Shown piece after piece: positions 1-64,000 of a DNA stretch of 64,000 nucleotides. Position 1 is the first letter of the stretch; each line of letters begins with the position of its first letter. This DNA comes from Gemmatimonadota bacterium (GTDB lineage: Bacteria; Latescibacterota; UBA2968; GCA-2709665): assembly GCA_028877215.1 (NCBI GenBank), contig JAPPFJ010000004.1, positions 90,514 through 154,513 of the forward strand, in the 5' to 3' direction. Both the position numbers and the translations under genes were made by a program. The notes beneath the pieces are model-generated. The model was not told the origin of the DNA, did no database searches, and saw only the letters and a list, made by a program, of their open reading frames with translations.

Positions 1-1975
1 CGACCGCACCTTCCTGCATCAGGACTGGCTGCTGCCCATCTCCCTGCTCGTACTCGGGATGATCATGGGGCGCATCCAGTGGTTCACAGCCAGCTACGTA
101 CTCTTCCGCATCACCTCCGACTACGAACGCCTGCCCTTTCCGTTCGCGCCAATCAACGCCCAGGGCGCGATGGCGCTTGCCGAAGAAAGCAGCGGCCAAT
201 ACAGCTGGCGCTGGAGGGTCTTCAGCATCGGCGCCGTAATCGGAGTGGTATTCGGCTCCGTTTACGTGGCAGTACCCGCCATAACCGGCGCGTTCATGGA
301 GAGCCCGCTTCAGCTCATTCCCATCCCGTGGGTGGATTTCACCCAGTACACGGGTTATTTCCTGCCGGCCACGCCGCTGGGCTTCACGCTGCACCTGGCG
401 CCCATCTTTGCCGGGCTGCTGGCGCCCTTCTGGGCCGTTATGGGCGCATTCATCGGCGTCGCCATCCACACGGCGGCGGGCCCCATCCTGTATTCCTACG
501 GGTACATGCCAAACTGGTACATGGGCATGGATACCATCATGACCCACTTCGTCACGGGCATCGACTTCTGGATGAGCTTCGGAATCGGCATCACCTTCGC
601 TATTGCAGTTATCGGGTTCTACCAGGTCTGGACCGGGGTCCGTACCGCGCGCGTGGAGAAGAAGGAAAAGGGAAGCTGGACGCCGCCGCCCGGCCGGGGA
701 GACTTCCGGATCTGGATCTGTATCGTACTCTTCTGTCTTGCGAGCCTTTATACCATAATCCTTGCCAAGGTCCTCTTCCCTGACCTCGTGAGCACCGTGC
801 TGCTCATCTTCTTTTTCGTCTTCGCGTTCGTCTATACGCCGTTGATCTCCTTCGTCAACGCCCGGCTGGACGGGCTGGTCGGGCAGAACGTCAATATCCC
901 CTATATCAGGGAAGCCACGATCTTTTTGAGCGGGTTCAGGGGTATCGAAATCTGGTTTGTGCCCTTCCCCCTGGCCAACTGGGGCGCACAGGCCGAAACA
1001 TTCCGTCAGATCGAGCTCACGGGCTCGAAATTCACCGGGATCCTGAAGGCTGAGATTTTCATGATTCCGCTGATCCTTCTGACCAGTTTCATGTACTGGT
1101 CCTATATCTGGAAACTGGCGCCTATTCCCTCGTCCTCCTACCCGTACGTCCAGATGATGTGGCCGCTGCGGGCGCTCCAGAGCAGCGTCTGGTACACCGG
1201 CACCATGCAGGGCGAGGTGGAGCACGACCCGTCCGCCGGGACCGTATCCTTCCAGCCGAGCAATCTGCCCGACGGCAACTGGTGGTACTGGCGTGCGCGT
1301 GCCTCCGCCGACGTGCACATAGATGACCACGAGCAGCGCACCTACGGGCCCTGGTCCCGAGTCGGGTATTTTTATACGAACTTCAAAAATCCCGACAAGC
1401 CGCTTGTACCGCCGCTCCCGGTGGATCGGTCGAAACCCGATATTTCCGATGCCCTCCGGCTGGGTCTGCCTTCGGCACCCGTCTTGCGCAGTCCCGATGA
1501 CGGGAGCCGCGCGGACAACCCCAACCCCGACCTGGTCGTCCTCGCTGCCCTGGATCCCGATGACCGCGAACTCGTGTATCAGTTCGAAGTGGACCAGGTA
1601 CCCTCTTTCGACGGTTCCTTTCTGCAGAGTTCGGACGACGAGCCCATCCTCTTCGAAGCCATCAAGCCTGCGGTGATCGCCATCGGACTCGCAGTCGGCC
1701 TGGTTTCGTTCGTGGTTCTTTCCGTCCTGGGCCTGCCGGTCCTGCTCATCTTCGGATACATACGGAGTCTGACCAACATACCCCACGTCATGATCACCGA
1801 GATCATCGGCGCGCTTCTCGCGCGGTACTATTTCTGGAAGCGCTTCGGCAAACAGCAATGGCGCCTCTACGCCGCCGTGCTCTATGTTGGGTTTTCGGTG
1901 GGCATGTCCCTGGTTGGCATGGCTTCCGTCTCCATTGCCATGATTCAGAAGGCGGTCTCAGTACTGTTGTTCTGA
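1..1975 (+). CDS. OPT-superfamily-like multispanning transporter, 5' end outside the window
   Basis: The frame is open from base 2 at the window edge, so the ATG at 59 is probably internal and the true start lies upstream. The product is a polytopic membrane protein with roughly ten hydrophobic segments in two blocks. Between them (about bases 1130-1660) lies a soluble stretch rich in Trp and Tyr (NWWYWRARA) and Asp/Pro, resembling a fibronectin-III-type beta sandwich. The segment LPFPFAPINAQGAMALAE and the overall layout resemble the OPT/DUF6785 transporters, of which a second member starts at 47399. Known: OPT proteins import small peptides or metal chelates. Inferred: uptake of a substrate for the catabolic genes downstream. 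The soluble insert is unusual for the family. Family assignment is moderate, function weak. Confidence 0.6.
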   Translation, partial: DRTFLHQDWLLPISLLVLGMIMGRIQWFTASYVLFRITSDYERLPFPFAPINAQGAMALAEESSGQYSWRWRVFSIGAVIGVVFGSVYVAVPAITGAFMESPLQLIPIPWVDFTQYTGYFLPATPLGFTLHLAPIFAGLLAPFWAVMGAFIGVAIHTAAGPILYSYGYMPNWYMGMDTIMTHFVTGIDFWMSFGIGITFAIAVIGFYQVWTGVRTARVEKKEKGSWTPPPGRGDFRIWICIVLFCLASLYTIILAKVLFPDLVSTVLLIFFFVFAFVYTPLISFVNARLDGLVGQNVNIPYIREATIFLSGFRGIEIWFVPFPLANWGAQAETFRQIELTGSKFTGILKAEIFMIPLILLTSFMYWSYIWKLAPIPSSSYPYVQMMWPLRALQSSVWYTGTMQGEVEHDPSAGTVSFQPSNLPDGNWWYWRARASADVHIDDHEQRTYGPWSRVGYFYTNFKNPDKPLVPPLPVDRSKPDISDALRLGLPSAPVLRSPDDGSRADNPNPDLVVLAALDPDDRELVYQFEVDQVPSFDGSFLQSSDDEPILFEAIKPAVIAIGLAVGLVSFVVLSVLGLPVLLIFGYIRSLTNIPHVMITEIIGALLARYYFWKRFGKQQWRLYAAVLYVGFSVGMSLVGMASVSIAMIQKAVSVLLF

Positions 1976-2016
1976 AACCCGTTTTCTTAAACGCGGACAA
2001 CGGCTTTTCGACTGAT

Positions 2017-2043
2017 TAGGGGCAGGTTTGAAACCTGCCCCTA
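2017..2043. repeat. REP-like perfect palindrome
   Basis: A 13-base arm beginning TAGGGGCAGG is followed after one base by its exact reverse complement. Palindromes of the form GTAGGGGC...GCCCCTAC are common intergenic REP-type repeats in environmental bacteria. It could also act as a weak transcription terminator for the transporter, but no T-run follows. The rest of 1976-2358 holds a repeat fragment and the promoter listed separately; no gene was seen in this 383-base gap. Confidence 0.7.
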
Positions 2044-2174
2044 CGAATTGGAAATCGCACAGAATTCGTATGATCGCCTCAATTCCGCAAAAGCCGCAAC
2101 GCGGCACCGCGACGAAACCCTTCGAATCAGGCCGAAATGGTCGTCATGAAGGACATTTTTTCATTTCACCTACA

Positions 2175-2285
2175 GTGTCCTGGTGTATCCTGGTAATCAG
2201 CAGTCTAATCGCCTTTTTAACTGGCACATATTCGAATTAACATCCTCGAAAAATGAGGAATCAAGGTTAGCCCTTGACTTTGGTC
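2175..2285. repeat. Composite dispersed repeat, right-end fragment
   Basis: The stretch containing GTGTATCCTGG, AATCGCCTTTTT and the short inverted repeat TCAAGG..CCTTGA also occurs, with drift, at the right ends of the longer repeats near 29800-29905 and 54880-54960. The GTAGACGG-type arms of the family are missing here. The -35 box of the BMC promoter falls inside the terminal inverted repeat. Confidence 0.6.
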
Positions 2286-2302
2286 CGACCGGCATCTATT
2301 AT
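2274..2302 (+). promoter_or_regulatory. Sigma-70-type promoter of the BMC operon
   Basis: TTGACT at 2274-2279, a 17-base spacer and TATTAT at 2297-2302 match the housekeeping consensus closely. Transcription would start near 2309 and leave about 50 bases of leader before the first shell gene. No other good promoter is apparent before 5300, so the shell genes and the DHDPS-family gene are probably co-transcribed. Confidence 0.6.
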
Positions 2303-2358
2303 TTCGGATTGAATTATCGGATCCGTACCGTGCGATATCAAAACACCTGGACCGGGGC

Positions 2359-2916
2359 ATGTCAGCCGCGATCGGCATGATCGAAGTCGAAGGCGTCGCC
2401 GGGATTATCCTCGCGTCGGACGCCGCCTGTAAAGCCGCCGGCGTGGACCTCCTGGGCTGGGAGTCCATCGGCGGATTCACCACCGTTTTTCTCGGTGGAT
2501 CCATCAGCAGGGTTGAAACGGCGCTCAAGAGCGGCGAACAAGCGGCCAGAGAGGTGGCGGACCGCGTGGTGGCGGCGCCGATGACGCACCCCGAACCCGC
2601 CTGCCGGGAATACGTTTCGAATGCAATCGCTGCGGAGCGGCGGACTCCGTCCGGCGCCCTGGGTCTGATCGAAACAAGAGGTTACGGCGCTCACGTCACC
2701 GCCAACGACAGAATGGTGAAGGCGGCCGACGTCCAGGTTTATAACGTGCTTACCGTACACAACCGGGTGGTCTGCTCCCTTATTCTTGGCGACGTGGCTT
2801 CCGTGGCCGAGGCCCTTCCCGTGGGCCGCGCGGCCGTCGAGACCGGAGAAAATTTCCTCGGCGCCGCCCTCATCCCCAAACCCTTGCCCGACGTGCTGCG
2901 GGCATTCGGCTCCTGA
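2359..2916 (+). CDS. Tandem-domain microcompartment shell protein (BMC-T)
   Basis: 185 residues with two BMC domains, about residues 4-77 (AIGMIEVEG, then a DAACKAAGVDL helix) and 99-173 (GALGLIETRG, then RMVKAADVQV), each ending in the strand that precedes a Pro-rich tail (PMTHPEP, IPKPLPD). Length and order fit BMC-T proteins, which form trimers that mimic a hexamer and tile the facets of protein-shelled organelles. The pore-loop region of domain 1 (ESIGGF) carries no obvious Cys ligand for an iron-sulfur cluster of the PduT kind. The ATG at 2359 places the BMC fold right at the N terminus. It is the first gene of an operon; the next shell gene follows after 8 bases. Family call is firm; the compartment type is unknown. 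Confidence 0.9.
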   Translation: MSAAIGMIEVEGVAGIILASDAACKAAGVDLLGWESIGGFTTVFLGGSISRVETALKSGEQAAREVADRVVAAPMTHPEPACREYVSNAIAAERRTPSGALGLIETRGYGAHVTANDRMVKAADVQVYNVLTVHNRVVCSLILGDVASVAEALPVGRAAVETGENFLGAALIPKPLPDVLRAFGS

Positions 2917-2924
2917 GCGCCGTC

Positions 2925-4085
2925 GTGGCCGCAGGAAACCATGCCCTGGGGATTCTGGAGGCCCGAGGCATGACCGCGCTCGTCGCGGCGCTCGACGCCA
3001 TGCTGAAAACCGTGGACGTCCGGGTTCTGGGGCGTCACGGCGTGGGTTCCGGCTGGCTGACGGTTGTAATCGAAGGCGCCGTTTCGGACGTGGAGGCCGC
3101 CGTTCGAGTCGGGCGTTCCGAGGCCGGGAACCACGGTGACCTGATTACCTCGGACGTCATCGCGGGGCCTGCCCCGGGCGCCCTCGAATCCATGCCGCAC
3201 ATGGATGGCGCGCGCACGGCAAAACCGGTTGGCGCGCAGGCGATGGGCATCCTCGAAACGCGTGGCATGGTACCCCTCATCCGTGGCGCCGACGCCATGA
3301 TCAAGAGCGCGCCCGTCCACGTCGCCGGCTGGACGTCCGTCGGCGGTGCGCTGGTTCATCTTGTGGTCCGGGGCGATATTTCATCGGTCCAGACCGCCCT
3401 GCAGGCCGGTAGCGCGTGTGCGGATGAGGTCGGGGAAGTCTACGCGACCCTTGCGATTCCGAGCCCTGAGCCGGGCATCGCGCCGCTGCTCCCCGATACG
3501 CCGAAATTGAACGCTCCGCAGGCAGACGTCGGCGCGCTGGGTATGCTTGAAACAACGGGCTACGTGAGCGCGGTCGGCGGGTCCGACGCGATGGTCAAGG
3601 CGGCCGACGTCGACCTCGTGCGCCTCGTCATCGCCAGCGGAGGCCGGGTGGACGCGCTGGTGAAGGGCGAACTCGACGCCGTCCAGGCGGCCGTGGAAGC
3701 CGGTATCGATGGCGCGCAGGCGGCCGGGGAACTGAATGCATCCTGTGTCGTTTCCCGCCCGTCTTCCGAAATCATGGCCTGCTTCGGCGGGAACACCGTC
3801 AGGAATACCTCGGGCTTGCATCAGGCGATGGGACTGATCGAAACGCGCAGCACCGTGGCCCTGGTCAAAGCCGTGGATCAGATGTTGAAGTCCGCGGACG
3901 TGGAATACGAGGGTCGGTACAAAGTGGGGTACTTTCTCACGGCAAGCGTCGTCCGGGGAGACGTCGGCGCGGTGCGCGCCGCCCTGAAAGTCGGCGCCGG
4001 GGAAGCGGAGAGGTACGGCGAACTGGTGTCCGCACACCTTATTCCCCATCCCTACCCGGCACTGGAAGCACGGCTGATCCACTGA
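2925..4085 (+). CDS. Four-domain microcompartment shell protein (tetra-BMC)
   Basis: 386 residues, GTG start. Four consecutive BMC domains can be read: about 7-80 (ALGILEARG), 105-180 (AMGILETRG), 203-278 (ALGMLETTG) and 300-375 (AMGLIETRS), each with the [DQ].M[LIV]K[ST]...V helix and the VV.G.....V..A pattern. The linker after domain 2 (residues 180-200) looks like a BMC-T tail, so the gene resembles two BMC-T genes fused head to tail. Shell proteins usually have one or two BMC domains, so four is unusual. With the upstream two-domain gene the pair supplies six domains, one hexagonal tile. The 8-base gap and different frame make translational coupling likely; no strong ribosome site is visible. 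Confidence 0.88.
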   Translation: MAAGNHALGILEARGMTALVAALDAMLKTVDVRVLGRHGVGSGWLTVVIEGAVSDVEAAVRVGRSEAGNHGDLITSDVIAGPAPGALESMPHMDGARTAKPVGAQAMGILETRGMVPLIRGADAMIKSAPVHVAGWTSVGGALVHLVVRGDISSVQTALQAGSACADEVGEVYATLAIPSPEPGIAPLLPDTPKLNAPQADVGALGMLETTGYVSAVGGSDAMVKAADVDLVRLVIASGGRVDALVKGELDAVQAAVEAGIDGAQAAGELNASCVVSRPSSEIMACFGGNTVRNTSGLHQAMGLIETRSTVALVKAVDQMLKSADVEYEGRYKVGYFLTASVVRGDVGAVRAALKVGAGEAERYGELVSAHLIPHPYPALEARLIH

Positions 4086-4115
4086 TCGACCGCTGAACTC
4101 CCATGGGAATGATCG

Positions 4116-5285
4116 ATGATCCGTATTGACGATGCGGTGGTTACCGAACAATTACTCAAGGACAGACTGGGCGCCGGGCGGGAAGTCGAAATCTGCCCGC
4201 GGGCAAAGCTGACGCCGCTGGCGCTGGACTACCTGGCGGCCAACCAGGTCCAGGTATCCAGAAGAGAAGCGGCGGCCGCCGGCCCGCGGACTTCAGCGCC
4301 GGCCGCCCGTCGGAAATCCGGCGAACGGAAGGAATTCAAGGGCATCTTCTGCCCCAATATCGTCATTTTCGACAGCAACGACCGGATCAACTACGCGGAA
4401 ATGGAGCGGTACGTCAACTGGCTCATCGAAGCCGGCATCCACGGGTTGTATCCCAATGGCAGCACCGGCGAATTCGTGCGACTTTCCAGCGACGAGCGCA
4501 AGGAGCTCGTGCGCCTTGTCACGAACGTCAACCGGGGGCGAGTGCCCGTTCTTGCAGGCGCGAGCGAAGCCAATCTCCGCGACGTGCTCAGAATGAGTGA
4601 ATACTACGCGGGCATTGACGTCGACGCCATCTCTCTCGTACCCCCGTACTATTACGAGATCTCGGACACGAGCCTCTTCGAGTACTTCGCTGAAATCGCC
4701 AGACAGACGCCTCTCGACGTCCTGTTGTACAATATCCCCCAGTTCACCCAGGAACTCACACTGGACATCATGGAACAGCTGCTGCCCTTCGAGCGAATCA
4801 TGGGTACCAAAGATTCCAGCCGGGATATGCCGCGGCTGATCAACACCATGCATCGGCTGCGGGCGCAGCGCCCCGACTACGTGGTCCTGGTCGGCTGCGA
4901 GGAAATCCTTTGCCCTTCCATCATGATGGGCGCCAGCGGCGGCACGATTGCGACCTCCGGCATCGTTCCCGAGGTCATCGTGGATATCTATGAAAAGACG
5001 CTTGCGGGGGATATCGAGGACGCACGCAACATGCAGTACCGAATCCTGGACCTCATCAACCTCATGCTGCTGGGTGTGAACTTCCCCGAGGGCTTCAAGA
5101 CCGGCGTGGCCGTCCGCGGCTTCGACGTCGGCCCGCCGCGGCAGACCATGAGCGACGAGGAAAGGGAATATCTCCTCAAGCTCGAATCCCAGATCAGCTG
5201 CATCCTGAAAGACATGGGTTACGACGTCAAGGGGGCGCGTGCCTGTCCGGTAACCCATCTGCCATCGATTGTAGACCGGACCTGA
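4116..5285 (+). CDS. DHDPS/NAL/KDG-aldolase-family lyase with EutT-like N-terminal module
   Basis: 389 residues. Residues 72-370 are a DapA-family (beta/alpha)8 barrel that makes a Schiff base with pyruvate-type substrates: GSTGEF at 115-120, the YNIP tyrosine at 205 and the Schiff-base lysine at 232 (GTKDSS) are all present. The family covers dihydrodipicolinate synthase, N-acetylneuraminate lyase, KDG aldolase and 5-dehydro-4-deoxyglucarate dehydratase; the exact substrate cannot be read. Residues 1-50 are extra. They include CPRAKLTPLALDYL, close to the N terminus of EutT (adenosyltransferase of the ethanolamine microcompartment; RLTPSARELL as I recall it), followed by an Ala/Arg-rich linker (51-71). 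The gene lies 30 bases after two shell genes. I infer that this is encapsulated cargo. Fold and catalytic residues are firm; encapsulation is a hypothesis. Confidence 0.85.
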   Translation: MIRIDDAVVTEQLLKDRLGAGREVEICPRAKLTPLALDYLAANQVQVSRREAAAAGPRTSAPAARRKSGERKEFKGIFCPNIVIFDSNDRINYAEMERYVNWLIEAGIHGLYPNGSTGEFVRLSSDERKELVRLVTNVNRGRVPVLAGASEANLRDVLRMSEYYAGIDVDAISLVPPYYYEISDTSLFEYFAEIARQTPLDVLLYNIPQFTQELTLDIMEQLLPFERIMGTKDSSRDMPRLINTMHRLRAQRPDYVVLVGCEEILCPSIMMGASGGTIATSGIVPEVIVDIYEKTLAGDIEDARNMQYRILDLINLMLLGVNFPEGFKTGVAVRGFDVGPPRQTMSDEEREYLLKLESQISCILKDMGYDVKGARACPVTHLPSIVDRT

Positions 5286-5363
5286 CGCGACGAGCAGTTT
5301 CACCGAGCGATACACGGAACCCGCCATGATTACATCATCTGAAATCCTCAACGGAGAACCTCC

Positions 5364-6308
5364 ATGGCTGAAAACGCGCCGCGGCACGACCTCGTGAATC
5401 CATTCAGCCTGGATGCCGACGACGGTTACGTCTGGCTGAAAGGCAACCTCCACTCCCACACGACGAACTCCGACGGCAGAGCGTCGCCCCAGGAACGCCT
5501 GGACGGGTACGTCGGCCAGGGGTACGACTTTCTCTGTCTCTCGGACCACTACAGGATCACCCGGATCGACTCCGTGGATCGTCCGGACGACTTTGTACTC
5601 ATTCAGGGCGCCGAACTGCACCCGGACAATCCCTTCGGCGGGCAAAAACACCATTTTCTCTGCCTGAACGTCCACGAAGACATCGACTCGGAGCGCATGC
5701 CGCCTCAGCACGTGATCGACGCTGTCCGGGACCAGGGAGGCAGCACGTGGCTGGCCCACCCGTACTGGAGCTCGGTCAACATCCTGAGGGACACCGTGCC
5801 GCTCACGGGATTCGCCGGCGTGGAGGTATTCAACACAACCTGCCGATGCGCGGGCCGGGGGGAATCCGGCGTTCACTGGGACGACTGGATGGACCTGGAG
5901 AACAGGCTGTATCCTGCCCTGGCCAACGACGATTCCCACGCCCTCGAATCGGACAACCGCGACACGTACGGGGGCTGGACCATGGCACGCGTGAAGGACC
6001 GTTCTTCAGGGGCCATTCTCCAGGCGCTGGAACGGGGCGCGAGCTATGCGAGCACCGGCGCCGAGATTCGAAACATCACCCTGCACAGAAGCGACGAAGA
6101 GAAACGGCCGGTAGAGGCCACCGTCGAATGCTCCGAGGCCAGGTGTATCCTGGCCGTTTGCGATACGTTCGGAACCGAATACAGGAATTCCGGCAAATCC
6201 TTTACGAGCGCCACCTTCTCACTGCGGCCGGGCGCACGGTGGGTCCGGTTCGAAGTCACCGGAACCGACGGCACGAAAGCCTGGTCCAACCCGTTCGACC
6301 TCACCTGA
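5364..6308 (+). CDS. PHP-domain metal-dependent hydrolase
   Basis: 314 residues, ATG preceded by GGAG. The PHP phosphoesterase signature is complete: LHSHTTNSDG near residue 30, SDHY near 60, QGAELHP near 80, LAHPYW near 125 and NDDSHA near 190. These His/Asp residues bind two or three metals. PHP proteins hydrolyse phosphate esters (histidinol-P, polymerase-associated nucleases); members in catabolic clusters usually have unknown substrates. A C-terminal beta-rich tail of about 80 residues follows the catalytic part. It lies 78 bases behind the lyase gene and 13 bases before the next, so it is likely in the BMC operon. No signal peptide is seen; it is probably cytoplasmic. Confidence 0.8.
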   Translation: MAENAPRHDLVNPFSLDADDGYVWLKGNLHSHTTNSDGRASPQERLDGYVGQGYDFLCLSDHYRITRIDSVDRPDDFVLIQGAELHPDNPFGGQKHHFLCLNVHEDIDSERMPPQHVIDAVRDQGGSTWLAHPYWSSVNILRDTVPLTGFAGVEVFNTTCRCAGRGESGVHWDDWMDLENRLYPALANDDSHALESDNRDTYGGWTMARVKDRSSGAILQALERGASYASTGAEIRNITLHRSDEEKRPVEATVECSEARCILAVCDTFGTEYRNSGKSFTSATFSLRPGARWVRFEVTGTDGTKAWSNPFDLT

Positions 6309-6321
6309 GGCTGGCGCCGCG

Positions 6322-7059
6322 ATGGGACCCTTCCTGACAAAGGAGCAATTGGCCGCGTATCACATGGACGGTTTCATTCAGGTTCCGGACCTGCTGACGC
6401 CGTCTGAGATCGACGCCTTCCTGGAAGCGCAGGCGGAAGCGGTGGCTCCGGAAGTCCTTGAACTCGGCCTGCGCAGGCACACCGCGGACCCTCAGTGGCG
6501 TTACCTGGCGTCGCATCCCCGCGTCTCCGGCATCGCGTCCCAACTGCTGGACGGGCCTCCAATGATCGTCCAGACCATGTACATGGCGAAGGCGCCGCGC
6601 GGCGGCACCGGCATCGCGCTTCACCAGGACACTCATTATATCCGGAACGAACCGGGCACGCTTATGGCGTGCTGGGTTGCGCTGAGCGATACCGACAGCA
6701 GCAACGGCGGGCTCTGCGTCGCCGCCGGCAGCCATCTGGCCCCCCTTCGGAATACCCGCCCCCCGCAAGACGGCAGCGAACATGCCTCCTGGGTGAAAGA
6801 ATACGCCATGCGGGCGCCCGACGGCAGAGAGTGGACCGAAACCATGCACTCGCACGAAGTCGCCGGCGTCAGCCGCGATGAACTCACCTTCCTTACGGTT
6901 CCGCGAGGATCAGGCGTCTTCTTTACCGGCAGAACCATTCACGGCTCTTACGCGAACCGGTCCAGGGGAAGGCCCCGGCTTGCATTCGCGATCCACTATG
7001 TAAGAGAGGGCACGTGGGTATTTCGCCGCGACATCCAGGACCTCGCGCGGGTTAACTGA
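6322..7059 (+). CDS. Phytanoyl-CoA dioxygenase family oxygenase (PhyH 1)
   Basis: 245 residues. The protein has the double-stranded beta-helix iron site of Fe(II)/2-oxoglutarate oxygenases: HQDTHY supplies the His-x-Asp pair near residue 100, the distal His is in TIHGSY near 208, and RSRGRPRLAF holds the 2-oxoglutarate-anchoring Arg. The N terminus (TKEQLAAYHMDGFI) is the usual PhyH opening. Substrates of bacterial PhyH paralogues cannot be predicted from sequence. The gene sits 13 bases after the PHP gene and 112 before a dehydrogenase. Two more paralogues are at 10493 and 20333, but they are not close copies. Confidence 0.82.
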   Translation: MGPFLTKEQLAAYHMDGFIQVPDLLTPSEIDAFLEAQAEAVAPEVLELGLRRHTADPQWRYLASHPRVSGIASQLLDGPPMIVQTMYMAKAPRGGTGIALHQDTHYIRNEPGTLMACWVALSDTDSSNGGLCVAAGSHLAPLRNTRPPQDGSEHASWVKEYAMRAPDGREWTETMHSHEVAGVSRDELTFLTVPRGSGVFFTGRTIHGSYANRSRGRPRLAFAIHYVREGTWVFRRDIQDLARVN

Positions 7060-7171
7060 GCGGTACTTCCGTTGCGTCCGGCTGCAGAGCACAGGTTGTG
7101 CGGCTCTCATCCTCATTATCCGATATGTCCGCGCCTCAAGTCGCCACTACTCCAAATCAGGGAACCCCATC

Positions 7172-8140
7172 ATGAAACGGGTCGCAAAGCCGGAAGGCGA
7201 GTACAATATCGTCATCGAAGACGTCCCCATACCTGAAGTCTCGTCCACGGAAGTGCTGATCCGGGCGGAGTGCAGTCTGATCAGCCGCGGTTCCGAGATC
7301 TGGCGGCGTTACATCCGTCCCGAAGCCATCGACCATCAAGCCATGGGGTACTCGTTCGTGGGAGACGTTGTCGAGGTCGGCGCCAGGGTGGACGGCTTCT
7401 CCATCGGCGACCGTGTGGCGGCTCTTGCGCCGCACGCGGAGTACGTGGCCGTCGAAGTCGTGGACTCACCCCACCGGGCCCCGGTTGTGCAACTTCCGGA
7501 CGCGGTCTCCTCGGAAGCCGCGACGTTCTGGCCGCTGAGCACCAGTTCCGTTCTCTGGATGCGGGAAATCGAGGCCCGCAAGGAAGACACGGTGGCCATA
7601 CTGGGCCAGGGCCTCGTCGGCTCCATCTGCATGCAGACACTGAACGCGGAAGTGGACCCCCGGGTGATCGCTGTCGATGCGCTCCCCCTCCGGTGCGAAC
7701 TGGCCGCAAGCCTGGGGGCGGACCACGTGGTGGACGCATCGCGCGAGGACCCCGCCAGGGCGGTCAAAAAGCTTACGGGCGGCGCAGGCGTGGAGATCGC
7801 GGTGGAGGCGGTGGGCGGGCGCGCGGGGGCGGCAGCGTTCGCGCAGGCGCAGGATATGGTGAAACGAAGGGGCCTGATCCAGGTTATCGGCCTTTATGAG
7901 GACGAGCCCCTGCCGCTCGACTCTGGAAAGATCCAGGGCCGGCGGATTGTTGGCGGGTATTCGGACGGCGGCAAACGCACTTCAGGTTCCGACCGCGCCC
8001 TGCAGCTCCTTGCCCAAAGAAAGATCCGCGCAGAAGAGATGATCTCCCACCGATTTCCCTTCCAGGATGCGGCAGAGGCTTTCGACCTGTTGTATACGCG
8101 CCTGGGCGAGACCATGGGCGTCGTGCTTGTCTGGAAGTGA
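7172..8140 (+). CDS. MDR-superfamily (zinc-type alcohol dehydrogenase-like) oxidoreductase
   Basis: 322 residues. An N-terminal GroES-like domain (GDRVAALAPHAEYV) precedes a Rossmann domain with GQGLVGS near residue 148 that binds NAD(P)H. The usual catalytic-zinc Cys is replaced (SLISRGSE instead of CGSD/CGTD) and there is no four-Cys structural zinc loop. It therefore resembles the zinc-free branch typified by BchC and bi-domain oxidoreductases. It probably reduces or oxidises a carbonyl in the pathway of this island. The ATG at 7172 follows a weak GGGAA site. Confidence 0.75.
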   Translation: MKRVAKPEGEYNIVIEDVPIPEVSSTEVLIRAECSLISRGSEIWRRYIRPEAIDHQAMGYSFVGDVVEVGARVDGFSIGDRVAALAPHAEYVAVEVVDSPHRAPVVQLPDAVSSEAATFWPLSTSSVLWMREIEARKEDTVAILGQGLVGSICMQTLNAEVDPRVIAVDALPLRCELAASLGADHVVDASREDPARAVKKLTGGAGVEIAVEAVGGRAGAAAFAQAQDMVKRRGLIQVIGLYEDEPLPLDSGKIQGRRIVGGYSDGGKRTSGSDRALQLLAQRKIRAEEMISHRFPFQDAAEAFDLLYTRLGETMGVVLVWK

Positions 8141-8256
8141 GGTTAACGGTCCGTTGATAGAGTCGGTCTGCAGGCGAGGTTTGGTGTTCGGTTCCGGAAA
8201 AAGCCGGCTTGCCGCCCCCAACGCCCAACGCTCGCATGGCGTTACCCGGAGGATTT

Positions 8257-9153
8257 GTGAAAAACGGCTTCTACAAGGGCCACGGTCTGGGCAATGATTA
8301 CATCGTCATGGACCCGGCGGAACTGGAATTTGAACTCACGCCCGGCAATATCCGCACCATCTGCGATCGTAACCGCGGTATCGGCAGCGATGGCATCCTC
8401 ACCCTGGAGCCCGGGAATGGCGCCGACTTCGGCCTGCGCATCCTGAACCCCGACGGCAGCGAGGCCGAAAAGTCGGGCAACGGTCTGCGTATTTTCGCCC
8501 GCTTCCTTCACGCCACCCGCCGGACGCGCAAGCGTAACTTCACGGTGGACACGATTGGCGGCCGCGTTGAAATCCAGGTGCACCTGGACCGTCACGGCGA
8601 TGCCAGCCTCGCGACCGTTGAGATGGGACAGGCCGACTTCAATCCCGGCGCGCTGCCATGCACGTTGCCGGGAGGCGAGCTTATCGATCGGCCGATAACC
8701 GCCGCCGGGCGCGAACTGAAGTTCACTGGCGTGAGCGTGGGAAACCCGCACTGCGTCATCTTCAAACCCGAACACGAGGCCTGGTCGCGGGACGACCTGC
8801 TCGAACTCGGCCCCCTCCTGGAGAATCACGAGCTTTTTCCCAATCGCATCAACGTGCAGCTGGCCGTACCCACGGGTCCTAACGAGATCTTCATTCTCAT
8901 CTGGGAACGCGGCGCCGGAGAGACGAAGGCGTCCGGGTCCTCATCCTGCGCGGCGGCGAGCGCGGCCGTACGGATGGGGCTGGTGACTTCTCCGGTAACC
9001 GTCAGCGCGCCGGGAGGCGCCCTCCACGTCGCCGTGGACCCACGTTTCCACCTTACCATGAAGGGACCGGTCGCGGAGGTCGCACAGGGCGCCATGAGTC
9101 CGGCCTTCGTCAGGGTACTTAGAGACGACAACCGGGTTGACGCCAGCGGGTGA
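8257..9153 (+). CDS. Diaminopimelate-epimerase-fold protein with both catalytic Cys replaced by Ser
   Basis: 298 residues from a GTG that follows GGAGGA and matches the usual DapF start (GHGLGNDY at residues 8-15). An upstream in-frame ATG at 8236 is less likely. The DapF fold motifs are clear: NPDGSEAEKSGNGLR around residue 73, GNPHC near 163, and ERGAGETKASGSSSC around 226. In DapF and its relatives the acid/base pair is Cys73 and Cys217 (Haemophilus numbering), in CGNG and ACGTG. Here these read SGNG and ASGS, so both thiols are Ser. It is therefore unlikely to be an ordinary lysine-pathway epimerase. A dehydratase or isomerase acting on another acid of the island is possible. It is the last plus-strand gene before a convergent gene 11 bases away. 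Confidence 0.8.
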   Translation: MKNGFYKGHGLGNDYIVMDPAELEFELTPGNIRTICDRNRGIGSDGILTLEPGNGADFGLRILNPDGSEAEKSGNGLRIFARFLHATRRTRKRNFTVDTIGGRVEIQVHLDRHGDASLATVEMGQADFNPGALPCTLPGGELIDRPITAAGRELKFTGVSVGNPHCVIFKPEHEAWSRDDLLELGPLLENHELFPNRINVQLAVPTGPNEIFILIWERGAGETKASGSSSCAAASAAVRMGLVTSPVTVSAPGGALHVAVDPRFHLTMKGPVAEVAQGAMSPAFVRVLRDDNRVDASG

Positions 9154-9164
9154 GGCGATATTTC

Positions 9165-10277
9165 CTATGCCACCCGGTACTTCTCCAGCGTCTCTTCGTT
9201 GACCGTCACGCCAAGGCCGGGGCCCTCCGGCACCGCCACGTGCCCGTCGACGACTTCGAAGCGTTCGTGCGTCAGTTCGTGGCGCAGCGGGGATTCCGAC
9301 ATGCAATACTCGAACATCTCTCCGCCGGGTACCGCGGCGAGTGCGTGAAGCGACGCGGCGATTGTTATCCCGCTCTTGAAACTGTGGTTCACGACCCTTG
9401 CATGGCAGCGGTGCGCCATCCTTCCAACCTCCACCATGGTCGAAATACCGCACCGTCCCGGGTCAGGCTGTACCCAGTCCAGCCCGGCTTCCGCCACCAG
9501 ACGCTCGAATGCGTCCAACCTCGCCTCCACTTCACCCGCCGCGATGGGCACGGGGCTTTCCGCCGCCAGCTTCGCGTAACCGCGCAGGTCGGACGGATGC
9601 AGGGGTTCCTCGAGCCAGAACGGACGGAACTCAGCGAACTGGCGCGCCCGCTTCAGGGCTGTCTTCCAGTCCCAGACCTGCCCCGCGTCGATCAGCACGT
9701 CCACCCCGTCTCCGACGCCTCGACGCGCCTCCCGTACCAAGGCGATATCGGTCTCCTCGTCCTCCCCCATCGGCCCCCAGCCGAACTTGACCGCCGTAAA
9801 GCCCTCTCCAGCAAACATCCGTCCAAGTTCTCCGGTCTGTGCCGGTGAATCACCGAACAGAATCGAACAATACGCCCGGAAACGCTTCCTGAATGGTCCG
9901 CCCAGAAGCCGGTAGACCGGCACGTCGCGGGCCCTGCCCGCGATATCCCAGAGCGCCTGATTGACGCCCGCCATGGCGTGCAGCCCCACGCCGTCACCGC
10001 CATAGTAGTTCGCCGCGTCCGTCATTCGCTGCATACAGGCTTCCACCGCCAGCGGGTCCTCATGGTCAAGGGCATTTGCCAGTCCGTTGCAGATCTGGTG
10101 CGACAGCGGCGCATCCACGACGGCCTTAACCGCGGTCGGACAGGAATCTACCTCTCCCCAACCCGTGAGTCCGGCGTCGGTTTCGACCTTGATCAGACAG
10201 GTATCCTGCGTACCGTCGCAGGCATCGGTGACGTGGGGCAGCCTCAGCACCATTGCGGTTACACGCGTGATTTTCAT
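9165..10277 (-). CDS. Mandelate racemase/muconate lactonising enzyme family dehydratase or epimerase
   Basis: 370 residues starting at MKITRVTAM with GGAGAG upstream; the open frame extends 37 codons further without support. Enolase-superfamily features: VKFGWG (lysine base), LIDAGQ, WLEEPL and AAGEVE (Asp/Glu/Glu magnesium ligands), then PDPGRCGI and NHSFKSGI (His of the Asp-His dyad). The Lys and His bases together are typical of the mandelate-racemase subgroup, which includes galactarate, talarate, fuconate and rhamnonate dehydratases. A sugar-acid substrate fits the neighbours. It is divergent from the PhyH at 10493 and convergent with the DapF-like gene. Confidence 0.85.
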   Translation of the reverse strand: MKITRVTAMVLRLPHVTDACDGTQDTCLIKVETDAGLTGWGEVDSCPTAVKAVVDAPLSHQICNGLANALDHEDPLAVEACMQRMTDAANYYGGDGVGLHAMAGVNQALWDIAGRARDVPVYRLLGGPFRKRFRAYCSILFGDSPAQTGELGRMFAGEGFTAVKFGWGPMGEDEETDIALVREARRGVGDGVDVLIDAGQVWDWKTALKRARQFAEFRPFWLEEPLHPSDLRGYAKLAAESPVPIAAGEVEARLDAFERLVAEAGLDWVQPDPGRCGISTMVEVGRMAHRCHARVVNHSFKSGITIAASLHALAAVPGGEMFEYCMSESPLRHELTHERFEVVDGHVAVPEGPGLGVTVNEETLEKYRVA

Positions 10278-10492
10278 TTCAACTCTCCGATCATCGAATT
10301 CGGGCGCAACGGCATCCAGACCGGGATATTCGCGCGTGGAAGATGGTTCCCGGTCTCGCATGATACCCACCGGCGTCCGGTCTGTCAATCCTCACACGCC
10401 GGATCCACTGCCGGCACCAGAAACGGGTTGCACCGGTACGCGGTTCGCCGTAGATTATCCGCGATCTGCACGCAACCTGAGGGGATGCCGCT

Positions 10493-11254
10493 ATGCCAGC
10501 AGTCCAGAATCCGAGCGAAGCCTACGAAGCCAATGGCGTGCTGCCTCGAATCGACGTATTCTCCGAATCCGAGATCAGCGCATTCAGGGCGCAGTTCGAC
10601 GAACTCGAAGCCAGAGAGGGCAGAGACGTCTGCCAGGTGGGCCTGCAGTCCCGGCACTTCGACGAGGAATTCATCTGGCGGCTGGCCACCGACGCGCGCC
10701 TTCTGGACGTCATGGAACAGGCCATGGGTGAAGATATCCTTCTGCTGGCCACGCACTTTTTCTGCAAATACCCCGCCGGGGACGAAGAACACTTTGTGGC
10801 GTGGCACCAGGACGTCACCTACTGGGGTCTGAAGCCGCCGCTGGCGCATACGGCCTGGATCGCCATCGACGACAGCGACGTTGAAAACGGGTGCATGCGC
10901 GTCATCCCCGGCTCCCACAAGAGCGGGATCGTCACCCACGGCACGTCGGAACGGGAGGGGAATCTTTTGAGCATCAACCAGGAAATCCCGGACGAACTCG
11001 TCGACACCTGCCGTGCGATCGACCTGGAACTCAGCGCCGGCCAGATGTCCGTCCATCACGGCCAGCTTTTCCACGCGAGCATGCCCAATACCTCGAACCG
11101 GCGGCGTTGCGGTCTTACCGTCCGCTTCATCCCGCCCGAAGCCAGACAGGTCGAATCCAACTCGATCGGCCAGGACTGGCGACCCATCCTGCTTCGCGGC
11201 GAGAACCGGTATACGCACCACCCCCTCATCTCCGCTCCATTTCCAATGCCATAG
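10493..11254 (+). CDS. Phytanoyl-CoA dioxygenase family oxygenase (PhyH 2)
   Basis: 253 residues, ATG with GAGGGG upstream. The iron site is visible as WHQDVTYW (His-x-Asp, near residue 104) and HHGQLFHAS (distal His near 188-193), with RRRCGLTVR for 2-oxoglutarate binding. Asp is retained in HxD, so it should hydroxylate rather than halogenate (halogenases such as SyrB2 have Ala or Gly there). The sequence between the motifs (DSDVENGCMRVIPGSH) is the standard PhyH pattern. It probably forms an operon with the SDR starting 11 bases after its stop. Confidence 0.84.
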   Translation: MPAVQNPSEAYEANGVLPRIDVFSESEISAFRAQFDELEAREGRDVCQVGLQSRHFDEEFIWRLATDARLLDVMEQAMGEDILLLATHFFCKYPAGDEEHFVAWHQDVTYWGLKPPLAHTAWIAIDDSDVENGCMRVIPGSHKSGIVTHGTSEREGNLLSINQEIPDELVDTCRAIDLELSAGQMSVHHGQLFHASMPNTSNRRRCGLTVRFIPPEARQVESNSIGQDWRPILLRGENRYTHHPLISAPFPMP

Positions 11255-11265
11255 CGAGAATTACG

Positions 11266-12135
11266 ATGGTGAAACGCAGGGTTGTCATCACCGGTGCGGC
11301 CGGGTATATCGCCGGACGGAGTCTGCCTGCCCTCAGAGAGCGATACAACCTGGGCCTGCTGGACGTCCGTACGACGGACAGAAACGGCAACGAGGTGGAG
11401 GGTATCGTCCGGACCGACCTTCTCAACAGGGACCGGAATGCGTATCGGCGGCATTTCGCGGACACGTACGCCGTGATTCATTGCGGCTTCACCCGTGCGA
11501 ACGCACCTGAAGACCAGTTCTGGGCGGAATCCGACAATATCACCATGGCCTACAACGTCTACCAGACTTGCCTCGAGGAAAATGTCCGCAGGGTGATCGT
11601 CATCAGTTCCAACCACGCCACCGACTTCTACGAGACGCTCATCTGGTCCGGACGCATGGAATTCGTGACACCGGAAATGCGTCCGCTATCCGACAACTTC
11701 TACGGCTGGGCGAAGGCCGCGTACGAACTGCTGGGGTTCGCCTTTGCCGCGGGCAAGGTCGGAAACGGAAGAAGGCTTCAGAATATCCAGCTTCGCATCG
11801 GCGGGCCTCGCGAAAACGTCGCCGACAACCTCAGGCCTGAAAACCCGGCAGCCATGCACCGCAGCCTCGGGGCCTACCTGAGCGCACGGGACCAGACCCA
11901 GCTTCTCATAAAGAGCATCGAGACCGAAGACATCGAAGACGAAAACGGCATCCCTTTTCAGATCTTCTACGGCATCAGCGGAAACAGCCACAATTTCTGG
12001 AGCATCGCCAACGCCCGCAAGCTCATCGGCTACGACCCGGAAGACAACAGCCTGTTCCGGTTTGCCGACAGGATCGCACCCGTTCTTGCCGCCGCGAAGC
12101 GGGACAAGGAAAGGGGCGTAAACGCCGAAAAGTGA
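11266..12135 (+). CDS. NAD-dependent epimerase/dehydratase (extended SDR, uronate-dehydrogenase-like)
   Basis: 289 residues. The ATG at 11266 opens directly on VITGAAGYIAG, the nucleotide-binding glycine motif; a longer open frame upstream only overlaps the PhyH gene. The active-site Tyr and Lys are in YGWAKAAYE near residue 146 and the catalytic Ser is in VISSNHAT near 124. The sequence pattern (ISSNHAT, YGISGNSHNFW) recalls uronate dehydrogenases, which oxidise hexuronates to aldarolactones. The SDR at 28015 has the same pattern. Enolase-family dehydratases on both sides support a sugar-acid role, but the substrate is inferred. Confidence 0.78.
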   Translation: MVKRRVVITGAAGYIAGRSLPALRERYNLGLLDVRTTDRNGNEVEGIVRTDLLNRDRNAYRRHFADTYAVIHCGFTRANAPEDQFWAESDNITMAYNVYQTCLEENVRRVIVISSNHATDFYETLIWSGRMEFVTPEMRPLSDNFYGWAKAAYELLGFAFAAGKVGNGRRLQNIQLRIGGPRENVADNLRPENPAAMHRSLGAYLSARDQTQLLIKSIETEDIEDENGIPFQIFYGISGNSHNFWSIANARKLIGYDPEDNSLFRFADRIAPVLAAAKRDKERGVNAEK

Positions 12136-12251
12136 GCCGCTCGGGCCTCCACGTCGATCCGTGTGACAGGGAGAACCCCTGCGGACGGCCTGGAATCCGA
12201 TCCGAACTTCCGGAAACGCGGGGTCGACAGGTTTTCTGAAAGGTCAATCTC

Positions 12252-13376
12252 ATGAAGATCACCCGCCTTGAGACCATCCCCGTTGCACAGCGGTTCCTCG
12301 TGCTGAAAATGCACACCGACGAGGGCGTCGTCGGCTATGGCGAACCCCTGGACTATACGCACTGGCGAATCGTCGCGCGCGCCATTGACGATCTGGCCGA
12401 ATACCTCATCGGCAAGGATCCGCTCCAGATCGAAGACCACTGGCAGACCTTTTTTCGCTCCACGTACAGCCGCAGCATGCCAATCATCGTTGGTGCGCTC
12501 AGCGGCGTGGATATGGCGATGTGGGACATCATGGGCAAAGTCCTGGACGTTCCCGTCTGGAAGCTTCTCGGGGGCTCGGTTCGGAACCGGGTCCGTGTCT
12601 ACGCCCACGCCGGAGGGGACACGCCGGAATCCTGTGCGGAAGCGGCGTGCAAGCGGGTCGCAGACGGGTTCACGGCCATCAAGATGGGCGGCGCCGTCAG
12701 GCCCGTCCGTTTCGTGGATACGGCGAGAGCGGTCGACGAAATGGTCGCCAGGGTGGCCGCTGTCCGGGAAGCCGTGGGCGACGACGTCGACATCGCGGTC
12801 GACCTGCACCGGCGGCTCAGCCCGCAGATGGCCGTCATCACGGTCAAGGCGCTCGAACCCTATCATCTGCTATTCGCGGAAGAACCCTGCCATCCCGAGA
12901 ACAATGACGCCCTGGTGACCCTTTCCCGCTCGACCGCCACCCCCATCGCGACCGGCGAGCGCCACCTCACCCGCTGGAGTTTCTGGGACATCGTGGAAAA
13001 GCAGGCCTGCTCCGTTCTGCAGCCGGATATCCGGCACGTGGGAGGCATCTCGGAAATGAAGAAGATCGCCACACTGGCGGAAATCAGGGACATTGCCCTT
13101 GCGCCGCACAACGCGGCCGGTCCCATCGGCGTCGCCGCGTCCGTCCATACCATGGCCACGGTCCCCAATTTTCTCATCTGCGAGGGCGGCACCACTCGGG
13201 GCGACGGTCTTCTGACGCCGCCGCTCACGTTCAATGGCGGATTCATCGAACTTCCCACGGGGCCGGGTCTCGGATTCGAGATTGACGACGACGCCCTCGA
13301 CGCCATTCGGGACGAACGCTTTCGCTTCCGCGGCATGTGGCGCTCGGAGGAAGACGGGGCCTTCGCGGACTTTTAG
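12252..13376 (+). CDS. Enolase-superfamily sugar-acid dehydratase, galactonate dehydratase-like
   Basis: 374 residues. Compared with D-galactonate dehydratase (DgoD) the active site is recognisable: VDLHRRLS (Asp and the catalytic His of DxH), AEEPCHPEN and TGERHLTR (Glu metal ligands), QPDIRHVGGI and APHNAAGPIG (the second catalytic His). DgoD removes water from an aldonate to give a 2-keto-3-deoxy acid, the substrate type of the DHDPS-family lyase at 4116. The exact sugar stereochemistry cannot be called. It may belong to the PhyH-SDR operon (116 bases downstream) and precedes an envelope-gene cluster. Confidence 0.83.
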   Translation: MKITRLETIPVAQRFLVLKMHTDEGVVGYGEPLDYTHWRIVARAIDDLAEYLIGKDPLQIEDHWQTFFRSTYSRSMPIIVGALSGVDMAMWDIMGKVLDVPVWKLLGGSVRNRVRVYAHAGGDTPESCAEAACKRVADGFTAIKMGGAVRPVRFVDTARAVDEMVARVAAVREAVGDDVDIAVDLHRRLSPQMAVITVKALEPYHLLFAEEPCHPENNDALVTLSRSTATPIATGERHLTRWSFWDIVEKQACSVLQPDIRHVGGISEMKKIATLAEIRDIALAPHNAAGPIGVAASVHTMATVPNFLICEGGTTRGDGLLTPPLTFNGGFIELPTGPGLGFEIDDDALDAIRDERFRFRGMWRSEEDGAFADF

Positions 13377-13435
13377 CAGTTGAAGCACCGGAAAACGCCG
13401 ACCAACGGACTCCCTGCACTGAGGAGACCACCCCG

Positions 13436-14683
13436 ATGCACCGGTCTCGTACTCGCATTCTGGCCGTGTTCACACTGGCAGCCTTCCAGTGGGTTACACC
13501 AGACGTATCGGGCAGCGCGGATGACCAGACCGCCCCAATCCCCCGCGGTTCGCTATCCATTCGCCAGGAGTTCAACGCGGTCTCTGCCCGGATCGACAGT
13601 CTGATTCGCGTGATGAGCGCGGCGGATCCGACAGTCATCGACAAGAAACGCCTGCCCGGGTCAACCGACGTCCTGCGCCTTCCGAAAGGGACCTCGGTTG
13701 TGTGCATCTTCTGGGCCGATGACGAGGCCCGCGTGTGGATTAACGACTTCCTGGTCGGCGAAACCCGCCTCACACCTGTGGAGATTGAAATCCCCCATCT
13801 TTATCTGAAAGGCAGGAATCGGATCCGCGTCCGATGCTGGGACACCGACCACGTGGAAAGCGGGTTCCTGTTCGGCCTCTACCTGAAGGACGCAGGCGGC
13901 GCGCTGCGCCCCATTCTCGTCTCCGACGATTCGTGGCGCACGACAGACGGCCGGGCCCTCGAAATCACCTATGCGCATCCCGTCCCGGACATCCCCTCCG
14001 CGCGGGTCATCTGGCAAACCCGGCTCTTCGGCCAGGCGGAATTCATGAAGCGTTTCGATCGCCGGCAAATCGAACAGGCCCTGTCGAAACCGGCGCGGGC
14101 GCAAGCGCCAAAGACGCGGCGGAAACGCATGGACTACCACGGCTTTCTGCAGAATCTGATTTCCCTGCAGGAAACGCGCGCCAGAATCAAGCGCCAGCTA
14201 TTGGAAACCGCGGATCCCGTCCTTCAAACCGCTTATGCGGGCCACCGGAATCCGGAAGTCAGCTTCACCCTGGGCAAGGCAGGACCGCTCAAGGAAGAGA
14301 CGTCACTCACCTTCGCAAAGGAAGTCGAATCGTGGGCGGAGAAACTGGCCGAGGCGGAAAAACGACTCGTCTACCCGGAAAAACGCGCGCTTAAGGGTGA
14401 AGGCGCCGCAATTTCGGCCGCGAGACGGGCGGCGACCGGAACGGCAAGAGGAGACCGCAGGGACGACTACCGCCCGCCCGACGAACGGTCGGCCGGCGAA
14501 CAAACCGTTTCTCAAAGGAGCGGCAGGGAAGGCAAATCCGCGGCAGCCGAGTCCGGCGGACGCGGAGGATTCGGAGGGAGCAGCGGGCGGGGGTCCCGTG
14601 CGGGGCTGCTGTTTCCCAGCATCATCCTCGCCGCCTATATCTGGTACGTCGTTTCGAAAGGCACGGATGGATTGCGAATCTGA
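13436..14683 (+). CDS. Secreted, C-terminally anchored jelly-roll protein of unknown function
   Basis: 415 residues from the ATG that follows GAGGAG. There is a signal peptide (RILAVFTLAAFQW), then a beta-rich domain (about residues 50-180) with ADDEARVWINDFLVGE, a pattern seen in galactose-binding-like jelly-roll domains of glycoside hydrolases. An Arg/Lys/Glu-rich helical part follows (220-310), then a low-complexity Gly/Ser/Arg stretch and a C-terminal membrane helix (LLFPSIILAAYIWYVV) with a short tail. The next gene, TolQ-like, starts 24 bases on. I infer an envelope protein working with the TolQ/TolR-like pair. No enzyme motif is seen. Confidence 0.6.
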   Translation: MHRSRTRILAVFTLAAFQWVTPDVSGSADDQTAPIPRGSLSIRQEFNAVSARIDSLIRVMSAADPTVIDKKRLPGSTDVLRLPKGTSVVCIFWADDEARVWINDFLVGETRLTPVEIEIPHLYLKGRNRIRVRCWDTDHVESGFLFGLYLKDAGGALRPILVSDDSWRTTDGRALEITYAHPVPDIPSARVIWQTRLFGQAEFMKRFDRRQIEQALSKPARAQAPKTRRKRMDYHGFLQNLISLQETRARIKRQLLETADPVLQTAYAGHRNPEVSFTLGKAGPLKEETSLTFAKEVESWAEKLAEAEKRLVYPEKRALKGEGAAISAARRAATGTARGDRRDDYRPPDERSAGEQTVSQRSGREGKSAAAESGGRGGFGGSSGRGSRAGLLFPSIILAAYIWYVVSKGTDGLRI

Positions 14684-14707
14684 GCGCTATTCACGGGAGG
14701 ACGGGTC

Positions 14708-15505
14708 GTGGCGCATCTAATCTGGTATGAGATTCTGATTGTGGTTGTCTTCGCCTCCGCGTGCGCCATGGCAGGCGCGCTTACACTCATCCAGGAGATC
14801 GTCTCAATTTGCCGCGAAGAATTGCGGTACGGGCTGCCGGCGAACCACGCGAGACTCACGAGCGGCGTTTTGGGCGGGCTTGCGGGGTTCGGCGTCGCCG
14901 CATTGGGCATTTACTACTACCTTTACGTGGCCCTGCCGGAAAGCTGGATCGAATGGGTGGGCCGCTCTGCATACGCGCTCATCCTGGCCGCCTCGACCGC
15001 GCACCTTTCCGTCATTGTCCACGCATGGAGACGGATTCGCGTCGAAGAGGAGGCCCTGGGTTCCACGCCATCCGCCTCAGAGGCTCCAACCCTGCTTGCG
15101 CGCCGGCAGGCCGGCCTGAGAGACCTCAGGACCGAATCGGACTCATTCACGGATCTGAAGGCCAGAGACGACGAACTGATCACAGATCTGATCGGGGTGA
15201 TCGGCGAGCGGCTGCTGTCCGGCCATCGCGCCCTGAGCCGTATTCCCTTCTATGGCTATCTCGGCACGGTCTGCGGCATCCTGCTCATGGCGCAGGAACT
15301 CGGCCGGCTGGACGAAGCCACCGAGACGTTCAAAGTGCTCCGCGATATGGCCGACGGGTTGACGCTGGCCTTCAAGACCACGCTGATTGCCCTGCTGGCC
15401 TACCTGCCGTTGAGAAAGTGCATCGACATTCTGATTGGACGGGTCGGCGCCCTCGAACGGGCATGGCTGGCGATGAGAGATGACCCGGGGAGCGAATCAA
15501 GTTGA
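14708..15505 (+). CDS. MotA/TolQ/ExbB-like proton-channel subunit
   Basis: 265 residues, GTG start with GGGAGG a little upstream. Hydrophobic segments at about 8-30, 58-78 and 88-105, a cytoplasmic stretch, then the hallmark region GYLGTVCGILLM followed by LTLAFKTTLIALLAYLP, the last two helices that line the ion path in ExbB/TolQ/MotA. Known: pentamers of such proteins, with a dimer of ExbD/TolR partners, turn ion flow into motion. The following gene, overlapping by 4 bases, is TolR-shaped. The first half is longer than in TolQ. Neither TonB, TolA nor an OmpA domain is encoded nearby. Confidence 0.72.
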   Translation: MAHLIWYEILIVVVFASACAMAGALTLIQEIVSICREELRYGLPANHARLTSGVLGGLAGFGVAALGIYYYLYVALPESWIEWVGRSAYALILAASTAHLSVIVHAWRRIRVEEEALGSTPSASEAPTLLARRQAGLRDLRTESDSFTDLKARDDELITDLIGVIGERLLSGHRALSRIPFYGYLGTVCGILLMAQELGRLDEATETFKVLRDMADGLTLAFKTTLIALLAYLPLRKCIDILIGRVGALERAWLAMRDDPGSESS

Positions 15506-15924
15506 GAAGCCGATTCATGCAGCGCGCCGCCACCCAGGCGGAAGAACACGACGTCAGCAAGGAACTGTTCCTCGGAATCATGATGCTCATGCTCACCCTG
15601 GGCATTATGATCCTGAACGTCGCACAACCGGTCTGGCGGGTACATCACCACGACCCCAGGACCGAGGACCTGGTTCTCATCTACACGGCAAAGGGACCCG
15701 GCCTCTCCAGCGACGGAAAATCCGTGGAACGGCTGCTCCAGCCGGGGGAGTTCGAGCGCCTCACCACCGGGCTCATCGCCCAGCCCGACCGCAATCTCCA
15801 CCTCTTCCTTCGCGGCGGCAGCCGGGACTACATGGTCAGACACGCGGCCTACGCCGATTCCCTGCTCTCCACGGCTCCCACGGGCAAGAAAGTGAGGCCC
15901 GCGGTGTTCGTCCATATGTGGTAA
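15502..15924 (+). CDS. TolR/ExbD-shaped small membrane protein
   Basis: 140 residues from TTG at 15502, overlapping the stop of the TolQ-like gene; an ATG at 15517 is an alternative start. Topology fits TolR/ExbD: about 20 cytoplasmic residues, one membrane helix (about 22-41) and a roughly 95-residue periplasmic domain. The conserved membrane Asp that carries protons in ExbD is not seen; the helix has no acidic residue and only Glu21 stands at its edge. A divergent TolR-like partner or a non-energised version are both possible. Confidence 0.5.
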   Translation: MRSRFMQRAATQAEEHDVSKELFLGIMMLMLTLGIMILNVAQPVWRVHHHDPRTEDLVLIYTAKGPGLSSDGKSVERLLQPGEFERLTTGLIAQPDRNLHLFLRGGSRDYMVRHAAYADSLLSTAPTGKKVRPAVFVHMW

Positions 15925-15931
15925 TCTTCTG

Positions 15932-15960
15932 GCGCGGGCGCCCACAAGGGACGCCCCTAC
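15932..15960. repeat. REP-like palindrome
   Basis: An imperfect inverted repeat of the type GGGCGCCC..GGGACGCCCCTAC directly after the TolR-like gene. It belongs to the widespread GTAGGGGCG palindrome class also seen near 63718. Confidence 0.5.
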
Positions 15961-16054
15961 ATGGTCAACGTGGCCGCGTGATCTGGTACCGCGAATTGGC
16001 AATTCGAGGCACGGCGCCGAAGCCGGCACTGCGGTGACATTGGAGGATTCGAGC

Positions 16055-16090
16055 ACAAAAAAACCGGCCGTGTCCAAAGACGGCCGGTTT
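16055..16090 (-). terminator. Rho-independent terminator of the coiled-coil gene
   Basis: An 11-base stem (AAACCGGCCGT with its complement) and an 8-base loop, followed on the minus strand by a run of T. It lies 24 bases past the stop of the minus-strand gene at 16114. On the plus strand the hairpin lacks a T-run. Confidence 0.8.
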
Positions 16091-16113
16091 GGAAGGATCT
16101 TCATCTGCCGAGC

Positions 16114-16980
16114 CTATTTTTTCTTCAACACCGCCAGCACGCGCTGGCCCATCAGCGTCGAGTCCCAGAATGTGACCATCGTCTGCCCCGCGGGCCCCTT
16201 GCTGGCCCGGTATTCCTTTCGTCTGCTCAGTTTGCCGTGCCGGTCGCAAAGCGCCGCCAGTTCGCCCGGGACCGAGATGGTCCCGCCAACCGGCACCCTC
16301 TTGATCGAATCCAGGTTCCGCTCATCCGTAACGTCGGGAAAGCCCACAAGCTTGTAATTCTTCCTGATTGTAATGCCCCGCGACGTCTTCAGATACCCGG
16401 CCTCTTTCAGCCTGGCTTCTGTTCCCACGTAGACCAGCACCGAAGTCGCGGTTTCCTGCATGGTCTGCGCCTGCGCGACGGCTTCCTTCAGGCTGGACTC
16501 CAGCCTGATCAGCCGCGTTGTCTTGTCGTGAAGCAGCTTGTTCAGCGTGTCGACTTCGATCTTCAACGTCCGGACAGCCGCGGTTGCCTGGTCTTTCTCA
16601 CCCCTCAGCAGTTTGAGTTCCGCAACCAGCTTCTCATTCATCGCCTGTTGTTTTCTATATAGCGCCTGATACTCCCTCATCTCGCTCGTAACCCTGTGCA
16701 GCGATGTCAGGAGCTTCCGGTTGGACACTCTCGCGCTGTCTACGTGGGCACGCATAGCATTTATCCGAGAGTCCATTTCATCAACCAGCGCGTTCAACGA
16801 ATCGATCTGGCCGGTATAAAGCGCGATATCGCTCTCCAGTTGCACAACCTGCGGGTCGACTTCCGGAACGTTGTCAGGCTTCCAGACCGTCAATAACAGA
16901 ACAACCAGCAATGCCGCCAGAAACCCGACGACGATAACGATACGCTTCTTGTCGCCGGATGGATCGGATTGTTTGTTCAC
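16114..16980 (-). CDS. Membrane-anchored coiled-coil protein of unknown function
   Basis: 288 residues. A basic N terminus and one membrane helix (VIVVGFLAALLVVLLLTVW, about residues 14-32) are followed by a long coiled coil with heptads (about 45-175) and a C-terminal globular part of about 110 residues (ARLKEAGYLKTSRGI onward). The layout is an inner-membrane anchor with a periplasmic rod. Similar proteins occur in Bacteroidetes-like genomes as uncharacterised genes. It converges on the TolR-like gene and is followed upstream by another coiled-coil membrane gene, so a shared envelope role is possible. Confidence 0.65.
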   Translation of the reverse strand: MNKQSDPSGDKKRIVIVVGFLAALLVVLLLTVWKPDNVPEVDPQVVQLESDIALYTGQIDSLNALVDEMDSRINAMRAHVDSARVSNRKLLTSLHRVTSEMREYQALYRKQQAMNEKLVAELKLLRGEKDQATAAVRTLKIEVDTLNKLLHDKTTRLIRLESSLKEAVAQAQTMQETATSVLVYVGTEARLKEAGYLKTSRGITIRKNYKLVGFPDVTDERNLDSIKRVPVGGTISVPGELAALCDRHGKLSRRKEYRASKGPAGQTMVTFWDSTLMGQRVLAVLKKK

Positions 16981-17060
16981 GAGCCACCTCCCAAAAATTC
17001 GGATACACGCCGGGTGAACCGCGATGATGCGCCAGGATAGTTGTTGCGCCAGGTTTCCGG

Positions 17061-17846
17061 CTACGGATTCCGCGGGCGTTTCATCACCTTGCCGTAGATG
17101 GAGTCGACCGCGGCCTGCAGGGTCTCAGACGCCCTGCCATGCCTGATCATTGCACTGATGAGTTCATTCTGCGCGGCAGCCGCGTTCTTCAGCGCCTGCT
17201 GAGCCCGTTGCTCCGCGCGCAGAAGGGACGCACGCAGAAGGGCCGTTTCTTTCTTCTGCCGGTCGACGCGCGCCTCCACCCCCGCCAGGTTTTCGCGCGT
17301 ACGGGCGAGATGCTCGAGGGTCTTCCTGTGGCGCGCCTCCTCCAGTGCGAGGCGCGTCCGAGATTCCCGGCTGAGCGCGCGTTCGGTATTCAGGCTGTCC
17401 GAATAGGCGCTGCGGGCGTTTGCCTCTTCTGCCAACACCGCCTGTGTCTGCCGAAGCCGGTCGCGCATCTCCTTGAGATCGGCTTTCGTGCGTGCATGGC
17501 GCGACCGCTCTTCCTTCAGGTCAGCCCGAACTTCCCATTCGGACCTGGTCAGATCCACCTTTTCCAGTGTCCGGTCCAGCAGTTTCGCGCCCTGCTCATT
17601 CAGCTTCTCGCGGAAGGTTTCCACCGTTCTGTCCAGTCGTTCGCGGGTGTCCTTCATCGCCGCGTCCTGCTGCTGGAGTGCCGTTTGTGTCACAAGGAAG
17701 ACCATCAGGCCGGACACGACGCTCACATAGCCGGCAAAGCCCAGCAGGTGCTTCTGCGACAGCGGTTTCACCCAATGGATGAGCGCAAAAACCCCGCCCC
17801 ATATCAATACCAGGGCGCCGAGAATGGCAAGAATAATGACCTGCAA
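17061..17846 (-). CDS. Two-helix membrane protein with long coiled coil
   Basis: 261 residues if translation begins at the TTG at 17846, which follows GAGGCGG and opens on VIILAILGALVLIWGG; the open frame runs 63 codons further upstream but that part has no coding look. Two membrane helices (about 3-24 and 35-57) precede an almost continuous Arg/Glu/Leu-rich coiled coil to residue 245. No catalytic motif was found. It may share a transcript with the sigma-factor gene upstream (231 bases). The start is uncertain. Confidence 0.55.
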   Translation of the reverse strand: MQVIILAILGALVLIWGGVFALIHWVKPLSQKHLLGFAGYVSVVSGLMVFLVTQTALQQQDAAMKDTRERLDRTVETFREKLNEQGAKLLDRTLEKVDLTRSEWEVRADLKEERSRHARTKADLKEMRDRLRQTQAVLAEEANARSAYSDSLNTERALSRESRTRLALEEARHRKTLEHLARTRENLAGVEARVDRQKKETALLRASLLRAEQRAQQALKNAAAAQNELISAMIRHGRASETLQAAVDSIYGKVMKRPRNP

Positions 17847-18077
17847 GGGCAGACCGCCTCGAGAATCCGAATTAAGAGGTGGGAACGGGTATAAATTGAT
17901 GCATTTACCCCGTTTCGTCAAGAGCAAACGTCCGGAAATCCGCGTCGGCGCATGTAACGAATCGGTATTCCGGTTACAATTGACCGACAGAACATGACGG
18001 GTCGCTGCGATGCCGCGACCCGTCTCAATGCACATTCGTTCCCGTTGTCTCTCGCCTGGGTCTTCCTCGATGCCACG

Positions 18078-18932
18078 CTACAGAAACGCCTCCAGACGCT
18101 TCCGTACCGACGGCTGCCTCAACCTTACGAATGCGTCCTCCTTCAATTGCCTCACCCGTTCACGACTGATCCCAAGACGGCGTCCGATCTCCTGGTACGT
18201 CGTCGGTTCCTCGCCGTGCATACCAAAATAGAGACTGAGTATTTTCCTGTGACGATCTGAAAGCAGATCCAGACTCTCCTCTACGGCTCGGGTTCGGCAC
18301 GCTTCGACGAGCGTCTCTTCCGCCGAAGCGAGGCGCCGGTCCGAAAGCGTCTCCGAAAGACTCAGGCGGCCTTCAGCACCAGCGGAGTCGATCGAGACGG
18401 CGTTTGCGCCTCCATCCAGACAGCGGTTGAGCCTCTTCAGCGGCAAACCGGATTGCGCGGCGACTTCCTCCAGCGCGGGACTGCGTTCAAGGCGCTGCAT
18501 CAGACGATCTTCCGTCCTTTTCATTCGGCCGATATCGTTTAATACGCTTGCAGGCACACGGACGGTCCGTGTCTGAACGTCCAATGCCTTCAGAATGTGC
18601 TGCCGGATCCACCAGACCGCGTACGTAATAAACCTGCAACCCTTGCTCCGGTCGAATTTTCGGGCAGCGGTAAACAACCCGCAATTGCCCTCGTTGATGA
18701 GGTCTCCCAGCGGCAGACCCTGGTTCTGATATCCTCTGGCGATATGAATGACGAAGCGAAGATTCGCATTGACAAGCGCCGCAATTGCTGCTACGTCCCC
18801 CGCTTCGATCCTGGCAGCGAGGGCCCGTTCTTCGGCCGAATCGATCCGCGGATGTCGATCGACCTCTCTGTAGTAATGTTTCAGCGATCTGTCTTCACAC
18901 GTAACACAACCTTCGAACGTTTCGGCAAACAT
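18078..18932 (-). CDS. Sigma-70 family RNA polymerase sigma factor, compact group 1/2 type
   Basis: 284 residues; ATG with GGAGG seven bases ahead. Regions 1.2 (YYREVDRHPRIDSAEERAL), 2 (LPLGDLINEGNCGL, FITYAVWWIRQHI), 3 and 4 (TYQEIGRRLGISRERVRQL) are all present, and the long 1.1 region of primary sigma factors is absent. The size is like the short primary or stress sigma factors of Bacteroidetes-type bacteria. Region 2 carries unusual Cys residues (EGNCGL, KGCRF). The promoter has a palindromic operator in its spacer, so expression is likely repressed until a signal arrives. I infer a regulated alternative sigma factor rather than the housekeeping one. Confidence 0.88.
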   Translation of the reverse strand: MFAETFEGCVTCEDRSLKHYYREVDRHPRIDSAEERALAARIEAGDVAAIAALVNANLRFVIHIARGYQNQGLPLGDLINEGNCGLFTAARKFDRSKGCRFITYAVWWIRQHILKALDVQTRTVRVPASVLNDIGRMKRTEDRLMQRLERSPALEEVAAQSGLPLKRLNRCLDGGANAVSIDSAGAEGRLSLSETLSDRRLASAEETLVEACRTRAVEESLDLLSDRHRKILSLYFGMHGEEPTTYQEIGRRLGISRERVRQLKEDAFVRLRQPSVRKRLEAFL

Positions 18933-19018
18933 CGATGATCCTCCGAGAACTGAAGTAACCCGACCGATTGAGAATTGGTAACGCGCCCTGCTGGAATGTA
19001 TTGTTCTCCAGTACCTGA

Positions 19019-19047
19019 AATATACTGAACATACGTTCAGTATTCAA
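19019..19047 (-). promoter_or_regulatory. Sigma-factor gene promoter with LexA-like operator in the spacer
   Basis: On the minus strand, TTGAAT and TATATT stand 17 bases apart. The spacer and box edges form a perfect palindrome (19022-19043) with core TGAACATACGTTCA. The core fits the Gram-positive-type LexA box GAAC-RNRY-GTTC. The start codon of the sigma-factor gene lies 87 bases downstream. Other dyad-binding repressors, such as TetR-type, are possible. Confidence 0.6.
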
Positions 19048-19164
19048 GTAGAAACTTCTTGTTCCGGTGAGTTTTTTTTCATACTTTTCGCCCTCGGTAC
19101 CGCAGGGAGGTTCCTTTATTCCAGGTCGAGTGTTTTTGTGATGGTGTCCTGAGGGAGAGTTGCG

Positions 19165-20184
19165 ATGGAAAAGATACGCATCGGACTGGTCCGCTGCGAT
19201 ATGCACGGTATGTATTATGGCGCGCTTATGGCCGACCATGCGCCCCTGCGACTTCAGAAACCCATGGATAACAGCGCCGGCGCGCCGTACACCTGGATGA
19301 GCGGCGGGGCGCACTTTTATTTTTATACATTCTACAGCGACCCCACCCGCATGACGGTTCCGTGCCTGCACGAATTTGAAATCGCTCGCGTATGGGACGA
19401 ACATCCGGGCGTCGGCGATGTCTTTGCGCGGGTCTTCACCTCCAGGCCGCGGGTGTGCGAGCATGTTCACGAAGTCTCTGACGACGTGGACCTCGTTCTG
19501 GTGGCCGACTGCAATTACGACGGCGCCGACCACCTGGAACTGGCCAGACCGGGACTGGAAAAAGGAGTGCCTACCTTTATCGACAAACCGCTCGCGAACA
19601 ATCTGGACAACGCGAACGCCATCGTCGACCTGGCGCGGAAACACAATGCCCCCCTGCTTTCCCGTTCCATCCTGAACACGCTCCCTCAGGCCAGGCAATT
19701 CGCCGCCCGCTTTCCGGAAGTCGGCAACCTGGAATTCGTCTCCATACGGGGGGGAGGTCCCTCCCTGGCGGGTCAGATCCACGCTATATGCCTGGCTCAG
19801 AACTTCTTCGGACCCGGCGTGCGCGCCGTGGAATCCATGGGTGAAAACACGGGCGGCTTCATGCGACTGGTCTACCCGGACGAACCCCGTTTTCCCCGAT
19901 GCGGCGCCATGCTCAGCTGCGACTCGGGAGACACGTACCACTGCGCCTTCTACGCCAGCGCGTACGGGAACATGGGCGATATACATTCGGCCCCTCTTGG
20001 CGATTACGTCTTTCCGTACGGCGCGTACGAGAACATCAAGCTGATCAGGAAGATGGTCGATACCCGTCAGCCGCCGGTTCCCTATCCTGAAATCCTGGAA
20101 AGCGTCGCGGTTGCCACCGCGGCGGTCAAAGCGCACAATACCGGAAGGCAGATCCCGCTGCAGGACGTCGGATACGTGCGCTGA
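19165..20184 (+). CDS. Gfo/Idh/MocA-family oxidoreductase
   Basis: 339 residues, ATG with GAGGGAGA upstream. The N terminus (KIRIGLVRCD) is a Rossmann-type start without the full GxGxxG. VDLVLVADCNYDGADH and VPTFIDKPLANN are the diagnostic Gfo/Idh/MocA motifs, the latter with the EKP-type lysine (here DKP) near residue 150. The C-terminal half is the alpha/beta domain of the family. Members oxidise or reduce sugars and inositols with NAD(P). The unusually long insertion after the first strand (residues 25-75) sets it apart. It is divergent from the sigma-factor gene. Substrate unknown. Confidence 0.75.
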   Translation: MEKIRIGLVRCDMHGMYYGALMADHAPLRLQKPMDNSAGAPYTWMSGGAHFYFYTFYSDPTRMTVPCLHEFEIARVWDEHPGVGDVFARVFTSRPRVCEHVHEVSDDVDLVLVADCNYDGADHLELARPGLEKGVPTFIDKPLANNLDNANAIVDLARKHNAPLLSRSILNTLPQARQFAARFPEVGNLEFVSIRGGGPSLAGQIHAICLAQNFFGPGVRAVESMGENTGGFMRLVYPDEPRFPRCGAMLSCDSGDTYHCAFYASAYGNMGDIHSAPLGDYVFPYGAYENIKLIRKMVDTRQPPVPYPEILESVAVATAAVKAHNTGRQIPLQDVGYVR

Positions 20185-20220
20185 TAAAAAACGAGGGACG
20201 CAACTCACGTTGCGCCCCTT
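20185..20220 (-). terminator. Terminator between convergent genes
   Basis: GGGGCGCAAC and GTTGCGTCCC form a stem with one mismatch and a 4-base loop on the minus strand, followed three bases later by six T. It ends the minus-strand PhyH gene and abuts the stop of the plus-strand oxidoreductase. Confidence 0.6.
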
Positions 20221-20332
20221 GATTGCGGCTCGCCTCAATGTGGCCTGAATCGGTCCCCACATTGAGGGCCCGATCGTATCCCCACGCGCTGCTTCCCTTT
20301 CGTCACCGGACCGCGTCCGGGTTGCCTGCCAC

Positions 20333-21106
20333 TCAGACGTCTACGATAAATCGGGTCAGGTCTTTTGCCCGGTCCGAAAGGGAATCGAACAAGGACCGGG
20401 GCAAGGGGTGTTCCTTTCTGAGCCACACGAACCACGGCGCCGAATAACCCACGCTCGTCATTGCACGAATCTCATCCGACCGGTTGGCCGTGCCCCCGTG
20501 CCAGCAACGGATGTCACGAATAACGGCTCCACCTGCAGGCCCGCATACGATCGATCGCTTCATCCAGTCCGGCTCCTCCTCCAGCCCGGGCGCCGGATCC
20601 CGATTGCGGTGGGTGCCGGGCACAAACCGTGTAGCGCCATTGATCTCCGTAAAATCCACCATGGGAAAATTCACCACGATTACCGGCGTGGGCAGGTCGA
20701 ATACGTTCACCCGCCCCTGGGGGTCGCGGAGCATATCCGTAATATCCGCGTGCAGCTTCTGGATCCTTGCGCCGGGCAGCGAGTAATCTCCTCCGGCGCC
20801 CCAGCAGTGGAAATCACTGCTTTTCCAGATTGCTTCCAGGACTGGTAAAACCGTCTGTAGATCAATCAACTGGGCCCACTCCGGGTGGTGAATCTGCTGG
20901 CCGAAGGAATAGCGCGCGTAACCGCGGTTCGCATCGTCCAATGGAATCGCCTCCGTCTGCTGCATGATCACTCGGTCCGCACCGGACCGTGCGTAAGCCA
21001 GTTGCTGTGCCGTCAGTGCATCCCGCATCACGACAAGCCCGTCCCGATTAAAAATTCGCACCGCCTTCTCCACTTCCGACGGTTCCACAATCTCGACGTC
21101 CAGCAT
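20333..21106 (-). CDS. Phytanoyl-CoA dioxygenase family oxygenase (PhyH 3)
   Basis: 257 residues; the ATG at 21106 follows GGAGGAG, so the 30 extra codons upstream are not used. The His-x-Asp pair is in LHADITD near residue 138 and the distal His in RCWHGGTANRS near 208. N- and C-terminal parts fit the PhyH fold. It stands alone, between the Gfo/Idh gene and a repeat-filled gap, so its substrate cannot be guessed from context. Confidence 0.82.
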   Translation of the reverse strand: MLDVEIVEPSEVEKAVRIFNRDGLVVMRDALTAQQLAYARSGADRVIMQQTEAIPLDDANRGYARYSFGQQIHHPEWAQLIDLQTVLPVLEAIWKSSDFHCWGAGGDYSLPGARIQKLHADITDMLRDPQGRVNVFDLPTPVIVVNFPMVDFTEINGATRFVPGTHRNRDPAPGLEEEPDWMKRSIVCGPAGGAVIRDIRCWHGGTANRSDEIRAMTSVGYSAPWFVWLRKEHPLPRSLFDSLSDRAKDLTRFIVDV

Positions 21107-21156
21107 CTCTTTTCTCCTCCGACCAGCTTCAGTTCGAAATAAGGCAACCCTAAAAT

Positions 21157-21375
21157 TGGCCACAAAGAGCCTGAATGCGGGGAGACGGTAGACCAAAAGC
21201 GGTGAGACGGGAGCCGGTAGAGGTTAGAGATTACCTGCCTTGTGAGGCTTCTCTTCGTGCCGGAGGCAAGGAGGGATAAATCGGCCGGCAAGGATATCTT
21301 CTCCCGTCTTACGTCTCCCGTCTACCCGATTTTCTTCCCCTCTTCCGTCTCCCTGATTCTCGGAGGCCGCGGGAT
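21157..21375. repeat. Composite dispersed repeat (GTAGACGG/CGTCTACC arms)
   Basis: Begins CCTGAATGCGGGG, runs through purine-rich GGTAGAGG-type arms, a core with CTGCCTTGTGAGG and GTGCCGGAGGCAAGG, and ends in pyrimidine-rich CCGTCTACCC arms. The core matches those at 29610, 54760, 59490, 59790 and 63190 in one orientation or the other. The 751-base gap 21107-21857 holds this element, an inverted repeat at 21485 and a MITE-like copy; no gene was seen. Confidence 0.75.
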
Positions 21376-21484
21376 GAAGTTCCGTGCACGTTCATTCTTC
21401 AGCTTGTCGCGGCAAGTCCCCCTATCGGAGTACGGGGATAAAAAAAGCGCCTAACCTACCAGGTGCCGAAAATTATTGACGAAG

Positions 21485-21504
21485 TTCCACAGTAACCTGT
21501 GGAA
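21485..21504. repeat. Short perfect inverted repeat
   Basis: TTCCACAG and CTGTGGAA separated by four bases, in a gene-free stretch. It could be a protein-binding dyad or a relic of a repeat; nothing nearby decides between these. Confidence 0.5.
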
Positions 21505-21756
21505 TAACTTCCGGTTGGGTCACCCTTACGTAGATTCAAGGCACTTTTAGAGGTTGAACCCTGAGGATCCAGCCTCCGTAAGAAAATATAAGCATTCCGG
21601 AATGAAAACGCAAGCGGAACTCTGAACGTTGCCGGCGCGAACTTGACAACCTTCGAACTCCTGCATACATTCGGGCCTCGACAGGACTGTCGCCCCTGCA
21701 TCTGCGCCGTGCGGTGACGGACGAAGACAAAGAGACGTTGCACATTTGCGGAATTG

Positions 21757-21842
21757 AGAAGCTGTCTTAAAATTCCCAGCGGTCTTCGCGCGGCTGCAAA
21801 AGCGCCGGTCGGGAACTCACCGGTAATTTTAAAACAACTTCT
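21757..21842. mobile_element. MITE-like element, copy A (internally deleted)
   Basis: Ends are AGAAGCTGTCTTAAAATT and its near-complement AATTTTAAAACAACTTCT. The inner bases match, in reverse orientation, the outer parts of copies B (34670) and C (46085), but the middle is missing (86 bases in all). It carries no gene. It lies 15 bases before the IMPase start codon, and the bases just past its end provide that gene's GAAAGGAG ribosome site. Confidence 0.8.
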
Positions 21843-21857
21843 GAGAAAGGAGCGCCC

Positions 21858-22628
21858 ATGGCAGAGCCTTCTCTCCAGGATCTTCTGGCTTTCAGCACCA
21901 ACGCGGCCTGGCAGGCCGGACGCATTACCCTGCGGTACTTTCAGTCCGGCGTCCGGGTCGAAACGAAATCCGACGACAGCCCCGTTACCGAAGCCGACCG
22001 CAAAGCGGAGCGAAGGATCGCCGGGCTGATACAGGACCGTTTTCCGGAGGACGCCATCGTCGGAGAAGAGTTCGGCGACCGGACCGGCCGGACCCCCCGC
22101 CGCTGGATTATCGACCCGATCGACGGTACGAAGTCCTTCGTTCACGGCGTGCCGCTCTACGGGGTGATGATCTGCGTGGAAATAGACGGCGTCCCGTCCG
22201 TTGGCGTGGTTCACCTCCCCGCCATGAACGAGATGGTATGCGCCGCCAGGGGATCGGGCTGTACGTGGAACGGCCGACCGGCGAGCGTCTCCACGGTCTC
22301 GCGCCTGGAAGACGCGCTCCTCTGCGCCACCGACTTCGAATCGTTCGCCGAGTTCGGCCGGGACGGCGCATACCGCAACCTCGCGGGAAGGGTCGCTTAT
22401 TGCCGGGGATGGGGCGACTGTTACGGGCACGTCCTTGTCGCCACGGGCCGTGCGGAAATCATGCTGGACCCCGTGATGGCCGTGTGGGACTGCGCCGCGC
22501 TGCAGCCCATTCTGGAAGAAGCGGGCGGCACGTTTACGGACTGGAGCGGAAACCCGACCATTCGAGGCGGCAACGCCATTTCCACGAACGGGGTTCTGTT
22601 CGATGAGGTGATACGAAGTATTGCCTAG
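21858..22628 (+). CDS. Inositol monophosphatase family phosphatase (HisN-like)
   Basis: 256 residues. Lithium-sensitive phosphatase motifs are intact: SPVTEADRKAE near residue 41, VGEEFG near 69 (metal Glu), WIIDPIDGTKSF near 83 (Asp-x-Asp metal ligands) and VWDCAALQPILEEAGG near 207. The closest match by memory is the histidinol-phosphate phosphatase/IMPase branch; inositol-phosphate or other sugar-phosphate substrates are equally possible. No histidine genes adjoin. The ATG has GAAAGGAGC in front. Confidence 0.85.
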   Translation: MAEPSLQDLLAFSTNAAWQAGRITLRYFQSGVRVETKSDDSPVTEADRKAERRIAGLIQDRFPEDAIVGEEFGDRTGRTPRRWIIDPIDGTKSFVHGVPLYGVMICVEIDGVPSVGVVHLPAMNEMVCAARGSGCTWNGRPASVSTVSRLEDALLCATDFESFAEFGRDGAYRNLAGRVAYCRGWGDCYGHVLVATGRAEIMLDPVMAVWDCAALQPILEEAGGTFTDWSGNPTIRGGNAISTNGVLFDEVIRSIA

Positions 22629-22662
22629 GCGATTCGACGCAAGAACCGGAACTTACAGGGCT

Positions 22663-22682
22663 GGACAGGATAAACAGGATGA
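22663..22682. repeat. ACAGGAT microrepeat
   Basis: GGACAGGATAAACAGGAT, the reverse complement of the ATCCTGTTTATCCTGTCC microrepeat; related tandem copies stand before nadK at 40118-40227. Confidence 0.55.
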
Positions 22683-22773
22683 GAAACCGTTGCAAGCCCC
22701 CTGATGGCAACCAGCATCGCGCGGCGGCCCACAGACCCTTCCGTGAATCGGCCACGAACTTCTACCGGTTTCT

Positions 22774-24228
22774 TCAATAATAGTACCCCAGCATGATGCA
22801 CATCTCGTCGTTCTCGGCCGTAAATCCGAACCGGATGGTGAAGTCTTTGTCGTCGTTTTCGTGGGTGCATTCGAATCTCAGGGTTTGTCCAGCCCTGACT
22901 TCGAGCGCAGGATTGTACAGATTTGTCACAGGTTCGTCCCACTCCTCGCTGCGGTAGATCCTTTCATCGTCCAGGAAGATATCGAACCGCCGGCCGTGGC
23001 GATGCATGTGCGATGACAGCATGACAAGGTTGACGTCGCGCCGCAGCGTCCAGTCGCGGCCGGCGGTCACAGTCTGACCCGGCGGAACCCTGATGGCGAA
23101 AAAGCTCTCAAAGATGGGCTTTGCAGCCTCCCTGACGCTGTCGGCGGGCATTGAGTGCAGATTGACGTAGACCTCGCCTATGAGCGTGTTCTCGCCCGAG
23201 GTGTTCACGAAATGAGAGTTCAGTTCGTAGACCGCATCGGCAGGCATCGGAATCGCGATGCCTTCAGGGAAATCGAACACCGCCTTCGGCGACTGGCTGC
23301 CCACGATGAACCGTTTCCGGAAAATACCGAGCGCCTCGATCGGATCCAGATCGCGAATTCCCGGCGGCGGCGGGTTTTCGTCCGTCGACTGATAGAGAAT
23401 GAAGTGGTGGCTGCCTTCCGGCTGCACCACCTCAATCTTGTTCACCATCAGATCTTCCGCGATCCCCAGCCGGGTCGTCGAGAAGATTTCCCGCTCCGAA
23501 CGCGGCGGGACCGCGAAGGGACTCAGGTGGAGCTGAATGCCCCGTTGGGGCTTCGCGGGCGGCTGGAAATAAAACTCCGTGTTGTGCAGGACCCGGTCCA
23601 GGTCGGGCGCATCCGGCACCACGCTGTCACTTGGCGCCCCGGCCGCGATCCATGCCCGGATCGCGTCGATCGCGACGCCGCTCAGACTGGAGTACGACCT
23701 CGGCATCCGGTCGCCGTACCCCACACCGGACCCGGTCAGCTTCGTCATCAGAAAACTCTTTCCGGGATCTCCTGCCTTGACCAGCAGCATCCCTTCTTCC
23801 CGCGCCTTCGCGTTCTGCGGCACCCGGCCCACGAGTTGCTCGTACGCCACGTCCGGTTCAAGTGAGAGTCCGGCGGCGGCCCACGCTGAACTGTGGCAGG
23901 AACTGCTGATGCAGCTTTCGTTGAAGATATGGTCCTGTATCGCCTCGAACGTTGAGCGGACGCCTGTGACGTCCGTCTCTCCCTCTTCGTGGGTTACCTT
24001 GCCGAAGTCCCCGGCAAACAGCAGAAAGTCGTTGAAGTCCACCTGGCCGTCGTCGTTCAGATCGAACCGGACGTTATTGGACCCGTACGCTTCGGCGAAA
24101 AGCAGGAAATCCGGGAAACCCACGACACCGTCCCCGTCGAAATCCCCCCCAAGACTGTGCGCGGACACGGCAACGGGAATCAGCAGGAGAAACGTCGCAG
24201 CCTGGGAGAAGCGTCGGCGCATTTTCAA
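22774..24228 (-). CDS. Secreted dockerin + cytochrome-like + copper type II monooxygenase-like protein
   Basis: 484 residues. Signal peptide (1-23). A dockerin-type pair of calcium loops follows: DFDGDGVVGFPDF at 29-41 and DLNDDGQVDFNDF at 56-68. A haem-binding-type CISSSCH (CX4CH) lies at 106-112 with MP at 175. The C-terminal half carries the six copper ligands of the PHM/DBH family by position: HH at 274-275, H at 339, HMH at 407-409 and Met at 476 (or 479). PHM/DBH enzymes hydroxylate C-H bonds with ascorbate and two uncoupled coppers. An electron-carrying haem domain plus a docking module suggests an extracellular oxidase delivered to a scaffold or surface. No cohesin gene is in the window. 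Domain calls are by eye. Confidence 0.72.
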   Translation of the reverse strand: MKMRRRFSQAATFLLLIPVAVSAHSLGGDFDGDGVVGFPDFLLFAEAYGSNNVRFDLNDDGQVDFNDFLLFAGDFGKVTHEEGETDVTGVRSTFEAIQDHIFNESCISSSCHSSAWAAAGLSLEPDVAYEQLVGRVPQNAKAREEGMLLVKAGDPGKSFLMTKLTGSGVGYGDRMPRSYSSLSGVAIDAIRAWIAAGAPSDSVVPDAPDLDRVLHNTEFYFQPPAKPQRGIQLHLSPFAVPPRSEREIFSTTRLGIAEDLMVNKIEVVQPEGSHHFILYQSTDENPPPPGIRDLDPIEALGIFRKRFIVGSQSPKAVFDFPEGIAIPMPADAVYELNSHFVNTSGENTLIGEVYVNLHSMPADSVREAAKPIFESFFAIRVPPGQTVTAGRDWTLRRDVNLVMLSSHMHRHGRRFDIFLDDERIYRSEEWDEPVTNLYNPALEVRAGQTLRFECTHENDDKDFTIRFGFTAENDEMCIMLGYYY

Positions 24229-24295
24229 CCCCGAACCAATTCTGATAAAGAAGGAACAAATCGTCCGTGGGAGCGCGAGACCGGTTGGGTGTGGT

Positions 24296-24333
24296 GTGGA
24301 CCTCTCACCTCTACCGTCTACCGTCTACCTTTT
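24296..24333. repeat. Composite repeat, arm only
   Basis: CTCACCTCTACCGTCTACCGTCTACC matches the pyrimidine arm of the dispersed composite repeat. On the minus strand it reads through the last codons of the nucleotidyltransferase gene and provides its TAG stop. Confidence 0.7.
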
Positions 24334-25063
24334 TCCGGAATTCACGCCTCGCCTGCTCCAGGGTCTCGGGATTTCCGATATCGATCGCCGAGCCCTGAAT
24401 TCTGTGCGCGTATACGGGCTCGACCTGGCAGAGCCACTCGACGAAATGCCCCGGCGCATCCGGCGTCCGACCGCTCTCTACATATTCGTCGAACCGCTTC
24501 AGTGTGGCCGCGGGGTATACGTAAATGGCAGCGGAGCCCCAGTACGATTCCGGTTGGTCGGGCTTTTCTTCGAACTTTACCACCCGGCTTTCCGCGTTCA
24601 GCACCGCGATGCCGCGGCGCCGGCGGTCATCCGGGTCGTCCACGTAACATACGCAGATGTGGGCCACAGGATTGGCGCGGAAGTCCGCCACCAGATCCTT
24701 CAGACGAAACCCGAGCAGATTGTCCGACCCGCATACCAGGATGTCGTCGGTAATCGCCCGCGCACCGATAGTGTACCGGATGTCCCCGACCGCGCCCAGC
24801 CGGTTGTCATTGGTCGTCGTCCCGTCGTCGATCACGTCGATGTCCAGCCGACCGTTCCACCCGGCCGCCCAGCACTCGAAATGACCGGCGAACCGGCTAT
24901 TGGTTACAAGATAGACCTCATCTACATCCGGAACGGACTCGATCTGGTCCATCAGATAGTCCACGATCGCACGCCCGCCCACCTCGAGGAGCCCCTTCGG
25001 GAAATTCAGGGTCAGGGGGTACAGCCGGGTGGCGTAACCCGCCGCGATGACGATCGCTTTCAT
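24311..25063 (-). CDS. Sugar-phosphate nucleotidyltransferase family protein
   Basis: 250 residues from the ATG at 25063, which has GGGAGG just ahead. The N terminus KAIVIAAGYATRLYPLT is the nucleotide-binding signature of NTP transferases (GlmU/RmlA class); FPKGLLEVGG gives the conserved Lys, and GSDN near residue 115 the metal Asp. There is no C-terminal left-handed helix domain, so it is a stand-alone transferase that activates a sugar-1-phosphate or phospho-alcohol. The last residues (VDGRR) and the stop are encoded by a dispersed repeat arm, suggesting that an insertion replaced the original end. Confidence 0.82.
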   Translation of the reverse strand: MKAIVIAAGYATRLYPLTLNFPKGLLEVGGRAIVDYLMDQIESVPDVDEVYLVTNSRFAGHFECWAAGWNGRLDIDVIDDGTTTNDNRLGAVGDIRYTIGARAITDDILVCGSDNLLGFRLKDLVADFRANPVAHICVCYVDDPDDRRRRGIAVLNAESRVVKFEEKPDQPESYWGSAAIYVYPAATLKRFDEYVESGRTPDAPGHFVEWLCQVEPVYAHRIQGSAIDIGNPETLEQARREFRKKVDGRR

Positions 25064-25349
25064 GATCCTCCCCATTCAGGAATTCGAATACGCAAGGAAA
25101 ACTTTCCGGCATTACGATTGCGACGGCGACAGGATCAATGTGTAACCGCACTGCGAAAGGCGCTGCGTTTCCCGGGCGAGCAATTGGGCATCCCAAACCG
25201 TTTCGTCACCGGCCGGGCGGAAATCTGCTGACATTCAGGCCCTGGTTAATTATATATATGATGGATTGCAGGGGCAAGGAATTATCCGGCAAAACGCCCG
25301 TGCCGACGGTATCGTGCATGTGCGAAGTGCTTTATACTGGAGACGTGTG

Positions 25350-26183
25350 ATGACGCCATCCGAAGTGACGGACCGCCTGAAGCCGGCTTGCCCCGCCCTC
25401 GACGTCCACGTGCATCCGCTGGACTGCTTCGGTCTTTACGGGATCGCCGACGCCAGGGAGGACGCGCGCCTCATTATCGAGGCCGCCGAACGCGCGGGCG
25501 TGGAAAAGATGTGCCTCTTCTCGTTATACACCACCTGCCCGAGAGAGCCGTCGGTTGAAGCGTTCAGGCAGGCAAACGACTACGCCCTCTCAATGCGGGA
25601 CGTCGCGCCGGACGTCTTCATCCCCTTCTGTTACGTCAATCCAATGTACCCCGCTGAGTCCGTTTCGGAAATCGACCGCTGCATCGAAAGCGAGCGTATG
25701 GGCGGGATCAAGCTGTGGGTCGCCCGCCGCGCCACCGATCCGGGCCTGGACCCCATCCTGGAACGCGCGGTACATTTCGGTGTTCCGGTGCTGCAGCACG
25801 CGTGGATCAAGACGGACGGCAATCTTGTGGGCGAGTCCTTTCCGGCCGACGTGGCTCACCTGGCGCGGCGCCACCCAGACGCGAACATCATCATGGCTCA
25901 CATGAATGGCTGCGGGCTCGCCGGTATGGAAGACGTGGCGGACTGTCCGAACATCTACGTCGATACCTCCGGAGGAGACCCGGACAGCGGCATCGTCGAA
26001 GCGGCCGCATCGACCATCGGACCCAATCGCATCGTCTACGGTTCCGACGCTCCGATCCGCCATTTCGGCGTGCAACTCGGCAAGACGCTCGGAACCGATC
26101 TTCCGGAGGCCGTCAAGAGAGAGATCCTCTGGAACAACACCGCCCGCCTCCTGCCGGCGTGGTCCGGCGTCCGGACCCTCTGA
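25350..26183 (+). CDS. Amidohydrolase-2 family hydrolase/lactonase (paralogue 1)
   Basis: 277 residues, ATG at 25350. Metal-site motifs of the amidohydrolase (TIM-barrel) superfamily are present: LDVHVHP near residue 18, LQHAW near 150, MAHMNGCG near 183 and VYGSDAPIRHFG near 233. Relatives include sugar lactonases and 2-pyrone hydrolases. It is strongly similar to the gene at 27023 (CYVNP, GIKLWVARRATD, DVAHLARRHP in both), so the pair arose by duplication. With the uronate-dehydrogenase-like SDR at 28015 a lactonase role is attractive: the SDR makes an aldonolactone and the hydrolase opens it. Inferred only. Confidence 0.78.
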   Translation: MTPSEVTDRLKPACPALDVHVHPLDCFGLYGIADAREDARLIIEAAERAGVEKMCLFSLYTTCPREPSVEAFRQANDYALSMRDVAPDVFIPFCYVNPMYPAESVSEIDRCIESERMGGIKLWVARRATDPGLDPILERAVHFGVPVLQHAWIKTDGNLVGESFPADVAHLARRHPDANIIMAHMNGCGLAGMEDVADCPNIYVDTSGGDPDSGIVEAAASTIGPNRIVYGSDAPIRHFGVQLGKTLGTDLPEAVKREILWNNTARLLPAWSGVRTL

Positions 26184-26257
26184 CCGATCGCGCCAGGGTC
26201 CAAGACGGCGTGCCTGAATCGCGCGAATCGAAATCGATATGCGCCGGGGAGAACTGC

Positions 26258-27010
26258 ATGATTATCGACATCAACGCCTACACCGGACACTGGCCCTCCC
26301 ATCCCGTCGAAGGGGCCCTTGACTCCGTTCGCGCCTCCCTCAGGGAATACGGCGTGGAACGCATGTGCGTTTCGCCCCTGGACGCTGCGTGGTGCCGCAA
26401 CCCGCACCGGTTCAACGACAGTCTCTACGCCGCATCGGTCGTGACGGACGACGTCTGGCCCGTACCCGTTCTGGATCCGACCATCGCCACTTGGCGCGAC
26501 GAACTCCAGCGGGCGGAAGCGCAGCCCCGGGTCCGCCTGGTCAAACTCCTGCCCGCCTATTGCGGCTACGATCTGAGTTCCGCGTCCGACCTGTTCGCGG
26601 CCCTCGCGTGCGCCGGGCTCGGCGTCATCGTGCAGACACGGCTCGAAGACCCCCGCAGGCAGCATCCCCTCGCCCAGGTACCCGACGTACCCGCAGCCGA
26701 AATCGCGAATGCCGCAGAACGCCACCCGGGTCTTCTCATCATCATCGGCGGGCCGCGCACGGCTGAAATCCGGGGACTTCGAGACAGGATTCTGGGTCTC
26801 CCCAACCTCTACGCGGACGTCTCCCAGTCGGACGGGATGGATGCGGTAAAGGTGCTGGTCGACGACGGACTGAGAGACAAACTGCTTTTCGGTTCTCATG
26901 CGCCGCTCTTCATCCCCTACTCAGCCCTTTCGCGGGTCGTCACCGACCTCCCCGACGACGATGCCGCCGCGATCCTGGGGGGAAACGCCGAGCGAATCGT
27001 CAACTGGTAG
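26258..27010 (+). CDS. Amidohydrolase-2-like protein with degenerate metal site
   Basis: 250 residues, ATG at 26258. It is clearly of the same fold as its neighbours (ERMCVSPLDA, RLVKLLPAY, LPNLYADVS, LLFGSHAPLF), but the metal-binding HxH is replaced (DINAYTGHW) and the catalytic Asp of GSD reads His (GSHAP). Subfamilies with these changes exist and may use fewer metals or serve as binding partners. It lies between the two intact paralogues with short gaps (74 and 12 bases), suggesting one operon and perhaps a heteromeric complex. Confidence 0.68.
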   Translation: MIIDINAYTGHWPSHPVEGALDSVRASLREYGVERMCVSPLDAAWCRNPHRFNDSLYAASVVTDDVWPVPVLDPTIATWRDELQRAEAQPRVRLVKLLPAYCGYDLSSASDLFAALACAGLGVIVQTRLEDPRRQHPLAQVPDVPAAEIANAAERHPGLLIIIGGPRTAEIRGLRDRILGLPNLYADVSQSDGMDAVKVLVDDGLRDKLLFGSHAPLFIPYSALSRVVTDLPDDDAAAILGGNAERIVNW

Positions 27011-27022
27011 CGGGGCGTTACC

Positions 27023-27859
27023 GTGAAACTGACCACGTTGAGAGAGAAACTCAAGCCACCCTGCGACGTGCTGGACGTGCACGTCCACCCGCTCGGCACC
27101 GGCGCGGCATCCGTAGAGACCGACGCCAGGAGGATCCTGGAGGCCGCCGGACGCGCGGGAATCACGAAGATGTGCATCTTTCTGCTGCATCCCGAATCGG
27201 GCGCCGGCAGCCCTCTCCATGACCCCGCGATGCGACACTGCCGGGACGGGAACGACTACAATCTGCGGATGCGCGATCGGGCGCCTGAGGCCTTTCTTCC
27301 GTTCTGCTACGTCAATCCCGCCTGTCCCGAAGCGTCCGTCGACGAGATAAACCGGTGCATCGTTGAAGAGCGCATGTGCGGAATCAAGCTGTGGGTGGCG
27401 CGCCGGGCCACCGATGCCGGGCTGGACCCGATCATGCAGCGCGCCGTTGAACTCGACGTGCCCGTTCTGCAGCACGCGTGGGACAAGACCACGGGCAACC
27501 TGCCGGGCGAGTCCTTTCCACAGGACGTGGCCCACCTGGCGCGGAGGCACCCCGGCGCCAAAATCATCATGGCCCACCTCAACGGGTGCGGGCTCCGGGG
27601 CATCGAGCACGTCGCGGACTGCCCGAACCTGGTGGCGGACACCGGCGGCGGCGACCCCGAGGCCGGAATCGTCGAAACCGCCGTGGACGCGCTGGGAGGC
27701 CGTCGCGTCGTCTTCGGGTCGGACCTGCCGGTCCGTTTCTTCGGCCAATGTCTCGGAAAAATACTGGGCGCCGATCTTTCCGAAGCAACCAGGAAAGACA
27801 TACTCTGGAATAATGCCGCCCGGCTCCTTCCCGACTGGGCCGGTGTCAAGCCCCTGTGA
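27023..27859 (+). CDS. Amidohydrolase-2 family hydrolase/lactonase (paralogue 2)
   Basis: 278 residues, GTG start 12 bases after the previous stop. It has the same metal motifs as the gene at 25350: LDVHVHP, LQHAWDK, MAHLNGCG and VFGSDLPVRFFG. The two differ mainly in the loop after the first strand, which would shape the substrate pocket. Its stop overlaps a possible GTG of the following SDR frame. Confidence 0.78.
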   Translation: MKLTTLREKLKPPCDVLDVHVHPLGTGAASVETDARRILEAAGRAGITKMCIFLLHPESGAGSPLHDPAMRHCRDGNDYNLRMRDRAPEAFLPFCYVNPACPEASVDEINRCIVEERMCGIKLWVARRATDAGLDPIMQRAVELDVPVLQHAWDKTTGNLPGESFPQDVAHLARRHPGAKIIMAHLNGCGLRGIEHVADCPNLVADTGGGDPEAGIVETAVDALGGRRVVFGSDLPVRFFGQCLGKILGADLSEATRKDILWNNAARLLPDWAGVKPL

Positions 27860-28014
27860 GTGTCAGCCCGACGGGCGCACCTCCCGTCGACGTCTCGCTG
27901 ACAACCGATCAAGACTCAAAACCTGGCAGCCCGCTGAAAACGCCCATCCGGGCTGCCACCGGCCGATGCATGCAGAGCGACTCGATCAACGGACCGTTAG
28001 ACGAAAGGCTCAAC

Positions 28015-28737
28015 GTGCAGCAAAAGAAAATCCTCATCACAGGCGCCGCCGGCAGAATCGGGCGCGTACTGCGAGAGGGATTGAAGGACGACTACCGCCT
28101 CAGCCTGCTGTATCACAACACCATCCTGCCGGCCCGGCCCGGCGAAGACATGCATGTTTCAAGCATTACCGACATGAACAGGGTTATTGCGGCGACGAAG
28201 GGTGTGGACGCCGTCGTCCACATGGCCGGGAATCCAAACGGGAACGCTTCCTTCGAAGATATCCTGGAGGCGAACATCCGCGGAACATACACCGTCTACG
28301 AGGCGGCCCGCCGGTCAGGCGTCCACCGCGTCGTATTCGCCAGCAGCAACCATGTTACCGGATATTACGAAAAAGACGGCATCGGTACCACGACCGAGGT
28401 GAACGCGCGGCCGGACAGTTTCTACGGCGCCAGCAAGGCCTACGGAGAAGACCTTGGGCGGTACTACGCGGACGCATTCGGGCTCTCGGTGATCTGTCTG
28501 CGGATCGGCTCCTTTCAGCCGGCCGATTCGGTCATCAACCGCACGAGCGACCGGATCCTCGCGTCCTGGCTCAGCCACCGCGATACTGTCCAACTCGTGC
28601 GGTGCAGCGTCGAAACCGACGTCCACTTCGGCATCTATTACGGCATTTCGAACAATACCCGCGCGTACTGGGACCTCCGAAACGCGCGCGAGGAACTCGG
28701 ATACGCTCCTGAAGATGACGCGGAGGCCTACGCCTGA
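28015..28737 (+). CDS. Extended SDR, uronate-dehydrogenase-like
   Basis: 240 residues from GTG at 28015 with AAAGG ahead; in-frame starts at 27856 (GTG overlapping the previous stop) and 27970 (ATG) would add a tail of no recognisable fold. Motifs: LITGAAGRIGR (NAD binding), VVHMAGNP, FASSNHVTGYY and YGASKAYGE (catalytic Tyr-Lys). The SSNHVTGYY and YYGISNNTRAYWD stretches closely recall uronate dehydrogenase, which oxidises hexuronic acids to aldarolactones with NAD. Position after three amidohydrolases fits an oxidation-lactone hydrolysis pair. Confidence 0.8.
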   Translation: MQQKKILITGAAGRIGRVLREGLKDDYRLSLLYHNTILPARPGEDMHVSSITDMNRVIAATKGVDAVVHMAGNPNGNASFEDILEANIRGTYTVYEAARRSGVHRVVFASSNHVTGYYEKDGIGTTTEVNARPDSFYGASKAYGEDLGRYYADAFGLSVICLRIGSFQPADSVINRTSDRILASWLSHRDTVQLVRCSVETDVHFGIYYGISNNTRAYWDLRNAREELGYAPEDDAEAYA

Positions 28738-28784
28738 GTAGCAGAACCGAAATGGTAGCCCGGACTGCCGGACCGCCGCGGGAT

Positions 28785-29465
28785 TCAAAAATACCGTTTC
28801 GCTTCCCACAGCCCGCCCAGAATGAAATCGGCCTCGTCGTGTCGCTGGCGTCGGGTGAAGAAATTCGGCGCCGCGAACACCGTCATCCCCGCGGCCTTGC
28901 CGGCCTTGACGCCCGCCTCGCTATCCTCGATTACCGCACACCGATCCGGTTCGACGTTCAATTTCTCGGCAGCCATCAGAAAGATGTCCGGCGCCGGTTT
29001 CAGCCGTTTCACGTCGCTGCCGGACAGCACCACGTCGAACACCTCGGCCAGGTCTTGCACGCCGTCCAATCTGGACAGCAGGCCGCTGTTCAGCGTCTTC
29101 ATCATCCGGTCCCGCTGCGTGGACGACGCCACCGCCAGCGGATATCCGCGTGACCGGACGTGTGCCATCAGTTCCAGAATCTCCGGCATCAGAGACACCC
29201 GATCGGGATTCGAGACCGCTTTCTCGAAACGATCCATCCAGATCTCGCGGAATGCGGCAGGCGTCACGTCCAACCGGTATCGGTCCACGGCGTACGCGCT
29301 GTTTTCCTCGACGGGATGGCCCACGCATACCGCATAGTCCGCCCGGCTCATCCCGGCGCCGTAATCTCCCAGCGTCGCGTTGAACGTCTCGCAGTAAACC
29401 GCTTCTGAATCCACGATCACGCCGTCCACGTCGAATATCACAGCATCATAGGTTCGATCTGTCAC
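28785..29465 (-). CDS. HAD-superfamily phosphatase/phosphomutase (beta-PGM-like)
   Basis: 226 residues. HAD motifs: AVIFDVDGVIVDSE (nucleophile Asp10, acid Asp12), VASSTQRDRM (motif II Ser), KRLKPAPDIFL (motif III Lys) and VIEDSEAGVKAG (motif IV acids). The Gly-Val-Ile-Val-Asp-Ser cap start is typical of subclass IA enzymes such as beta-phosphoglucomutase and 2-deoxyglucose-6-phosphatase. It converges on the SDR operon and probably works on a sugar phosphate. Confidence 0.82.
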   Translation of the reverse strand: MTDRTYDAVIFDVDGVIVDSEAVYCETFNATLGDYGAGMSRADYAVCVGHPVEENSAYAVDRYRLDVTPAAFREIWMDRFEKAVSNPDRVSLMPEILELMAHVRSRGYPLAVASSTQRDRMMKTLNSGLLSRLDGVQDLAEVFDVVLSGSDVKRLKPAPDIFLMAAEKLNVEPDRCAVIEDSEAGVKAGKAAGMTVFAAPNFFTRRQRHDEADFILGGLWEAKRYF

Positions 29466-29469
29466 CCGT

Positions 29470-29905
29470 TAACCTCAGCTCGGATTAGTCAACCGTTGAA
29501 TCGGCCACAAAAAGCCTGAATGCGGGTAGAGGTAAGACGGTAGAGGGTAGAGAGCCACACGACGCCACACCACCTGGTGAGACGTAAGCCGGGAGAGGTT
29601 AGAGATGTCCTGCCTCGTGAGGATTCTTTTCGTGCCGAAGGCAGCGAGGAATTAAATATCGGGCGAGGATATCATCTACCGTCTACCCTCTCACCTCTAC
29701 CCGCCTTTCTTCTACCGTCTTACGTCTCCCGTCTACCCGGTTTTCTCCCCCTCTCCCGTCTCACCCCGTGGTCGGGCGGCGGGGGGAGAGGTCCCGAACG
29801 CGTCCAGTGACCTGGTGCATCCAGGTAATCCGCCTTTATTTACAATCATATATTAGAATAAACGTGCCCGAAGACTTACGAGTCAAGGTTCACCCTTGGC
29901 AGAGT
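29470..29905. repeat. Composite dispersed repeat, longest copy
   Basis: A left flank (TTAACCTCAG..CCACAAAAAGCCTGAATGCGGG) shared with the copy at 54677; purine arms (GTAGAGGTAAGACGGTAGAGGG); a core (CTGCCTCGTGAGG, GTGCCGAAGGCAGCGAGG); long pyrimidine arms (CTACCGTCTACCCTCTCACC); and a right end (GGGGGGAGAGGTCCCG, CCTGGTGCATCCAGG, TCAAGG..CCTTG). The arms could fold into a long imperfect hairpin. The 629-base gap 29466-30094 holds essentially only this element; no gene was seen. Confidence 0.75.
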
Positions 29906-30094
29906 CCATCGCGCGCCGCTGACGCGAATCGTCCGCCGGCGCGCCCGCGGGGCGCCGGTAAGCCGCGCGATTATCCTCAAAAAAAAAACGGAGCGTACCC
30001 ATGAGGATGCCCCGAACGATCGACAATATTGAAGGGTCGGTTGAGGATGTCAAGGATTTTCCTTGTCTCATGTGCAGGTTTTCCATTATTTCAA

Positions 30095-30793
30095 ATGCGT
30101 TCTTCCCAATTCCGCCACGCCGACCACCCGGAGCCCGAATTGTCCCCCAGAGACCCCGACATGCTGGAAGGCATCCCTCGCGCGCCCGCCGACCGGATGC
30201 CGCTCTGGCGCGAAGACGGCAGGACGCTGCAGATTAACGAGATCTTCTACTCCATAGAAGGCGAAGGCCTGCGCGTCGGCCAGCCCACCACTTTCGTACG
30301 CCTCGCGAGATGCAATCTGCGCTGCTTCTTCTGCGACACCGAATTCGAAACGTACACCGAACTTGATATCGGCGAAATTGTGGCCGAAGTCGGCCGCCAC
30401 ACCGCCTCCTGGGTCTGCCTGACCGGCGGAGAACCCCTCGGCCAGAACATCGGACCGCTTTGTCGTGAACTCCGGTCCTCCGACTACCGCATCCATATCG
30501 AGACCAACGGCGCGGTCGATCCGGATCCGGACCTTTACGACCTCATCGAACACTGGACCGTGTCTCCCAAGAGAAAGTCCATCGCGAGTGGTCTCAGGGA
30601 GATTACGGAGCTCAAATACGTGGTCGGGAAACACTTTGAGGAAGACATGGTAAAAGAGGACCGCGCCCGTTATGTGTACCTCCAACCCGAGTCAAGCAAA
30701 CCTGAATATATCGCGAAGACCCTCGACGTCCTCAAACGGCACCCCGCTTGGCGGCTGTCCTGCAGGATCCACAAAATGCTTGACCTCCCGTAA
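30095..30793 (+). CDS. queE: 7-carboxy-7-deazaguanine synthase (QueE)
   Basis: 232 residues from ATG at 30095; an ATG at 30161 is an alternative, since neither has a clear ribosome site. Radical SAM enzyme that converts 6-carboxytetrahydropterin to CDG for queuosine (or deazapurine DNA) synthesis. IFYSIEGEGLRVGQPTTFVR is the N-terminal QueE signature (20 residues), CNLRCFFCDT holds the last Cys ligands of the iron-sulfur cluster, and CLTGGEPL and IHIETNG are SAM-site motifs. queC, queD and queF are not in the window. The gene follows a repeat-filled gap and precedes the thrS cluster. Confidence 0.9.
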   Translation: MRSSQFRHADHPEPELSPRDPDMLEGIPRAPADRMPLWREDGRTLQINEIFYSIEGEGLRVGQPTTFVRLARCNLRCFFCDTEFETYTELDIGEIVAEVGRHTASWVCLTGGEPLGQNIGPLCRELRSSDYRIHIETNGAVDPDPDLYDLIEHWTVSPKRKSIASGLREITELKYVVGKHFEEDMVKEDRARYVYLQPESSKPEYIAKTLDVLKRHPAWRLSCRIHKMLDLP

Positions 30794-30854
30794 CGACAGC
30801 GCAGGCGCCGAGAAAAAACCGGCATGGAGGTTCACGGGCCGCAGGTCCCGGCAG

Positions 30855-30910
30855 CCTGTTTCCGTGCGGCAGAATCGCGCTGAATCGCACCGCAGAAACA
30901 GGAGTTTTCG
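30855..30910 (+). terminator. Hairpin terminator after queE
   Basis: CCTGTTTC (30855-30862) pairs with GAAACAGG (30895-30902), with an inner TGCGG/CCGCA stem, followed by AGTTTTCG. The T-run is short, so termination may be partial. Confidence 0.5.
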
Positions 30911-30911
30911 C

Positions 30912-30940
30912 TTGACAACCCTTTCAGGATAATATAAATT
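30912..30940 (+). promoter_or_regulatory. Promoter of the thrS-infC-rpmI-rplT transcript
   Basis: TTGACA at 30912-30917, a 17-base spacer and TAAATT at 30935-30940 (TATAAA two bases earlier also fits). It is preceded by the queE terminator and leaves a leader of about 260 bases before thrS. Confidence 0.6.
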
Positions 30941-30971
30941 CATCTGATAATGTAAGTATATGCCCATCAAC

Positions 30972-31063
30972 CTACTTGCGGAGGAGCGTCAACGGAACGG
31001 ATCGTTTGTCACCGGGTGTTTTTCTGAATACGACGCGCAAGTAGAAAGGTCGCGCGTTTTTTT
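30972..31063 (+). promoter_or_regulatory. Candidate attenuator in the thrS leader
   Basis: Two mutually exclusive pairings share bases 31036-31038. One pairs CTACTTGCG (30972) with CGCAAGTAG (31036), extended by CGTC/GACG. The other is a terminator hairpin, ACGCGC (31033) with GCGCGT (31052), followed by a run of T. No T-box GGTGGNACCGCG motif is present, so a ThrRS- or ribosomal-protein-dependent switch, or a short independent RNA, is more likely. The remainder of the 414-base gap 30794-31207 shows nothing else. Confidence 0.35.
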
Positions 31064-31207
31064 ATTATACGAAGGCGCAGCCCGACACTCTCGATCGCGC
31101 CTGCGTCTGCGATGCGCCGATAGCGCTCCCGGCCAGAAAAAACGCCTGTTTATTGTGATTGACGTCTCCACCGATTCTTCTCGTCAGTTCTGAAACCATC
31201 AGATCCG

Positions 31208-33145
31208 ATGCCTCGAAACGGCAACATAACCGTCACCCTGCCGGACGGCTCCCGAAAGGACTTCCGTGAGGGCGTCACCATCCTGCAGGTGGCCGAATCC
31301 ATCGGTTCGGGCCTTGCGCGTGCCGCTCTGGCCGCAAAAGTCAACGGCCGGGCCGTGGATCTCAGCTGTGGGCTGGACAGCGACGTCGACCTGGAAATCC
31401 TCACCTTTTCCAGCGACGCCGGCAAGGAAGTGTACTGGCACAGCACCGCCCATATCATGGCGCAGGCCGTGCAGGACCTGTTTCCGGACGTCAAAGTCAC
31501 GCTGGGCCCACCCATCGAAAATGGCTTTTATTACGACTTCGATCGGGAAAAACCATTCACGCCGGACGAATTACACAGAATCGAAGTCAGGATGCGGGAA
31601 CTCATCGCGGAAGCCCAGGCCTTCGAGCGCAAGGAAATCACCCGGGAGGCCGCGATCGATCTGTTCAGGGAACGCGGCGAGACATATAAGCTGGAAATCC
31701 TGGAGGAAATCGAACCCGGCGAAACCATCAGCATCTACGAGAATGCCGGCAAGTGGCTGGACCTCTGCCGGGGGCCGCACGTTCCCGACACCGGCCGCAT
31801 CAAGGCCGTCAAATTGCTGAGTTCTTCGGGCGCATACTGGCGGGGCGACGAAAACAACGTGATGCTCCAGCGCATCTACGGCATCTCCTTTCCGGGAAAG
31901 AAAGACCTCAACGCCTATCTCGAGCACCTGGAAGAAGCCAGGAACCGGGACCACCGTACCCTCGGCGTGCAACTCGATCTCTTCTCAATCAACGATACCG
32001 CCGGACCCGGTCTGGTTCTCTGGCATCCCAATGGCGCGCGAATCAGGAACCAGATTGAAGACTTCTGGCGCGAAGCGCACTACGGCGGCGGTTATGACCT
32101 GGTGGGTTCGCCCCATATCGGCCGCTCCCGTCTCTGGGAAACCAGTGGACATCTGGATTACTTCCGCGAAAACATGTACCCCCCGATGGATATCGACGGC
32201 CAGGCCTATTTCGCCAAACCGATGAATTGTCCGTTCCACAGCCTCATCTACAAGTCCCGCAGGCGCAGCTATAGAGAGCTTCCATTTCGATGGGCCGAAC
32301 TGGGCACGGTCTACCGCTACGAAATGGTCGGTACGCTGCACGGGCTGTTACGGGTGCGCGGATTCACCCAGGACGACGCCCATATCTTCTGTCGACCGGA
32401 TCAGGTGGAGGACGAAGTGTCCCGGGTGATCGACTTCACGCTGTTCATCCTGAAGTCGTTCGGCTTTGAAGACTTCAACGTCTACATCTCAACCCGGCCC
32501 GAAAAGGCGGTTGGAGATCCGGCGGACTGGCAACGAGCCACCGACGCTCTCAAGCGGGCCGTTGACGTACAAAAGCTTCCGTATCGTATCGACGAAGGGG
32601 CGGGCGCCTTCTACGGCCCGAAGATCGACGTGACCATCAACGATGCCCTGAACAGGGAATGGCAGTGTACCACGATCCAGTTCGACTTTAACCTTCCGGA
32701 ACGATTCGACCTCAGCTTTGTGGGTTCAGACGGAAAATTCCACCGTCCGTATATGGTCCATCGCGCCCTTCTGGGCGCCATGGAACGGTTCTTCGGCCTG
32801 CTTATCGAACATTACGCGGGAAATTTCCCGCTCTGGCTGGCTCCGTTACAGGCTGTCGTACTTCCGGTATCGGATCCGTTTGCCGGCTATGCCGGCGAGG
32901 TTGCCAGCCAGCTGAACAGCGCGGGTCTCCGTGCCGAAGTGGACCCACAGGACGCCAAGCTCGGGTTCAAAATTCGCGAGGCTGAAGTCCGGAAGATTCC
33001 CTATATGGTCATTGTGGGCAAGCAGGAAGTCGCCGCACAGTCCATTTCAGTACGCAGGCATGGCGCCGGCGACCTCGGAGGCATGTCCACGATGGACCTT
33101 ATCGCCCGTATGCAGAAGGAAGTCGAGACAAAAAGCGTCGCGTAA
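31208..33145 (+). CDS. thrS: Threonine--tRNA ligase
   Basis: 645 residues, full length. The N-terminal TGS domain (ITVTLPDGSRKDF) and the editing/second additional domain (HSTAHIMAQAV, and GFYYDFD) precede the class II catalytic core: KPMNCPFH (zinc Cys), RYEMVGTLHGLLRVRGFTQDDAH (split motif 2), the zinc His residues and motif 3 near LLGAMERFFGLLIEHY. The C-terminal anticodon domain starts at FPLWLAPLQ. It attaches Thr to tRNA-Thr in the cytoplasm. It leads the translation-gene cluster, with infC starting 49 bases after its stop. Confidence 0.96.
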   Translation: MPRNGNITVTLPDGSRKDFREGVTILQVAESIGSGLARAALAAKVNGRAVDLSCGLDSDVDLEILTFSSDAGKEVYWHSTAHIMAQAVQDLFPDVKVTLGPPIENGFYYDFDREKPFTPDELHRIEVRMRELIAEAQAFERKEITREAAIDLFRERGETYKLEILEEIEPGETISIYENAGKWLDLCRGPHVPDTGRIKAVKLLSSSGAYWRGDENNVMLQRIYGISFPGKKDLNAYLEHLEEARNRDHRTLGVQLDLFSINDTAGPGLVLWHPNGARIRNQIEDFWREAHYGGGYDLVGSPHIGRSRLWETSGHLDYFRENMYPPMDIDGQAYFAKPMNCPFHSLIYKSRRRSYRELPFRWAELGTVYRYEMVGTLHGLLRVRGFTQDDAHIFCRPDQVEDEVSRVIDFTLFILKSFGFEDFNVYISTRPEKAVGDPADWQRATDALKRAVDVQKLPYRIDEGAGAFYGPKIDVTINDALNREWQCTTIQFDFNLPERFDLSFVGSDGKFHRPYMVHRALLGAMERFFGLLIEHYAGNFPLWLAPLQAVVLPVSDPFAGYAGEVASQLNSAGLRAEVDPQDAKLGFKIREAEVRKIPYMVIVGKQEVAAQSISVRRHGAGDLGGMSTMDLIARMQKEVETKSVA

Positions 33146-33194
33146 ATCCAATCAGGCCCGCAAGCGGCCCGGATCAACTTCGGAGGTGATCGGT

Positions 33195-33731
33195 ATCAAC
33201 AGAGGTCCAAGAGTTTTCAGAGATCGAAAACAGGAAAGAGCGCCCCGCGTCAACGAACAGATCCGCATTCCCCAGATCCGACTGGTCGACAAAGACGGCG
33301 AGCAGGTCGGGATCGTAGAAACCAGAAAGGCGATGGAAATGGCGATGGAGGCCGACCTCGACCTGGTCGAAGTCGCTCCCAACGCCCGACCGCCGGTTTG
33401 CCGTATCATGAACTATGGCAAGTACCGGTACGAGCAGAGCAAGAAGCAGAAGAAAGGCAAGAAGACCGCATCGCAACTGAAAGAAATCCGCCTAGGCCCC
33501 AGAATCAGCGATCACGATTACGAATTCAAGATACGCCACGCCGAGAACTTCCTGAAGCACCGGCACAAGGTCAGAATCTCCGTGGAATTTCGCGGCCGTC
33601 AGAATATGTATCGAATGCAGGGCAGAGAACTGCTGGAGCGGGCGGAGGAAGACCTTCGGGAGGTCGGTGCGGCCGAAATGCCCATCAAGGACGAGGGCCG
33701 CAACATCGTCGTCATCATTGCGCCGAAGTAA
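33195..33731 (+). CDS. infC: Translation initiation factor IF-3, apparent AUC start
   Basis: 178 residues. IF-3 N domain ([33 protein letters not shown]), a Lys-rich linker ([10 protein letters not shown]) and C domain ([17 protein letters not shown]) are complete. GGAGGTGAT at 33182 is a perfect anti-SD match, placing the ATC at 33195 at the ideal distance. The only in-frame normal start, GTG at 33186, lies inside the ribosome site itself. Known: infC of E. coli starts with AUU, and IF-3 rejects non-AUG starts, giving negative autoregulation; AUC would do the same. Confidence 0.9.
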
Positions 33732-33754
33732 CGTCCGCCGACAGCGGCGCACAC

Positions 33755-33793
33755 GGCATCGGCACGCGGTGCCCGCAGGAAAAACCCGATGCC
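33755..33793 (+). promoter_or_regulatory. Hairpin between infC and rpmI, candidate L20 autoregulatory site
   Basis: GGCATCGG pairs with CCGATGCC and encloses a GCGG/CCGC inner stem with an asymmetric AGGAAAAAC strand. In several bacteria ribosomal protein L20 represses rpmI-rplT by binding a structured leader at this place. Location fits; identity with the L20 site was not checked. Confidence 0.35.
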
Positions 33794-33868
33794 GCCCGTT
33801 ATGCCTGTCAGGGTTCCGGTTTCAATACCCGTTGTACGTTGAGAACGAGCTTTACCAAGGAGTTGAAC

Positions 33869-34063
33869 GTGCCAAAAATGAAGACCCACCGAGGAGCCGC
33901 GAAGCGGTTCAAACGCCGGAAGTCCGGTGTGATTGGACGCAAGAAGTCAACGGTGACGCATAATCTGACAAGAAAGAGCAGCAAACGCAAGATGCACCTG
34001 CGAAAACCCGCCGTGGTGCATAAATCCGACCAGGACCGCGTTCAGCGCCTGCTTCCCAACTGA
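33869..34063 (+). CDS. rpmI: Ribosomal protein bL35, GTG start
   Basis: 64 residues, [15 protein letters not shown] onward, the invariant bL35 beginning; GTG at 33869 with AAGGAG at 33857. It is a structural protein of the 50S subunit and always sits before rplT. It was picked out of a longer open frame by its conserved start. Confidence 0.94.
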
Positions 34064-34184
34064 CGGTCCCAACCGATTTCCGGTGGGACCCGCCATCCTG
34101 CCGTGGCTTTTGGGGTTCAGGCCCCGCCGGCCCGGAAGCAGACACGGCCCGCACACTGCCGGGCGCTACCAGGAGACCATCGAC

Positions 34185-34538
34185 ATGCCAAGAACGACGA
34201 ACAGCGTCGCTTCGAGACGCAGACGAAAGAAAGTACTGAAGGCCGCACGCGGATATCGTGGAGGGCGAAGCAAGCTTTATCGCACCGCGGACGACGCCGT
34301 CAATCGCGCGCTTTCCTATGCATACAGGGACCGTCGTCAGAAAAAGAGAAATTTCCGCTCTTTGTGGATCGTTCGAATCAATGCAGCCGCCAGGCTTAAC
34401 GGTCTCTCGTACAGCAGTCTGATAAACGGCCTGAAAAAGGCCGACGTTTCCGTCGACAGGAAGGTTCTGGCCAACCTCGCCGTCACGGATCCAACGGCGT
34501 TCTCCGCGTTGGCCCAACAGGCCCGCCAACACCTGTAA
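34185..34538 (+). CDS. rplT: Ribosomal protein bL20
   Basis: 117 residues, ATG with AGGAG 10 bases ahead. [19 protein letters not shown] and [13 protein letters not shown] are the bL20 signature; the length is standard. It binds 23S rRNA early in 50S assembly and, in many bacteria, represses its own operon. It is the last gene of the thrS-infC-rpmI-rplT cluster. Confidence 0.96.
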
Positions 34539-34669
34539 TTCGCCCGCCAGGTCAACGGAAACCATTGCAATAGCGTCCCCTCGAATCAACTCCGATTCCA
34601 TTCCAGCCGCCCTTGCGTCAGGTATCCCGTCCTTGACTTTACTCCATGGACGTGTTACATTGCGTAGTA

Positions 34670-34833
34670 AGAAGCTGTTTTAAAATTACCGGTGAGTTCC
34701 CGAGCGCGAGCGAAAAAGCGGCGGTCAAGGCGGGAAAATTCGCCCATATTTGTCTATACGGGTGGATTTGACCAACGCCGACCGGCGCTTTTGCAGCCGT
34801 GCGAAGACCGCTGGGAATTTTAAGACAGCTTCT
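34670..34833. mobile_element. MITE-like element, copy B
   Basis: 164 bases between AGAAGCTGTTTTAAAATT and AATTTTAAGACAGCTTCT. The inside shares GTCAAGGCGGG, GGTGGATTTGACCAACGC and GCTTTTGCAGCCG with copy C at 46085. No open frame of its own. It lies between rplT and the zapB-like gene; the 373-base gap 34539-34911 has no other feature that I can support. Confidence 0.85.
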
Positions 34834-34911
34834 AAGGCTACACGGACGTTGTATCGGCGCCTCACTGCACAAACTTTCTGGGAATTGTGTCAGCAAGGAA
34901 AGGGTGAGAAC

Positions 34912-35475
34912 ATGGAAGCTCAAGATCCGGTAAACGAGCAGCTCGAGTCGAGAGCCAGCGACGACGCACACTTCGAATCAGTCAATGAACCGGAAGAACA
35001 GGCGGAGTCGGAAGGTCCGGAAGAGGGGCAACTCAATCTGCAGGATCAGCAGGACAGTTCATTCCAATCCCCCGAGGAGACGGACGAACCTCAGGAATCT
35101 GATGTTCCGGAAGACCCGCGGTTTGAAATGGCGGACCGGGCAGACGAAGAGCCGGAAGCCGACGAAGGGGAAGACGACCGGCTGGCGTCGGAAAACTTCG
35201 TTTCCGATCAGCTGGATCTGCTTATCGGCGAGATCGACCGCGCCGTCGACATTATCCGGCAGTTACGAGAGGAAATCGCCGGACTCGAGCAGCGAAACGG
35301 GGAACTCCGGCAGCAGCTGGAAGACAAGAATCAGGTTATCAACGGATTGCAGTCCGATCGGGAACGTCTCCGGTCCATTTACGACAACAACGCTTCCCTC
35401 ATTGAGAACAAGGAGGAGATCCAACGCAAAATCGAAACCATGATCTCGCGTCTGGATTCAGTGAATACAGCGTAA
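34912..35475 (+). CDS. Acidic coiled-coil protein, ZapB-like C terminus
   Basis: 187 residues from the ATG at 34912 (GGAAAGG upstream). Residues 1-90 are strongly acidic and disordered-looking, rich in Glu, Asp, Pro and Gln. Residues 95-185 form a coiled coil (LLIGEIDRAVDIIRQLREEI, EQRNGELRQQLEDKN, IQRKIETMISRLD). A coiled-coil gene directly before zapA is the usual place for ZapB-type division proteins, which link FtsZ rings to the cell centre. I infer a divisome role. The acidic tail is not part of classical ZapB. Confidence 0.65.
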   Translation: MEAQDPVNEQLESRASDDAHFESVNEPEEQAESEGPEEGQLNLQDQQDSSFQSPEETDEPQESDVPEDPRFEMADRADEEPEADEGEDDRLASENFVSDQLDLLIGEIDRAVDIIRQLREEIAGLEQRNGELRQQLEDKNQVINGLQSDRERLRSIYDNNASLIENKEEIQRKIETMISRLDSVNTA

Positions 35476-35542
35476 AACAGCACCGCCGACATCCACTCGG
35501 AACCACATCGTTTCACAGCGCCTCCGGATGTCTAGAGGACTC

Positions 35543-35827
35543 ATGTCTGAACAACCGGCAATACGCGTCCAGATCTTCGGCACCGAATACAGCATCCACG
35601 CGGAAGGCGACCCGGACCATGCCAGGGCCGTCGCACAATACGTGGACCGGAAAATGCGTGATGTCGCAAACTACATTTCACTTCGTTCGGTTGCCAAAAT
35701 CGCAGTCGTAGCGGCCGTGAATCTCGCGCACGAACTGCTCAATGAGGAAGAAGCCAGTCGGAAGATGGGAGAGACCCTGACCGAACAGACCTGTAATCTG
35801 GCGTCTTTTACAGATCGGATCGCGTAG
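35543..35827 (+). CDS. zapA: Cell division protein ZapA
   Basis: 94 residues. IRVQIFGTEYSIHAEGDPDH and VAQYVDRKMRD are the ZapA head-domain pattern, followed by the central helix (KIAVVAAVNLAHELL). ZapA tetramers crosslink FtsZ filaments. An in-frame ATG 15 bases earlier is possible. In many bacteria zapA is followed by a 6S RNA gene and RNase Y, and rny does follow here. Confidence 0.85.
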   Translation: MSEQPAIRVQIFGTEYSIHAEGDPDHARAVAQYVDRKMRDVANYISLRSVAKIAVVAAVNLAHELLNEEEASRKMGETLTEQTCNLASFTDRIA

Positions 35828-36017
35828 AGACAACCTCGAACAGAAAGGGCGTGTCTGCAATCGCGGGCACCCCTGCCGGATCAACGATTCCGGTGTTGCC
35901 TGCTGCGTTCATCTGTAACCATCCGGAGCGGACACTTCAACCCGGACGGGATGTACGGAACCGGATGAATGCAAGCGGGTTTTTTATGTGTGGTTCCCAT
36001 AATACGGGGAGACCAGA
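35828..36017 (+). ncRNA. Possible 6S-like RNA between zapA and rny
   Basis: The 190-base gap can fold as a long interrupted rod: GTGTCTG (35851) with CGGACAC (35929), then GCGGGCA with TGCCTGC and CCGGA with TCCGG, leaving an internal bubble between the first two stems. A separate AACCCG/CGGGTT stem (35939-35981) followed by T6 would terminate the transcript. Rod-with-bubble shape and the zapA neighbourhood fit 6S RNA, but no conserved 6S sequence was recognised. Confidence 0.3.
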
Positions 36018-37604
36018 ATGAACCTGCCGATAGACACGACCATGGAAGTCGTGACAGTCATCATGCTGTCGGCCGGGCTGCTTATATTGGGATTTATCCT
36101 GGGATGGCTGATCAGCGGCAAGATTGCGCAGAGCAAGATCCATCGCGCCGAACTCTCTGCGGAAAGGATTCTTGAAGACGCCCAGACCGAAGCGGACGCA
36201 ATGAAGCGCACGGCGGTCTTGGAAGCCAAAGACAGGATACAACAGGAGCAGCTCCAGTTTGAACAGGAACTCGAAGAAAAACGCGATCGGTCCGCACGGG
36301 AGGAACTGAAGCTGAGCAGTCTGAGGAGGCAGCTTGACAAACGTGCGGATCTGTTGAACGACAAGGAGAAGGTGGCAACTGAGAAAAACGAGCAGCTCCG
36401 GAAGCTGGAAGAGCAACTCGCCGGTCGGGAACGGCAACTCGAACAGAGCCGGCTGATGCAGAACAGGCGCCTGGAACAGATTGCCGGACTCACGAAGGAT
36501 GAGGCAAAACGCGTTCTGATGGCCAATATGGAAGACGAGGCGGAACGGGATGCGGAATGGCGTCTCAAGGAAATCCGCGACGACGCGCTCGTCCGCGCCA
36601 ACGACGAGGCTCGGGAGATCATCGCCGGAGCGATCCAGCGATTGGCCGCTGACCACACCATAGAATCCACCGTAGCCGTCGTACGGCTTCCTTCCGACGA
36701 GATGAAGGGGCGAATTATCGGCCGGGAGGGGCGAAACATCCGCGCCTTTGAAATGGCAACGGGCGTGGATGTCACGATCGACGACACACCGGAAGCGGTC
36801 ATCCTGTCGGGGTTCGATCCCATACGCCGCGCCATCGCCCAGATCGCCATGGAGCAACTGATTCTGGACGGGCGCATCCACCCGGGCCGGATCGAGGAAA
36901 TCGTTCAGAAATCGCGGGAGTCCATTCAGGATGTCATGCACGACGCCGGCGTTCAGGCGGCATTCGACGCCGGCGTACCGGGCCTGCACGATCGCCTCAT
37001 TGCCTGCCTCGGCCGCCTGAAATACCGGACCAGCTACGGTCAGAACGTGCTGAATCACAGTAAGGAAGTGGCTTTCCTTACCGGCATGATGGCCACGTCG
37101 CTTGGCCTCGACGCACAGTTGGCCAAACGCGCGGGATTGCTTCACGACATCGGTAAAGGGCTGGCGCACGAAGCCGAGGGCACGTACGGAGAGAATGGCG
37201 CCGACCTGGCTCGCAAATACGGCGAAGATGCAGTCGTGATAAACGCGATCGAAGCCCATCACGGAGATTCAGACCCCATTTCGCCGGTTGCCGTACTTGT
37301 GGACGCCGCCGATTCCATATCTAGGTCCCGGCCCGGCGCGCAGCGTGAACAGATCGAGAATTACGTCCGGCGGCTGGAACGTCTGGAGTCCATCGCCAAG
37401 ATGGTACAGGGCGTGGAATCGGTCTTCGCCATCAAGGCAGGACAGGAAGTCCGTGTGGTCGCCGACTCCGACATGATGAGTGACGCGGACACGGAACGCC
37501 TGGCTACGCAGATCGTATCCCGGCTCACCGAAGACGCCACCTGCCCGGGCCCGGTCAAGGTCACCGTCATCAGAGAAACGCGTTCGGTGGATTTCGCGCG
37601 CTGA
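36018..37604 (+). CDS. rny: Ribonuclease Y
   Basis: 528 residues. An N-terminal membrane helix (about 10-32), a long coiled coil (35-190), a KH domain (STVAVVRLPSDEMKGRIIGREGRN) and an HD domain with LLHDIGKG near residue 376 are in the standard order. It is a membrane-bound endonuclease that starts mRNA decay. The ATG at 36018 follows GGGGAGA. The next gene is ymdB, its usual partner in many bacteria. Confidence 0.94.
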   Translation: MNLPIDTTMEVVTVIMLSAGLLILGFILGWLISGKIAQSKIHRAELSAERILEDAQTEADAMKRTAVLEAKDRIQQEQLQFEQELEEKRDRSAREELKLSSLRRQLDKRADLLNDKEKVATEKNEQLRKLEEQLAGRERQLEQSRLMQNRRLEQIAGLTKDEAKRVLMANMEDEAERDAEWRLKEIRDDALVRANDEAREIIAGAIQRLAADHTIESTVAVVRLPSDEMKGRIIGREGRNIRAFEMATGVDVTIDDTPEAVILSGFDPIRRAIAQIAMEQLILDGRIHPGRIEEIVQKSRESIQDVMHDAGVQAAFDAGVPGLHDRLIACLGRLKYRTSYGQNVLNHSKEVAFLTGMMATSLGLDAQLAKRAGLLHDIGKGLAHEAEGTYGENGADLARKYGEDAVVINAIEAHHGDSDPISPVAVLVDAADSISRSRPGAQREQIENYVRRLERLESIAKMVQGVESVFAIKAGQEVRVVADSDMMSDADTERLATQIVSRLTEDATCPGPVKVTVIRETRSVDFAR

Positions 37605-37751
37605 TCCGGCCGGCGCGATGACCGCCCGGGCCCGGGTGTTCTGTCCCGTACGTCCGGACTGCCCTCACCGGCATTTCTCGAAGCGATTTGCAATCTTCCG
37701 TGCCGCGGTTTGCGCGCTTCCAATCGTTGACTGCTTCTCGCGGGTGTCCAT

Positions 37752-38540
37752 TTGAATATCCTGTTTGTGGGCGATATCTACGGCAGGCCCGGCAGAAAGG
37801 CGGCCGCGGACCTGATTCCGCGGCTCAGGGAGAGCCACCGGGTCGACTTTTGCATCGCCAACGGAGAAAACGCTGCCGGCGGTTTCGGCATCACCGAGAA
37901 CATCGCGAAGAAACTCTTCGCCTACGGGGCGGACGTGATCACCACGGGAAACCACGTCTGGGATCGCAAAGACGACATCCCGTACATTTTCGGCGCCGAC
38001 CGTGTTCTGCGTCCCGCCAACTTCCCGGAGCGTGTCGGCGGCGCCGGCTGCGGCATCTTCAACGCCTCAAACGGCGTCCCGATCGGCGTCGTCTGCATGC
38101 AGGGCCGTGTAAATATGCTGGATCTGGACTGTCCCTTCAGCGTCGGAAGCGATATCGTGGACCGCCTCAGACAACGGACCCCGGTAATCGTCGTCGATTT
38201 TCACGCGGAAGCGAGTTCCGAAAAAATCGCGTACGGATGGTTTATGGACGGCCGTGCCAGCGCCGTAATCGGAACGCACACGCATGTACAGACCGCGGAT
38301 GAGCGCATTCTGCCGGGCGGTACAGCCTACGTATCCGATGCCGGCATGACCGGCCCCCACGACTCCGTGATCGGCGCCCGCAAGGAGGCCGTTATCCAGC
38401 GTTTTCTGGATCGGATGCCCGTTCGGTTCGAACCGGCGGAAGACGATATCAAGCTTTGCGGCGTTGTCGTTGAAGTCGAAGATGAATCCGGAAAAGCGAC
38501 ACGCATCGAACGACTGCGCGTCGACTGGCAGGAGCCCTGA
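37752..38540 (+). CDS. ymdB: YmdB-family metallophosphoesterase
   Basis: 262 residues, TTG start (NILFVGDIYGRPG). Calcineurin-like motifs: GDI (metal Asp), NGENAAGGFG, TTGNHVWD (catalytic His) and GTHTHVQTAD. Bacillus YmdB hydrolyses cyclic nucleotides and affects RNase Y-linked gene expression; the gene order rny-ymdB is widely conserved. Two bases separate its stop from the GTG of xseA, so the genes are translationally linked. Confidence 0.88.
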   Translation: MNILFVGDIYGRPGRKAAADLIPRLRESHRVDFCIANGENAAGGFGITENIAKKLFAYGADVITTGNHVWDRKDDIPYIFGADRVLRPANFPERVGGAGCGIFNASNGVPIGVVCMQGRVNMLDLDCPFSVGSDIVDRLRQRTPVIVVDFHAEASSEKIAYGWFMDGRASAVIGTHTHVQTADERILPGGTAYVSDAGMTGPHDSVIGARKEAVIQRFLDRMPVRFEPAEDDIKLCGVVVEVEDESGKATRIERLRVDWQEP

Positions 38541-38542
38541 AC

Positions 38543-39754
38543 GTGGCGGAACGCCCATACACCGTTACAGAGATTACACAGGCAATTCGAAAGAACCTGG
38601 AAGCGGAATTCCCCGTCCTCTGGATTGTCGGTGAAATCTCGCAATACAACCAGGCGGCTTCAGGCCATCGTTATTTCACCCTTATAGATCAGAACTGCCA
38701 GCTTCGCTGCGTGATGTGGCGGTCCGCCACGCCGGCCTTCAGGCCCGAGACCGGCGCGAAGGTGCTCGCCCGTGGACGCATTACGGTCTACGAACGCAGC
38801 GGTGAGTACCAGTTGAACGTCAGCCAACTCTTTCCGGCGGGCAGCGGGCAGCAGCAGCTCGCCCTGGAGGCGCTGAAACTCAAACTTCGGGAGGAAGGTC
38901 TGTTCGATCAGGCGCGGAAGCGCCCGCTGCCGGCGTTCCCGCTTTCAATCGGTGTGGCCACGTCGCGCACGGGTGCGGCGATCCGGGACATCCTGCACGT
39001 GCTGGAGAGGCGGTTCCGCGGGGCAAACATCGTTCTCAGGCCCACCCTGGTTCAGGGCGTCGGAGCCCCCGAAGACATCGCGCTTGCCATCGACGAACTG
39101 AACGCCTACCGCAAGGTCGACGTGCTGATCGTGGGGCGCGGCGGGGGTTCCGCGGAAGACTTGGCCGCGTTCAATACCGAAATCGTCGTCCGGGCCATCC
39201 GCGGCTCCGCAATCCCGGTGATTTCCGCCGTAGGCCATGAAATCGACGTCACGCTTGCAGACCTCGCGGCGGATTGCAGGGCGCCCACGCCATCCGCGGC
39301 TGCCGAACTGGCCGTTCGCGACGCCGGCGAGTTGCGTGCCCGGATTCAGAACCTCTCGATGAGGGCCTACGGCGCACTCAATCGCTATCTGAAGGAAAAC
39401 CAGGACTTGCTAGACAGCTATCTGGGCCGATACGGATTGAGGAAGGTTGAAGACAACATCTTGCAGAGCATTCAGGCGGTAGACGACCTTCAGAAAGGCC
39501 TTGAGAACGGCGTGCGGCGCGTATTCGACGGGCGCCTTGCGTCGTACCGCCGGCACACCGGCGAACTGGGGGCGCTGAGCCCGCTCTCGGTCCTGAGTCG
39601 CGGGTACAGCCTGACGCACCGGGCGGACAATGATGAACTGGTCACCCGCGCCGCATCCCTTGCCGAAGAAGATCGGGTCCGCGTCCGCCTTTCGGAAGGC
39701 GAGATAACCTGCACCGTCGACGGCGTTCTGGCCGGAAACCCGGTAGATCGTTGA
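38543..39754 (+). CDS. xseA: Exodeoxyribonuclease VII large subunit
   Basis: 403 residues, GTG start. OB-fold N terminus (YTVTEITQAIRKNLE, FPVLWIVGEIS), catalytic core with IGVATSRTGAAIRDIL, VLIVGRGGGSAEDL and SAVGHEIDVTLADLAAD, then a coiled-coil arm and the C-terminal LSRGYSLT segment. With XseB it degrades single-stranded DNA to acid-soluble oligonucleotides. Confidence 0.95.
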   Translation: MAERPYTVTEITQAIRKNLEAEFPVLWIVGEISQYNQAASGHRYFTLIDQNCQLRCVMWRSATPAFRPETGAKVLARGRITVYERSGEYQLNVSQLFPAGSGQQQLALEALKLKLREEGLFDQARKRPLPAFPLSIGVATSRTGAAIRDILHVLERRFRGANIVLRPTLVQGVGAPEDIALAIDELNAYRKVDVLIVGRGGGSAEDLAAFNTEIVVRAIRGSAIPVISAVGHEIDVTLADLAADCRAPTPSAAAELAVRDAGELRARIQNLSMRAYGALNRYLKENQDLLDSYLGRYGLRKVEDNILQSIQAVDDLQKGLENGVRRVFDGRLASYRRHTGELGALSPLSVLSRGYSLTHRADNDELVTRAASLAEEDRVRVRLSEGEITCTVDGVLAGNPVDR

Positions 39755-39792
39755 AGCCGCGGCACTTCTAAAGTCACCCCATGAGGAGTCAA

Positions 39793-40041
39793 ATGGCCGA
39801 AGGTGAACCCACGTTCGAGGATGCGCTCAAACAGCTGGAAACCGCGGTCGAAACCCTGGAATCCGGAAACCTGCCCCTGGCCGACGCGCTCCGTCTCTTT
39901 GAAGAGGGGCTGAGAGCGTCGAACCTTTGCCGCACCCGGCTGGAAGAGGCGAAGCAGCGCGTCGAAGTCCTCGCAGCCGAGAGCGATAGCGACTTCAGGC
40001 TCACCGATCTGGACACCGGCGAGCAACAGCGGGCCGAGTAA
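39793..40041 (+). CDS. xseB: Exodeoxyribonuclease VII small subunit
   Basis: 82 residues from the ATG at 39793 (GAGGAG just upstream; the ATG at 39781 would overlap that site). TFEDALKQLETAVETLESGN and LFEEGLRASNLCRTRL are the family pattern. It packs several copies against one XseA. A ~185-base gap to nadK follows. Confidence 0.92.
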   Translation: MAEGEPTFEDALKQLETAVETLESGNLPLADALRLFEEGLRASNLCRTRLEEAKQRVEVLAAESDSDFRLTDLDTGEQQRAE

Positions 40042-40117
40042 CACCCATTGCGAGATCCAGGTATTCAGGCTACATTAGCTTATACACCCTGGGTGAATTA
40101 TCCACGAAGAACGGTGA

Positions 40118-40227
40118 TTATTGGGTTGTTTTCCTGCACGATCCTGTTAATCCTGTTGGGTCCTGGCACTGATCCTGCAGTCGGTTTTGATCCGGGTCTT
40201 GCCTTTAAATCCTGCTTAATCCTGTCT
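40118..40227. repeat. TCCTG microrepeat tract before nadK
   Basis: Seven or so drifting units of the ATCCTGTTA type (ATCCTGTTAATCCTGTTGGG, ATCCTGCTTAATCCTGTC) run up to the nadK start codon. The same word occurs in reverse at 22663. Unit length and spacing are irregular, so it is not a CRISPR. Confidence 0.6.
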
Positions 40228-41094
40228 ATGAGACGCATTGGCATACTTGCATACGTCGAACGGAAGGGCATCGGTCCCATCATCCAGAATTTCGTGCAAC
40301 TCGCGCACGATCAGGACATTGAGCTCATTCTGGAGGAACCGTTGAGGAAAGTCTGCGTCTGCAGCGGGGTCACGTTCCGCCCTGCCGCCGAACTCGCCGG
40401 GCACTCGGACATTCTCGTTGCAATGGGCGGAGACGGCACCATACTGCGGGCGGCCAAACTGGTCGCATCTTCGCACAAGCCCATTCTGGGCGTCAATCTG
40501 GGCCGGCTGGGCTTTCTGGCCGGAGCCGCGCCCGAAGAGTTGCGGGAGAGTCTGGGCCGACTGAAGCGGGGGGAATACCAGCTGGAGGAACGCATGGCCC
40601 TCGAAGCGAGAATCGGTAACAATTCGGTTTTCGCGCTCAATGAGTTCGTCATCGAAAAGGCTGTGCTCGCCAGGCTGGTGCAGGTGAAGACCTGGATTTC
40701 CGATACGCCGTTCAGTTCCTTTTTCGGGAACGGCATCATCGTATCCACTCCGACCGGGTCCACGAGCTACAGCCTGTCCGCGGGAGGTCCGATCCTCCAT
40801 CCCGATCTGCGGGCATTCATTGTCACGCCCATCTGTGCGCATTCTCTTTCCCTGCGCCCCGCAGTCATCCCGGGCAACCAGTCGATCACCGTGCAGGTAA
40901 TCGCCGAACACAGCGATATCATGGTAACCGCCGATGGCCAGATCGTCTCACCCATCCAGCCCGAAGAACCTGTACACATCCGACAGGCCGACCACACCAC
41001 CCGCCTGATCAACCTCCAGGGGCTTTCCTTCTATCAGTTGCTCAGGCGCAAGCTGGACTGGAGCCTGGACCGGCGGGAGCTGCAGGAGTCCTGA
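40228..41094 (+). CDS. nadK: NAD kinase
   Basis: 288 residues from the ATG at 40228; the open frame upstream is repeat sequence. RRIGILAYVERKG, VAMGGDGTILRAAK (the GGDG catalytic motif), NLGRLGFLAG and TPTGSTSYSLSAGGPI (the second conserved motif) are all present. It phosphorylates NAD to NADP. It commonly precedes recN, as here (3-base gap). No ribosome site is visible because the repeat tract occupies that place. Confidence 0.93.
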   Translation: MRRIGILAYVERKGIGPIIQNFVQLAHDQDIELILEEPLRKVCVCSGVTFRPAAELAGHSDILVAMGGDGTILRAAKLVASSHKPILGVNLGRLGFLAGAAPEELRESLGRLKRGEYQLEERMALEARIGNNSVFALNEFVIEKAVLARLVQVKTWISDTPFSSFFGNGIIVSTPTGSTSYSLSAGGPILHPDLRAFIVTPICAHSLSLRPAVIPGNQSITVQVIAEHSDIMVTADGQIVSPIQPEEPVHIRQADHTTRLINLQGLSFYQLLRRKLDWSLDRRELQES

Positions 41095-41096
41095 CC

Positions 41097-42797
41097 GTGC
41101 TTTGCCGTCTGCTGGTGGTCAACTACGCGTTGATCGACAGGGTTGAAATCGATTTTCGTCCCGGGTTGAACATTATCACGGGTGAGACCGGCGCGGGCAA
41201 GTCCATCCTCATCGGCGCCCTTGGCCTGGTTCTCGGGACGCGGGCGAGCCCGGACGTGATTCGAACCAGCGAAAGGCGTTGTCTCGTCGAGGCCGTTTTT
41301 CAGCTGCAATCCGATCACCGGTGTCTGTCCCTCCTGGACGCCATGGGCATCGAGGCCGATCAGGGTGAACTTATCGTCCGCAGGGAGGTCGTTGCGAGCG
41401 GCCGCAGCCGCTGTTTCGTCAACGGTTTCGCCGTACCCCTCCGAAGCCTGCTCTCCCTGGCGAGGGCCCTGGTTGACCTCCATGGACAACACGATCACCA
41501 GTCTCTTCTCTACACCGAACGACATATCGACTTCCTGGATGGTTTCGCCGGCCTGGGAGAACTCCGGGAGTCGGTCGCCGCGGCCCACCGTCGTCTGTCG
41601 GACCTCCTGGAAAGGCAGGCAAGCACCGACGCAGAAGCCCAACGGTCACGGGACCGGAGGGAACTTCAGGAATTCCAGGTTGAGGAAATCGCCGCGGCAG
41701 ACCCGGAACCGGACGAGGACGAGCGTCTCGTTCAGGAACGATCGCTGCTTACCCATGCCGAACGCCTGATCGAAACCGCCATGCATCTCGAAGCCCTGCT
41801 CTACCAGGGGGACGACTCCATCGTGGATCGTCTGGGTGCGGCTGAGCAACTCCTGAAAGACGCAGTCCAGATGGACGAATCGCTCGGCACTCAAGCCGAC
41901 GACTTGACCGGCCAGCGTTACGCGATCGAAGAGCTCGCCCGTTTTTTCGCGGACTACGCGCGCGGCGTCGAGCATAACCCGGAGCGTCTGGCGGAGGTCA
42001 CCGGTCGGCTGGAACTTCTGACGCATCTGAAGACAAAATACGGGGGCAGCCTTCAGACGGTGCTTGATTACCGGGAGAACGTGGAAGAGGAACTGGCGCA
42101 ATCGGAGCGTCTGGACCGTTCAATCGCGGAAATCCAGGGCGAAATCGACGCCGCCCGCGCGAGCCTGGCCGACCTCTGCGCGGAGCTCTCAAGAGCCCGT
42201 GAAGCCGCCGCCCGCGACCTCTCCCGCGAAACCACCCAGGCACTCGGGAATCTGGGGATTCCGAGGGCCGAGTTCCACGTTGAGCTGATCCGGGAAGAGT
42301 CGCCCGAGGGTTGGGTAAGCCTGGACGAGCGACAGTATCGAGCGGGCCCGAAGGGCATTGAGCGGGTTGAATTCCACATCTCCACGAATCCCGGCGAGGC
42401 ACTCAGGCCGCTGGTCAAGGTGGCTTCCGGCGGCGAAGTGTCCCGGATCATGCTTGCCCTGAAATCCGTGCTCTCCCAGTCCGATCCGGTTCAGGTTCTC
42501 ATCTTCGACGAGATTGATATCGGCATATCCGGCCGTATCGCGGACGTGGTGGGACGGAAACTCAAGAGCCTGTCGCTCGCGCGCCAGACCATCTGCATTA
42601 CCCACCTCCCCCAGATCGCCAGGATGGCGGACACCCATCTGGCCGTATACAAGGACGTATCGAACGGGCGAACCGTCACGCGGGTGATCCACCTGGGCGA
42701 CGAAGACCGCGCCCGTGAACTTGCAAAGCTGCTGGGGGGAGAAAAAATTTCCGCCGTTACCATGGAACACGCCCGCGAACTGCTTAGTCAGAATTGA
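41097..42797 (+). CDS. recN: DNA repair protein RecN
   Basis: 566 residues, GTG start. Walker A GETGAGKS near residue 28, a central coiled-coil region, the SMC-type signature SGGEVSRIMLALK near 442 and Walker B VLIFDEIDIGISG near 466. It is an SMC-like ATPase that tethers DNA ends in double-strand break repair. It is the last gene of the xse-nadK-recN set. recN is often SOS-controlled, but no LexA-like dyad was found in front of this transcript. Confidence 0.95.
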   Translation: MLCRLLVVNYALIDRVEIDFRPGLNIITGETGAGKSILIGALGLVLGTRASPDVIRTSERRCLVEAVFQLQSDHRCLSLLDAMGIEADQGELIVRREVVASGRSRCFVNGFAVPLRSLLSLARALVDLHGQHDHQSLLYTERHIDFLDGFAGLGELRESVAAAHRRLSDLLERQASTDAEAQRSRDRRELQEFQVEEIAAADPEPDEDERLVQERSLLTHAERLIETAMHLEALLYQGDDSIVDRLGAAEQLLKDAVQMDESLGTQADDLTGQRYAIEELARFFADYARGVEHNPERLAEVTGRLELLTHLKTKYGGSLQTVLDYRENVEEELAQSERLDRSIAEIQGEIDAARASLADLCAELSRAREAAARDLSRETTQALGNLGIPRAEFHVELIREESPEGWVSLDERQYRAGPKGIERVEFHISTNPGEALRPLVKVASGGEVSRIMLALKSVLSQSDPVQVLIFDEIDIGISGRIADVVGRKLKSLSLARQTICITHLPQIARMADTHLAVYKDVSNGRTVTRVIHLGDEDRARELAKLLGGEKISAVTMEHARELLSQN

Positions 42798-42855
42798 AGG
42801 CCCGCCGGCGGACCCGTCCAGGTCGGGTCGCTGCCGCAGCCCGAAGGAGTGCCCG

Positions 42856-44007
42856 GTGGAACCGAAGATTCCAGGCGAACTCTACGACATCTACGAGAAA
42901 GTCATCGCAAGCGAACGCCTCTCCGCAGAGGACGGCTTGCGCCTTTACAATACGGCGAATCTGAACGCGGTGGGGTACATGGCCAATATCATCCGCGAGC
43001 GGCGATGCGGGAACGTGGCCTGGTACGTGCGCAACCAGCACATCAACTACACCAACATATGCAACAAGCTCTGCAGATTCTGCTCCTTCTACGTGCCGCC
43101 GAAGGACAGTCGGGGATATGTGCTCTCTCCCGAAGACATTCAGGAACGCGTGAGACAATATCTGCACATTCCCATTACCGAAATCCATATGGTCGCCGGG
43201 ATCAACCCCAAGCTGCCCTATTCCTACTATATCGATATCGTCCTCGCCGTCAAGGAAATCCGTCCTGAGGTCTATGTGAAAGCCTTTACCGCGATCGAGT
43301 GGGTGCAGATCGCCAGAGCCGCCAAAAAACCGCTCAGAGAGGTCATGCTCGAACTCAAGGCGGCGGGCGTTTCGTCGATCCCGGGCGGAGGCGCCGAAGT
43401 GTTCAGCGATCGTGTTCAGGCCGAGATGTTCTGGACCAAGGCCGACTCCGACGAATGGATGCGGGTTGCCCGCACCGCGCACGAAGTCGGCCTGCCCACC
43501 AACGCCACGATGCTTTACGGCCACATAGAAAATCCTGACGAACGGGTGCAGCATCTTGTCAGCCTGCGGGAACTCCAGGACGAGACCCGCGGTTTTCTGG
43601 CCTACATCCCGCTTTCCTTTCACCCCGAACGCACCGAACTGGAAGACCTTCCGGCGCCCACCGGCGAAGCCGACCTGCGCGAAATCGCCGTCGCCCGCCT
43701 CATGCTGGACAACTTCCCCCATATCAAGTCGTTCTGGATCATGAACACCATCGAAATCTCACAGGTCGCCCTGTGGTACGGCGCGGACGACATCGACGGC
43801 ACCATCCAGGAATACGAAATCACAAGGCGCACGTACGAGGAAACCCGCCAGGTACTCACCCGGAAGCAACTGGTGGAACGCATTATCGAAGCCGGTCGGG
43901 AGCCGGCGGAACGCGACAATCTCTATAACGAAGTCCGAACGGGGCCGGATGTCGCGGAAAACGGTGAACCCGTCGCCGTTCCCGGCGAGCTGCCCGTGCT
44001 TCCGTGA
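42856..44007 (+). CDS. mqnE: Aminofutalosine synthase MqnE
   Basis: 383 residues from GTG at 42856 with AAGGAG six bases upstream. Radical SAM cluster CNKLCRFC near residue 76 and family motifs NYTNIC, MVAGINPKLPYSYY, SSIPGGGAEVFSD and TNATMLYGH. It joins SAM and the MqnA product to give aminofutalosine in the futalosine route to menaquinone. It is followed by mqnC and mqnA. The presence of this route implies respiration with menaquinone. Confidence 0.94.
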   Translation: MEPKIPGELYDIYEKVIASERLSAEDGLRLYNTANLNAVGYMANIIRERRCGNVAWYVRNQHINYTNICNKLCRFCSFYVPPKDSRGYVLSPEDIQERVRQYLHIPITEIHMVAGINPKLPYSYYIDIVLAVKEIRPEVYVKAFTAIEWVQIARAAKKPLREVMLELKAAGVSSIPGGGAEVFSDRVQAEMFWTKADSDEWMRVARTAHEVGLPTNATMLYGHIENPDERVQHLVSLRELQDETRGFLAYIPLSFHPERTELEDLPAPTGEADLREIAVARLMLDNFPHIKSFWIMNTIEISQVALWYGADDIDGTIQEYEITRRTYEETRQVLTRKQLVERIIEAGREPAERDNLYNEVRTGPDVAENGEPVAVPGELPVLP

Positions 44008-44158
44008 AGCATATCGAAGGCCGCAGGATCACGGCGTAACGACACATTTCGTTTCGCACCGATTCCTTTTTTGTGCGTCTTGCGCCTTTTGTGGCCAAAA
44101 CAACGGTTGTCATTTATCGAATCGAGGAAAAGCTCATTCTGCCCCGGAGAACGGATCG

Positions 44159-45259
44159 ATGATCGACGAAATCGCCGAAAAGGTCGACGCGGAAGAACGT
44201 ATCACCGTAGAAGACGCCCGGCGGCTGATGGCGCATCCCAACGTTACCGAACTGGGCATGCTTGCGGACGCCGTACGAAGGCGCAGATGGCCCGACGACG
44301 TGGTCACGTACAACATCGGCCGCAACATCAACTACACCAACGTCTGCTGGGTGCGATGCGATTTCTGCGCGTTCTACCGCCCGCCCGGATCCGGCGAGGG
44401 ATACGTCCTGCCACGGGAACAGATCTTCCGGAAGATCGACGAACTGGTGGCCGCGGGGGGGCAGACTCCCAAGTCCAATGAAATACTCATGCAGGGCGGC
44501 CTGAATCCCAAGCTGCGCATCGACTACTACGAAGAACTCTTCTCCAGCATTCGGGAGCGCTATCCGTCGGTCCACCAGCACTGCCTGTCGGCCACCGAAA
44601 TCATCTATGTCGCGCACATTTCGCGGCTGACGATCCCGGACTGCATTCGACGGCTGCGGGACGCGGGCCTGGACTCCATTCCCGGGGCCGGAGCCGAGAT
44701 CCTGTCGGACGACGTCCGGAATATCATCGGCTTTCGGAAGGATCGCGTGCACGAATGGCTGGCCGTGCATCGCGCCGCGCATGAACTGGGCATGCACACC
44801 ACCGCCACCATGATGTACGGCCACGTCGAATCCGTCGACCAGCGGCTCGAACACCTGAAACACATCCGGGACCTCCAGGACGACACCGGCGGTCTGACGG
44901 CGTTCATCGCGTGGAATTTCCAGCCGGACGATACCGATCTGGCCGCCGACAACGCCCGCTGGAACGGCAGGGTAGCCACAGGTTACGATTACCTGCGCAC
45001 CATTGCGGTCTCCCGCCTGTTTCTGGACAACATTCCAAGTTTTCAGGCCTCGTGGGTGACCCAGGGACCCAAGATCGCCCAGGTCGGACTGAAATACGGC
45101 GTCAACGACTTCGGCAGCACCATGATGGAGGAAAACGTCGTCTCCGCCGCGGGCACCAGCCACACGAACGAAATGACCCTTCCCACGATGTTACGCCTCA
45201 TCCGGGGCGCCGGCTACCGGCCGGCGAGACGCAACACCCGGTACGAAATGGTGAACTGA
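44159..45259 (+). CDS. mqnC: Dehypoxanthine futalosine cyclase MqnC
   Basis: 366 residues, ATG at 44159. Radical SAM Cys triad in CWVRCDFC near residue 63; MQGGLNPKLRIDYYEEL, DSIPGAGAEILSD and TTATMMYGHVE distinguish it as MqnC. It cyclises dehypoxanthine futalosine. It is paralogous to mqnE and 151 bases behind it; a distinct GGAGAA stands before the start. Confidence 0.94.
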   Translation: MIDEIAEKVDAEERITVEDARRLMAHPNVTELGMLADAVRRRRWPDDVVTYNIGRNINYTNVCWVRCDFCAFYRPPGSGEGYVLPREQIFRKIDELVAAGGQTPKSNEILMQGGLNPKLRIDYYEELFSSIRERYPSVHQHCLSATEIIYVAHISRLTIPDCIRRLRDAGLDSIPGAGAEILSDDVRNIIGFRKDRVHEWLAVHRAAHELGMHTTATMMYGHVESVDQRLEHLKHIRDLQDDTGGLTAFIAWNFQPDDTDLAADNARWNGRVATGYDYLRTIAVSRLFLDNIPSFQASWVTQGPKIAQVGLKYGVNDFGSTMMEENVVSAAGTSHTNEMTLPTMLRLIRGAGYRPARRNTRYEMVN

Positions 45260-45270
45260 AAGCCGTGCGA

Positions 45271-46071
45271 ATGGCAACCCGCCTCGCCGTGGTCTCGTTC
45301 CTGAACACCCGTCCTCTGGTGCATGCACTGGAGACCGGCCGAATCGAACACCACTTCGATCTTGCCTACGACGTGCCGTCCCGCTGCGCGGAACGGCTTC
45401 ACAGCGGCGAAACCGACGCTGCCCTCATCCCCTCCATCGAAATCGCACGCGGGGACGTTCCATACAGCATCGTGCCCGAAGTCAGTATCTCCTCCCGGGG
45501 CCCGGTCCGAAGCGTACTGCTCCTGCACCGCAGAGACCCGGCCGATATCCGGACGCTCGCCCTGGACGTCAACTCCCGGACCTCCGCCGTCCTCAGCCGA
45601 ATTCTATTGCAGAAAAGATACCGGTGCAGGCCCGATGTCCTCCACATGCCTCCCGACGCCGGACGCATGCTGAATCGCGCAGATGCCGCCGTCATCATCG
45701 GAGACGCGGCGCTCGCCGTGGATACGACGTCCTGTCGCGTGATCGACCTGGGTGAAGCCTGGACCGAGCTTACGGGGCTTCCGTTCGTCTACGCCTGCTG
45801 GGCGGGTCGGTCCGGCGCGCTGGATCTCGGGCAGATCCGGCAGCTGATTCGGGCAAAGGTGCTGGGTGTCCGTGAGATCCCCGCAATTGCGGCGAATTGC
45901 GCTACGTCCCATTCGCGTTCGGCCGAATTCTATGCCGACTTCATGGGCAACAAGATCCGCTACGACTTTGGCGAGGCCGAACTGGAAGGTCTGAACCTTT
46001 TTTTCAGATACGCACACGAAACGGGCAGCATCGGAAAAATCCCAATAATACGTTTCTACGCGCAATCCTGA
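45271..46071 (+). CDS. mqnA: Chorismate dehydratase MqnA
   Basis: 266 residues, ATG at 45271 (GTG at 45265 also possible). Periplasmic-binding-protein-like fold without signal peptide; VVSFLNTRPLV, DAALIPSIEIAR, RTSAVLSRILL and GLPFVYACWAG match MqnA. It removes water from chorismate to give 3-enolpyruvylbenzoate, the first step of the pathway. mqnB and mqnD are not in the window. Confidence 0.9.
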   Translation: MATRLAVVSFLNTRPLVHALETGRIEHHFDLAYDVPSRCAERLHSGETDAALIPSIEIARGDVPYSIVPEVSISSRGPVRSVLLLHRRDPADIRTLALDVNSRTSAVLSRILLQKRYRCRPDVLHMPPDAGRMLNRADAAVIIGDAALAVDTTSCRVIDLGEAWTELTGLPFVYACWAGRSGALDLGQIRQLIRAKVLGVREIPAIAANCATSHSRSAEFYADFMGNKIRYDFGEAELEGLNLFFRYAHETGSIGKIPIIRFYAQS

Positions 46072-46084
46072 CACATCCGACCTA

Positions 46085-46272
46085 AGAAGCTGTTTTAAAA
46101 TTCCTGGCGAGTCCCGAGCGCGCGCGAAAATGTGTCGGTCAAGGCGGGTAAATTCGGCTATGAGAGGCGAGCAAGCGCAGCCTCGATCTCGTAGAACGGG
46201 TGGATTTGACCAACGCAGACCGACGCTTTTGCAGCCGCGCGAAGACCGCAGGGGGGTTTTATGACAGCTTCT
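46085..46272. mobile_element. MITE-like element, copy C
   Basis: 188 bases between AGAAGCTGTTTTAAAATT and a degraded right end (TTTTATGACAGCTTCT). It shares the inner blocks of copy B plus an extra about 24 bases in the middle. The right end creates an ATG (46261) in frame with the following dehydrogenase. Confidence 0.85.
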
Positions 46273-46296
46273 AAAGTCGGAGGGAGGGACTTACCC

Positions 46297-47349
46297 ATGC
46301 CCAGGACCGGTCGCGCCTCGGTTATCGTCGGTGAACGCTTTGAAATACGTGAGTACCCCGTCCCCGAACCGACGCCCGGTACGGTCCTGTTGAGACAGGA
46401 GCTGGCCGGTATCTGCGGCACCGACCTGCACAACTGGGAATACCAGAGGCTGGAAGACGAGGTCATTCTGGGACATGAAAACGTGGGAATCGTCGACACG
46501 CTTGGCGACGGCGTGACCCATGACCACCTGGGACGCCCCGTCAGAACCGGTGACCGGATCGCCCTGGTGCCCGGAACGTCTCAGGGCGCGTACGGATTCA
46601 TCCCCGCCGGAGAACAGCCCTATCTTCGGGGCGGCTTTGGGGAATACATCTATCTCTGGAATCCGGAGACCGTTTTCTTCAAGACCGATCTGCCGGCCGA
46701 GGTCGCCGTCCTGCTGGAACCCTTCACAATCGGCGTGCACGGCGTGATGCGGGCGGGTATTCAATTTGGAGACACCGTCGTCGTTCAGGGTTCGGGCGCC
46801 ATCGGCCTCGTCACCCTCATCTGCGCGAAAGTCAGCGGCGCCGGCAGGTTGATCATGGTCGGGGGACCGCCCGGACGACTGGACCTCGCCCGCGAAATCG
46901 GCGCGGACGTCACCGTCGACATCGCCGAAGTCCCGGACCCGGAAGAACGAAAACGAGTGGTTAGAGACAGCACGCCTCGAGGGGCCGGCGCCGACGTTGT
47001 GTTCGAGTGCGCCGGATTTCTGCAGGCCCTGCCCGAGGGTCTGGACTACCTACGCCAGGACGGTACCTACGTAGAAATGGGCCACTTCGTCGACGTCGGT
47101 TCATTCGAATGCAACCCGAACCGGATGTTCATGCGAAAGAACCTGCGCTTCGAAGCCGTCTGGGCGAGTTCCGCCGATCATTTCGTGCGTGGCCTTCCCA
47201 TCCTTGAAAAAAACGAATTCCCCTTTGCCGATATGGTCAGCCACATCATCCCGCTGGATCGCGTGCCAGAAGGCTTCAACTCCCTGGCGGGCAGCTACCG
47301 TCTGGACGGCAGGGACGCCATAAAAATCGCGGTATCCGGAAGTTTGTAG
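46297..47349 (+). CDS. Zinc-dependent alcohol/polyol dehydrogenase (MDR)
   Basis: 350 residues; the ATG at 46297 follows GGGAGGGAC, so the in-frame ATG made by the MITE at 46261 is probably unused. Catalytic zinc site: CGTDLH near 40, GHENVG near 63 and a later Glu. Rossmann motif GSGAIG near 167. No four-Cys structural zinc loop is seen. Relatives oxidise sorbitol, threonine or sugar alcohols. It starts a run of plus-strand genes for polymer or amino-acid use. Confidence 0.8.
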   Translation: MPRTGRASVIVGERFEIREYPVPEPTPGTVLLRQELAGICGTDLHNWEYQRLEDEVILGHENVGIVDTLGDGVTHDHLGRPVRTGDRIALVPGTSQGAYGFIPAGEQPYLRGGFGEYIYLWNPETVFFKTDLPAEVAVLLEPFTIGVHGVMRAGIQFGDTVVVQGSGAIGLVTLICAKVSGAGRLIMVGGPPGRLDLAREIGADVTVDIAEVPDPEERKRVVRDSTPRGAGADVVFECAGFLQALPEGLDYLRQDGTYVEMGHFVDVGSFECNPNRMFMRKNLRFEAVWASSADHFVRGLPILEKNEFPFADMVSHIIPLDRVPEGFNSLAGSYRLDGRDAIKIAVSGSL

Positions 47350-47398
47350 GCTGGATACAGCGCCTCATCCCGTTCCGGCACATCCGACGGCGGACACC

Positions 47399-49366
47399 AT
47401 GACGCTGCGCGCGCTCTTCCTTGGCCTGGCCATGGCCGTCTGGGTCAACATCTGGCCCACCTACTCCAGCCTCATCGCGCATTCCTCGCGCGCCGACTAC
47501 GCGCATTTGTCGGTAGGCCTGCTGATTCCCTTCATCTGCCTGCTCGGACTCAACCTCCCCCTGTATCGACGCGGCCGCGGGCTTTCGGCCTCGGAATTGC
47601 TGGCCATCTGCTGTATCGGAATGGTTGCCGCGACGATGCAGGGAGAGTGGCTTTCGGGATATCTGCTCGGCGTGGTCACGGCGCCCACCTACTTCGCCAC
47701 GCCGGAAAACCAATGGGCAGACCACCTGATTGCCAGAATCCCGTCGTGGACCATCGTCGCGGAACCGGCGGCCACCACCGGCTTCTACGAGAGTCTGTTC
47801 AAGGGCCAGGAATTTCCCTGGAGCGCCTGGGCGGCGCCGGTTTTCTGGTGGGCCGGATTCCTCGGATCGTTGCTCACCGTCAGCTTCTGCCTGGTCATAA
47901 TCCTGCGGAAACAGTGGATGGACAACGAACGCCTCACGTTTCCGATCGCCACCGCCGTGCTGGAACTTACGGGGGTTTCCGGTTCCGAGCGCAGCCTGTC
48001 CACCCTGGTCCGGTCGCGTCTGTTCCGGTTCGGTTTCTGGCTGATCGTCGCCATCTTCTGCTGGAACATCGCGACCTGGTTCGTCAGAGCCATTCCCGTC
48101 CTGGACGTGCCCATGACCGTCCTCAGCCGAAAGATCATCCGGATCGGTCAGGGGTTTCCCTACTTTGCATTCTCCATTCATCCCATGACGATCGCGTTCG
48201 CGTATTTCACCGAATCCAGCGTCCTGCTCAGCATCTGGCTCTTCCACCTGCTGGCCATCCTGCAGGTCGGCATCTTCAATCGCCTGGGTTTCAGCATCGG
48301 CAGTTCGGATATGTGGTGTTCCTTCGACCCCGCCATCGGCTGGCAGAGCTTCGGCGGCCTCACCGTCTTCGCCGGATGGGGGGTCTGGGTCGCACGGAGC
48401 CACCTGGCCGCCGTATTCAGGAAAGCGTTCTCGAGTACAGCGGATGCGAACCGCGATGAAAAGGTCGGCCATATCGACGACTCAAACGAACTCATCTCCT
48501 ACCGTGCGGCGGTATACCTTCTGCTGGCAGGCTGCGCCTACCTGCTCGTGTGGCTCTTCCGTGCGGGGATGGCCGCCGGCCCCCTGCTCGCCTTCTGGTT
48601 CGCCACCCTCGTACTCTACCTGGGCCTGGCTCGCATCATCGTGGAAAGCGGCCTCGTGTACCTGAGGGGGCCCATTACGGCTCAGGCGTTCACGTGGCAC
48701 CTGTTCGGCATAACAGGGATGGGCGCGCACAGCGCGGTTGCTCTGGGCCTGACCTACACCTTTTTCTGCGACGCGAAGACCTGGGCGATCACCGCCCTTG
48801 CCCACATCCCGAGGCTCGGCATGGCCATGCGGCCGGAACGGCGGCGCCTGCTGGCGCCCGGGGTCCTCCTTGGCGCCCTGGGCGGCGCCCTTTCCGTCAT
48901 CGCTTTCATCCTTTACCACGGCTATTACGGTGTGGGCAGCTACAACTTCGGCGTGGTCAGCTTCAACGGTTCCGGCGACGGCGCGGTGGGCATCTGGCGA
49001 TATACGGCCGCCCGCATCCAGGAAGGAACCGCCGGAACGAGCTGGGACCGCCTCGGGTTCTTCGCCATCGGCGCAGCGTTCACCGGCCTTCTCGTCTTCC
49101 TGAGATACCGCTTTCCGGGATTCCCGGTCCACCCCATCGGATTCACCATTTCCGCCTCCAACGTGCTCAGAAGCAGCGTCACCTCCATATTCATCACATG
49201 GCTCACCAAGGCCCTGATCATGAAATTCGGCGGCCTCAACAGCTATAGACGCATGGCGCCCCTGTTTCTGGGGATGTTCATGGGATACCTTGCCGGCGTA
49301 GGGCTGGGGGTCATCGCGGATGTCGTCTGGTTCAACGGAGACGGGCACAAACTGAACGACTGGTAG
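47399..49366 (+). CDS. DUF6785/DUF6784 (OPT-superfamily) membrane transporter
   Basis: 655 residues, ATG 49 bases after the dehydrogenase. About 14 hydrophobic segments; motifs ASELLAICCIGMVAATMQGEW (21 in the protein; key residues Glu and Trp near 65-80), RLTFPIATAVLEL and the late GPITAQAFTWHLFG. The pattern matches the DUF6785/DUF6784 family related to oligopeptide transporters, frequent in Planctomycetes, Poribacteria and Latescibacteria. Substrate unknown; the neighbouring deacylase and lyase suggest an amino-sugar or peptide-like fragment. The transporter at the window start may be a distant relative. Confidence 0.78.
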   Translation: MTLRALFLGLAMAVWVNIWPTYSSLIAHSSRADYAHLSVGLLIPFICLLGLNLPLYRRGRGLSASELLAICCIGMVAATMQGEWLSGYLLGVVTAPTYFATPENQWADHLIARIPSWTIVAEPAATTGFYESLFKGQEFPWSAWAAPVFWWAGFLGSLLTVSFCLVIILRKQWMDNERLTFPIATAVLELTGVSGSERSLSTLVRSRLFRFGFWLIVAIFCWNIATWFVRAIPVLDVPMTVLSRKIIRIGQGFPYFAFSIHPMTIAFAYFTESSVLLSIWLFHLLAILQVGIFNRLGFSIGSSDMWCSFDPAIGWQSFGGLTVFAGWGVWVARSHLAAVFRKAFSSTADANRDEKVGHIDDSNELISYRAAVYLLLAGCAYLLVWLFRAGMAAGPLLAFWFATLVLYLGLARIIVESGLVYLRGPITAQAFTWHLFGITGMGAHSAVALGLTYTFFCDAKTWAITALAHIPRLGMAMRPERRRLLAPGVLLGALGGALSVIAFILYHGYYGVGSYNFGVVSFNGSGDGAVGIWRYTAARIQEGTAGTSWDRLGFFAIGAAFTGLLVFLRYRFPGFPVHPIGFTISASNVLRSSVTSIFITWLTKALIMKFGGLNSYRRMAPLFLGMFMGYLAGVGLGVIADVVWFNGDGHKLNDW

Positions 49367-49472
49367 GCGCCGCCACAATTCCGGTGCGCCGCCAGCAAAT
49401 CGTATTTATCTTCTGGCCTCAGAAGCGGTGAAGCAATGCAACCGGTATTGTGAATCCCGGAAGGCGAAACCC

Positions 49473-51032
49473 ATGACTTTCGACGTCCTCATCCGCAACG
49501 GCCTCGTGGTTGACGGGACCGGCCACCGGGAACCTTTCTCCGCGGACGTCGGCGTCCAGGGCGACCGTATCTCCGCCGTGGGCGACCTGGCGAACGCCCG
49601 TGCCGAACGGGAGATCGATGCCCGGGGCCACGCGGTCTGCCCCGGCTTCATCGACGTCCACGTGCATTGCGAACCCGCCCTGCTGACCGGAAGCCACCGT
49701 TTTGCGGGCGTCGTGCAGGGCATCACCACGCAGCTTCTCGCGCCGGACGGATTTGGATGGGCCCCGCTGCCTCCGGACCTGCGCGCCCAGATGTGGGAAT
49801 ACACCCGCTTCATCGCCGGCACGGCGGATATCGACCTGACCTGGGATACCATCGAAGACTACCTGAACCTCTTTCCCGGCAACAGTCCGTGCAACGTCTA
49901 CCCGCAGGTGCCCCACTGCGCGGTGCGCCTCAACGTTTGCGGCTGGGCGCCCGGACCGGCTTCCGATTCGCAGATCGACGCGATGGCGGACCTGGTGCGG
50001 CAGTGGATGGAAGCCGGCGCGGGCTGCCTCTGTCTGGGCCTGGACTACCAGCCGAGCGCGAATTCGGACCTGCGCGAGCTTGTCGCACTCTGCAAAGTGG
50101 CGGCGTCCTACGGGGGAATCTACGCGGCCCACATCCGAAACCACCTTCTCGGCAGGGCGGAGGCATGGAAGGAAACCTTCGAGATCTTCCGACAGTCCGG
50201 CATCCCGGTCCATCACTCCCACGAACGGGCCGACCGGGAGGGCGCCGAGCTTCTCGATCTCGCCGACCGCGAGGGCATCGACCTCAGCTTCGAGTCCTAC
50301 CTCTATCCCGCCGGGATGTCTCACATGACGATCATGCTCCCCATCCCGGACCAGATCGGCGCCCCTGCGGACGTTCTGGATCACCTGGCGGACCCCGCGG
50401 TGAAGAAACGGATCCTGCCCGATCTCCGCGGCTGGCTGGGCGCGTGCAACCAGGTGGTCGGCCACACCCGCTCAGGGCGCTACATCGGCGCCACCCTGTC
50501 GGACCTGGCCGCCGGCGCCGGCGTTGCTCCGGAGGACTTCGCATACGATCTCATCCTGGAGGAGGACGGCCAGTCCACCTACATCTTCCCCTGGCAGGAT
50601 GCGCCCGAGACCATCGAAGACACGATCAGGAACACTGTCAACCATCCGCGAATGATGATCGCGAGCGACGGCGTCTACAACGTGCGCCATCCCCACCCCC
50701 GGGGTTTCGGGTGCTTCGCGCGCGTACCGGGCGTATTCGTCCGCGAGAAGGGCCTGGTTTCTCTCGCGGAAGCCATCCACAAGATGAGCGGATTCCCCGC
50801 CCGTCGATTCGGCCTCGCCGACCGCGGAGAGATCGCCGACGGGAAGGCCGCCGACATCGTGATCTTCGATCCCCGGACCGTTAACGCGACCGCCACGTTC
50901 GAGAACCCCACCGGGAGTCCCGTGGGAATCCCGTGGGTGCTGGTCAATGGAGAGCCGGCGGTGGAAGGTGGCGTCCCCACCGGCGCGCTCCCGGGCCGGG
51001 TGTTGCGCCGCAACGCCTCGCCGGCGGGCTGA
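49473..51032 (+). CDS. N-acyl-D-amino-acid deacylase family amidohydrolase
   Basis: 519 residues, ATG at 49473. The N-terminal FDVLIRNGLVVDGTG and PGFIDVHVHCEPA (HxH) open the composite amidohydrolase fold. Later come the carboxylated-Lys/Cys region, HHSHERA, the catalytic Asp in MIASDGVYNV and the closing GEIADGKAADIVIFDP. Family members remove acyl groups from N-acyl-D-amino acids; dihydropyrimidinase-like reactions also occur in the wider group. It is likely cytoplasmic and acts on material brought in by the transporter upstream. Confidence 0.82.
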   Translation: MTFDVLIRNGLVVDGTGHREPFSADVGVQGDRISAVGDLANARAEREIDARGHAVCPGFIDVHVHCEPALLTGSHRFAGVVQGITTQLLAPDGFGWAPLPPDLRAQMWEYTRFIAGTADIDLTWDTIEDYLNLFPGNSPCNVYPQVPHCAVRLNVCGWAPGPASDSQIDAMADLVRQWMEAGAGCLCLGLDYQPSANSDLRELVALCKVAASYGGIYAAHIRNHLLGRAEAWKETFEIFRQSGIPVHHSHERADREGAELLDLADREGIDLSFESYLYPAGMSHMTIMLPIPDQIGAPADVLDHLADPAVKKRILPDLRGWLGACNQVVGHTRSGRYIGATLSDLAAGAGVAPEDFAYDLILEEDGQSTYIFPWQDAPETIEDTIRNTVNHPRMMIASDGVYNVRHPHPRGFGCFARVPGVFVREKGLVSLAEAIHKMSGFPARRFGLADRGEIADGKAADIVIFDPRTVNATATFENPTGSPVGIPWVLVNGEPAVEGGVPTGALPGRVLRRNASPAG

Positions 51033-51102
51033 CCGGCACCCGTACGCCGAAGGCGGGTTTCGCGCACGTCCGGAAGGACTCCATTCGAAAGGACGTCCCG
51101 TT

Positions 51103-54100
51103 ATGCTGATTCTCGCCGTGGCACTCGTCCTGATCGTTCTCGTACTCCTGCCGGAACCCGCGGAGGCAAAACCCGTCTTTCCGCCGGACCTGGACGAATC
51201 CGACGTGGTGCGCCTGCGCCGGAACCTCGAACCGGTTCTCACACTGTCTGAAAGCGAAATTCTGCGCATCATTCCAGACCGGGCGGGCATCTTCTTCGTG
51301 GACTGCCCCAACTGCGACGGAGGCGCTCAGGAGGGTCAGATTGACTGGACCATCGAGGACCCGGACCGTGTTTTCTGCAAATACTGCGGCCTCAAGTTCC
51401 CCAATGCAAAATTCCCGGATACGGAAACCCTGAGCGTGGTCAATCCCGCGGGTGAGACCCAGGAATATCCGTACTGGGAGGACGAAACCGGGTACAGGCA
51501 TTTCTTTCAGGCCAAGGGGTGGTACCGGGCGCGGGCCTACTTCGCCGGCGCCGCCCACGACCTGGCGGCGGTCTACTTTGCAACGGGAGACGCGTCCTTC
51601 GCCCGCCGCGCGGCGCTCATTCTGAACCGGTTCGCAGAAGTCTATCCCGGGTACTGCGTCCACCACGACCTGCCCTTCCGGCAGAAGATCATCTTTCCCG
51701 GAAGCCAGGGGTTTCCGTATCCGGTCCAGGACTACCGCGCCTCCAAGTGGGACTGGTGGGCATACATGGACATTCCCGAGAATCTCATCTACACGTACGA
51801 CCTCATCCGGGACAGCGGAGAACTCGACAGTACGATGGTCCGGCGCATCGAAGACGGGTTCTTCCACGCCAGCGTGGCCTTCATCCGGGGCTTTCCGCCC
51901 GCGTTGGGCAATATGGACCCCACGCTGCTGCGCGGCATGGTCGCGGCCGGAAGGGTCCTGGAGGAACCGGACTATATTCACGACGCGGTCGACCGGATCG
52001 AAAAACTCATCACCGCCAACTTCTTCGTGGACGGCGTGTGGCGCGAAGGCGCGGTCTCGTATCACAACCAGACCATCGGCGGACTGCGTCAGGTGATGGA
52101 AAGACTAAACGGTTACAGCGATCCCGACGGATACGTCCACCCCGCCGACGGCGAACGCTACGACAACCTGGACCTGAACGCCCGTTTTCCCATCTTGACA
52201 AAAGCCGCGGGCATCCCCGAACTTCTCAGCTATCCGAACGGCCGCGTGGTGCCCACCCACGACACGTGGGCAAAAGGACGGCAAGACCCCCCTGAAACAT
52301 CCGGCCCCCTGCTCCTGCCCGGCATGGGTCATGCCCGCCTCGATATGGGAAAGGGCGACGACCAGACCCAGACGTACCTCCACTTCTCGGGCGGATACGG
52401 CCACCAGCACGCGGATCTGCTGAGCCTCACCCTCTACGCGCGCGGTCAGGAGCGCCTGAGCGATATCGGATATACCCACACGCGCCACCGGTGCTGGACC
52501 ATCTCCACGCTGTCGCACAACACGGTTGCAGTGGACGGCGAAGACCAGACATACGGTTCCGAAAAGGCGCCGTCGGACGGCAACCTCCTTCTGTTCGCGC
52601 CGCACAGCGACACGTTTCAGGCCATCGAAGCCTCGGGCGACCGCGCCTATCCGGGTGTGACTTCGAGCTACCGCCGGCTGCTGATCCAGGTCGGCCTCTC
52701 GTCCGACCAGACCTACGTGGTCGATCTGTTCAGGGTCGCCGGCGGTCATCGCCACGAATACATCCTCGCCGGCGACGCCGACCACGACGGCGCGGTCGAA
52801 ATCGACCTGCCCGCAGCCCCCCACGGGAACACGCTTCTTCCTGCGGGCGTGACCGCCACCCTGCCCACGGGCGAGAGCGTCAGGGGCGACGCCGGGGGCC
52901 ACAACCTGGGATACGCGTTTATCCGCGACGTGCGCCGCGCCGACGTGACCCGTCCGTGGGCCGCGACGTTTTCCAGCATGGCCGAGCCCGCCGGGTCCGT
53001 CCGGATTCACAGCCTGACCCGCCCCGATGGAGAACTCTTCACCGCACAGGCGCCCTCCATCCGAAATGCCGATGAGGATGACGTCCGGCTGGACGAGATT
53101 ACCATGCCGATGCTGGTCCATCGCCGCGAAGGCAAGGACCTTTCCACCCTCTTCAGCACCATCCTGGAACCCTTCGGCGACCGTCCGGCCATTACCGGCG
53201 CGGAACGCCTCGACTTGGACGGCGCCGCGGAAACGGATATCGCGCTCAGGATCGTCTCCGGCGAGGTTACCGACTACATCCTGTCCTCAACGGACGAAAA
53301 CCGGTTGCTCACAACCGGAAACCTCAGCTTCAGCGGACGCGTCGGCTTCATCCGGGAGCGAAACGGCGAGGTGGAAGAGATGGTCCTGATCGGGGGCACG
53401 CTGCTCGAAAAGGGCAAGCGCAAGCTCGGCGGCAGGGGCACGCGCAACGGCGCTGTCCTGAGGACCACGCGAAAGGCCGCGGGAGACGACGTGGACGGGC
53501 TCCTCATCGATACCGGTCTTCCGACCGGCGTGGACCTCGCCGGCCTCACCGCCGTTGTCACCGACGGCGACGGATTCACGTACGGCCATAATATCACGAG
53601 ACTGCACCACCCTGGCGACGGCGGCACGCTGCTGGAACTGGAGGATGACCCGGGGTATGAAATCACGGCGGACGGGGGTCGGCACCTGTTCTTCCCCGGG
53701 CGGTCGTGGACGGGACCCACGCGGGTCGAAATCCCCACCGTGGCCAGCCTGCGCGTCAACACGTCCGGCGTAAACGCCACGAGAACCGGGGACTGGATCA
53801 ATCTGGTCCGCCACGCGCCGTTCACGCCGCGCGACACGTCCGAGGACGTGGTGTTTCAGGACAAACTCTGGATCAGCAATGCCTATTACCACGACAGCAT
53901 CCTTACGCGGGACCTCTGGAACTCATCCGACGGCATCAGCTGGCATCTGGTCAGTGACGCCACGCCGTACGACGGCTACAGCGAATTGGCGGCCTACAAG
54001 GACCGCGTCTGGGCGGTGAAGGGAAGCGTCTGGAACTCCGCGGACGGCGTCGAGTGGACCCGGGTGCTGGAAGAAACCCCCTTTGGCCCTCGCGGTTACG

Positions 54101-54648
54101 GCGAACTTCTGGTTTACCGGGACCGGATGTGGCAGCTCGGCAGCGGCAGCGACGTCTGGAACTCCGCGGACGGCGTCGCGTGGACACGCGTCACAACCGA
54201 CGCGCCGTACGGAGAACGGTCCGCGGCCGCCGTGGCTGCGTACGACGGCCGGCTGTGGGTCATGGGCGGTCGCTTCGAGCGGCCCAACGATCCGCCCGAA
54301 AAAGGCTACCCACACTACACAACGCTGAACGACGTCTGGTGCTCAGAGGACGGCGTCCACTGGACCCGCATACTCGAAAACGCTCCATGGTCGCCCCGGA
54401 TGTGGTTCGTTCCGAAAGTCTATGCGGGCAGACTCTGGATCATCGGCGGGTACGACAATGCCAACTACGTCAACCTCGGGGACGTCTGGTACACCGAAGA
54501 CGGCCGGGACTGGCGCGAGTTCAAACCCGATACCCGCTTTTCGCCGCGTCACGAATCCACGTGCTACGTATTCCGGGGCAGCCTCTGGGTTGTCGCCGGC
54601 AATACCTGGCCTGTGGTGAACGACGTCTGGCGGTTGACCCTGCCCTGA
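51103..54648 (+). CDS. Secreted heparinase-II/III-like polysaccharide lyase with C-terminal beta-propeller
   Basis: 1181 residues from the ATG at 51103. Signal peptide (1-22), then a zinc-ribbon-like Cys set (C68, C71, C92, C95). An alpha toroid follows (about 120-400) with a candidate catalytic SYHNQT near 320, then a beta-sandwich part with GGYGHQHADLLS near 430 and LSHNTVAVDGED near 470, the pattern of heparinase II/III and alginate-lyase families (PL12/15/17/21). Residues about 890-1181 hold five WNSSDG/WNSADG-type blades, a Kelch- or BNR-like propeller. It should cut uronate-containing polymers outside the cytoplasm and give unsaturated uronates. The fusion with a propeller is unusual; the exact PL family was not resolved. 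Confidence 0.8.
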   Translation: MLILAVALVLIVLVLLPEPAEAKPVFPPDLDESDVVRLRRNLEPVLTLSESEILRIIPDRAGIFFVDCPNCDGGAQEGQIDWTIEDPDRVFCKYCGLKFPNAKFPDTETLSVVNPAGETQEYPYWEDETGYRHFFQAKGWYRARAYFAGAAHDLAAVYFATGDASFARRAALILNRFAEVYPGYCVHHDLPFRQKIIFPGSQGFPYPVQDYRASKWDWWAYMDIPENLIYTYDLIRDSGELDSTMVRRIEDGFFHASVAFIRGFPPALGNMDPTLLRGMVAAGRVLEEPDYIHDAVDRIEKLITANFFVDGVWREGAVSYHNQTIGGLRQVMERLNGYSDPDGYVHPADGERYDNLDLNARFPILTKAAGIPELLSYPNGRVVPTHDTWAKGRQDPPETSGPLLLPGMGHARLDMGKGDDQTQTYLHFSGGYGHQHADLLSLTLYARGQERLSDIGYTHTRHRCWTISTLSHNTVAVDGEDQTYGSEKAPSDGNLLLFAPHSDTFQAIEASGDRAYPGVTSSYRRLLIQVGLSSDQTYVVDLFRVAGGHRHEYILAGDADHDGAVEIDLPAAPHGNTLLPAGVTATLPTGESVRGDAGGHNLGYAFIRDVRRADVTRPWAATFSSMAEPAGSVRIHSLTRPDGELFTAQAPSIRNADEDDVRLDEITMPMLVHRREGKDLSTLFSTILEPFGDRPAITGAERLDLDGAAETDIALRIVSGEVTDYILSSTDENRLLTTGNLSFSGRVGFIRERNGEVEEMVLIGGTLLEKGKRKLGGRGTRNGAVLRTTRKAAGDDVDGLLIDTGLPTGVDLAGLTAVVTDGDGFTYGHNITRLHHPGDGGTLLELEDDPGYEITADGGRHLFFPGRSWTGPTRVEIPTVASLRVNTSGVNATRTGDWINLVRHAPFTPRDTSEDVVFQDKLWISNAYYHDSILTRDLWNSSDGISWHLVSDATPYDGYSELAAYKDRVWAVKGSVWNSADGVEWTRVLEETPFGPRGYGELLVYRDRMWQLGSGSDVWNSADGVAWTRVTTDAPYGERSAAAVAAYDGRLWVMGGRFERPNDPPEKGYPHYTTLNDVWCSEDGVHWTRILENAPWSPRMWFVPKVYAGRLWIIGGYDNANYVNLGDVWYTEDGRDWREFKPDTRFSPRHESTCYVFRGSLWVVAGNTWPVVNDVWRLTLP

Positions 54649-54676
54649 GCCGCGACAAGGGGCCGCATTCGGACAG

Positions 54677-54990
54677 TTAACCTCAATTCGAAAAAGTCAA
54701 ATTGACCACAAAAAGGCTGAATGCGGGTAGAGGGAAGAGGGAAGACGGTAGAAGAAACCCTTGCCCGATACTTTATTCCTTCTTGCCTCCGGCAGGCGAA
54801 GAGACTCCACAAGGCAGAAAATCTCTCCCGTCTACCGTCTCCCGTCTACCCGTTTCTGAGGGGCCGGGGGAGAGGTCCCGTTCACGACCAGCGACCAGGT
54901 GTATCCTGGCAATCCGCAGTTTAATCGCCTTTATCAATTCGCATACATTCGATATAACGTCCACGAAAACATACGAATCCTAAAAAAAGG
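54677..54990. repeat. Composite dispersed repeat, inverted core relative to 29470
   Basis: Left flank TTAACCTCAATTCG..CCACAAAAAGGCTGAATGCGGG and right flank GGGGGAGAGGTCCCG, CCAGGTGTATCCTGG match the copy at 29470 in the same orientation. The core (TTGCCCGATACTTTATTCC, CCACAAGGCAG) is the reverse complement of the core there. The 358-base gap before the thioesterase gene holds only this element. Confidence 0.75.
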
Positions 54991-55006
54991 ATACGACACA
55001 CCCGCT

Positions 55007-55441
55007 ATGTCCCGTGTCAAACTCGGGATTCCCGAGACCTTCATATACGCCACCGATATCCGCCTCCGCGTTGCCGACATCAACTACGGCGGACATATGG
55101 ACAACAATGCCGTGCTCTCGCTCATCCACGAGGCCCGGGTGCGATTTCTCGAAAGCCACGGCTACAGCGAACTGGACGTGGACGGGGTGGGTGTCATCAT
55201 GGTTGACGCCGTCATCCAGTACAAGTCCGAAGCCTTCTACGGCCAGACGCTGACTTTCGAAGTCGCGGTTGACGGAATGAGCCGCATCGGATGCGACATC
55301 TTCTACCGCATTACCGACAGGGACTCGGGCCGCGAAGTCGCCCATGCCAAGACCGGAATCGCCTTTCTCGACTACGACACACGAAAGCCGAAGCGGATGC
55401 CCGAAGGGTTCCGGAGCCTGTTCGCGGCCGAGGAATCTTGA
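55007..55441 (+). CDS. Hotdog-fold acyl-CoA thioesterase (4HBT/YbgC-like)
   Basis: 144 residues, ATG at 55007. RVADINYGGHMDNNAVLSLIHEAR is the 4-hydroxybenzoyl-CoA thioesterase signature (key Asp, Gly-His and Asn-Asn within residues 19-42), followed by the helix and beta strands of a single hotdog domain. It hydrolyses an acyl-CoA; the substrate is unknown. It stands between a repeat and a tRNA gene. Confidence 0.84.
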   Translation: MSRVKLGIPETFIYATDIRLRVADINYGGHMDNNAVLSLIHEARVRFLESHGYSELDVDGVGVIMVDAVIQYKSEAFYGQTLTFEVAVDGMSRIGCDIFYRITDRDSGREVAHAKTGIAFLDYDTRKPKRMPEGFRSLFAAEES

Positions 55442-55511
55442 CAACCCCGGGGCGATTCTATATATTTCATCTTCGGTCTGCGGGTTCCGGCCCCGGGCCC
55501 CGGGCTCATGT

Positions 55512-55599
55512 GCCGAAGTGGTGGAACTGGTAGACGCGCTGCGTTCAGGGCGCAGTGAGCCTTGTGCTCGTGGGGGTTCGAATCCCCCCTTCGGCACCA
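55512..55599 (+). tRNA. tRNA-Leu (anticodon CAG)
   Basis: Acceptor GCCGAAG pairs with CTTCGGC; discriminator A and encoded CCA end at 55599. The D arm is TGGTGGAACTGGTAGACGC, the anticodon arm CTGCG-TTCAGGG-CGCAG with anticodon CAG, a long variable arm as expected for Leu, and the T arm GGGGG-TTCGAAT-CCCCC. It reads CUG codons. Confidence 0.97.
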
Positions 55600-55607
55600 G
55601 AAAAACA

Positions 55608-55636
55608 ACGGGTTACGCCAGATTGGCGTAACCCGT
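55608..55636. terminator. Bidirectional terminator between tRNA-Leu and pheT
   Basis: A perfect 13-base stem (ACGGGTTACGCCA) with a 3-base loop. On the plus strand TTCTGTGTTTC follows; on the minus strand GTTGTTTTTC follows, so it can end both converging transcripts. Confidence 0.85.
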
Positions 55637-55679
55637 TTCTGTGTTTCGATCTCCGACTTCCGTCCGACAACGTTCAGGA

Positions 55680-57359
55680 TTATCCCTGTGCGATATCGAT
55701 GTTGACTTCGAACGCGCTCACGGGTACCGATACGCTCCAGTTCTCCAGGACTTCGGGATGGACTTCGCCGATGATGCCGTAGCTTTCGCCATCCACCCGG
55801 ATTTCCCCGGCCCGCCCCGGAAGGAAAGTGGGACGGTCCGAAGGCGTGAGGTGATAATCGAACCCGAGGTAGTAGGCAATGGCTTCGAGCCGGCTCTGAA
55901 TTCCCGAGAGATTGGCCTCGGCGTGCGCCTCCAGCGCCGCGAGGCGGATTTCGGTGCGGGTGCCGTACAGGTCGTCCGGCGCAATGACGGAGACCTCGCC
56001 CACCTCGAAGACGTGATGGGGATATAGGGCCTTTCGGCTCGCCCCCTCCACGCGCAGCAGCCCGGGCAGCAGGGCGTTCCGTAATGCGCTGTAGTTCTCG
56101 GACATGGGGTTGGAAATTTCTACAACCGAGGCGTCGGCATCGCGCATGCGCCCTGTCAGGTCGGCGCGCGACGCAAGAATGGGCAGGAAGAGTTCCTGGA
56201 ACCCGCAGCCAACCATCAGGCCGCGGATGCGGTCGGCGAGATCTTCATCGGGCGCGGACTTGCCCACGGTGAAGTCGCGCGGCAGTTCGGGTTCGAAGTT
56301 GTCGAAGCCCACCGCCACGATAACGTCCTCGATGAGGTCCACGGGATGCAGGATATCGTCCCGGTACGGCGCCGGCCGTGCCCGGACGCGGGATTGACAG
56401 AGCGAGACGTCACGGTACCCCATGGCGGCGAGGGCGGCTTCGACCTCTCCGTTGTCGATGACGCCGCCGATGACGCGCCGGAGTTCGTCCAGGTCGACTT
56501 CCACCGGTTCCGTCATATCCAGAGGGCACTGGATCTCTCGCCCGCGCGGCGTATCGTACGGGTAGACGGTGTTCACGGGCAGGATACGCCCGCCGCGGTC
56601 CGCCATGTTCGCGGCCATAATGGAGACGGAGAGCAGCACGGCGTCGAGCTCGGTGCCGGTGGCCTCGCAGAAGAGAAACGTGTCACCGACCTCCACGGCG
56701 CCCGGGTTCCGGCTGTTGATCACCGGAGGCATGGAGAGGACTTCGTCCCGGCTGTCTGTGATGAGGGGAAATCTGTCGAAGCCTTCGAGCAGGTGCGCGT
56801 AAGTCTGGCCGGTCGGGTGTTCGCTCAGGATATCCCGAAGCGTCAGCTCGTTCTCCATGCCCAGCGGGACAAAGCGGGCGGCATCCGGGTCGGCGGCGGC
56901 GAAGTTGACGGGAAACACGACGTCGGAAGCGTCGTAAATGCCAATGGCCACGGCGCTTCGACCGCGACCGTATCCCTCTGCCAGTTTTTCCTGGGCCTCG
57001 ATGAGTTGCTCGAGAGCCGCGGCGTCCACCGAAATTCCTCTGCACGCGAAGGCGGCGATGTAGGGGCGGATGCCCTTCAGCGAAGCGTCGACGCGCAGTT
57101 CGAGCTCCGTTGCGGATTCCTCGAAAAAGGGATAGGATTCGTGGCGGCCGTTCCGATGGCCCCTGAGCAACCTGGCGACTCCCTCGGACGACCAGAGGTC
57201 CGGACGGTTGGTATCCTTCAGCTGGATCCTCAACAGAGACTCGTCCTCGACTTTGACTTCGGCTTTGACGGTCTCCAGGGCGCGTTCGAGCTCGCGCAGG
57301 TCGTACTTCCGGCCCGCGAGTCGCTCGAGGTCGTGTCTGATGACGGTTATTGTGGGCAT
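55680..57359 (-). CDS. pheT: Phenylalanine--tRNA ligase beta subunit, archaeal/eukaryotic type
   Basis: 559 residues; the ATG at 57359 has AAGGAG five bases ahead. LKDTNRPDLWSSEGVARLLRG is the conserved start block of archaeal and eukaryotic PheT (key NRPDLW near 50). B3/B4 (PPVINSRNPGAVEVGDTFLF), B5 and the catalytic-like B6/B7 domain (ISNPMSENYSALRNALLPGLL) follow. The protein lacks the N-terminal tRNA-binding (EMAP-II-like) domain and the C-terminal anticodon domain of the about 800-residue bacterial form. It pairs with the PheS encoded 46 bases upstream. Bacteria with this type are a minority (spirochetes are the known case), so ancient transfer is likely. Confidence 0.92.
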   Translation of the reverse strand: MPTITVIRHDLERLAGRKYDLRELERALETVKAEVKVEDESLLRIQLKDTNRPDLWSSEGVARLLRGHRNGRHESYPFFEESATELELRVDASLKGIRPYIAAFACRGISVDAAALEQLIEAQEKLAEGYGRGRSAVAIGIYDASDVVFPVNFAAADPDAARFVPLGMENELTLRDILSEHPTGQTYAHLLEGFDRFPLITDSRDEVLSMPPVINSRNPGAVEVGDTFLFCEATGTELDAVLLSVSIMAANMADRGGRILPVNTVYPYDTPRGREIQCPLDMTEPVEVDLDELRRVIGGVIDNGEVEAALAAMGYRDVSLCQSRVRARPAPYRDDILHPVDLIEDVIVAVGFDNFEPELPRDFTVGKSAPDEDLADRIRGLMVGCGFQELFLPILASRADLTGRMRDADASVVEISNPMSENYSALRNALLPGLLRVEGASRKALYPHHVFEVGEVSVIAPDDLYGTRTEIRLAALEAHAEANLSGIQSRLEAIAYYLGFDYHLTPSDRPTFLPGRAGEIRVDGESYGIIGEVHPEVLENWSVSVPVSAFEVNIDIAQG

Positions 57360-57405
57360 GCATGCTCCTTTATCCGAACGCGCCGGGGTCGGGCCGCGTG
57401 AGCGG

Positions 57406-58992
57406 TCACCTGCCCGCCGGTCCGTTCTCTCTCTCGTTCCGGACCAGGTCCAGATCGGTGCTGAAGAGGTCGCGGATATCGTCGATCCCCAGGGCCACCA
57501 TCGCCATGCGGTCGATGCCCAGACCCCAGGCGATGACGGGAACGTCGACGCCCAGGGGTCGCGTGAGCTCGGGCCGGAAGAGGCCGGCGCCGCCGAATTC
57601 GATCCAGCCCAGCGAGGGGTGCCTGGCCTGAAGTTCGACCGACGGTTCCGTGAACGGGAAATAGTCCGGCACAAAGCGGCATTCCTCCGACTGCGCGATT
57701 TCCAGCGCGAAGAGCTTGAGCAGGCCGAGCAGACTCCGGAAGTTGATGCGCTCACCCAGTACGATGCCCTCCACCTGGAAAAAGTCCGCCGCGTGAGTCG
57801 CATCGACGTCGTCGTACCGGAAGCAACGCGCAACGGCGAAGTATTTCCCCGGGATATCCGGTCTGGAGGCAAGCGTGCGGGCCGACAACGCGGTACCCTG
57901 GCTGCGCAGGATGAGACGGCGCGCGCGCGCCGGGCTGAACTCGTACCGCCAGCCGCGGGAGCCCGTGTCGCCGCCATTGGCGTGGGCTTCGGCCACCTTC
58001 GAAAAGAAGGGTTCTTCAGCCGCTTTCGAACGGACGGGTTCCTTGACGTAGTAGGCGTCATGGATATCGCGCGCCGCGTGGAACTGCGGCATGAACAGGG
58101 CATCCATATTCCAGAATTCGGTCTCCACCAGCGGCCCCTTCATTTCTTCGAATCCCAGGGAGAGCAGTTTGCGCCTGACGCCGTCAAGATAGGCGCGGTA
58201 GGGGTGCAGACGTCCGATGAGAATGCGCGGGGGCTTAATGCTGATATCGTAACGGCGGAACGACACGTTCTTCCAGTCCCCGGACTGGATCATCTCCGGT
58301 GTCAGAAGGGAGACCTCTTCACCCGTCAGATTGGATTCCAGAATACCGGCCAGCGTCCGGACGCCCGACGGCGCGAGTCGGTACCTGCGCTCAAGGCGTT
58401 CGTCCACGCGGACGGCTGCCCTGCCCTTGCCGCGTTTGCTCGTCCGCACCCGGATGTATGACTGGATCTCGTCCGCAAAGTCGTCGAGATTCAACACGGC
58501 CCCGTCGCCGGCCTCCAGAAAGCGTCCGAAGAGCCCGGGCACCAGTCTCTTCGCGTAGAACGCGGCCCTGTCCGCATTGGCAATGCGAATGGCCGCGCCC
58601 TCCTGCCGGATCGTACCCTCCGCCTTCAGCCCGCCGAAGGCGCTGCCCCATTCGCCCTTGTCGAAGCGCGTGTCATCCTGCAGTTCCCTGAGCGTCGGTG
58701 CGGGCTCTTTTCCGGCCCGAACCAGAAGCGCGGCTTCCGGCGTGGCGCCGATGCGGGCCTGCGCGGCGCCCGACTCGGTGAGGCTGACCGTTGAGACCGT
58801 GGCTTCAGAAACCACCACGATGAGCCGCTTGGAACGCAGCCATTCCAGCGCGCGCCGGACCTGGCCGGGACCGATGCCCGCGGCCTGCGGAAGGTCGGCG
58901 TCTGTCACCTCGTGGTCCTCACGGGGCTCGAAGGCGCGCAGCGTCTTGATCTCGAGCGCGTGAAGGGACGACAGGTCGATGGGTTGACTCAC
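57406..58992 (-). CDS. pheS: Phenylalanine--tRNA ligase alpha subunit, archaeal/eukaryotic type
   Basis: 528 residues from GTG at 58992 with GGGAG upstream (the open frame extends 14 codons more). N-terminal winged-helix domains (residues 1-200; ALEWLRSKRLIVVV) replace the coiled-coil arm of bacterial PheS. The class II core has PQFHAARDIHDAYYV, the motif 2 region FRYDDVDATHAADFFQVEG and motif 3 GLGIDRMAMVALGIDDIRDLF (key GIDR...DIRDLF). All are archaeal-type variants. It charges tRNA-Phe with PheT as an alpha2-beta2 enzyme. Expression is controlled by the T-box leader listed separately. Confidence 0.93.
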   Translation of the reverse strand: MSQPIDLSSLHALEIKTLRAFEPREDHEVTDADLPQAAGIGPGQVRRALEWLRSKRLIVVVSEATVSTVSLTESGAAQARIGATPEAALLVRAGKEPAPTLRELQDDTRFDKGEWGSAFGGLKAEGTIRQEGAAIRIANADRAAFYAKRLVPGLFGRFLEAGDGAVLNLDDFADEIQSYIRVRTSKRGKGRAAVRVDERLERRYRLAPSGVRTLAGILESNLTGEEVSLLTPEMIQSGDWKNVSFRRYDISIKPPRILIGRLHPYRAYLDGVRRKLLSLGFEEMKGPLVETEFWNMDALFMPQFHAARDIHDAYYVKEPVRSKAAEEPFFSKVAEAHANGGDTGSRGWRYEFSPARARRLILRSQGTALSARTLASRPDIPGKYFAVARCFRYDDVDATHAADFFQVEGIVLGERINFRSLLGLLKLFALEIAQSEECRFVPDYFPFTEPSVELQARHPSLGWIEFGGAGLFRPELTRPLGVDVPVIAWGLGIDRMAMVALGIDDIRDLFSTDLDLVRNERENGPAGR

Positions 58993-59068
58993 GGTATTGC
59001 TCCCTGGAATCAAGGCTTGAGATTGCCGAGACATCCGGCGGCAATGTGTTCGGACCGCAATTGATACG

Positions 59069-59387
59069 AAAAAAATCCTTTCATCCCCATAGGGACGAAA
59101 GGACGTGGTGTCTTCCGCGGTACCACCCTATTTGCGCCTTGCAAGCGCCGCTTTTCAGGCGGCCACAACCGCCCCTCTTCATTGTCGGCGAGAGTCACCG
59201 GCTTCACCTAGTAACCATTGCCGCGAACGTCCCTGAAGCCAGGGGCTGAATCCGGCAATCGCATTCAGCGTTGCAGCTCGAGAGGGAACTTCGGCCGTTC
59301 ATGCCGCGAGGGCGCTTTCAGTCCGGGGCACCCCCTCCCTTTCCGGTTGGGGACGGCTTACTTTCCTCCGTCATCGCTTTGAGAGAA
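59069..59387 (-). promoter_or_regulatory. T-box riboswitch leader of pheST
   Basis: On the minus strand the T-box sequence AGGGTGGTACCGCG (59129-59116) is followed by ACCACGTCCTTTCGTCCC, the antiterminator partner strand. An overlapping terminator pairs GTCCTTTCGTCCC with GGGGATGAAAGGAT and runs into seven T. Upstream, GACGGAGGAAAGTAAG resembles the AGTA/Stem I base. A UUC triplet in GAAGTTCCC (about 59286-59288) is a candidate Phe specifier. Known: uncharged tRNA binding stabilises the antiterminator. Stem I details were not folded. Confidence 0.85.
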
Positions 59388-59416
59388 AAAATAGGTTGTT
59401 GTACGGTTTAAGTCAA
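59388..59416 (-). promoter_or_regulatory. Promoter of the T-box-pheS-pheT transcript
   Basis: Minus-strand TTGACT (59416-59411), a 17-base spacer and TATTTT (59393-59388), placed to start transcription just before the T-box Stem I. Confidence 0.6.
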
Positions 59417-59454
59417 GGAGAAAGCGAGGGATTTAGCGGAATGGCTATCATCAT

Positions 59455-59660
59455 GTGGGTAGACGGAAGAGGTAAGAGGGTAGAGAACGTCTGCCGTGTA
59501 ATGTTTCAATTCACGCCGCAGGCAGGCAGATGGAACCTATCGGGCAGGAACGTCATCTACCGGCTCACGTCTCCCTTCTTTCCGCTCTTTGGACTTCATC
59601 TCCCGGCTCCCGTCTCACCTCTCACCGCTCCTAGGATTTCATCTAACGTCTCGCGACTTG
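59455..59660. repeat. Composite dispersed repeat
   Basis: GGGTAGACGGAAGAGGTAAG arms, a core with CTGCCGTGTAATG and GCCGCAGGCAGGC, then extended pyrimidine arms (CTCCCGGCTCCCGTCTCACC). Same orientation as 21157. With the next copy and the T-box it fills the 1017-base gap 58993-60009; no gene was seen. Confidence 0.7.
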
Positions 59661-59717
59661 CGTCTAACCTTTTATAATAATTGACTTACTCTCTACGTGG
59701 CATCGTCCTGCATCCGA

Positions 59718-59885
59718 ACGTGGGTAGACGTACGAGGGTAGAAGAAAAGGCTTAAGAGCGGGTAGACGGGAGAAGGGATCTTTGCCGATCTGTTCCTCCT
59801 ATGCGTCTCCGGCAATAATTGAGACCTGACGAGGCGGGTCATCTCTAACCTCTTACGTCTTACGTCTCACCGATTCTCTGGGTTT
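59718..59885. repeat. Composite dispersed repeat
   Basis: GGGTAGACGTACGAGGGTAG and GCGGGTAGACGGGAGAAGGG arms, a core TTTGCCGATCTGTTCCTCC..GACGAGGCGGG, pyrimidine arms TCTTACGTCTTACGTCTCACC. Core orientation as in 54677, opposite to the copy 60 bases upstream. Confidence 0.7.
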
Positions 59886-60009
59886 TGTGGATGGGTCCCC
59901 ACCCGATTCGAATTGAATATTTGCTTTCCATGCCGCCGGATGTGTATCTTTTACCATTACCGATTTTGATGAACCTGTTCTTCTATTCTGATTCCTGCGG
60001 GAGCTTCAG

Positions 60010-63000
60010 GTGGCAGACCGACAAGCGCTTCTCCCACGCCTTTCCATAACCAGGCCGGTAACGGTGGCCATGTGCCTGGTGGCGCTGCTGGTGATCGGCT
60101 GCGTATCCTATATGAAGATACGCCTGCAGGCCTTTCCTTCCGGATGGGACTGGAAGCGGCTGTGGGTATGGGTGGACAGCCGGGATACGTCTCCCAAGGA
60201 GAACGACCAGGAAATCTGCCAGCTGTTCGAGTCGTATCTGGGCACGGTGAAGAACCTCCGCGAAATGCGCACGTGGGCCGGCAAGAACTGGGCGAATGCC
60301 AGTCTGAGATTTCGCCCCGAGACCGACATGTCTCTGGCCTATAACCAGGTCATGGACCGGCTGGACCGGCTGAAACTGGAACTGCCACAGGAAAAGCGCG
60401 AAAGGACGGGGGTTTGGAAGTATAACGAGGAGACCGACCAGGAGATCATTTGGATGGGGGTGGCCCCGCCGGAGGGACTGGACGATATCCAGTCGTTCAT
60501 TGAAGACAGGGTTCAACGACGTCTGGAACGGATCGACGGGGTGGCGAAGATCTCTTTCTGGGGGAGATTCAGGAAGGAGATCACGGTCGTTGTGCTACAG
60601 GAGCGCATGCGTTCGCTCGGCGTCCGGCCCGCCGACGTGGTACAGGCGTTGCAGGGAGAGAATTTCGCGCTGGCGGGCGGTTATGTACACGAGGACGGTA
60701 AGAAATACTTCATCCGCTCCCTGGCGCGGTTCAAGGACATGGACGAGATCCGCCGGATACCGGTCAAGCGGTCGAACGGTCTGGGACCGGTCAGCGTGTC
60801 CGACGTCGGGGGGGTGCTGTTCGGAATGCCGCCTAGGCTCGGGTCGTGGCGAATCAACGGTAAGGAAGCGGTGGGGCTGGACGTATACAAGGAATCGAGC
60901 GCCAACGTCGTGGACGTATCGGCCCGGGTCAAGGAAGAATTGGAACGGATCGGCGAAGAAACCGGAGCACAATTCAACGTCTTGTGGGACCAGGGCCGGG
61001 CGGTGCGCGATTCGATTGACAATATTCGAACGACCGCTGTCTGGGGCGCCCTGTTCGCCTCGCTGATCCTGCTGTATTTCCTCCGCGCGGTCCGGATGAC
61101 GGCCCTGATCACCCTGTCGATTCCACTGTGCATCATGATGACGATTTCCGTGCTTTATTTTCTGGACTGGTCGTTGAATCTGCTGACCATGATGGGCTTG
61201 ATGGTGGGGATGGGAATGGTGGTGGATAACGCGATCGTGATCGTGGAAAACATCTATCGAATGCGGGCTAAGGGAATGGATGCGCACGAGGCGTCCATTA
61301 CCGGCGCGAGCGAGGTGGGCATGGCCATTTCGATGGCGACGCTGACCACGGTGGTCGTCTTCATGCCGTTGATGTTTATGACGGGAGACATTGGGCTGAC
61401 GTTCGAACTCACCAGGGTCGGTATTCCGGTGGTCGTTTCGCTGCTGGGGTCTCTCTTCGTGGCGCTGATCTTCATCCCCCTTGCGGCGAAGCTTCTCGGC
61501 AGGCACGCTGCCAGGAAGGATCCGGGGTCGGTCCGGTGGATGCGGCGCAGATACCAGGGCGGCCTGCGATGGATTCTGAAGCACCGGAGGGACGCTTCGC
61601 TGATTTTCATCATCCTGTTTGTTTCCGTTTTCTATCCCGCGTCGAACGTCAAGAAGACCACCGGTCGCGCCCGGGTAAACAACGAATTTTTCATTCGATT
61701 CAATGCCCCTCCCTTTTTCAAGCGTGCGGAGATGGAACGCGTGGCAACCCAGATCGAGGAATTTCTGGACAGCAAACGGGAGACGTACCGTATAGAAACG
61801 GTGCGGCTGGGTTACTGGCGACAGAGCAGTCTTATCCGGGGTTTTATCCGGGTGTATCTGAAAGAAGAGCCGAACAGGGACTGGTGGTACCAGTTTTACA
61901 AGAGCGTTCGAAAGAAAGCCGGTATTCCCGTCGAGGGGCAGATGACCCGGGCGGAGGTGATCGAGGACGTCAAGAAACACATTCCGCAATTCGTGGGCGT
62001 GAGGGTGATGGTCCAGACGCGGTGGCGCAGTGAACCGGGGGTTTCGGTATATCTCTACGGAGAGGACATCGATCTACTGGGCCGGCTGTCGGAGGCCGTG
62101 CGGCAGCGCGTGGAGGCGATACCGGACGTCGTGAGCGTGGACAGCGATCTGGAGTTTGCGGAAAAAGAGGTGCAGGTGCTCATCAACAAGGATCAGGCGC
62201 ACTCGTACGGAATTTCCGCACAGGCGGTAGGACGCAGCATCTCCTATCAGCTGCGCGGCGTCAACCTGGCGCCGTATTACGAGGAAGACCGGAGGTTTTC
62301 CGTCCGCCTGTTTATGGACGAAGATGACCGCCAGACGCTGGCGCAGCTCAAGAGTTTTCCTTTTCGCTCGAAAACCGGCGCCCAGATTCCCCTTTCGGCA
62401 TTTGCCACGTTCAATATCACGGAAGGCAGCGGCAACATCAGACGCGAGGACGGAAAGATGCGGATGCGGGTGCGGGCGTTCACAACCCAGGAGGACCTGA
62501 AGGGGTTGTGGGAACAGATCGACCGCGCAATGGAAGGATTCGCCATGCCGCGCGGATACTCCTGGAACAAGGGAGAGACCTATTCCAGGTTCCGGGAGGC
62601 CGACGATACGATGTCGTTCGCGATCACGATGGCGATCACCTGCGTATTCCTGTTGATGGGCGTGCTGTTCGAGTCCTTCGTCCTGCCGTTTGCGGTGCTG
62701 TTGTCAATCCCCTTCGCGTTTCTGGGCGTGTATTGGGGCCTCTTCCTCACGAATACCGTGATGGGTAAAATGGCCCAGATGGGAATCATCCTGCTGATCG
62801 GCGTGGTGGTGAACAATGCAATCGTGCTGGTGGACATGATCAACCGGCTGAGGGTGGGCGGCATGAGCCGAATGGAGGCGATCGAGGAGGCGGGATTCAA
62901 CCGGTTCCGCCCCATACTGATGACCACCTTCACGACCATCTTCGGGTTGTTCCCGATGGCCGCCGGCTCCGCGACCATGCTCGGAACGCCCTATGCCCCG

Positions 63001-63147
63001 CTCGGCATCACGATGATCGGCGGCCTGTTATCGTCAACGATATTGACGCTCTTCGTCGTGCCGCTGTTCTATACCTATCTGGACGACCTGAGGGTTTTTC
63101 TGGGGGGCGTTGCGCGAATATTCCTTCAACCGCGAAGAATCGGGTAG
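60010..63147 (+). CDS. RND-family efflux transporter permease (HAE1/AcrB-like)
   Basis: 1045 residues, GTG start with GGGAG nearby. The layout is that of AcrB-type pumps: an N-terminal helix, large periplasmic loop (about 40-335), six membrane helices with GMGMVVDNAIVIVENIYRM near 405-425 (proton-relay Asp, the second Asp of AcrB is Asn), a second periplasmic loop and a C-terminal helix bundle with LLIGVVVNNAIVLVDMINRL. The first periplasmic part has unusual Trp-rich segments (FPSGWDWKRLWVWVDSRD). RND pumps need a membrane-fusion protein and an outer-membrane channel; neither is encoded nearby on the visible side. The stop codon is provided by a repeat arm. Confidence 0.88.
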   Translation: MADRQALLPRLSITRPVTVAMCLVALLVIGCVSYMKIRLQAFPSGWDWKRLWVWVDSRDTSPKENDQEICQLFESYLGTVKNLREMRTWAGKNWANASLRFRPETDMSLAYNQVMDRLDRLKLELPQEKRERTGVWKYNEETDQEIIWMGVAPPEGLDDIQSFIEDRVQRRLERIDGVAKISFWGRFRKEITVVVLQERMRSLGVRPADVVQALQGENFALAGGYVHEDGKKYFIRSLARFKDMDEIRRIPVKRSNGLGPVSVSDVGGVLFGMPPRLGSWRINGKEAVGLDVYKESSANVVDVSARVKEELERIGEETGAQFNVLWDQGRAVRDSIDNIRTTAVWGALFASLILLYFLRAVRMTALITLSIPLCIMMTISVLYFLDWSLNLLTMMGLMVGMGMVVDNAIVIVENIYRMRAKGMDAHEASITGASEVGMAISMATLTTVVVFMPLMFMTGDIGLTFELTRVGIPVVVSLLGSLFVALIFIPLAAKLLGRHAARKDPGSVRWMRRRYQGGLRWILKHRRDASLIFIILFVSVFYPASNVKKTTGRARVNNEFFIRFNAPPFFKRAEMERVATQIEEFLDSKRETYRIETVRLGYWRQSSLIRGFIRVYLKEEPNRDWWYQFYKSVRKKAGIPVEGQMTRAEVIEDVKKHIPQFVGVRVMVQTRWRSEPGVSVYLYGEDIDLLGRLSEAVRQRVEAIPDVVSVDSDLEFAEKEVQVLINKDQAHSYGISAQAVGRSISYQLRGVNLAPYYEEDRRFSVRLFMDEDDRQTLAQLKSFPFRSKTGAQIPLSAFATFNITEGSGNIRREDGKMRMRVRAFTTQEDLKGLWEQIDRAMEGFAMPRGYSWNKGETYSRFREADDTMSFAITMAITCVFLLMGVLFESFVLPFAVLLSIPFAFLGVYWGLFLTNTVMGKMAQMGIILLIGVVVNNAIVLVDMINRLRVGGMSRMEAIEEAGFNRFRPILMTTFTTIFGLFPMAAGSATMLGTPYAPLGITMIGGLLSSTILTLFVVPLFYTYLDDLRVFLGGVARIFLQPRRIG

Positions 63148-63330
63148 ACGGTAGAGGTGAGCCGGGAGAAGAAGCTCTTGCCCGGTGTATTTTTCCTCCT
63201 TGCCTTCAGCATGAAATGAACCCTAACTAGGCAGGCAATCTCTCCCGTCTAACGTCTCCCTTCTCACCAGGTGGTGGGCTGGGGTGTGGTTCTCTACCCT
63301 CTCCCGTCTTCCGTCTCCCCGCTTTTAAGG
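63140..63330. repeat. Composite dispersed repeat overlapping the pump gene end
   Basis: GGGTAGACGGTAGAGGTGAG arms, core TTGCCCGGTGTATTTTTCC..CTAGGCAGGC and pyrimidine arms CTCCCGTCTAACGTCTCCC. The first TAG of the arm is the stop codon of the RND gene. Confidence 0.75.
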
Positions 63331-63431
63331 AACACGCCGTAGGCATGATTTTGAAAGGAAAGACAAAAGATGGGTTTGCTTGATACAGATCGCTATTTTT
63401 ATATTCAAATCATTATTTTTATTTTATTTAC

Positions 63432-63463
63432 GTCCTTTTTCTTATGCGCGTAAGAAAAAGGAC
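63432..63463. repeat. Perfect 13-base hairpin
   Basis: GTCCTTTTTCTTA, a 6-base loop TGCGCG, and the exact complement. It lies in an AT-rich stretch after the last gene. It could be a transcription end for the pump gene or part of a repeat that continues with GACCAAAAAGAAGCG. Confidence 0.55.
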
Positions 63464-64000
63464 CAAAAAGAAGCGCGCCCTTCGGCAGGGGGCCGGTTTT
63501 TCCGTGAATCTCCTCAGTGGCCGAAACTGAATTTGGGTGGCCTGCGAACCTTCGTGGGACCACCAATCTACGGCGGTGTACGGAATGGCACGGAAAAACC
63601 CCCCGCACCACAACCGGGTGCGTGAAAGGATCTCACGAGATTCGGTCCGATAGTAGTGCTGTAGTATTGAGCACCGAGGATCTAACGCCTCTACTGGTCA
63701 CGCCGTATTGGGATTTGTAGGGGCGATCCATGGGTCGCCTGCGTTGTGGCGCGCAAATCGCCGATAGATTTCGCAACGCGACATCGCTCGCCCTCGGTCA
63801 GACATTCGTTTGTCTAACGCGATGCCGCTCCAGAGCACTTTCGGAGCAGGGCGCGCTGTTCCGTCCCGCTCGAACTTACGAAATCCTCCGGCGTTGGCAG
63901 GCCAACGTATCAGGTGAGTCCTGTAAGGGTATTCGCGCCATGCATCTGGCAGGCCCCGCGCCCAGCGGCGACTTTTGGTTCCTTTTGGTCGCTTCAAAAG
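63464..64000. other. Gene-free end of window, repeat-like
   Basis: No open frame with coding character was found. The left side holds GACCAAAAAGAAGCGCGCCC and the far right holds GGTTCCTTTTGGTCGCTTC, roughly inverted, and a GTAGGGGCGATCCATGGGTCGCC palindrome lies at about 63718-63741. These are patterns of dispersed intergenic repeats, possibly the border of a larger element beyond the window. Confidence 0.4.

Follow-up and report, generated by a model that had tools for sequence, protein, structure and literature searches.

Two neighbouring genes, E and D, in the 64,000-nucleotide stretch of DNA analysed here (the window) encode BMC shell proteins of two and four domains that are inherited as a pair, and the two chains are predicted, with fairly good probability, to combine in a 1:1 ratio in one hexagonal tile whose six pore loops would all be different (Table 1). 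The original prediction of six BMC domains, two in the first gene and four in the second, was confirmed by the open reading frames, by Pfam and by a six-frame search of the whole genome of the window, and the E stop is separated from the D start by 8 bases. PF00936 matches two stretches in E (E-value 1.6e-32, 111.7 bits) and, as had been proposed, four in D (E-value 6.8e-76, 250.7 bits), both above the curated Pfam cut-off of 24.5. All six domains are also individually above this cut-off and stop-free in the six-frame search, which found two single-domain BMC genes elsewhere in the genome, on another contig. The opening [AI][LM]G of the start pattern proposed for every domain, [AI][LM]G[ML][IL]E, holds for five of the six (ALGLIE at residue 100 of E; ALGILE, AMGILE, ALGMLE and AMGLIE at residues 7, 106, 204 and 301 of D) but not for E1, whose motif reads AIG (AIGMIE at residue 4).

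Table 1. Genes, BMC domains and pore loops in the window (nucleotides are window positions; residues are numbered within each protein)
Feature	Nucleotides	Strand	Residues	Description	Basis
Gene E	2359..2916	+		two-domain BMC shell protein, 185 aa, ATG start	ORF, PF00936
Domains in E			E1 ~4-71; E2 ~100-181		
E1 pore loop	2464..2490	+	36-44	SIGGFTTVF; one residue shorter than others	domain alignment
E2 pore loop	2752..2778	+	132-140	TVHNRVVCS; R136, V137, V138, C139 in 24/24 E	
Gene D	2925..4085	+		four-domain BMC shell protein, 386 aa, GTG start	ORF, PF00936
Domains in D (first residues)			D1 7; D2 106; D3 204; D4 301		
D1 pore loop	3039..3065	+	39-47	GVGSGWLTV; W in 131/132	
D2 pore loop	3336..3362	+	138-146	SVGGALVHL; H in 131/132	
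D3 pore loop	3630..3656	+	236-244	IASGGRVDA; GGR in 132/132	
D4 pore loop	3921..3947	+	333-341	KVGYFLTAS; Y336 in 127/132	
DHDPS-family gene (PF00701)	4116..5285	+		aldolase/lyase-like enzyme, 389 aa, predicted cargo	Pfam

The domains of D are non-permuted, each aligning to PF00936 profile positions 1-75 in order, and the AlphaFold model of D has the strand-helix order E-H-E-E-H-E of the non-permuted form; the circular permutation that marks BMC-T^sp, BMC-T^dp and BMC-H^p was not found. BMC-H has one PF00936 domain per chain, against two in E and four in D, and BMC-T^s has exactly two, which would admit E alone and excludes D. Both proteins are below the CcmO and PduT cut-offs (for the CcmO equivalog NF053792, with cut-off 270, E scores 90.9 and D 235.8 bits). 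D exceeds the cut-offs of EutM (NF012018, 222.9 bits against 133) and CsoS1 (NF053791, 195.7 bits against 166) through four stretches in 386 aa, and it was judged not to belong to either class, these being single-domain profiles of 97 and 93 positions; E fails both (74.7 and 69.2 bits).

We scanned genome contigs with two peptide patterns and obtained 26 loci, among which 23 have an intact four-domain frame, one (L030) has a split frame and two (L031 and L034) are truncated where their contigs end. It had been asked in the original prediction whether a two-domain partner always adjoins the four-domain gene in other genomes, and E indeed lies directly upstream of D in all 23 intact loci, with the candidate start of D from 14 nt before to 12 nt after the E stop. 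In L012 and L013 the two genes even share one frame, with no more than a stop codon plus three or four codons between them. Many of these loci probably come from the same organisms, and the co-occurrence counts are thus not independent. We surveyed 64 genomes from the phylum, among them that of the window, with profiles of D (24 of 120 listed rows) and E (18 of 24 sequences). Full-length D is present in 24 genomes; G063 has it split, and G062 and G044 have only parts of it, at contig ends. E is found in 26 genomes (the same 24 plus G062 and G063) at 277-333 bits, with every other match at 129.5 or lower. Every genome with E also has D (26/26), 37 of the 64 have neither, and the sole D without a visible E is the G044 fragment at a contig start. 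Excluding G044, Fisher's exact test on 26/0/0/37 gives P = 3e-18, a naive value because the genomes are related. The pair is limited to two families of the sample (5/6 genomes in f1 and 22/25 in f4, partial and split copies counted; 0/33 in the rest).

Four domains are likewise the rule in a wider set of D proteins. All 132 sequences collected, the window's own included, have four domains and a length of 366-424 aa; the set comprises the best 120 of 258 relatives (E <= 0.001) and 12 more from the best 120 of 171 in a second search, and only lengths of 0.55-1.75x the query were admitted. The relatives listed come from Latescibacterota and Gemmatimonadetes/Gemmatimonadota assemblies, and among these matches the source names include 'BMC domain-containing protein', 'CcmO', 'CcmL/EutN' and 'hypothetical protein'.

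The six domain positions are distinct from one another. In a midpoint-rooted FastTree of the domains of the fetched loci, with 25 copies per position, D1, D2, D3, D4, E1 and E2 each form one clade (support 0.84-1.0), and the four domains of the split D fall in their own places. E2 is sister to D3 (0.95), and D4 groups with most single-domain H domains (0.85) and with T1 (0.91); the H domains do not form one clade in this tree, and several other deep branches are weak (0.33-0.72). The loops at the six positions also differ, and they are read as pore-lining because their counterpart in the alignment with known BMC-H proteins is the KIGSG loop (available text of PMC5853843). Their consensus is GSGW in D1, IGGAL-H in D2, SGGR in D3 and KVGY[FY]L in D4 (132 sequences), SIGG[FY]TT in E1 (24/24) and TVH[ND]RVVC in E2. 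At the edges, by comparison, every one of the six positions retains a lysine (131-132 of 132 in D, 24/24 in E), and the arginine of the PRP motif is conserved at D1 (115/132) and D3 (122/132) and not at the other four; these residues make inter-tile contacts according to the available portions of PMC8217296 and the PduA paper PMC4139245. Conserved edges together with diversified pores would be the pattern expected of a specialised tile.

A DHDPS-family gene lies directly 3' of D in the window and in all 26 loci (the copy in L020 is cut by the contig end). Among solved structures the window protein is nearest to YagE, DHDPS and N-acetylneuraminate lyase, and it is below the cut-off of each NCBIfam model that it matched. 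Its N-terminal extension of ~66-70 aa is homologous to a separate gene of ~149 aa in 20/20 main-type loci (against a profile of 26 DHDPS N-terminal sequences, the E-values in this set are 1.8e-8 to 3.6e-15), and no Pfam family was found at a usable level for either. The 149-aa gene, perhaps a cargo adaptor, sits between H and E (L019:9545-9994). The order in 19 of the 20 main-type loci is AldDH, BMC-P, PduL, T (two domains), H (one domain), the 149-aa gene, E, D and DHDPS; in L027, T and H stand before AldDH. A DAO-family oxidoreductase then follows in 19/20 (L020 cut), and a second, diverged DHDPS-like protein is found in 17/20 (L015 and L020 cut; none found in L018). In L019 these two lie after the first DHDPS (L019:12908-14959), and a search of the window's genome with the second DHDPS-like protein, run without a positive control, gave no match. 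The set that defines a metabolosome, namely a CoA-acylating-type AldDH, a PTAC and BMC-P, is complete in 20 of the 26 fetched loci (families checked on L019) and absent from the fetched stretch in the four loci of the window clade; two further loci are cut at contig ends.

In the fetched stretch of the window clade (L009-L012), E, D and DHDPS are the only genes of the main-type set. PHP-like, PhyH and ADH genes are found downstream in all four loci, farther off in L012 (the PHP label comes from reading the sequence and has no Pfam match). The window also contains at 59-1975 a 638-aa protein with no Pfam match and a membrane-like appearance by eye, which among the fetched loci is upstream of E only in this clade, and at 10520-10918 a second PhyH-like stretch (31% identity to the gene at 6322-7059 across 134 residues). 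A second shell locus lies on contig C14 (L038) of the window's genome, where two single-domain BMC genes and three BMC-P genes accompany AldDH, acetate kinase, a class II aldolase and a PduL-like match, suggesting that E-D is a satellite in this genome.

A four-domain chain cannot close one six-membered ring with only further copies of itself, and E would thus fill the remaining two places. The asymmetric 1:1 pseudohexamer put forward in the original prediction has strong genomic support in the pairing and adjacency of the genes, the six position clades and the six distinct conserved loops; the 1:1 step itself is inferred, and the structure models do not agree on how the chain runs. In the AlphaFold models, neighbouring domains of the chain lie next to each other as they do in known tiles, but the four-domain and six-domain models conflict on the chain direction round the tile, with D4 apparently on opposite sides of D3. 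In the four-domain model D3-D4 is 6ner-like, 6ner is the top structure match and natural BMC-T chains fit only at ~15-17 A rmsd, whereas in the six-domain model D3-D4 is BMC-T-like, D2 and D3 adjoin as within one BMC-T chain and BMC-T chains rank above 6ner. The latter, a model of the read-through product, is of moderate confidence (pTM 0.73, pLDDT 79.5) with only two alignment rows over D, and it was folded with alignment A4, as mixed E and D alignments made by MAFFT misplaced E onto D2-D3. By our reasoning its domain pairs cannot all fit into a single, simple monotone ring. The structure-search matches listed included no chain of more than two BMC domains; weak or missing matches there prove nothing.

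The strongest competing explanation, although an unlikely one, is that E is an ordinary BMC-T homotrimer and D works separately, for example as three D chains that make two stacked or neighbouring tiles (12 domains). A homotrimer of E is possible, for E aligns over its full length to two-domain BMC-T proteins (PduT 3n79, profile positions 1-181), and stacked double tiles are known in BMC-T^dp (available text of PMC8217296). By estimate, an E trimer (about 57 kDa) and the 1:1 complex (about 58 kDa) would have nearly the same mass. However, no E-grade match occurs without D in the 64 genomes, which argues against separate tiles. The D2-D3 link is moreover no longer than the others (mean domain spacing in D of 96, against 97 for D1-D2 and 98 for D3-D4), though a bridge between two tiles might need a different link there, and the D2-D3 contact in the six-domain model also speaks against stacking. 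The stacked-tile arrangement of three D chains is disfavoured.

Slightly less probable is that D is completed by two single-domain BMC-H proteins, or by the two-domain T of the main-type relatives, to give mixed tiles. Hetero-hexamers of CcmK are reported in the available part of PMC6788708, and the clustering of D4 with H, the H and T genes upstream in 20 loci and the two single-domain genes in the window's genome are all in keeping with such mixing. On the other hand, T was not found in the window's genome by the six-frame search, neither T nor H accompanies E-D in the stretch fetched for the window clade, and across genomes it is E whose presence follows that of D. It is more improbable again that E and D are not facet tiles but serve to scaffold or dock the DHDPS enzyme within the compartment. 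Such a role would suit the constant adjacency of the DHDPS gene to D and the N-terminal domain which that enzyme has in common with the 149-aa gene, but the conserved edge lysine in every domain, with the PRP arginine of D1 and D3, is what shell-packed tiles should show; the other four domains do not conserve this arginine.

That D is a recent fusion or an assembly artefact of one lineage is highly improbable, for although the fourth domain lies in a separate frame in L030/G063, the gene is intact in 23 loci and 24 genomes (overlapping sets), four domains are found in 132/132 sequences and every domain position is its own clade. An assembly or sequencing fusion, which the original prediction would have read from a relative with a split gene, is ruled out by these same overlapping sets, the single split notwithstanding. 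In that locus the order is E, a three-domain frame and a one-domain frame, with the break at the D3-D4 linker and the frames overlapping by 38 nt (L030:3225-4428), so that the domain total with E is still six; the split is either genuine or a sequence error. The D profile also matches the upstream T and H genes, over D2-D3-D4 (in G047, for instance, query 101-382, across a stop; L019:8698-9540 and equivalents), and D may thus derive from a T-H fusion plus a further domain. No natural six-domain E-D fusion was found in the best 120 of 171 matches to the L012 read-through product, all of which are 366-424 aa long and cover about two thirds of the query. Among plasmid records 46 matched, all with <60% identity, and in two of them the joined pieces cover >80% of the query; the best match is a region without annotation.

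Microcompartment facet tiles are usually symmetric, with six or three identical chains, and the pore accordingly repeats the same residues. In a 1:1 tile of E and D, by contrast, the tight gene order would supply both chains in equal number, the conserved edges would seat the tile in the shell facets, and the centre would be an asymmetric gate with the Tyr of D4, the His-Asn/Asp-Arg of E2 and small Gly/Ser elsewhere. The predicted contacts between the two chains in such a tile are D4-E1 and E2-D1. Since the DHDPS gene comes after D in every fetched locus, the gate would most likely serve the substrate or product of that enzyme. The enzyme would cleave an oxo acid to an aldehyde, which a CoA-acylating aldehyde dehydrogenase and PduL (in the same locus in relatives, on contig C14 in the window's genome) would convert to an acyl phosphate. 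The chances seem evenly balanced that E-D represents a further class of shell block, an obligate two-chain pseudohexamer of 2+4 domains in which each position round the pore is encoded separately and the gate, fully asymmetric and tuned to a substrate, serves a compartment built round a DHDPS-family aldolase. If this is true, a natural tile of six independently encoded positions would show how a shell pore becomes chemically one-sided, and E-D would offer synthetic biology a scaffold that allows pore residues to be altered individually; it would also add a building block missing from the six types named in the available text of the 2021 survey PMC8217296.

The accessible portions of the shell-protein surveys PMC8217296 and PMC4207490 name one- and two-domain PF00936 types, the E-D block is not among the six types in the former, and wording on tandem or fused BMC domains is found in the available parts of PMC8217296, PMC5853843 and PMC6971018. 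A text search of the main texts of openly licensed papers found no four-domain BMC class, though an earlier mention is possible; 'four BMC-H' there denotes four separate genes or proteins and not one chain. The available text of the Poribacteria BMC paper PMC3909097 and of PMC11323493 says nothing on a four-domain protein. No openly licensed text was found that joins a microcompartment shell protein with dihydrodipicolinate and aldehyde dehydrogenase, and 'dihydrodipicolinate' is absent from the main text of PMC4207490.

Among known systems, E and D share with BMC-T^s proteins (PduT, H. ochraceum BMC-T1 and CcmO) the tandem non-permuted PF00936 domains and the logic of a pseudohexamer, and E has the same two-domain layout; however, D has four domains, and the predicted E-D tile is a ring closed by a heterodimer whereas BMC-T^s forms a homotrimer. 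The engineered BMC-H tandem fusion 6ner, which ranks first among the sequence matches for E as well as for D, likewise has linked BMC-H-type domains, but it is man-made with two domains, while E-D is natural with four different domains plus two. The Latescibacteria SPU-like and fucose-rhamnose BMC loci belong to the same broad organism group and to the AldDH and PduL locus type, yet no four-domain shell protein is described there in the available text of PMC4207490 and PMC4454575. The CcmK paralog hetero-hexamers (PMC6788708, from the text available) combine different BMC domains in one tile, as is proposed for E-D; in CcmK single-domain chains mix, whereas in E-D the order and number of the domains would be fixed covalently.
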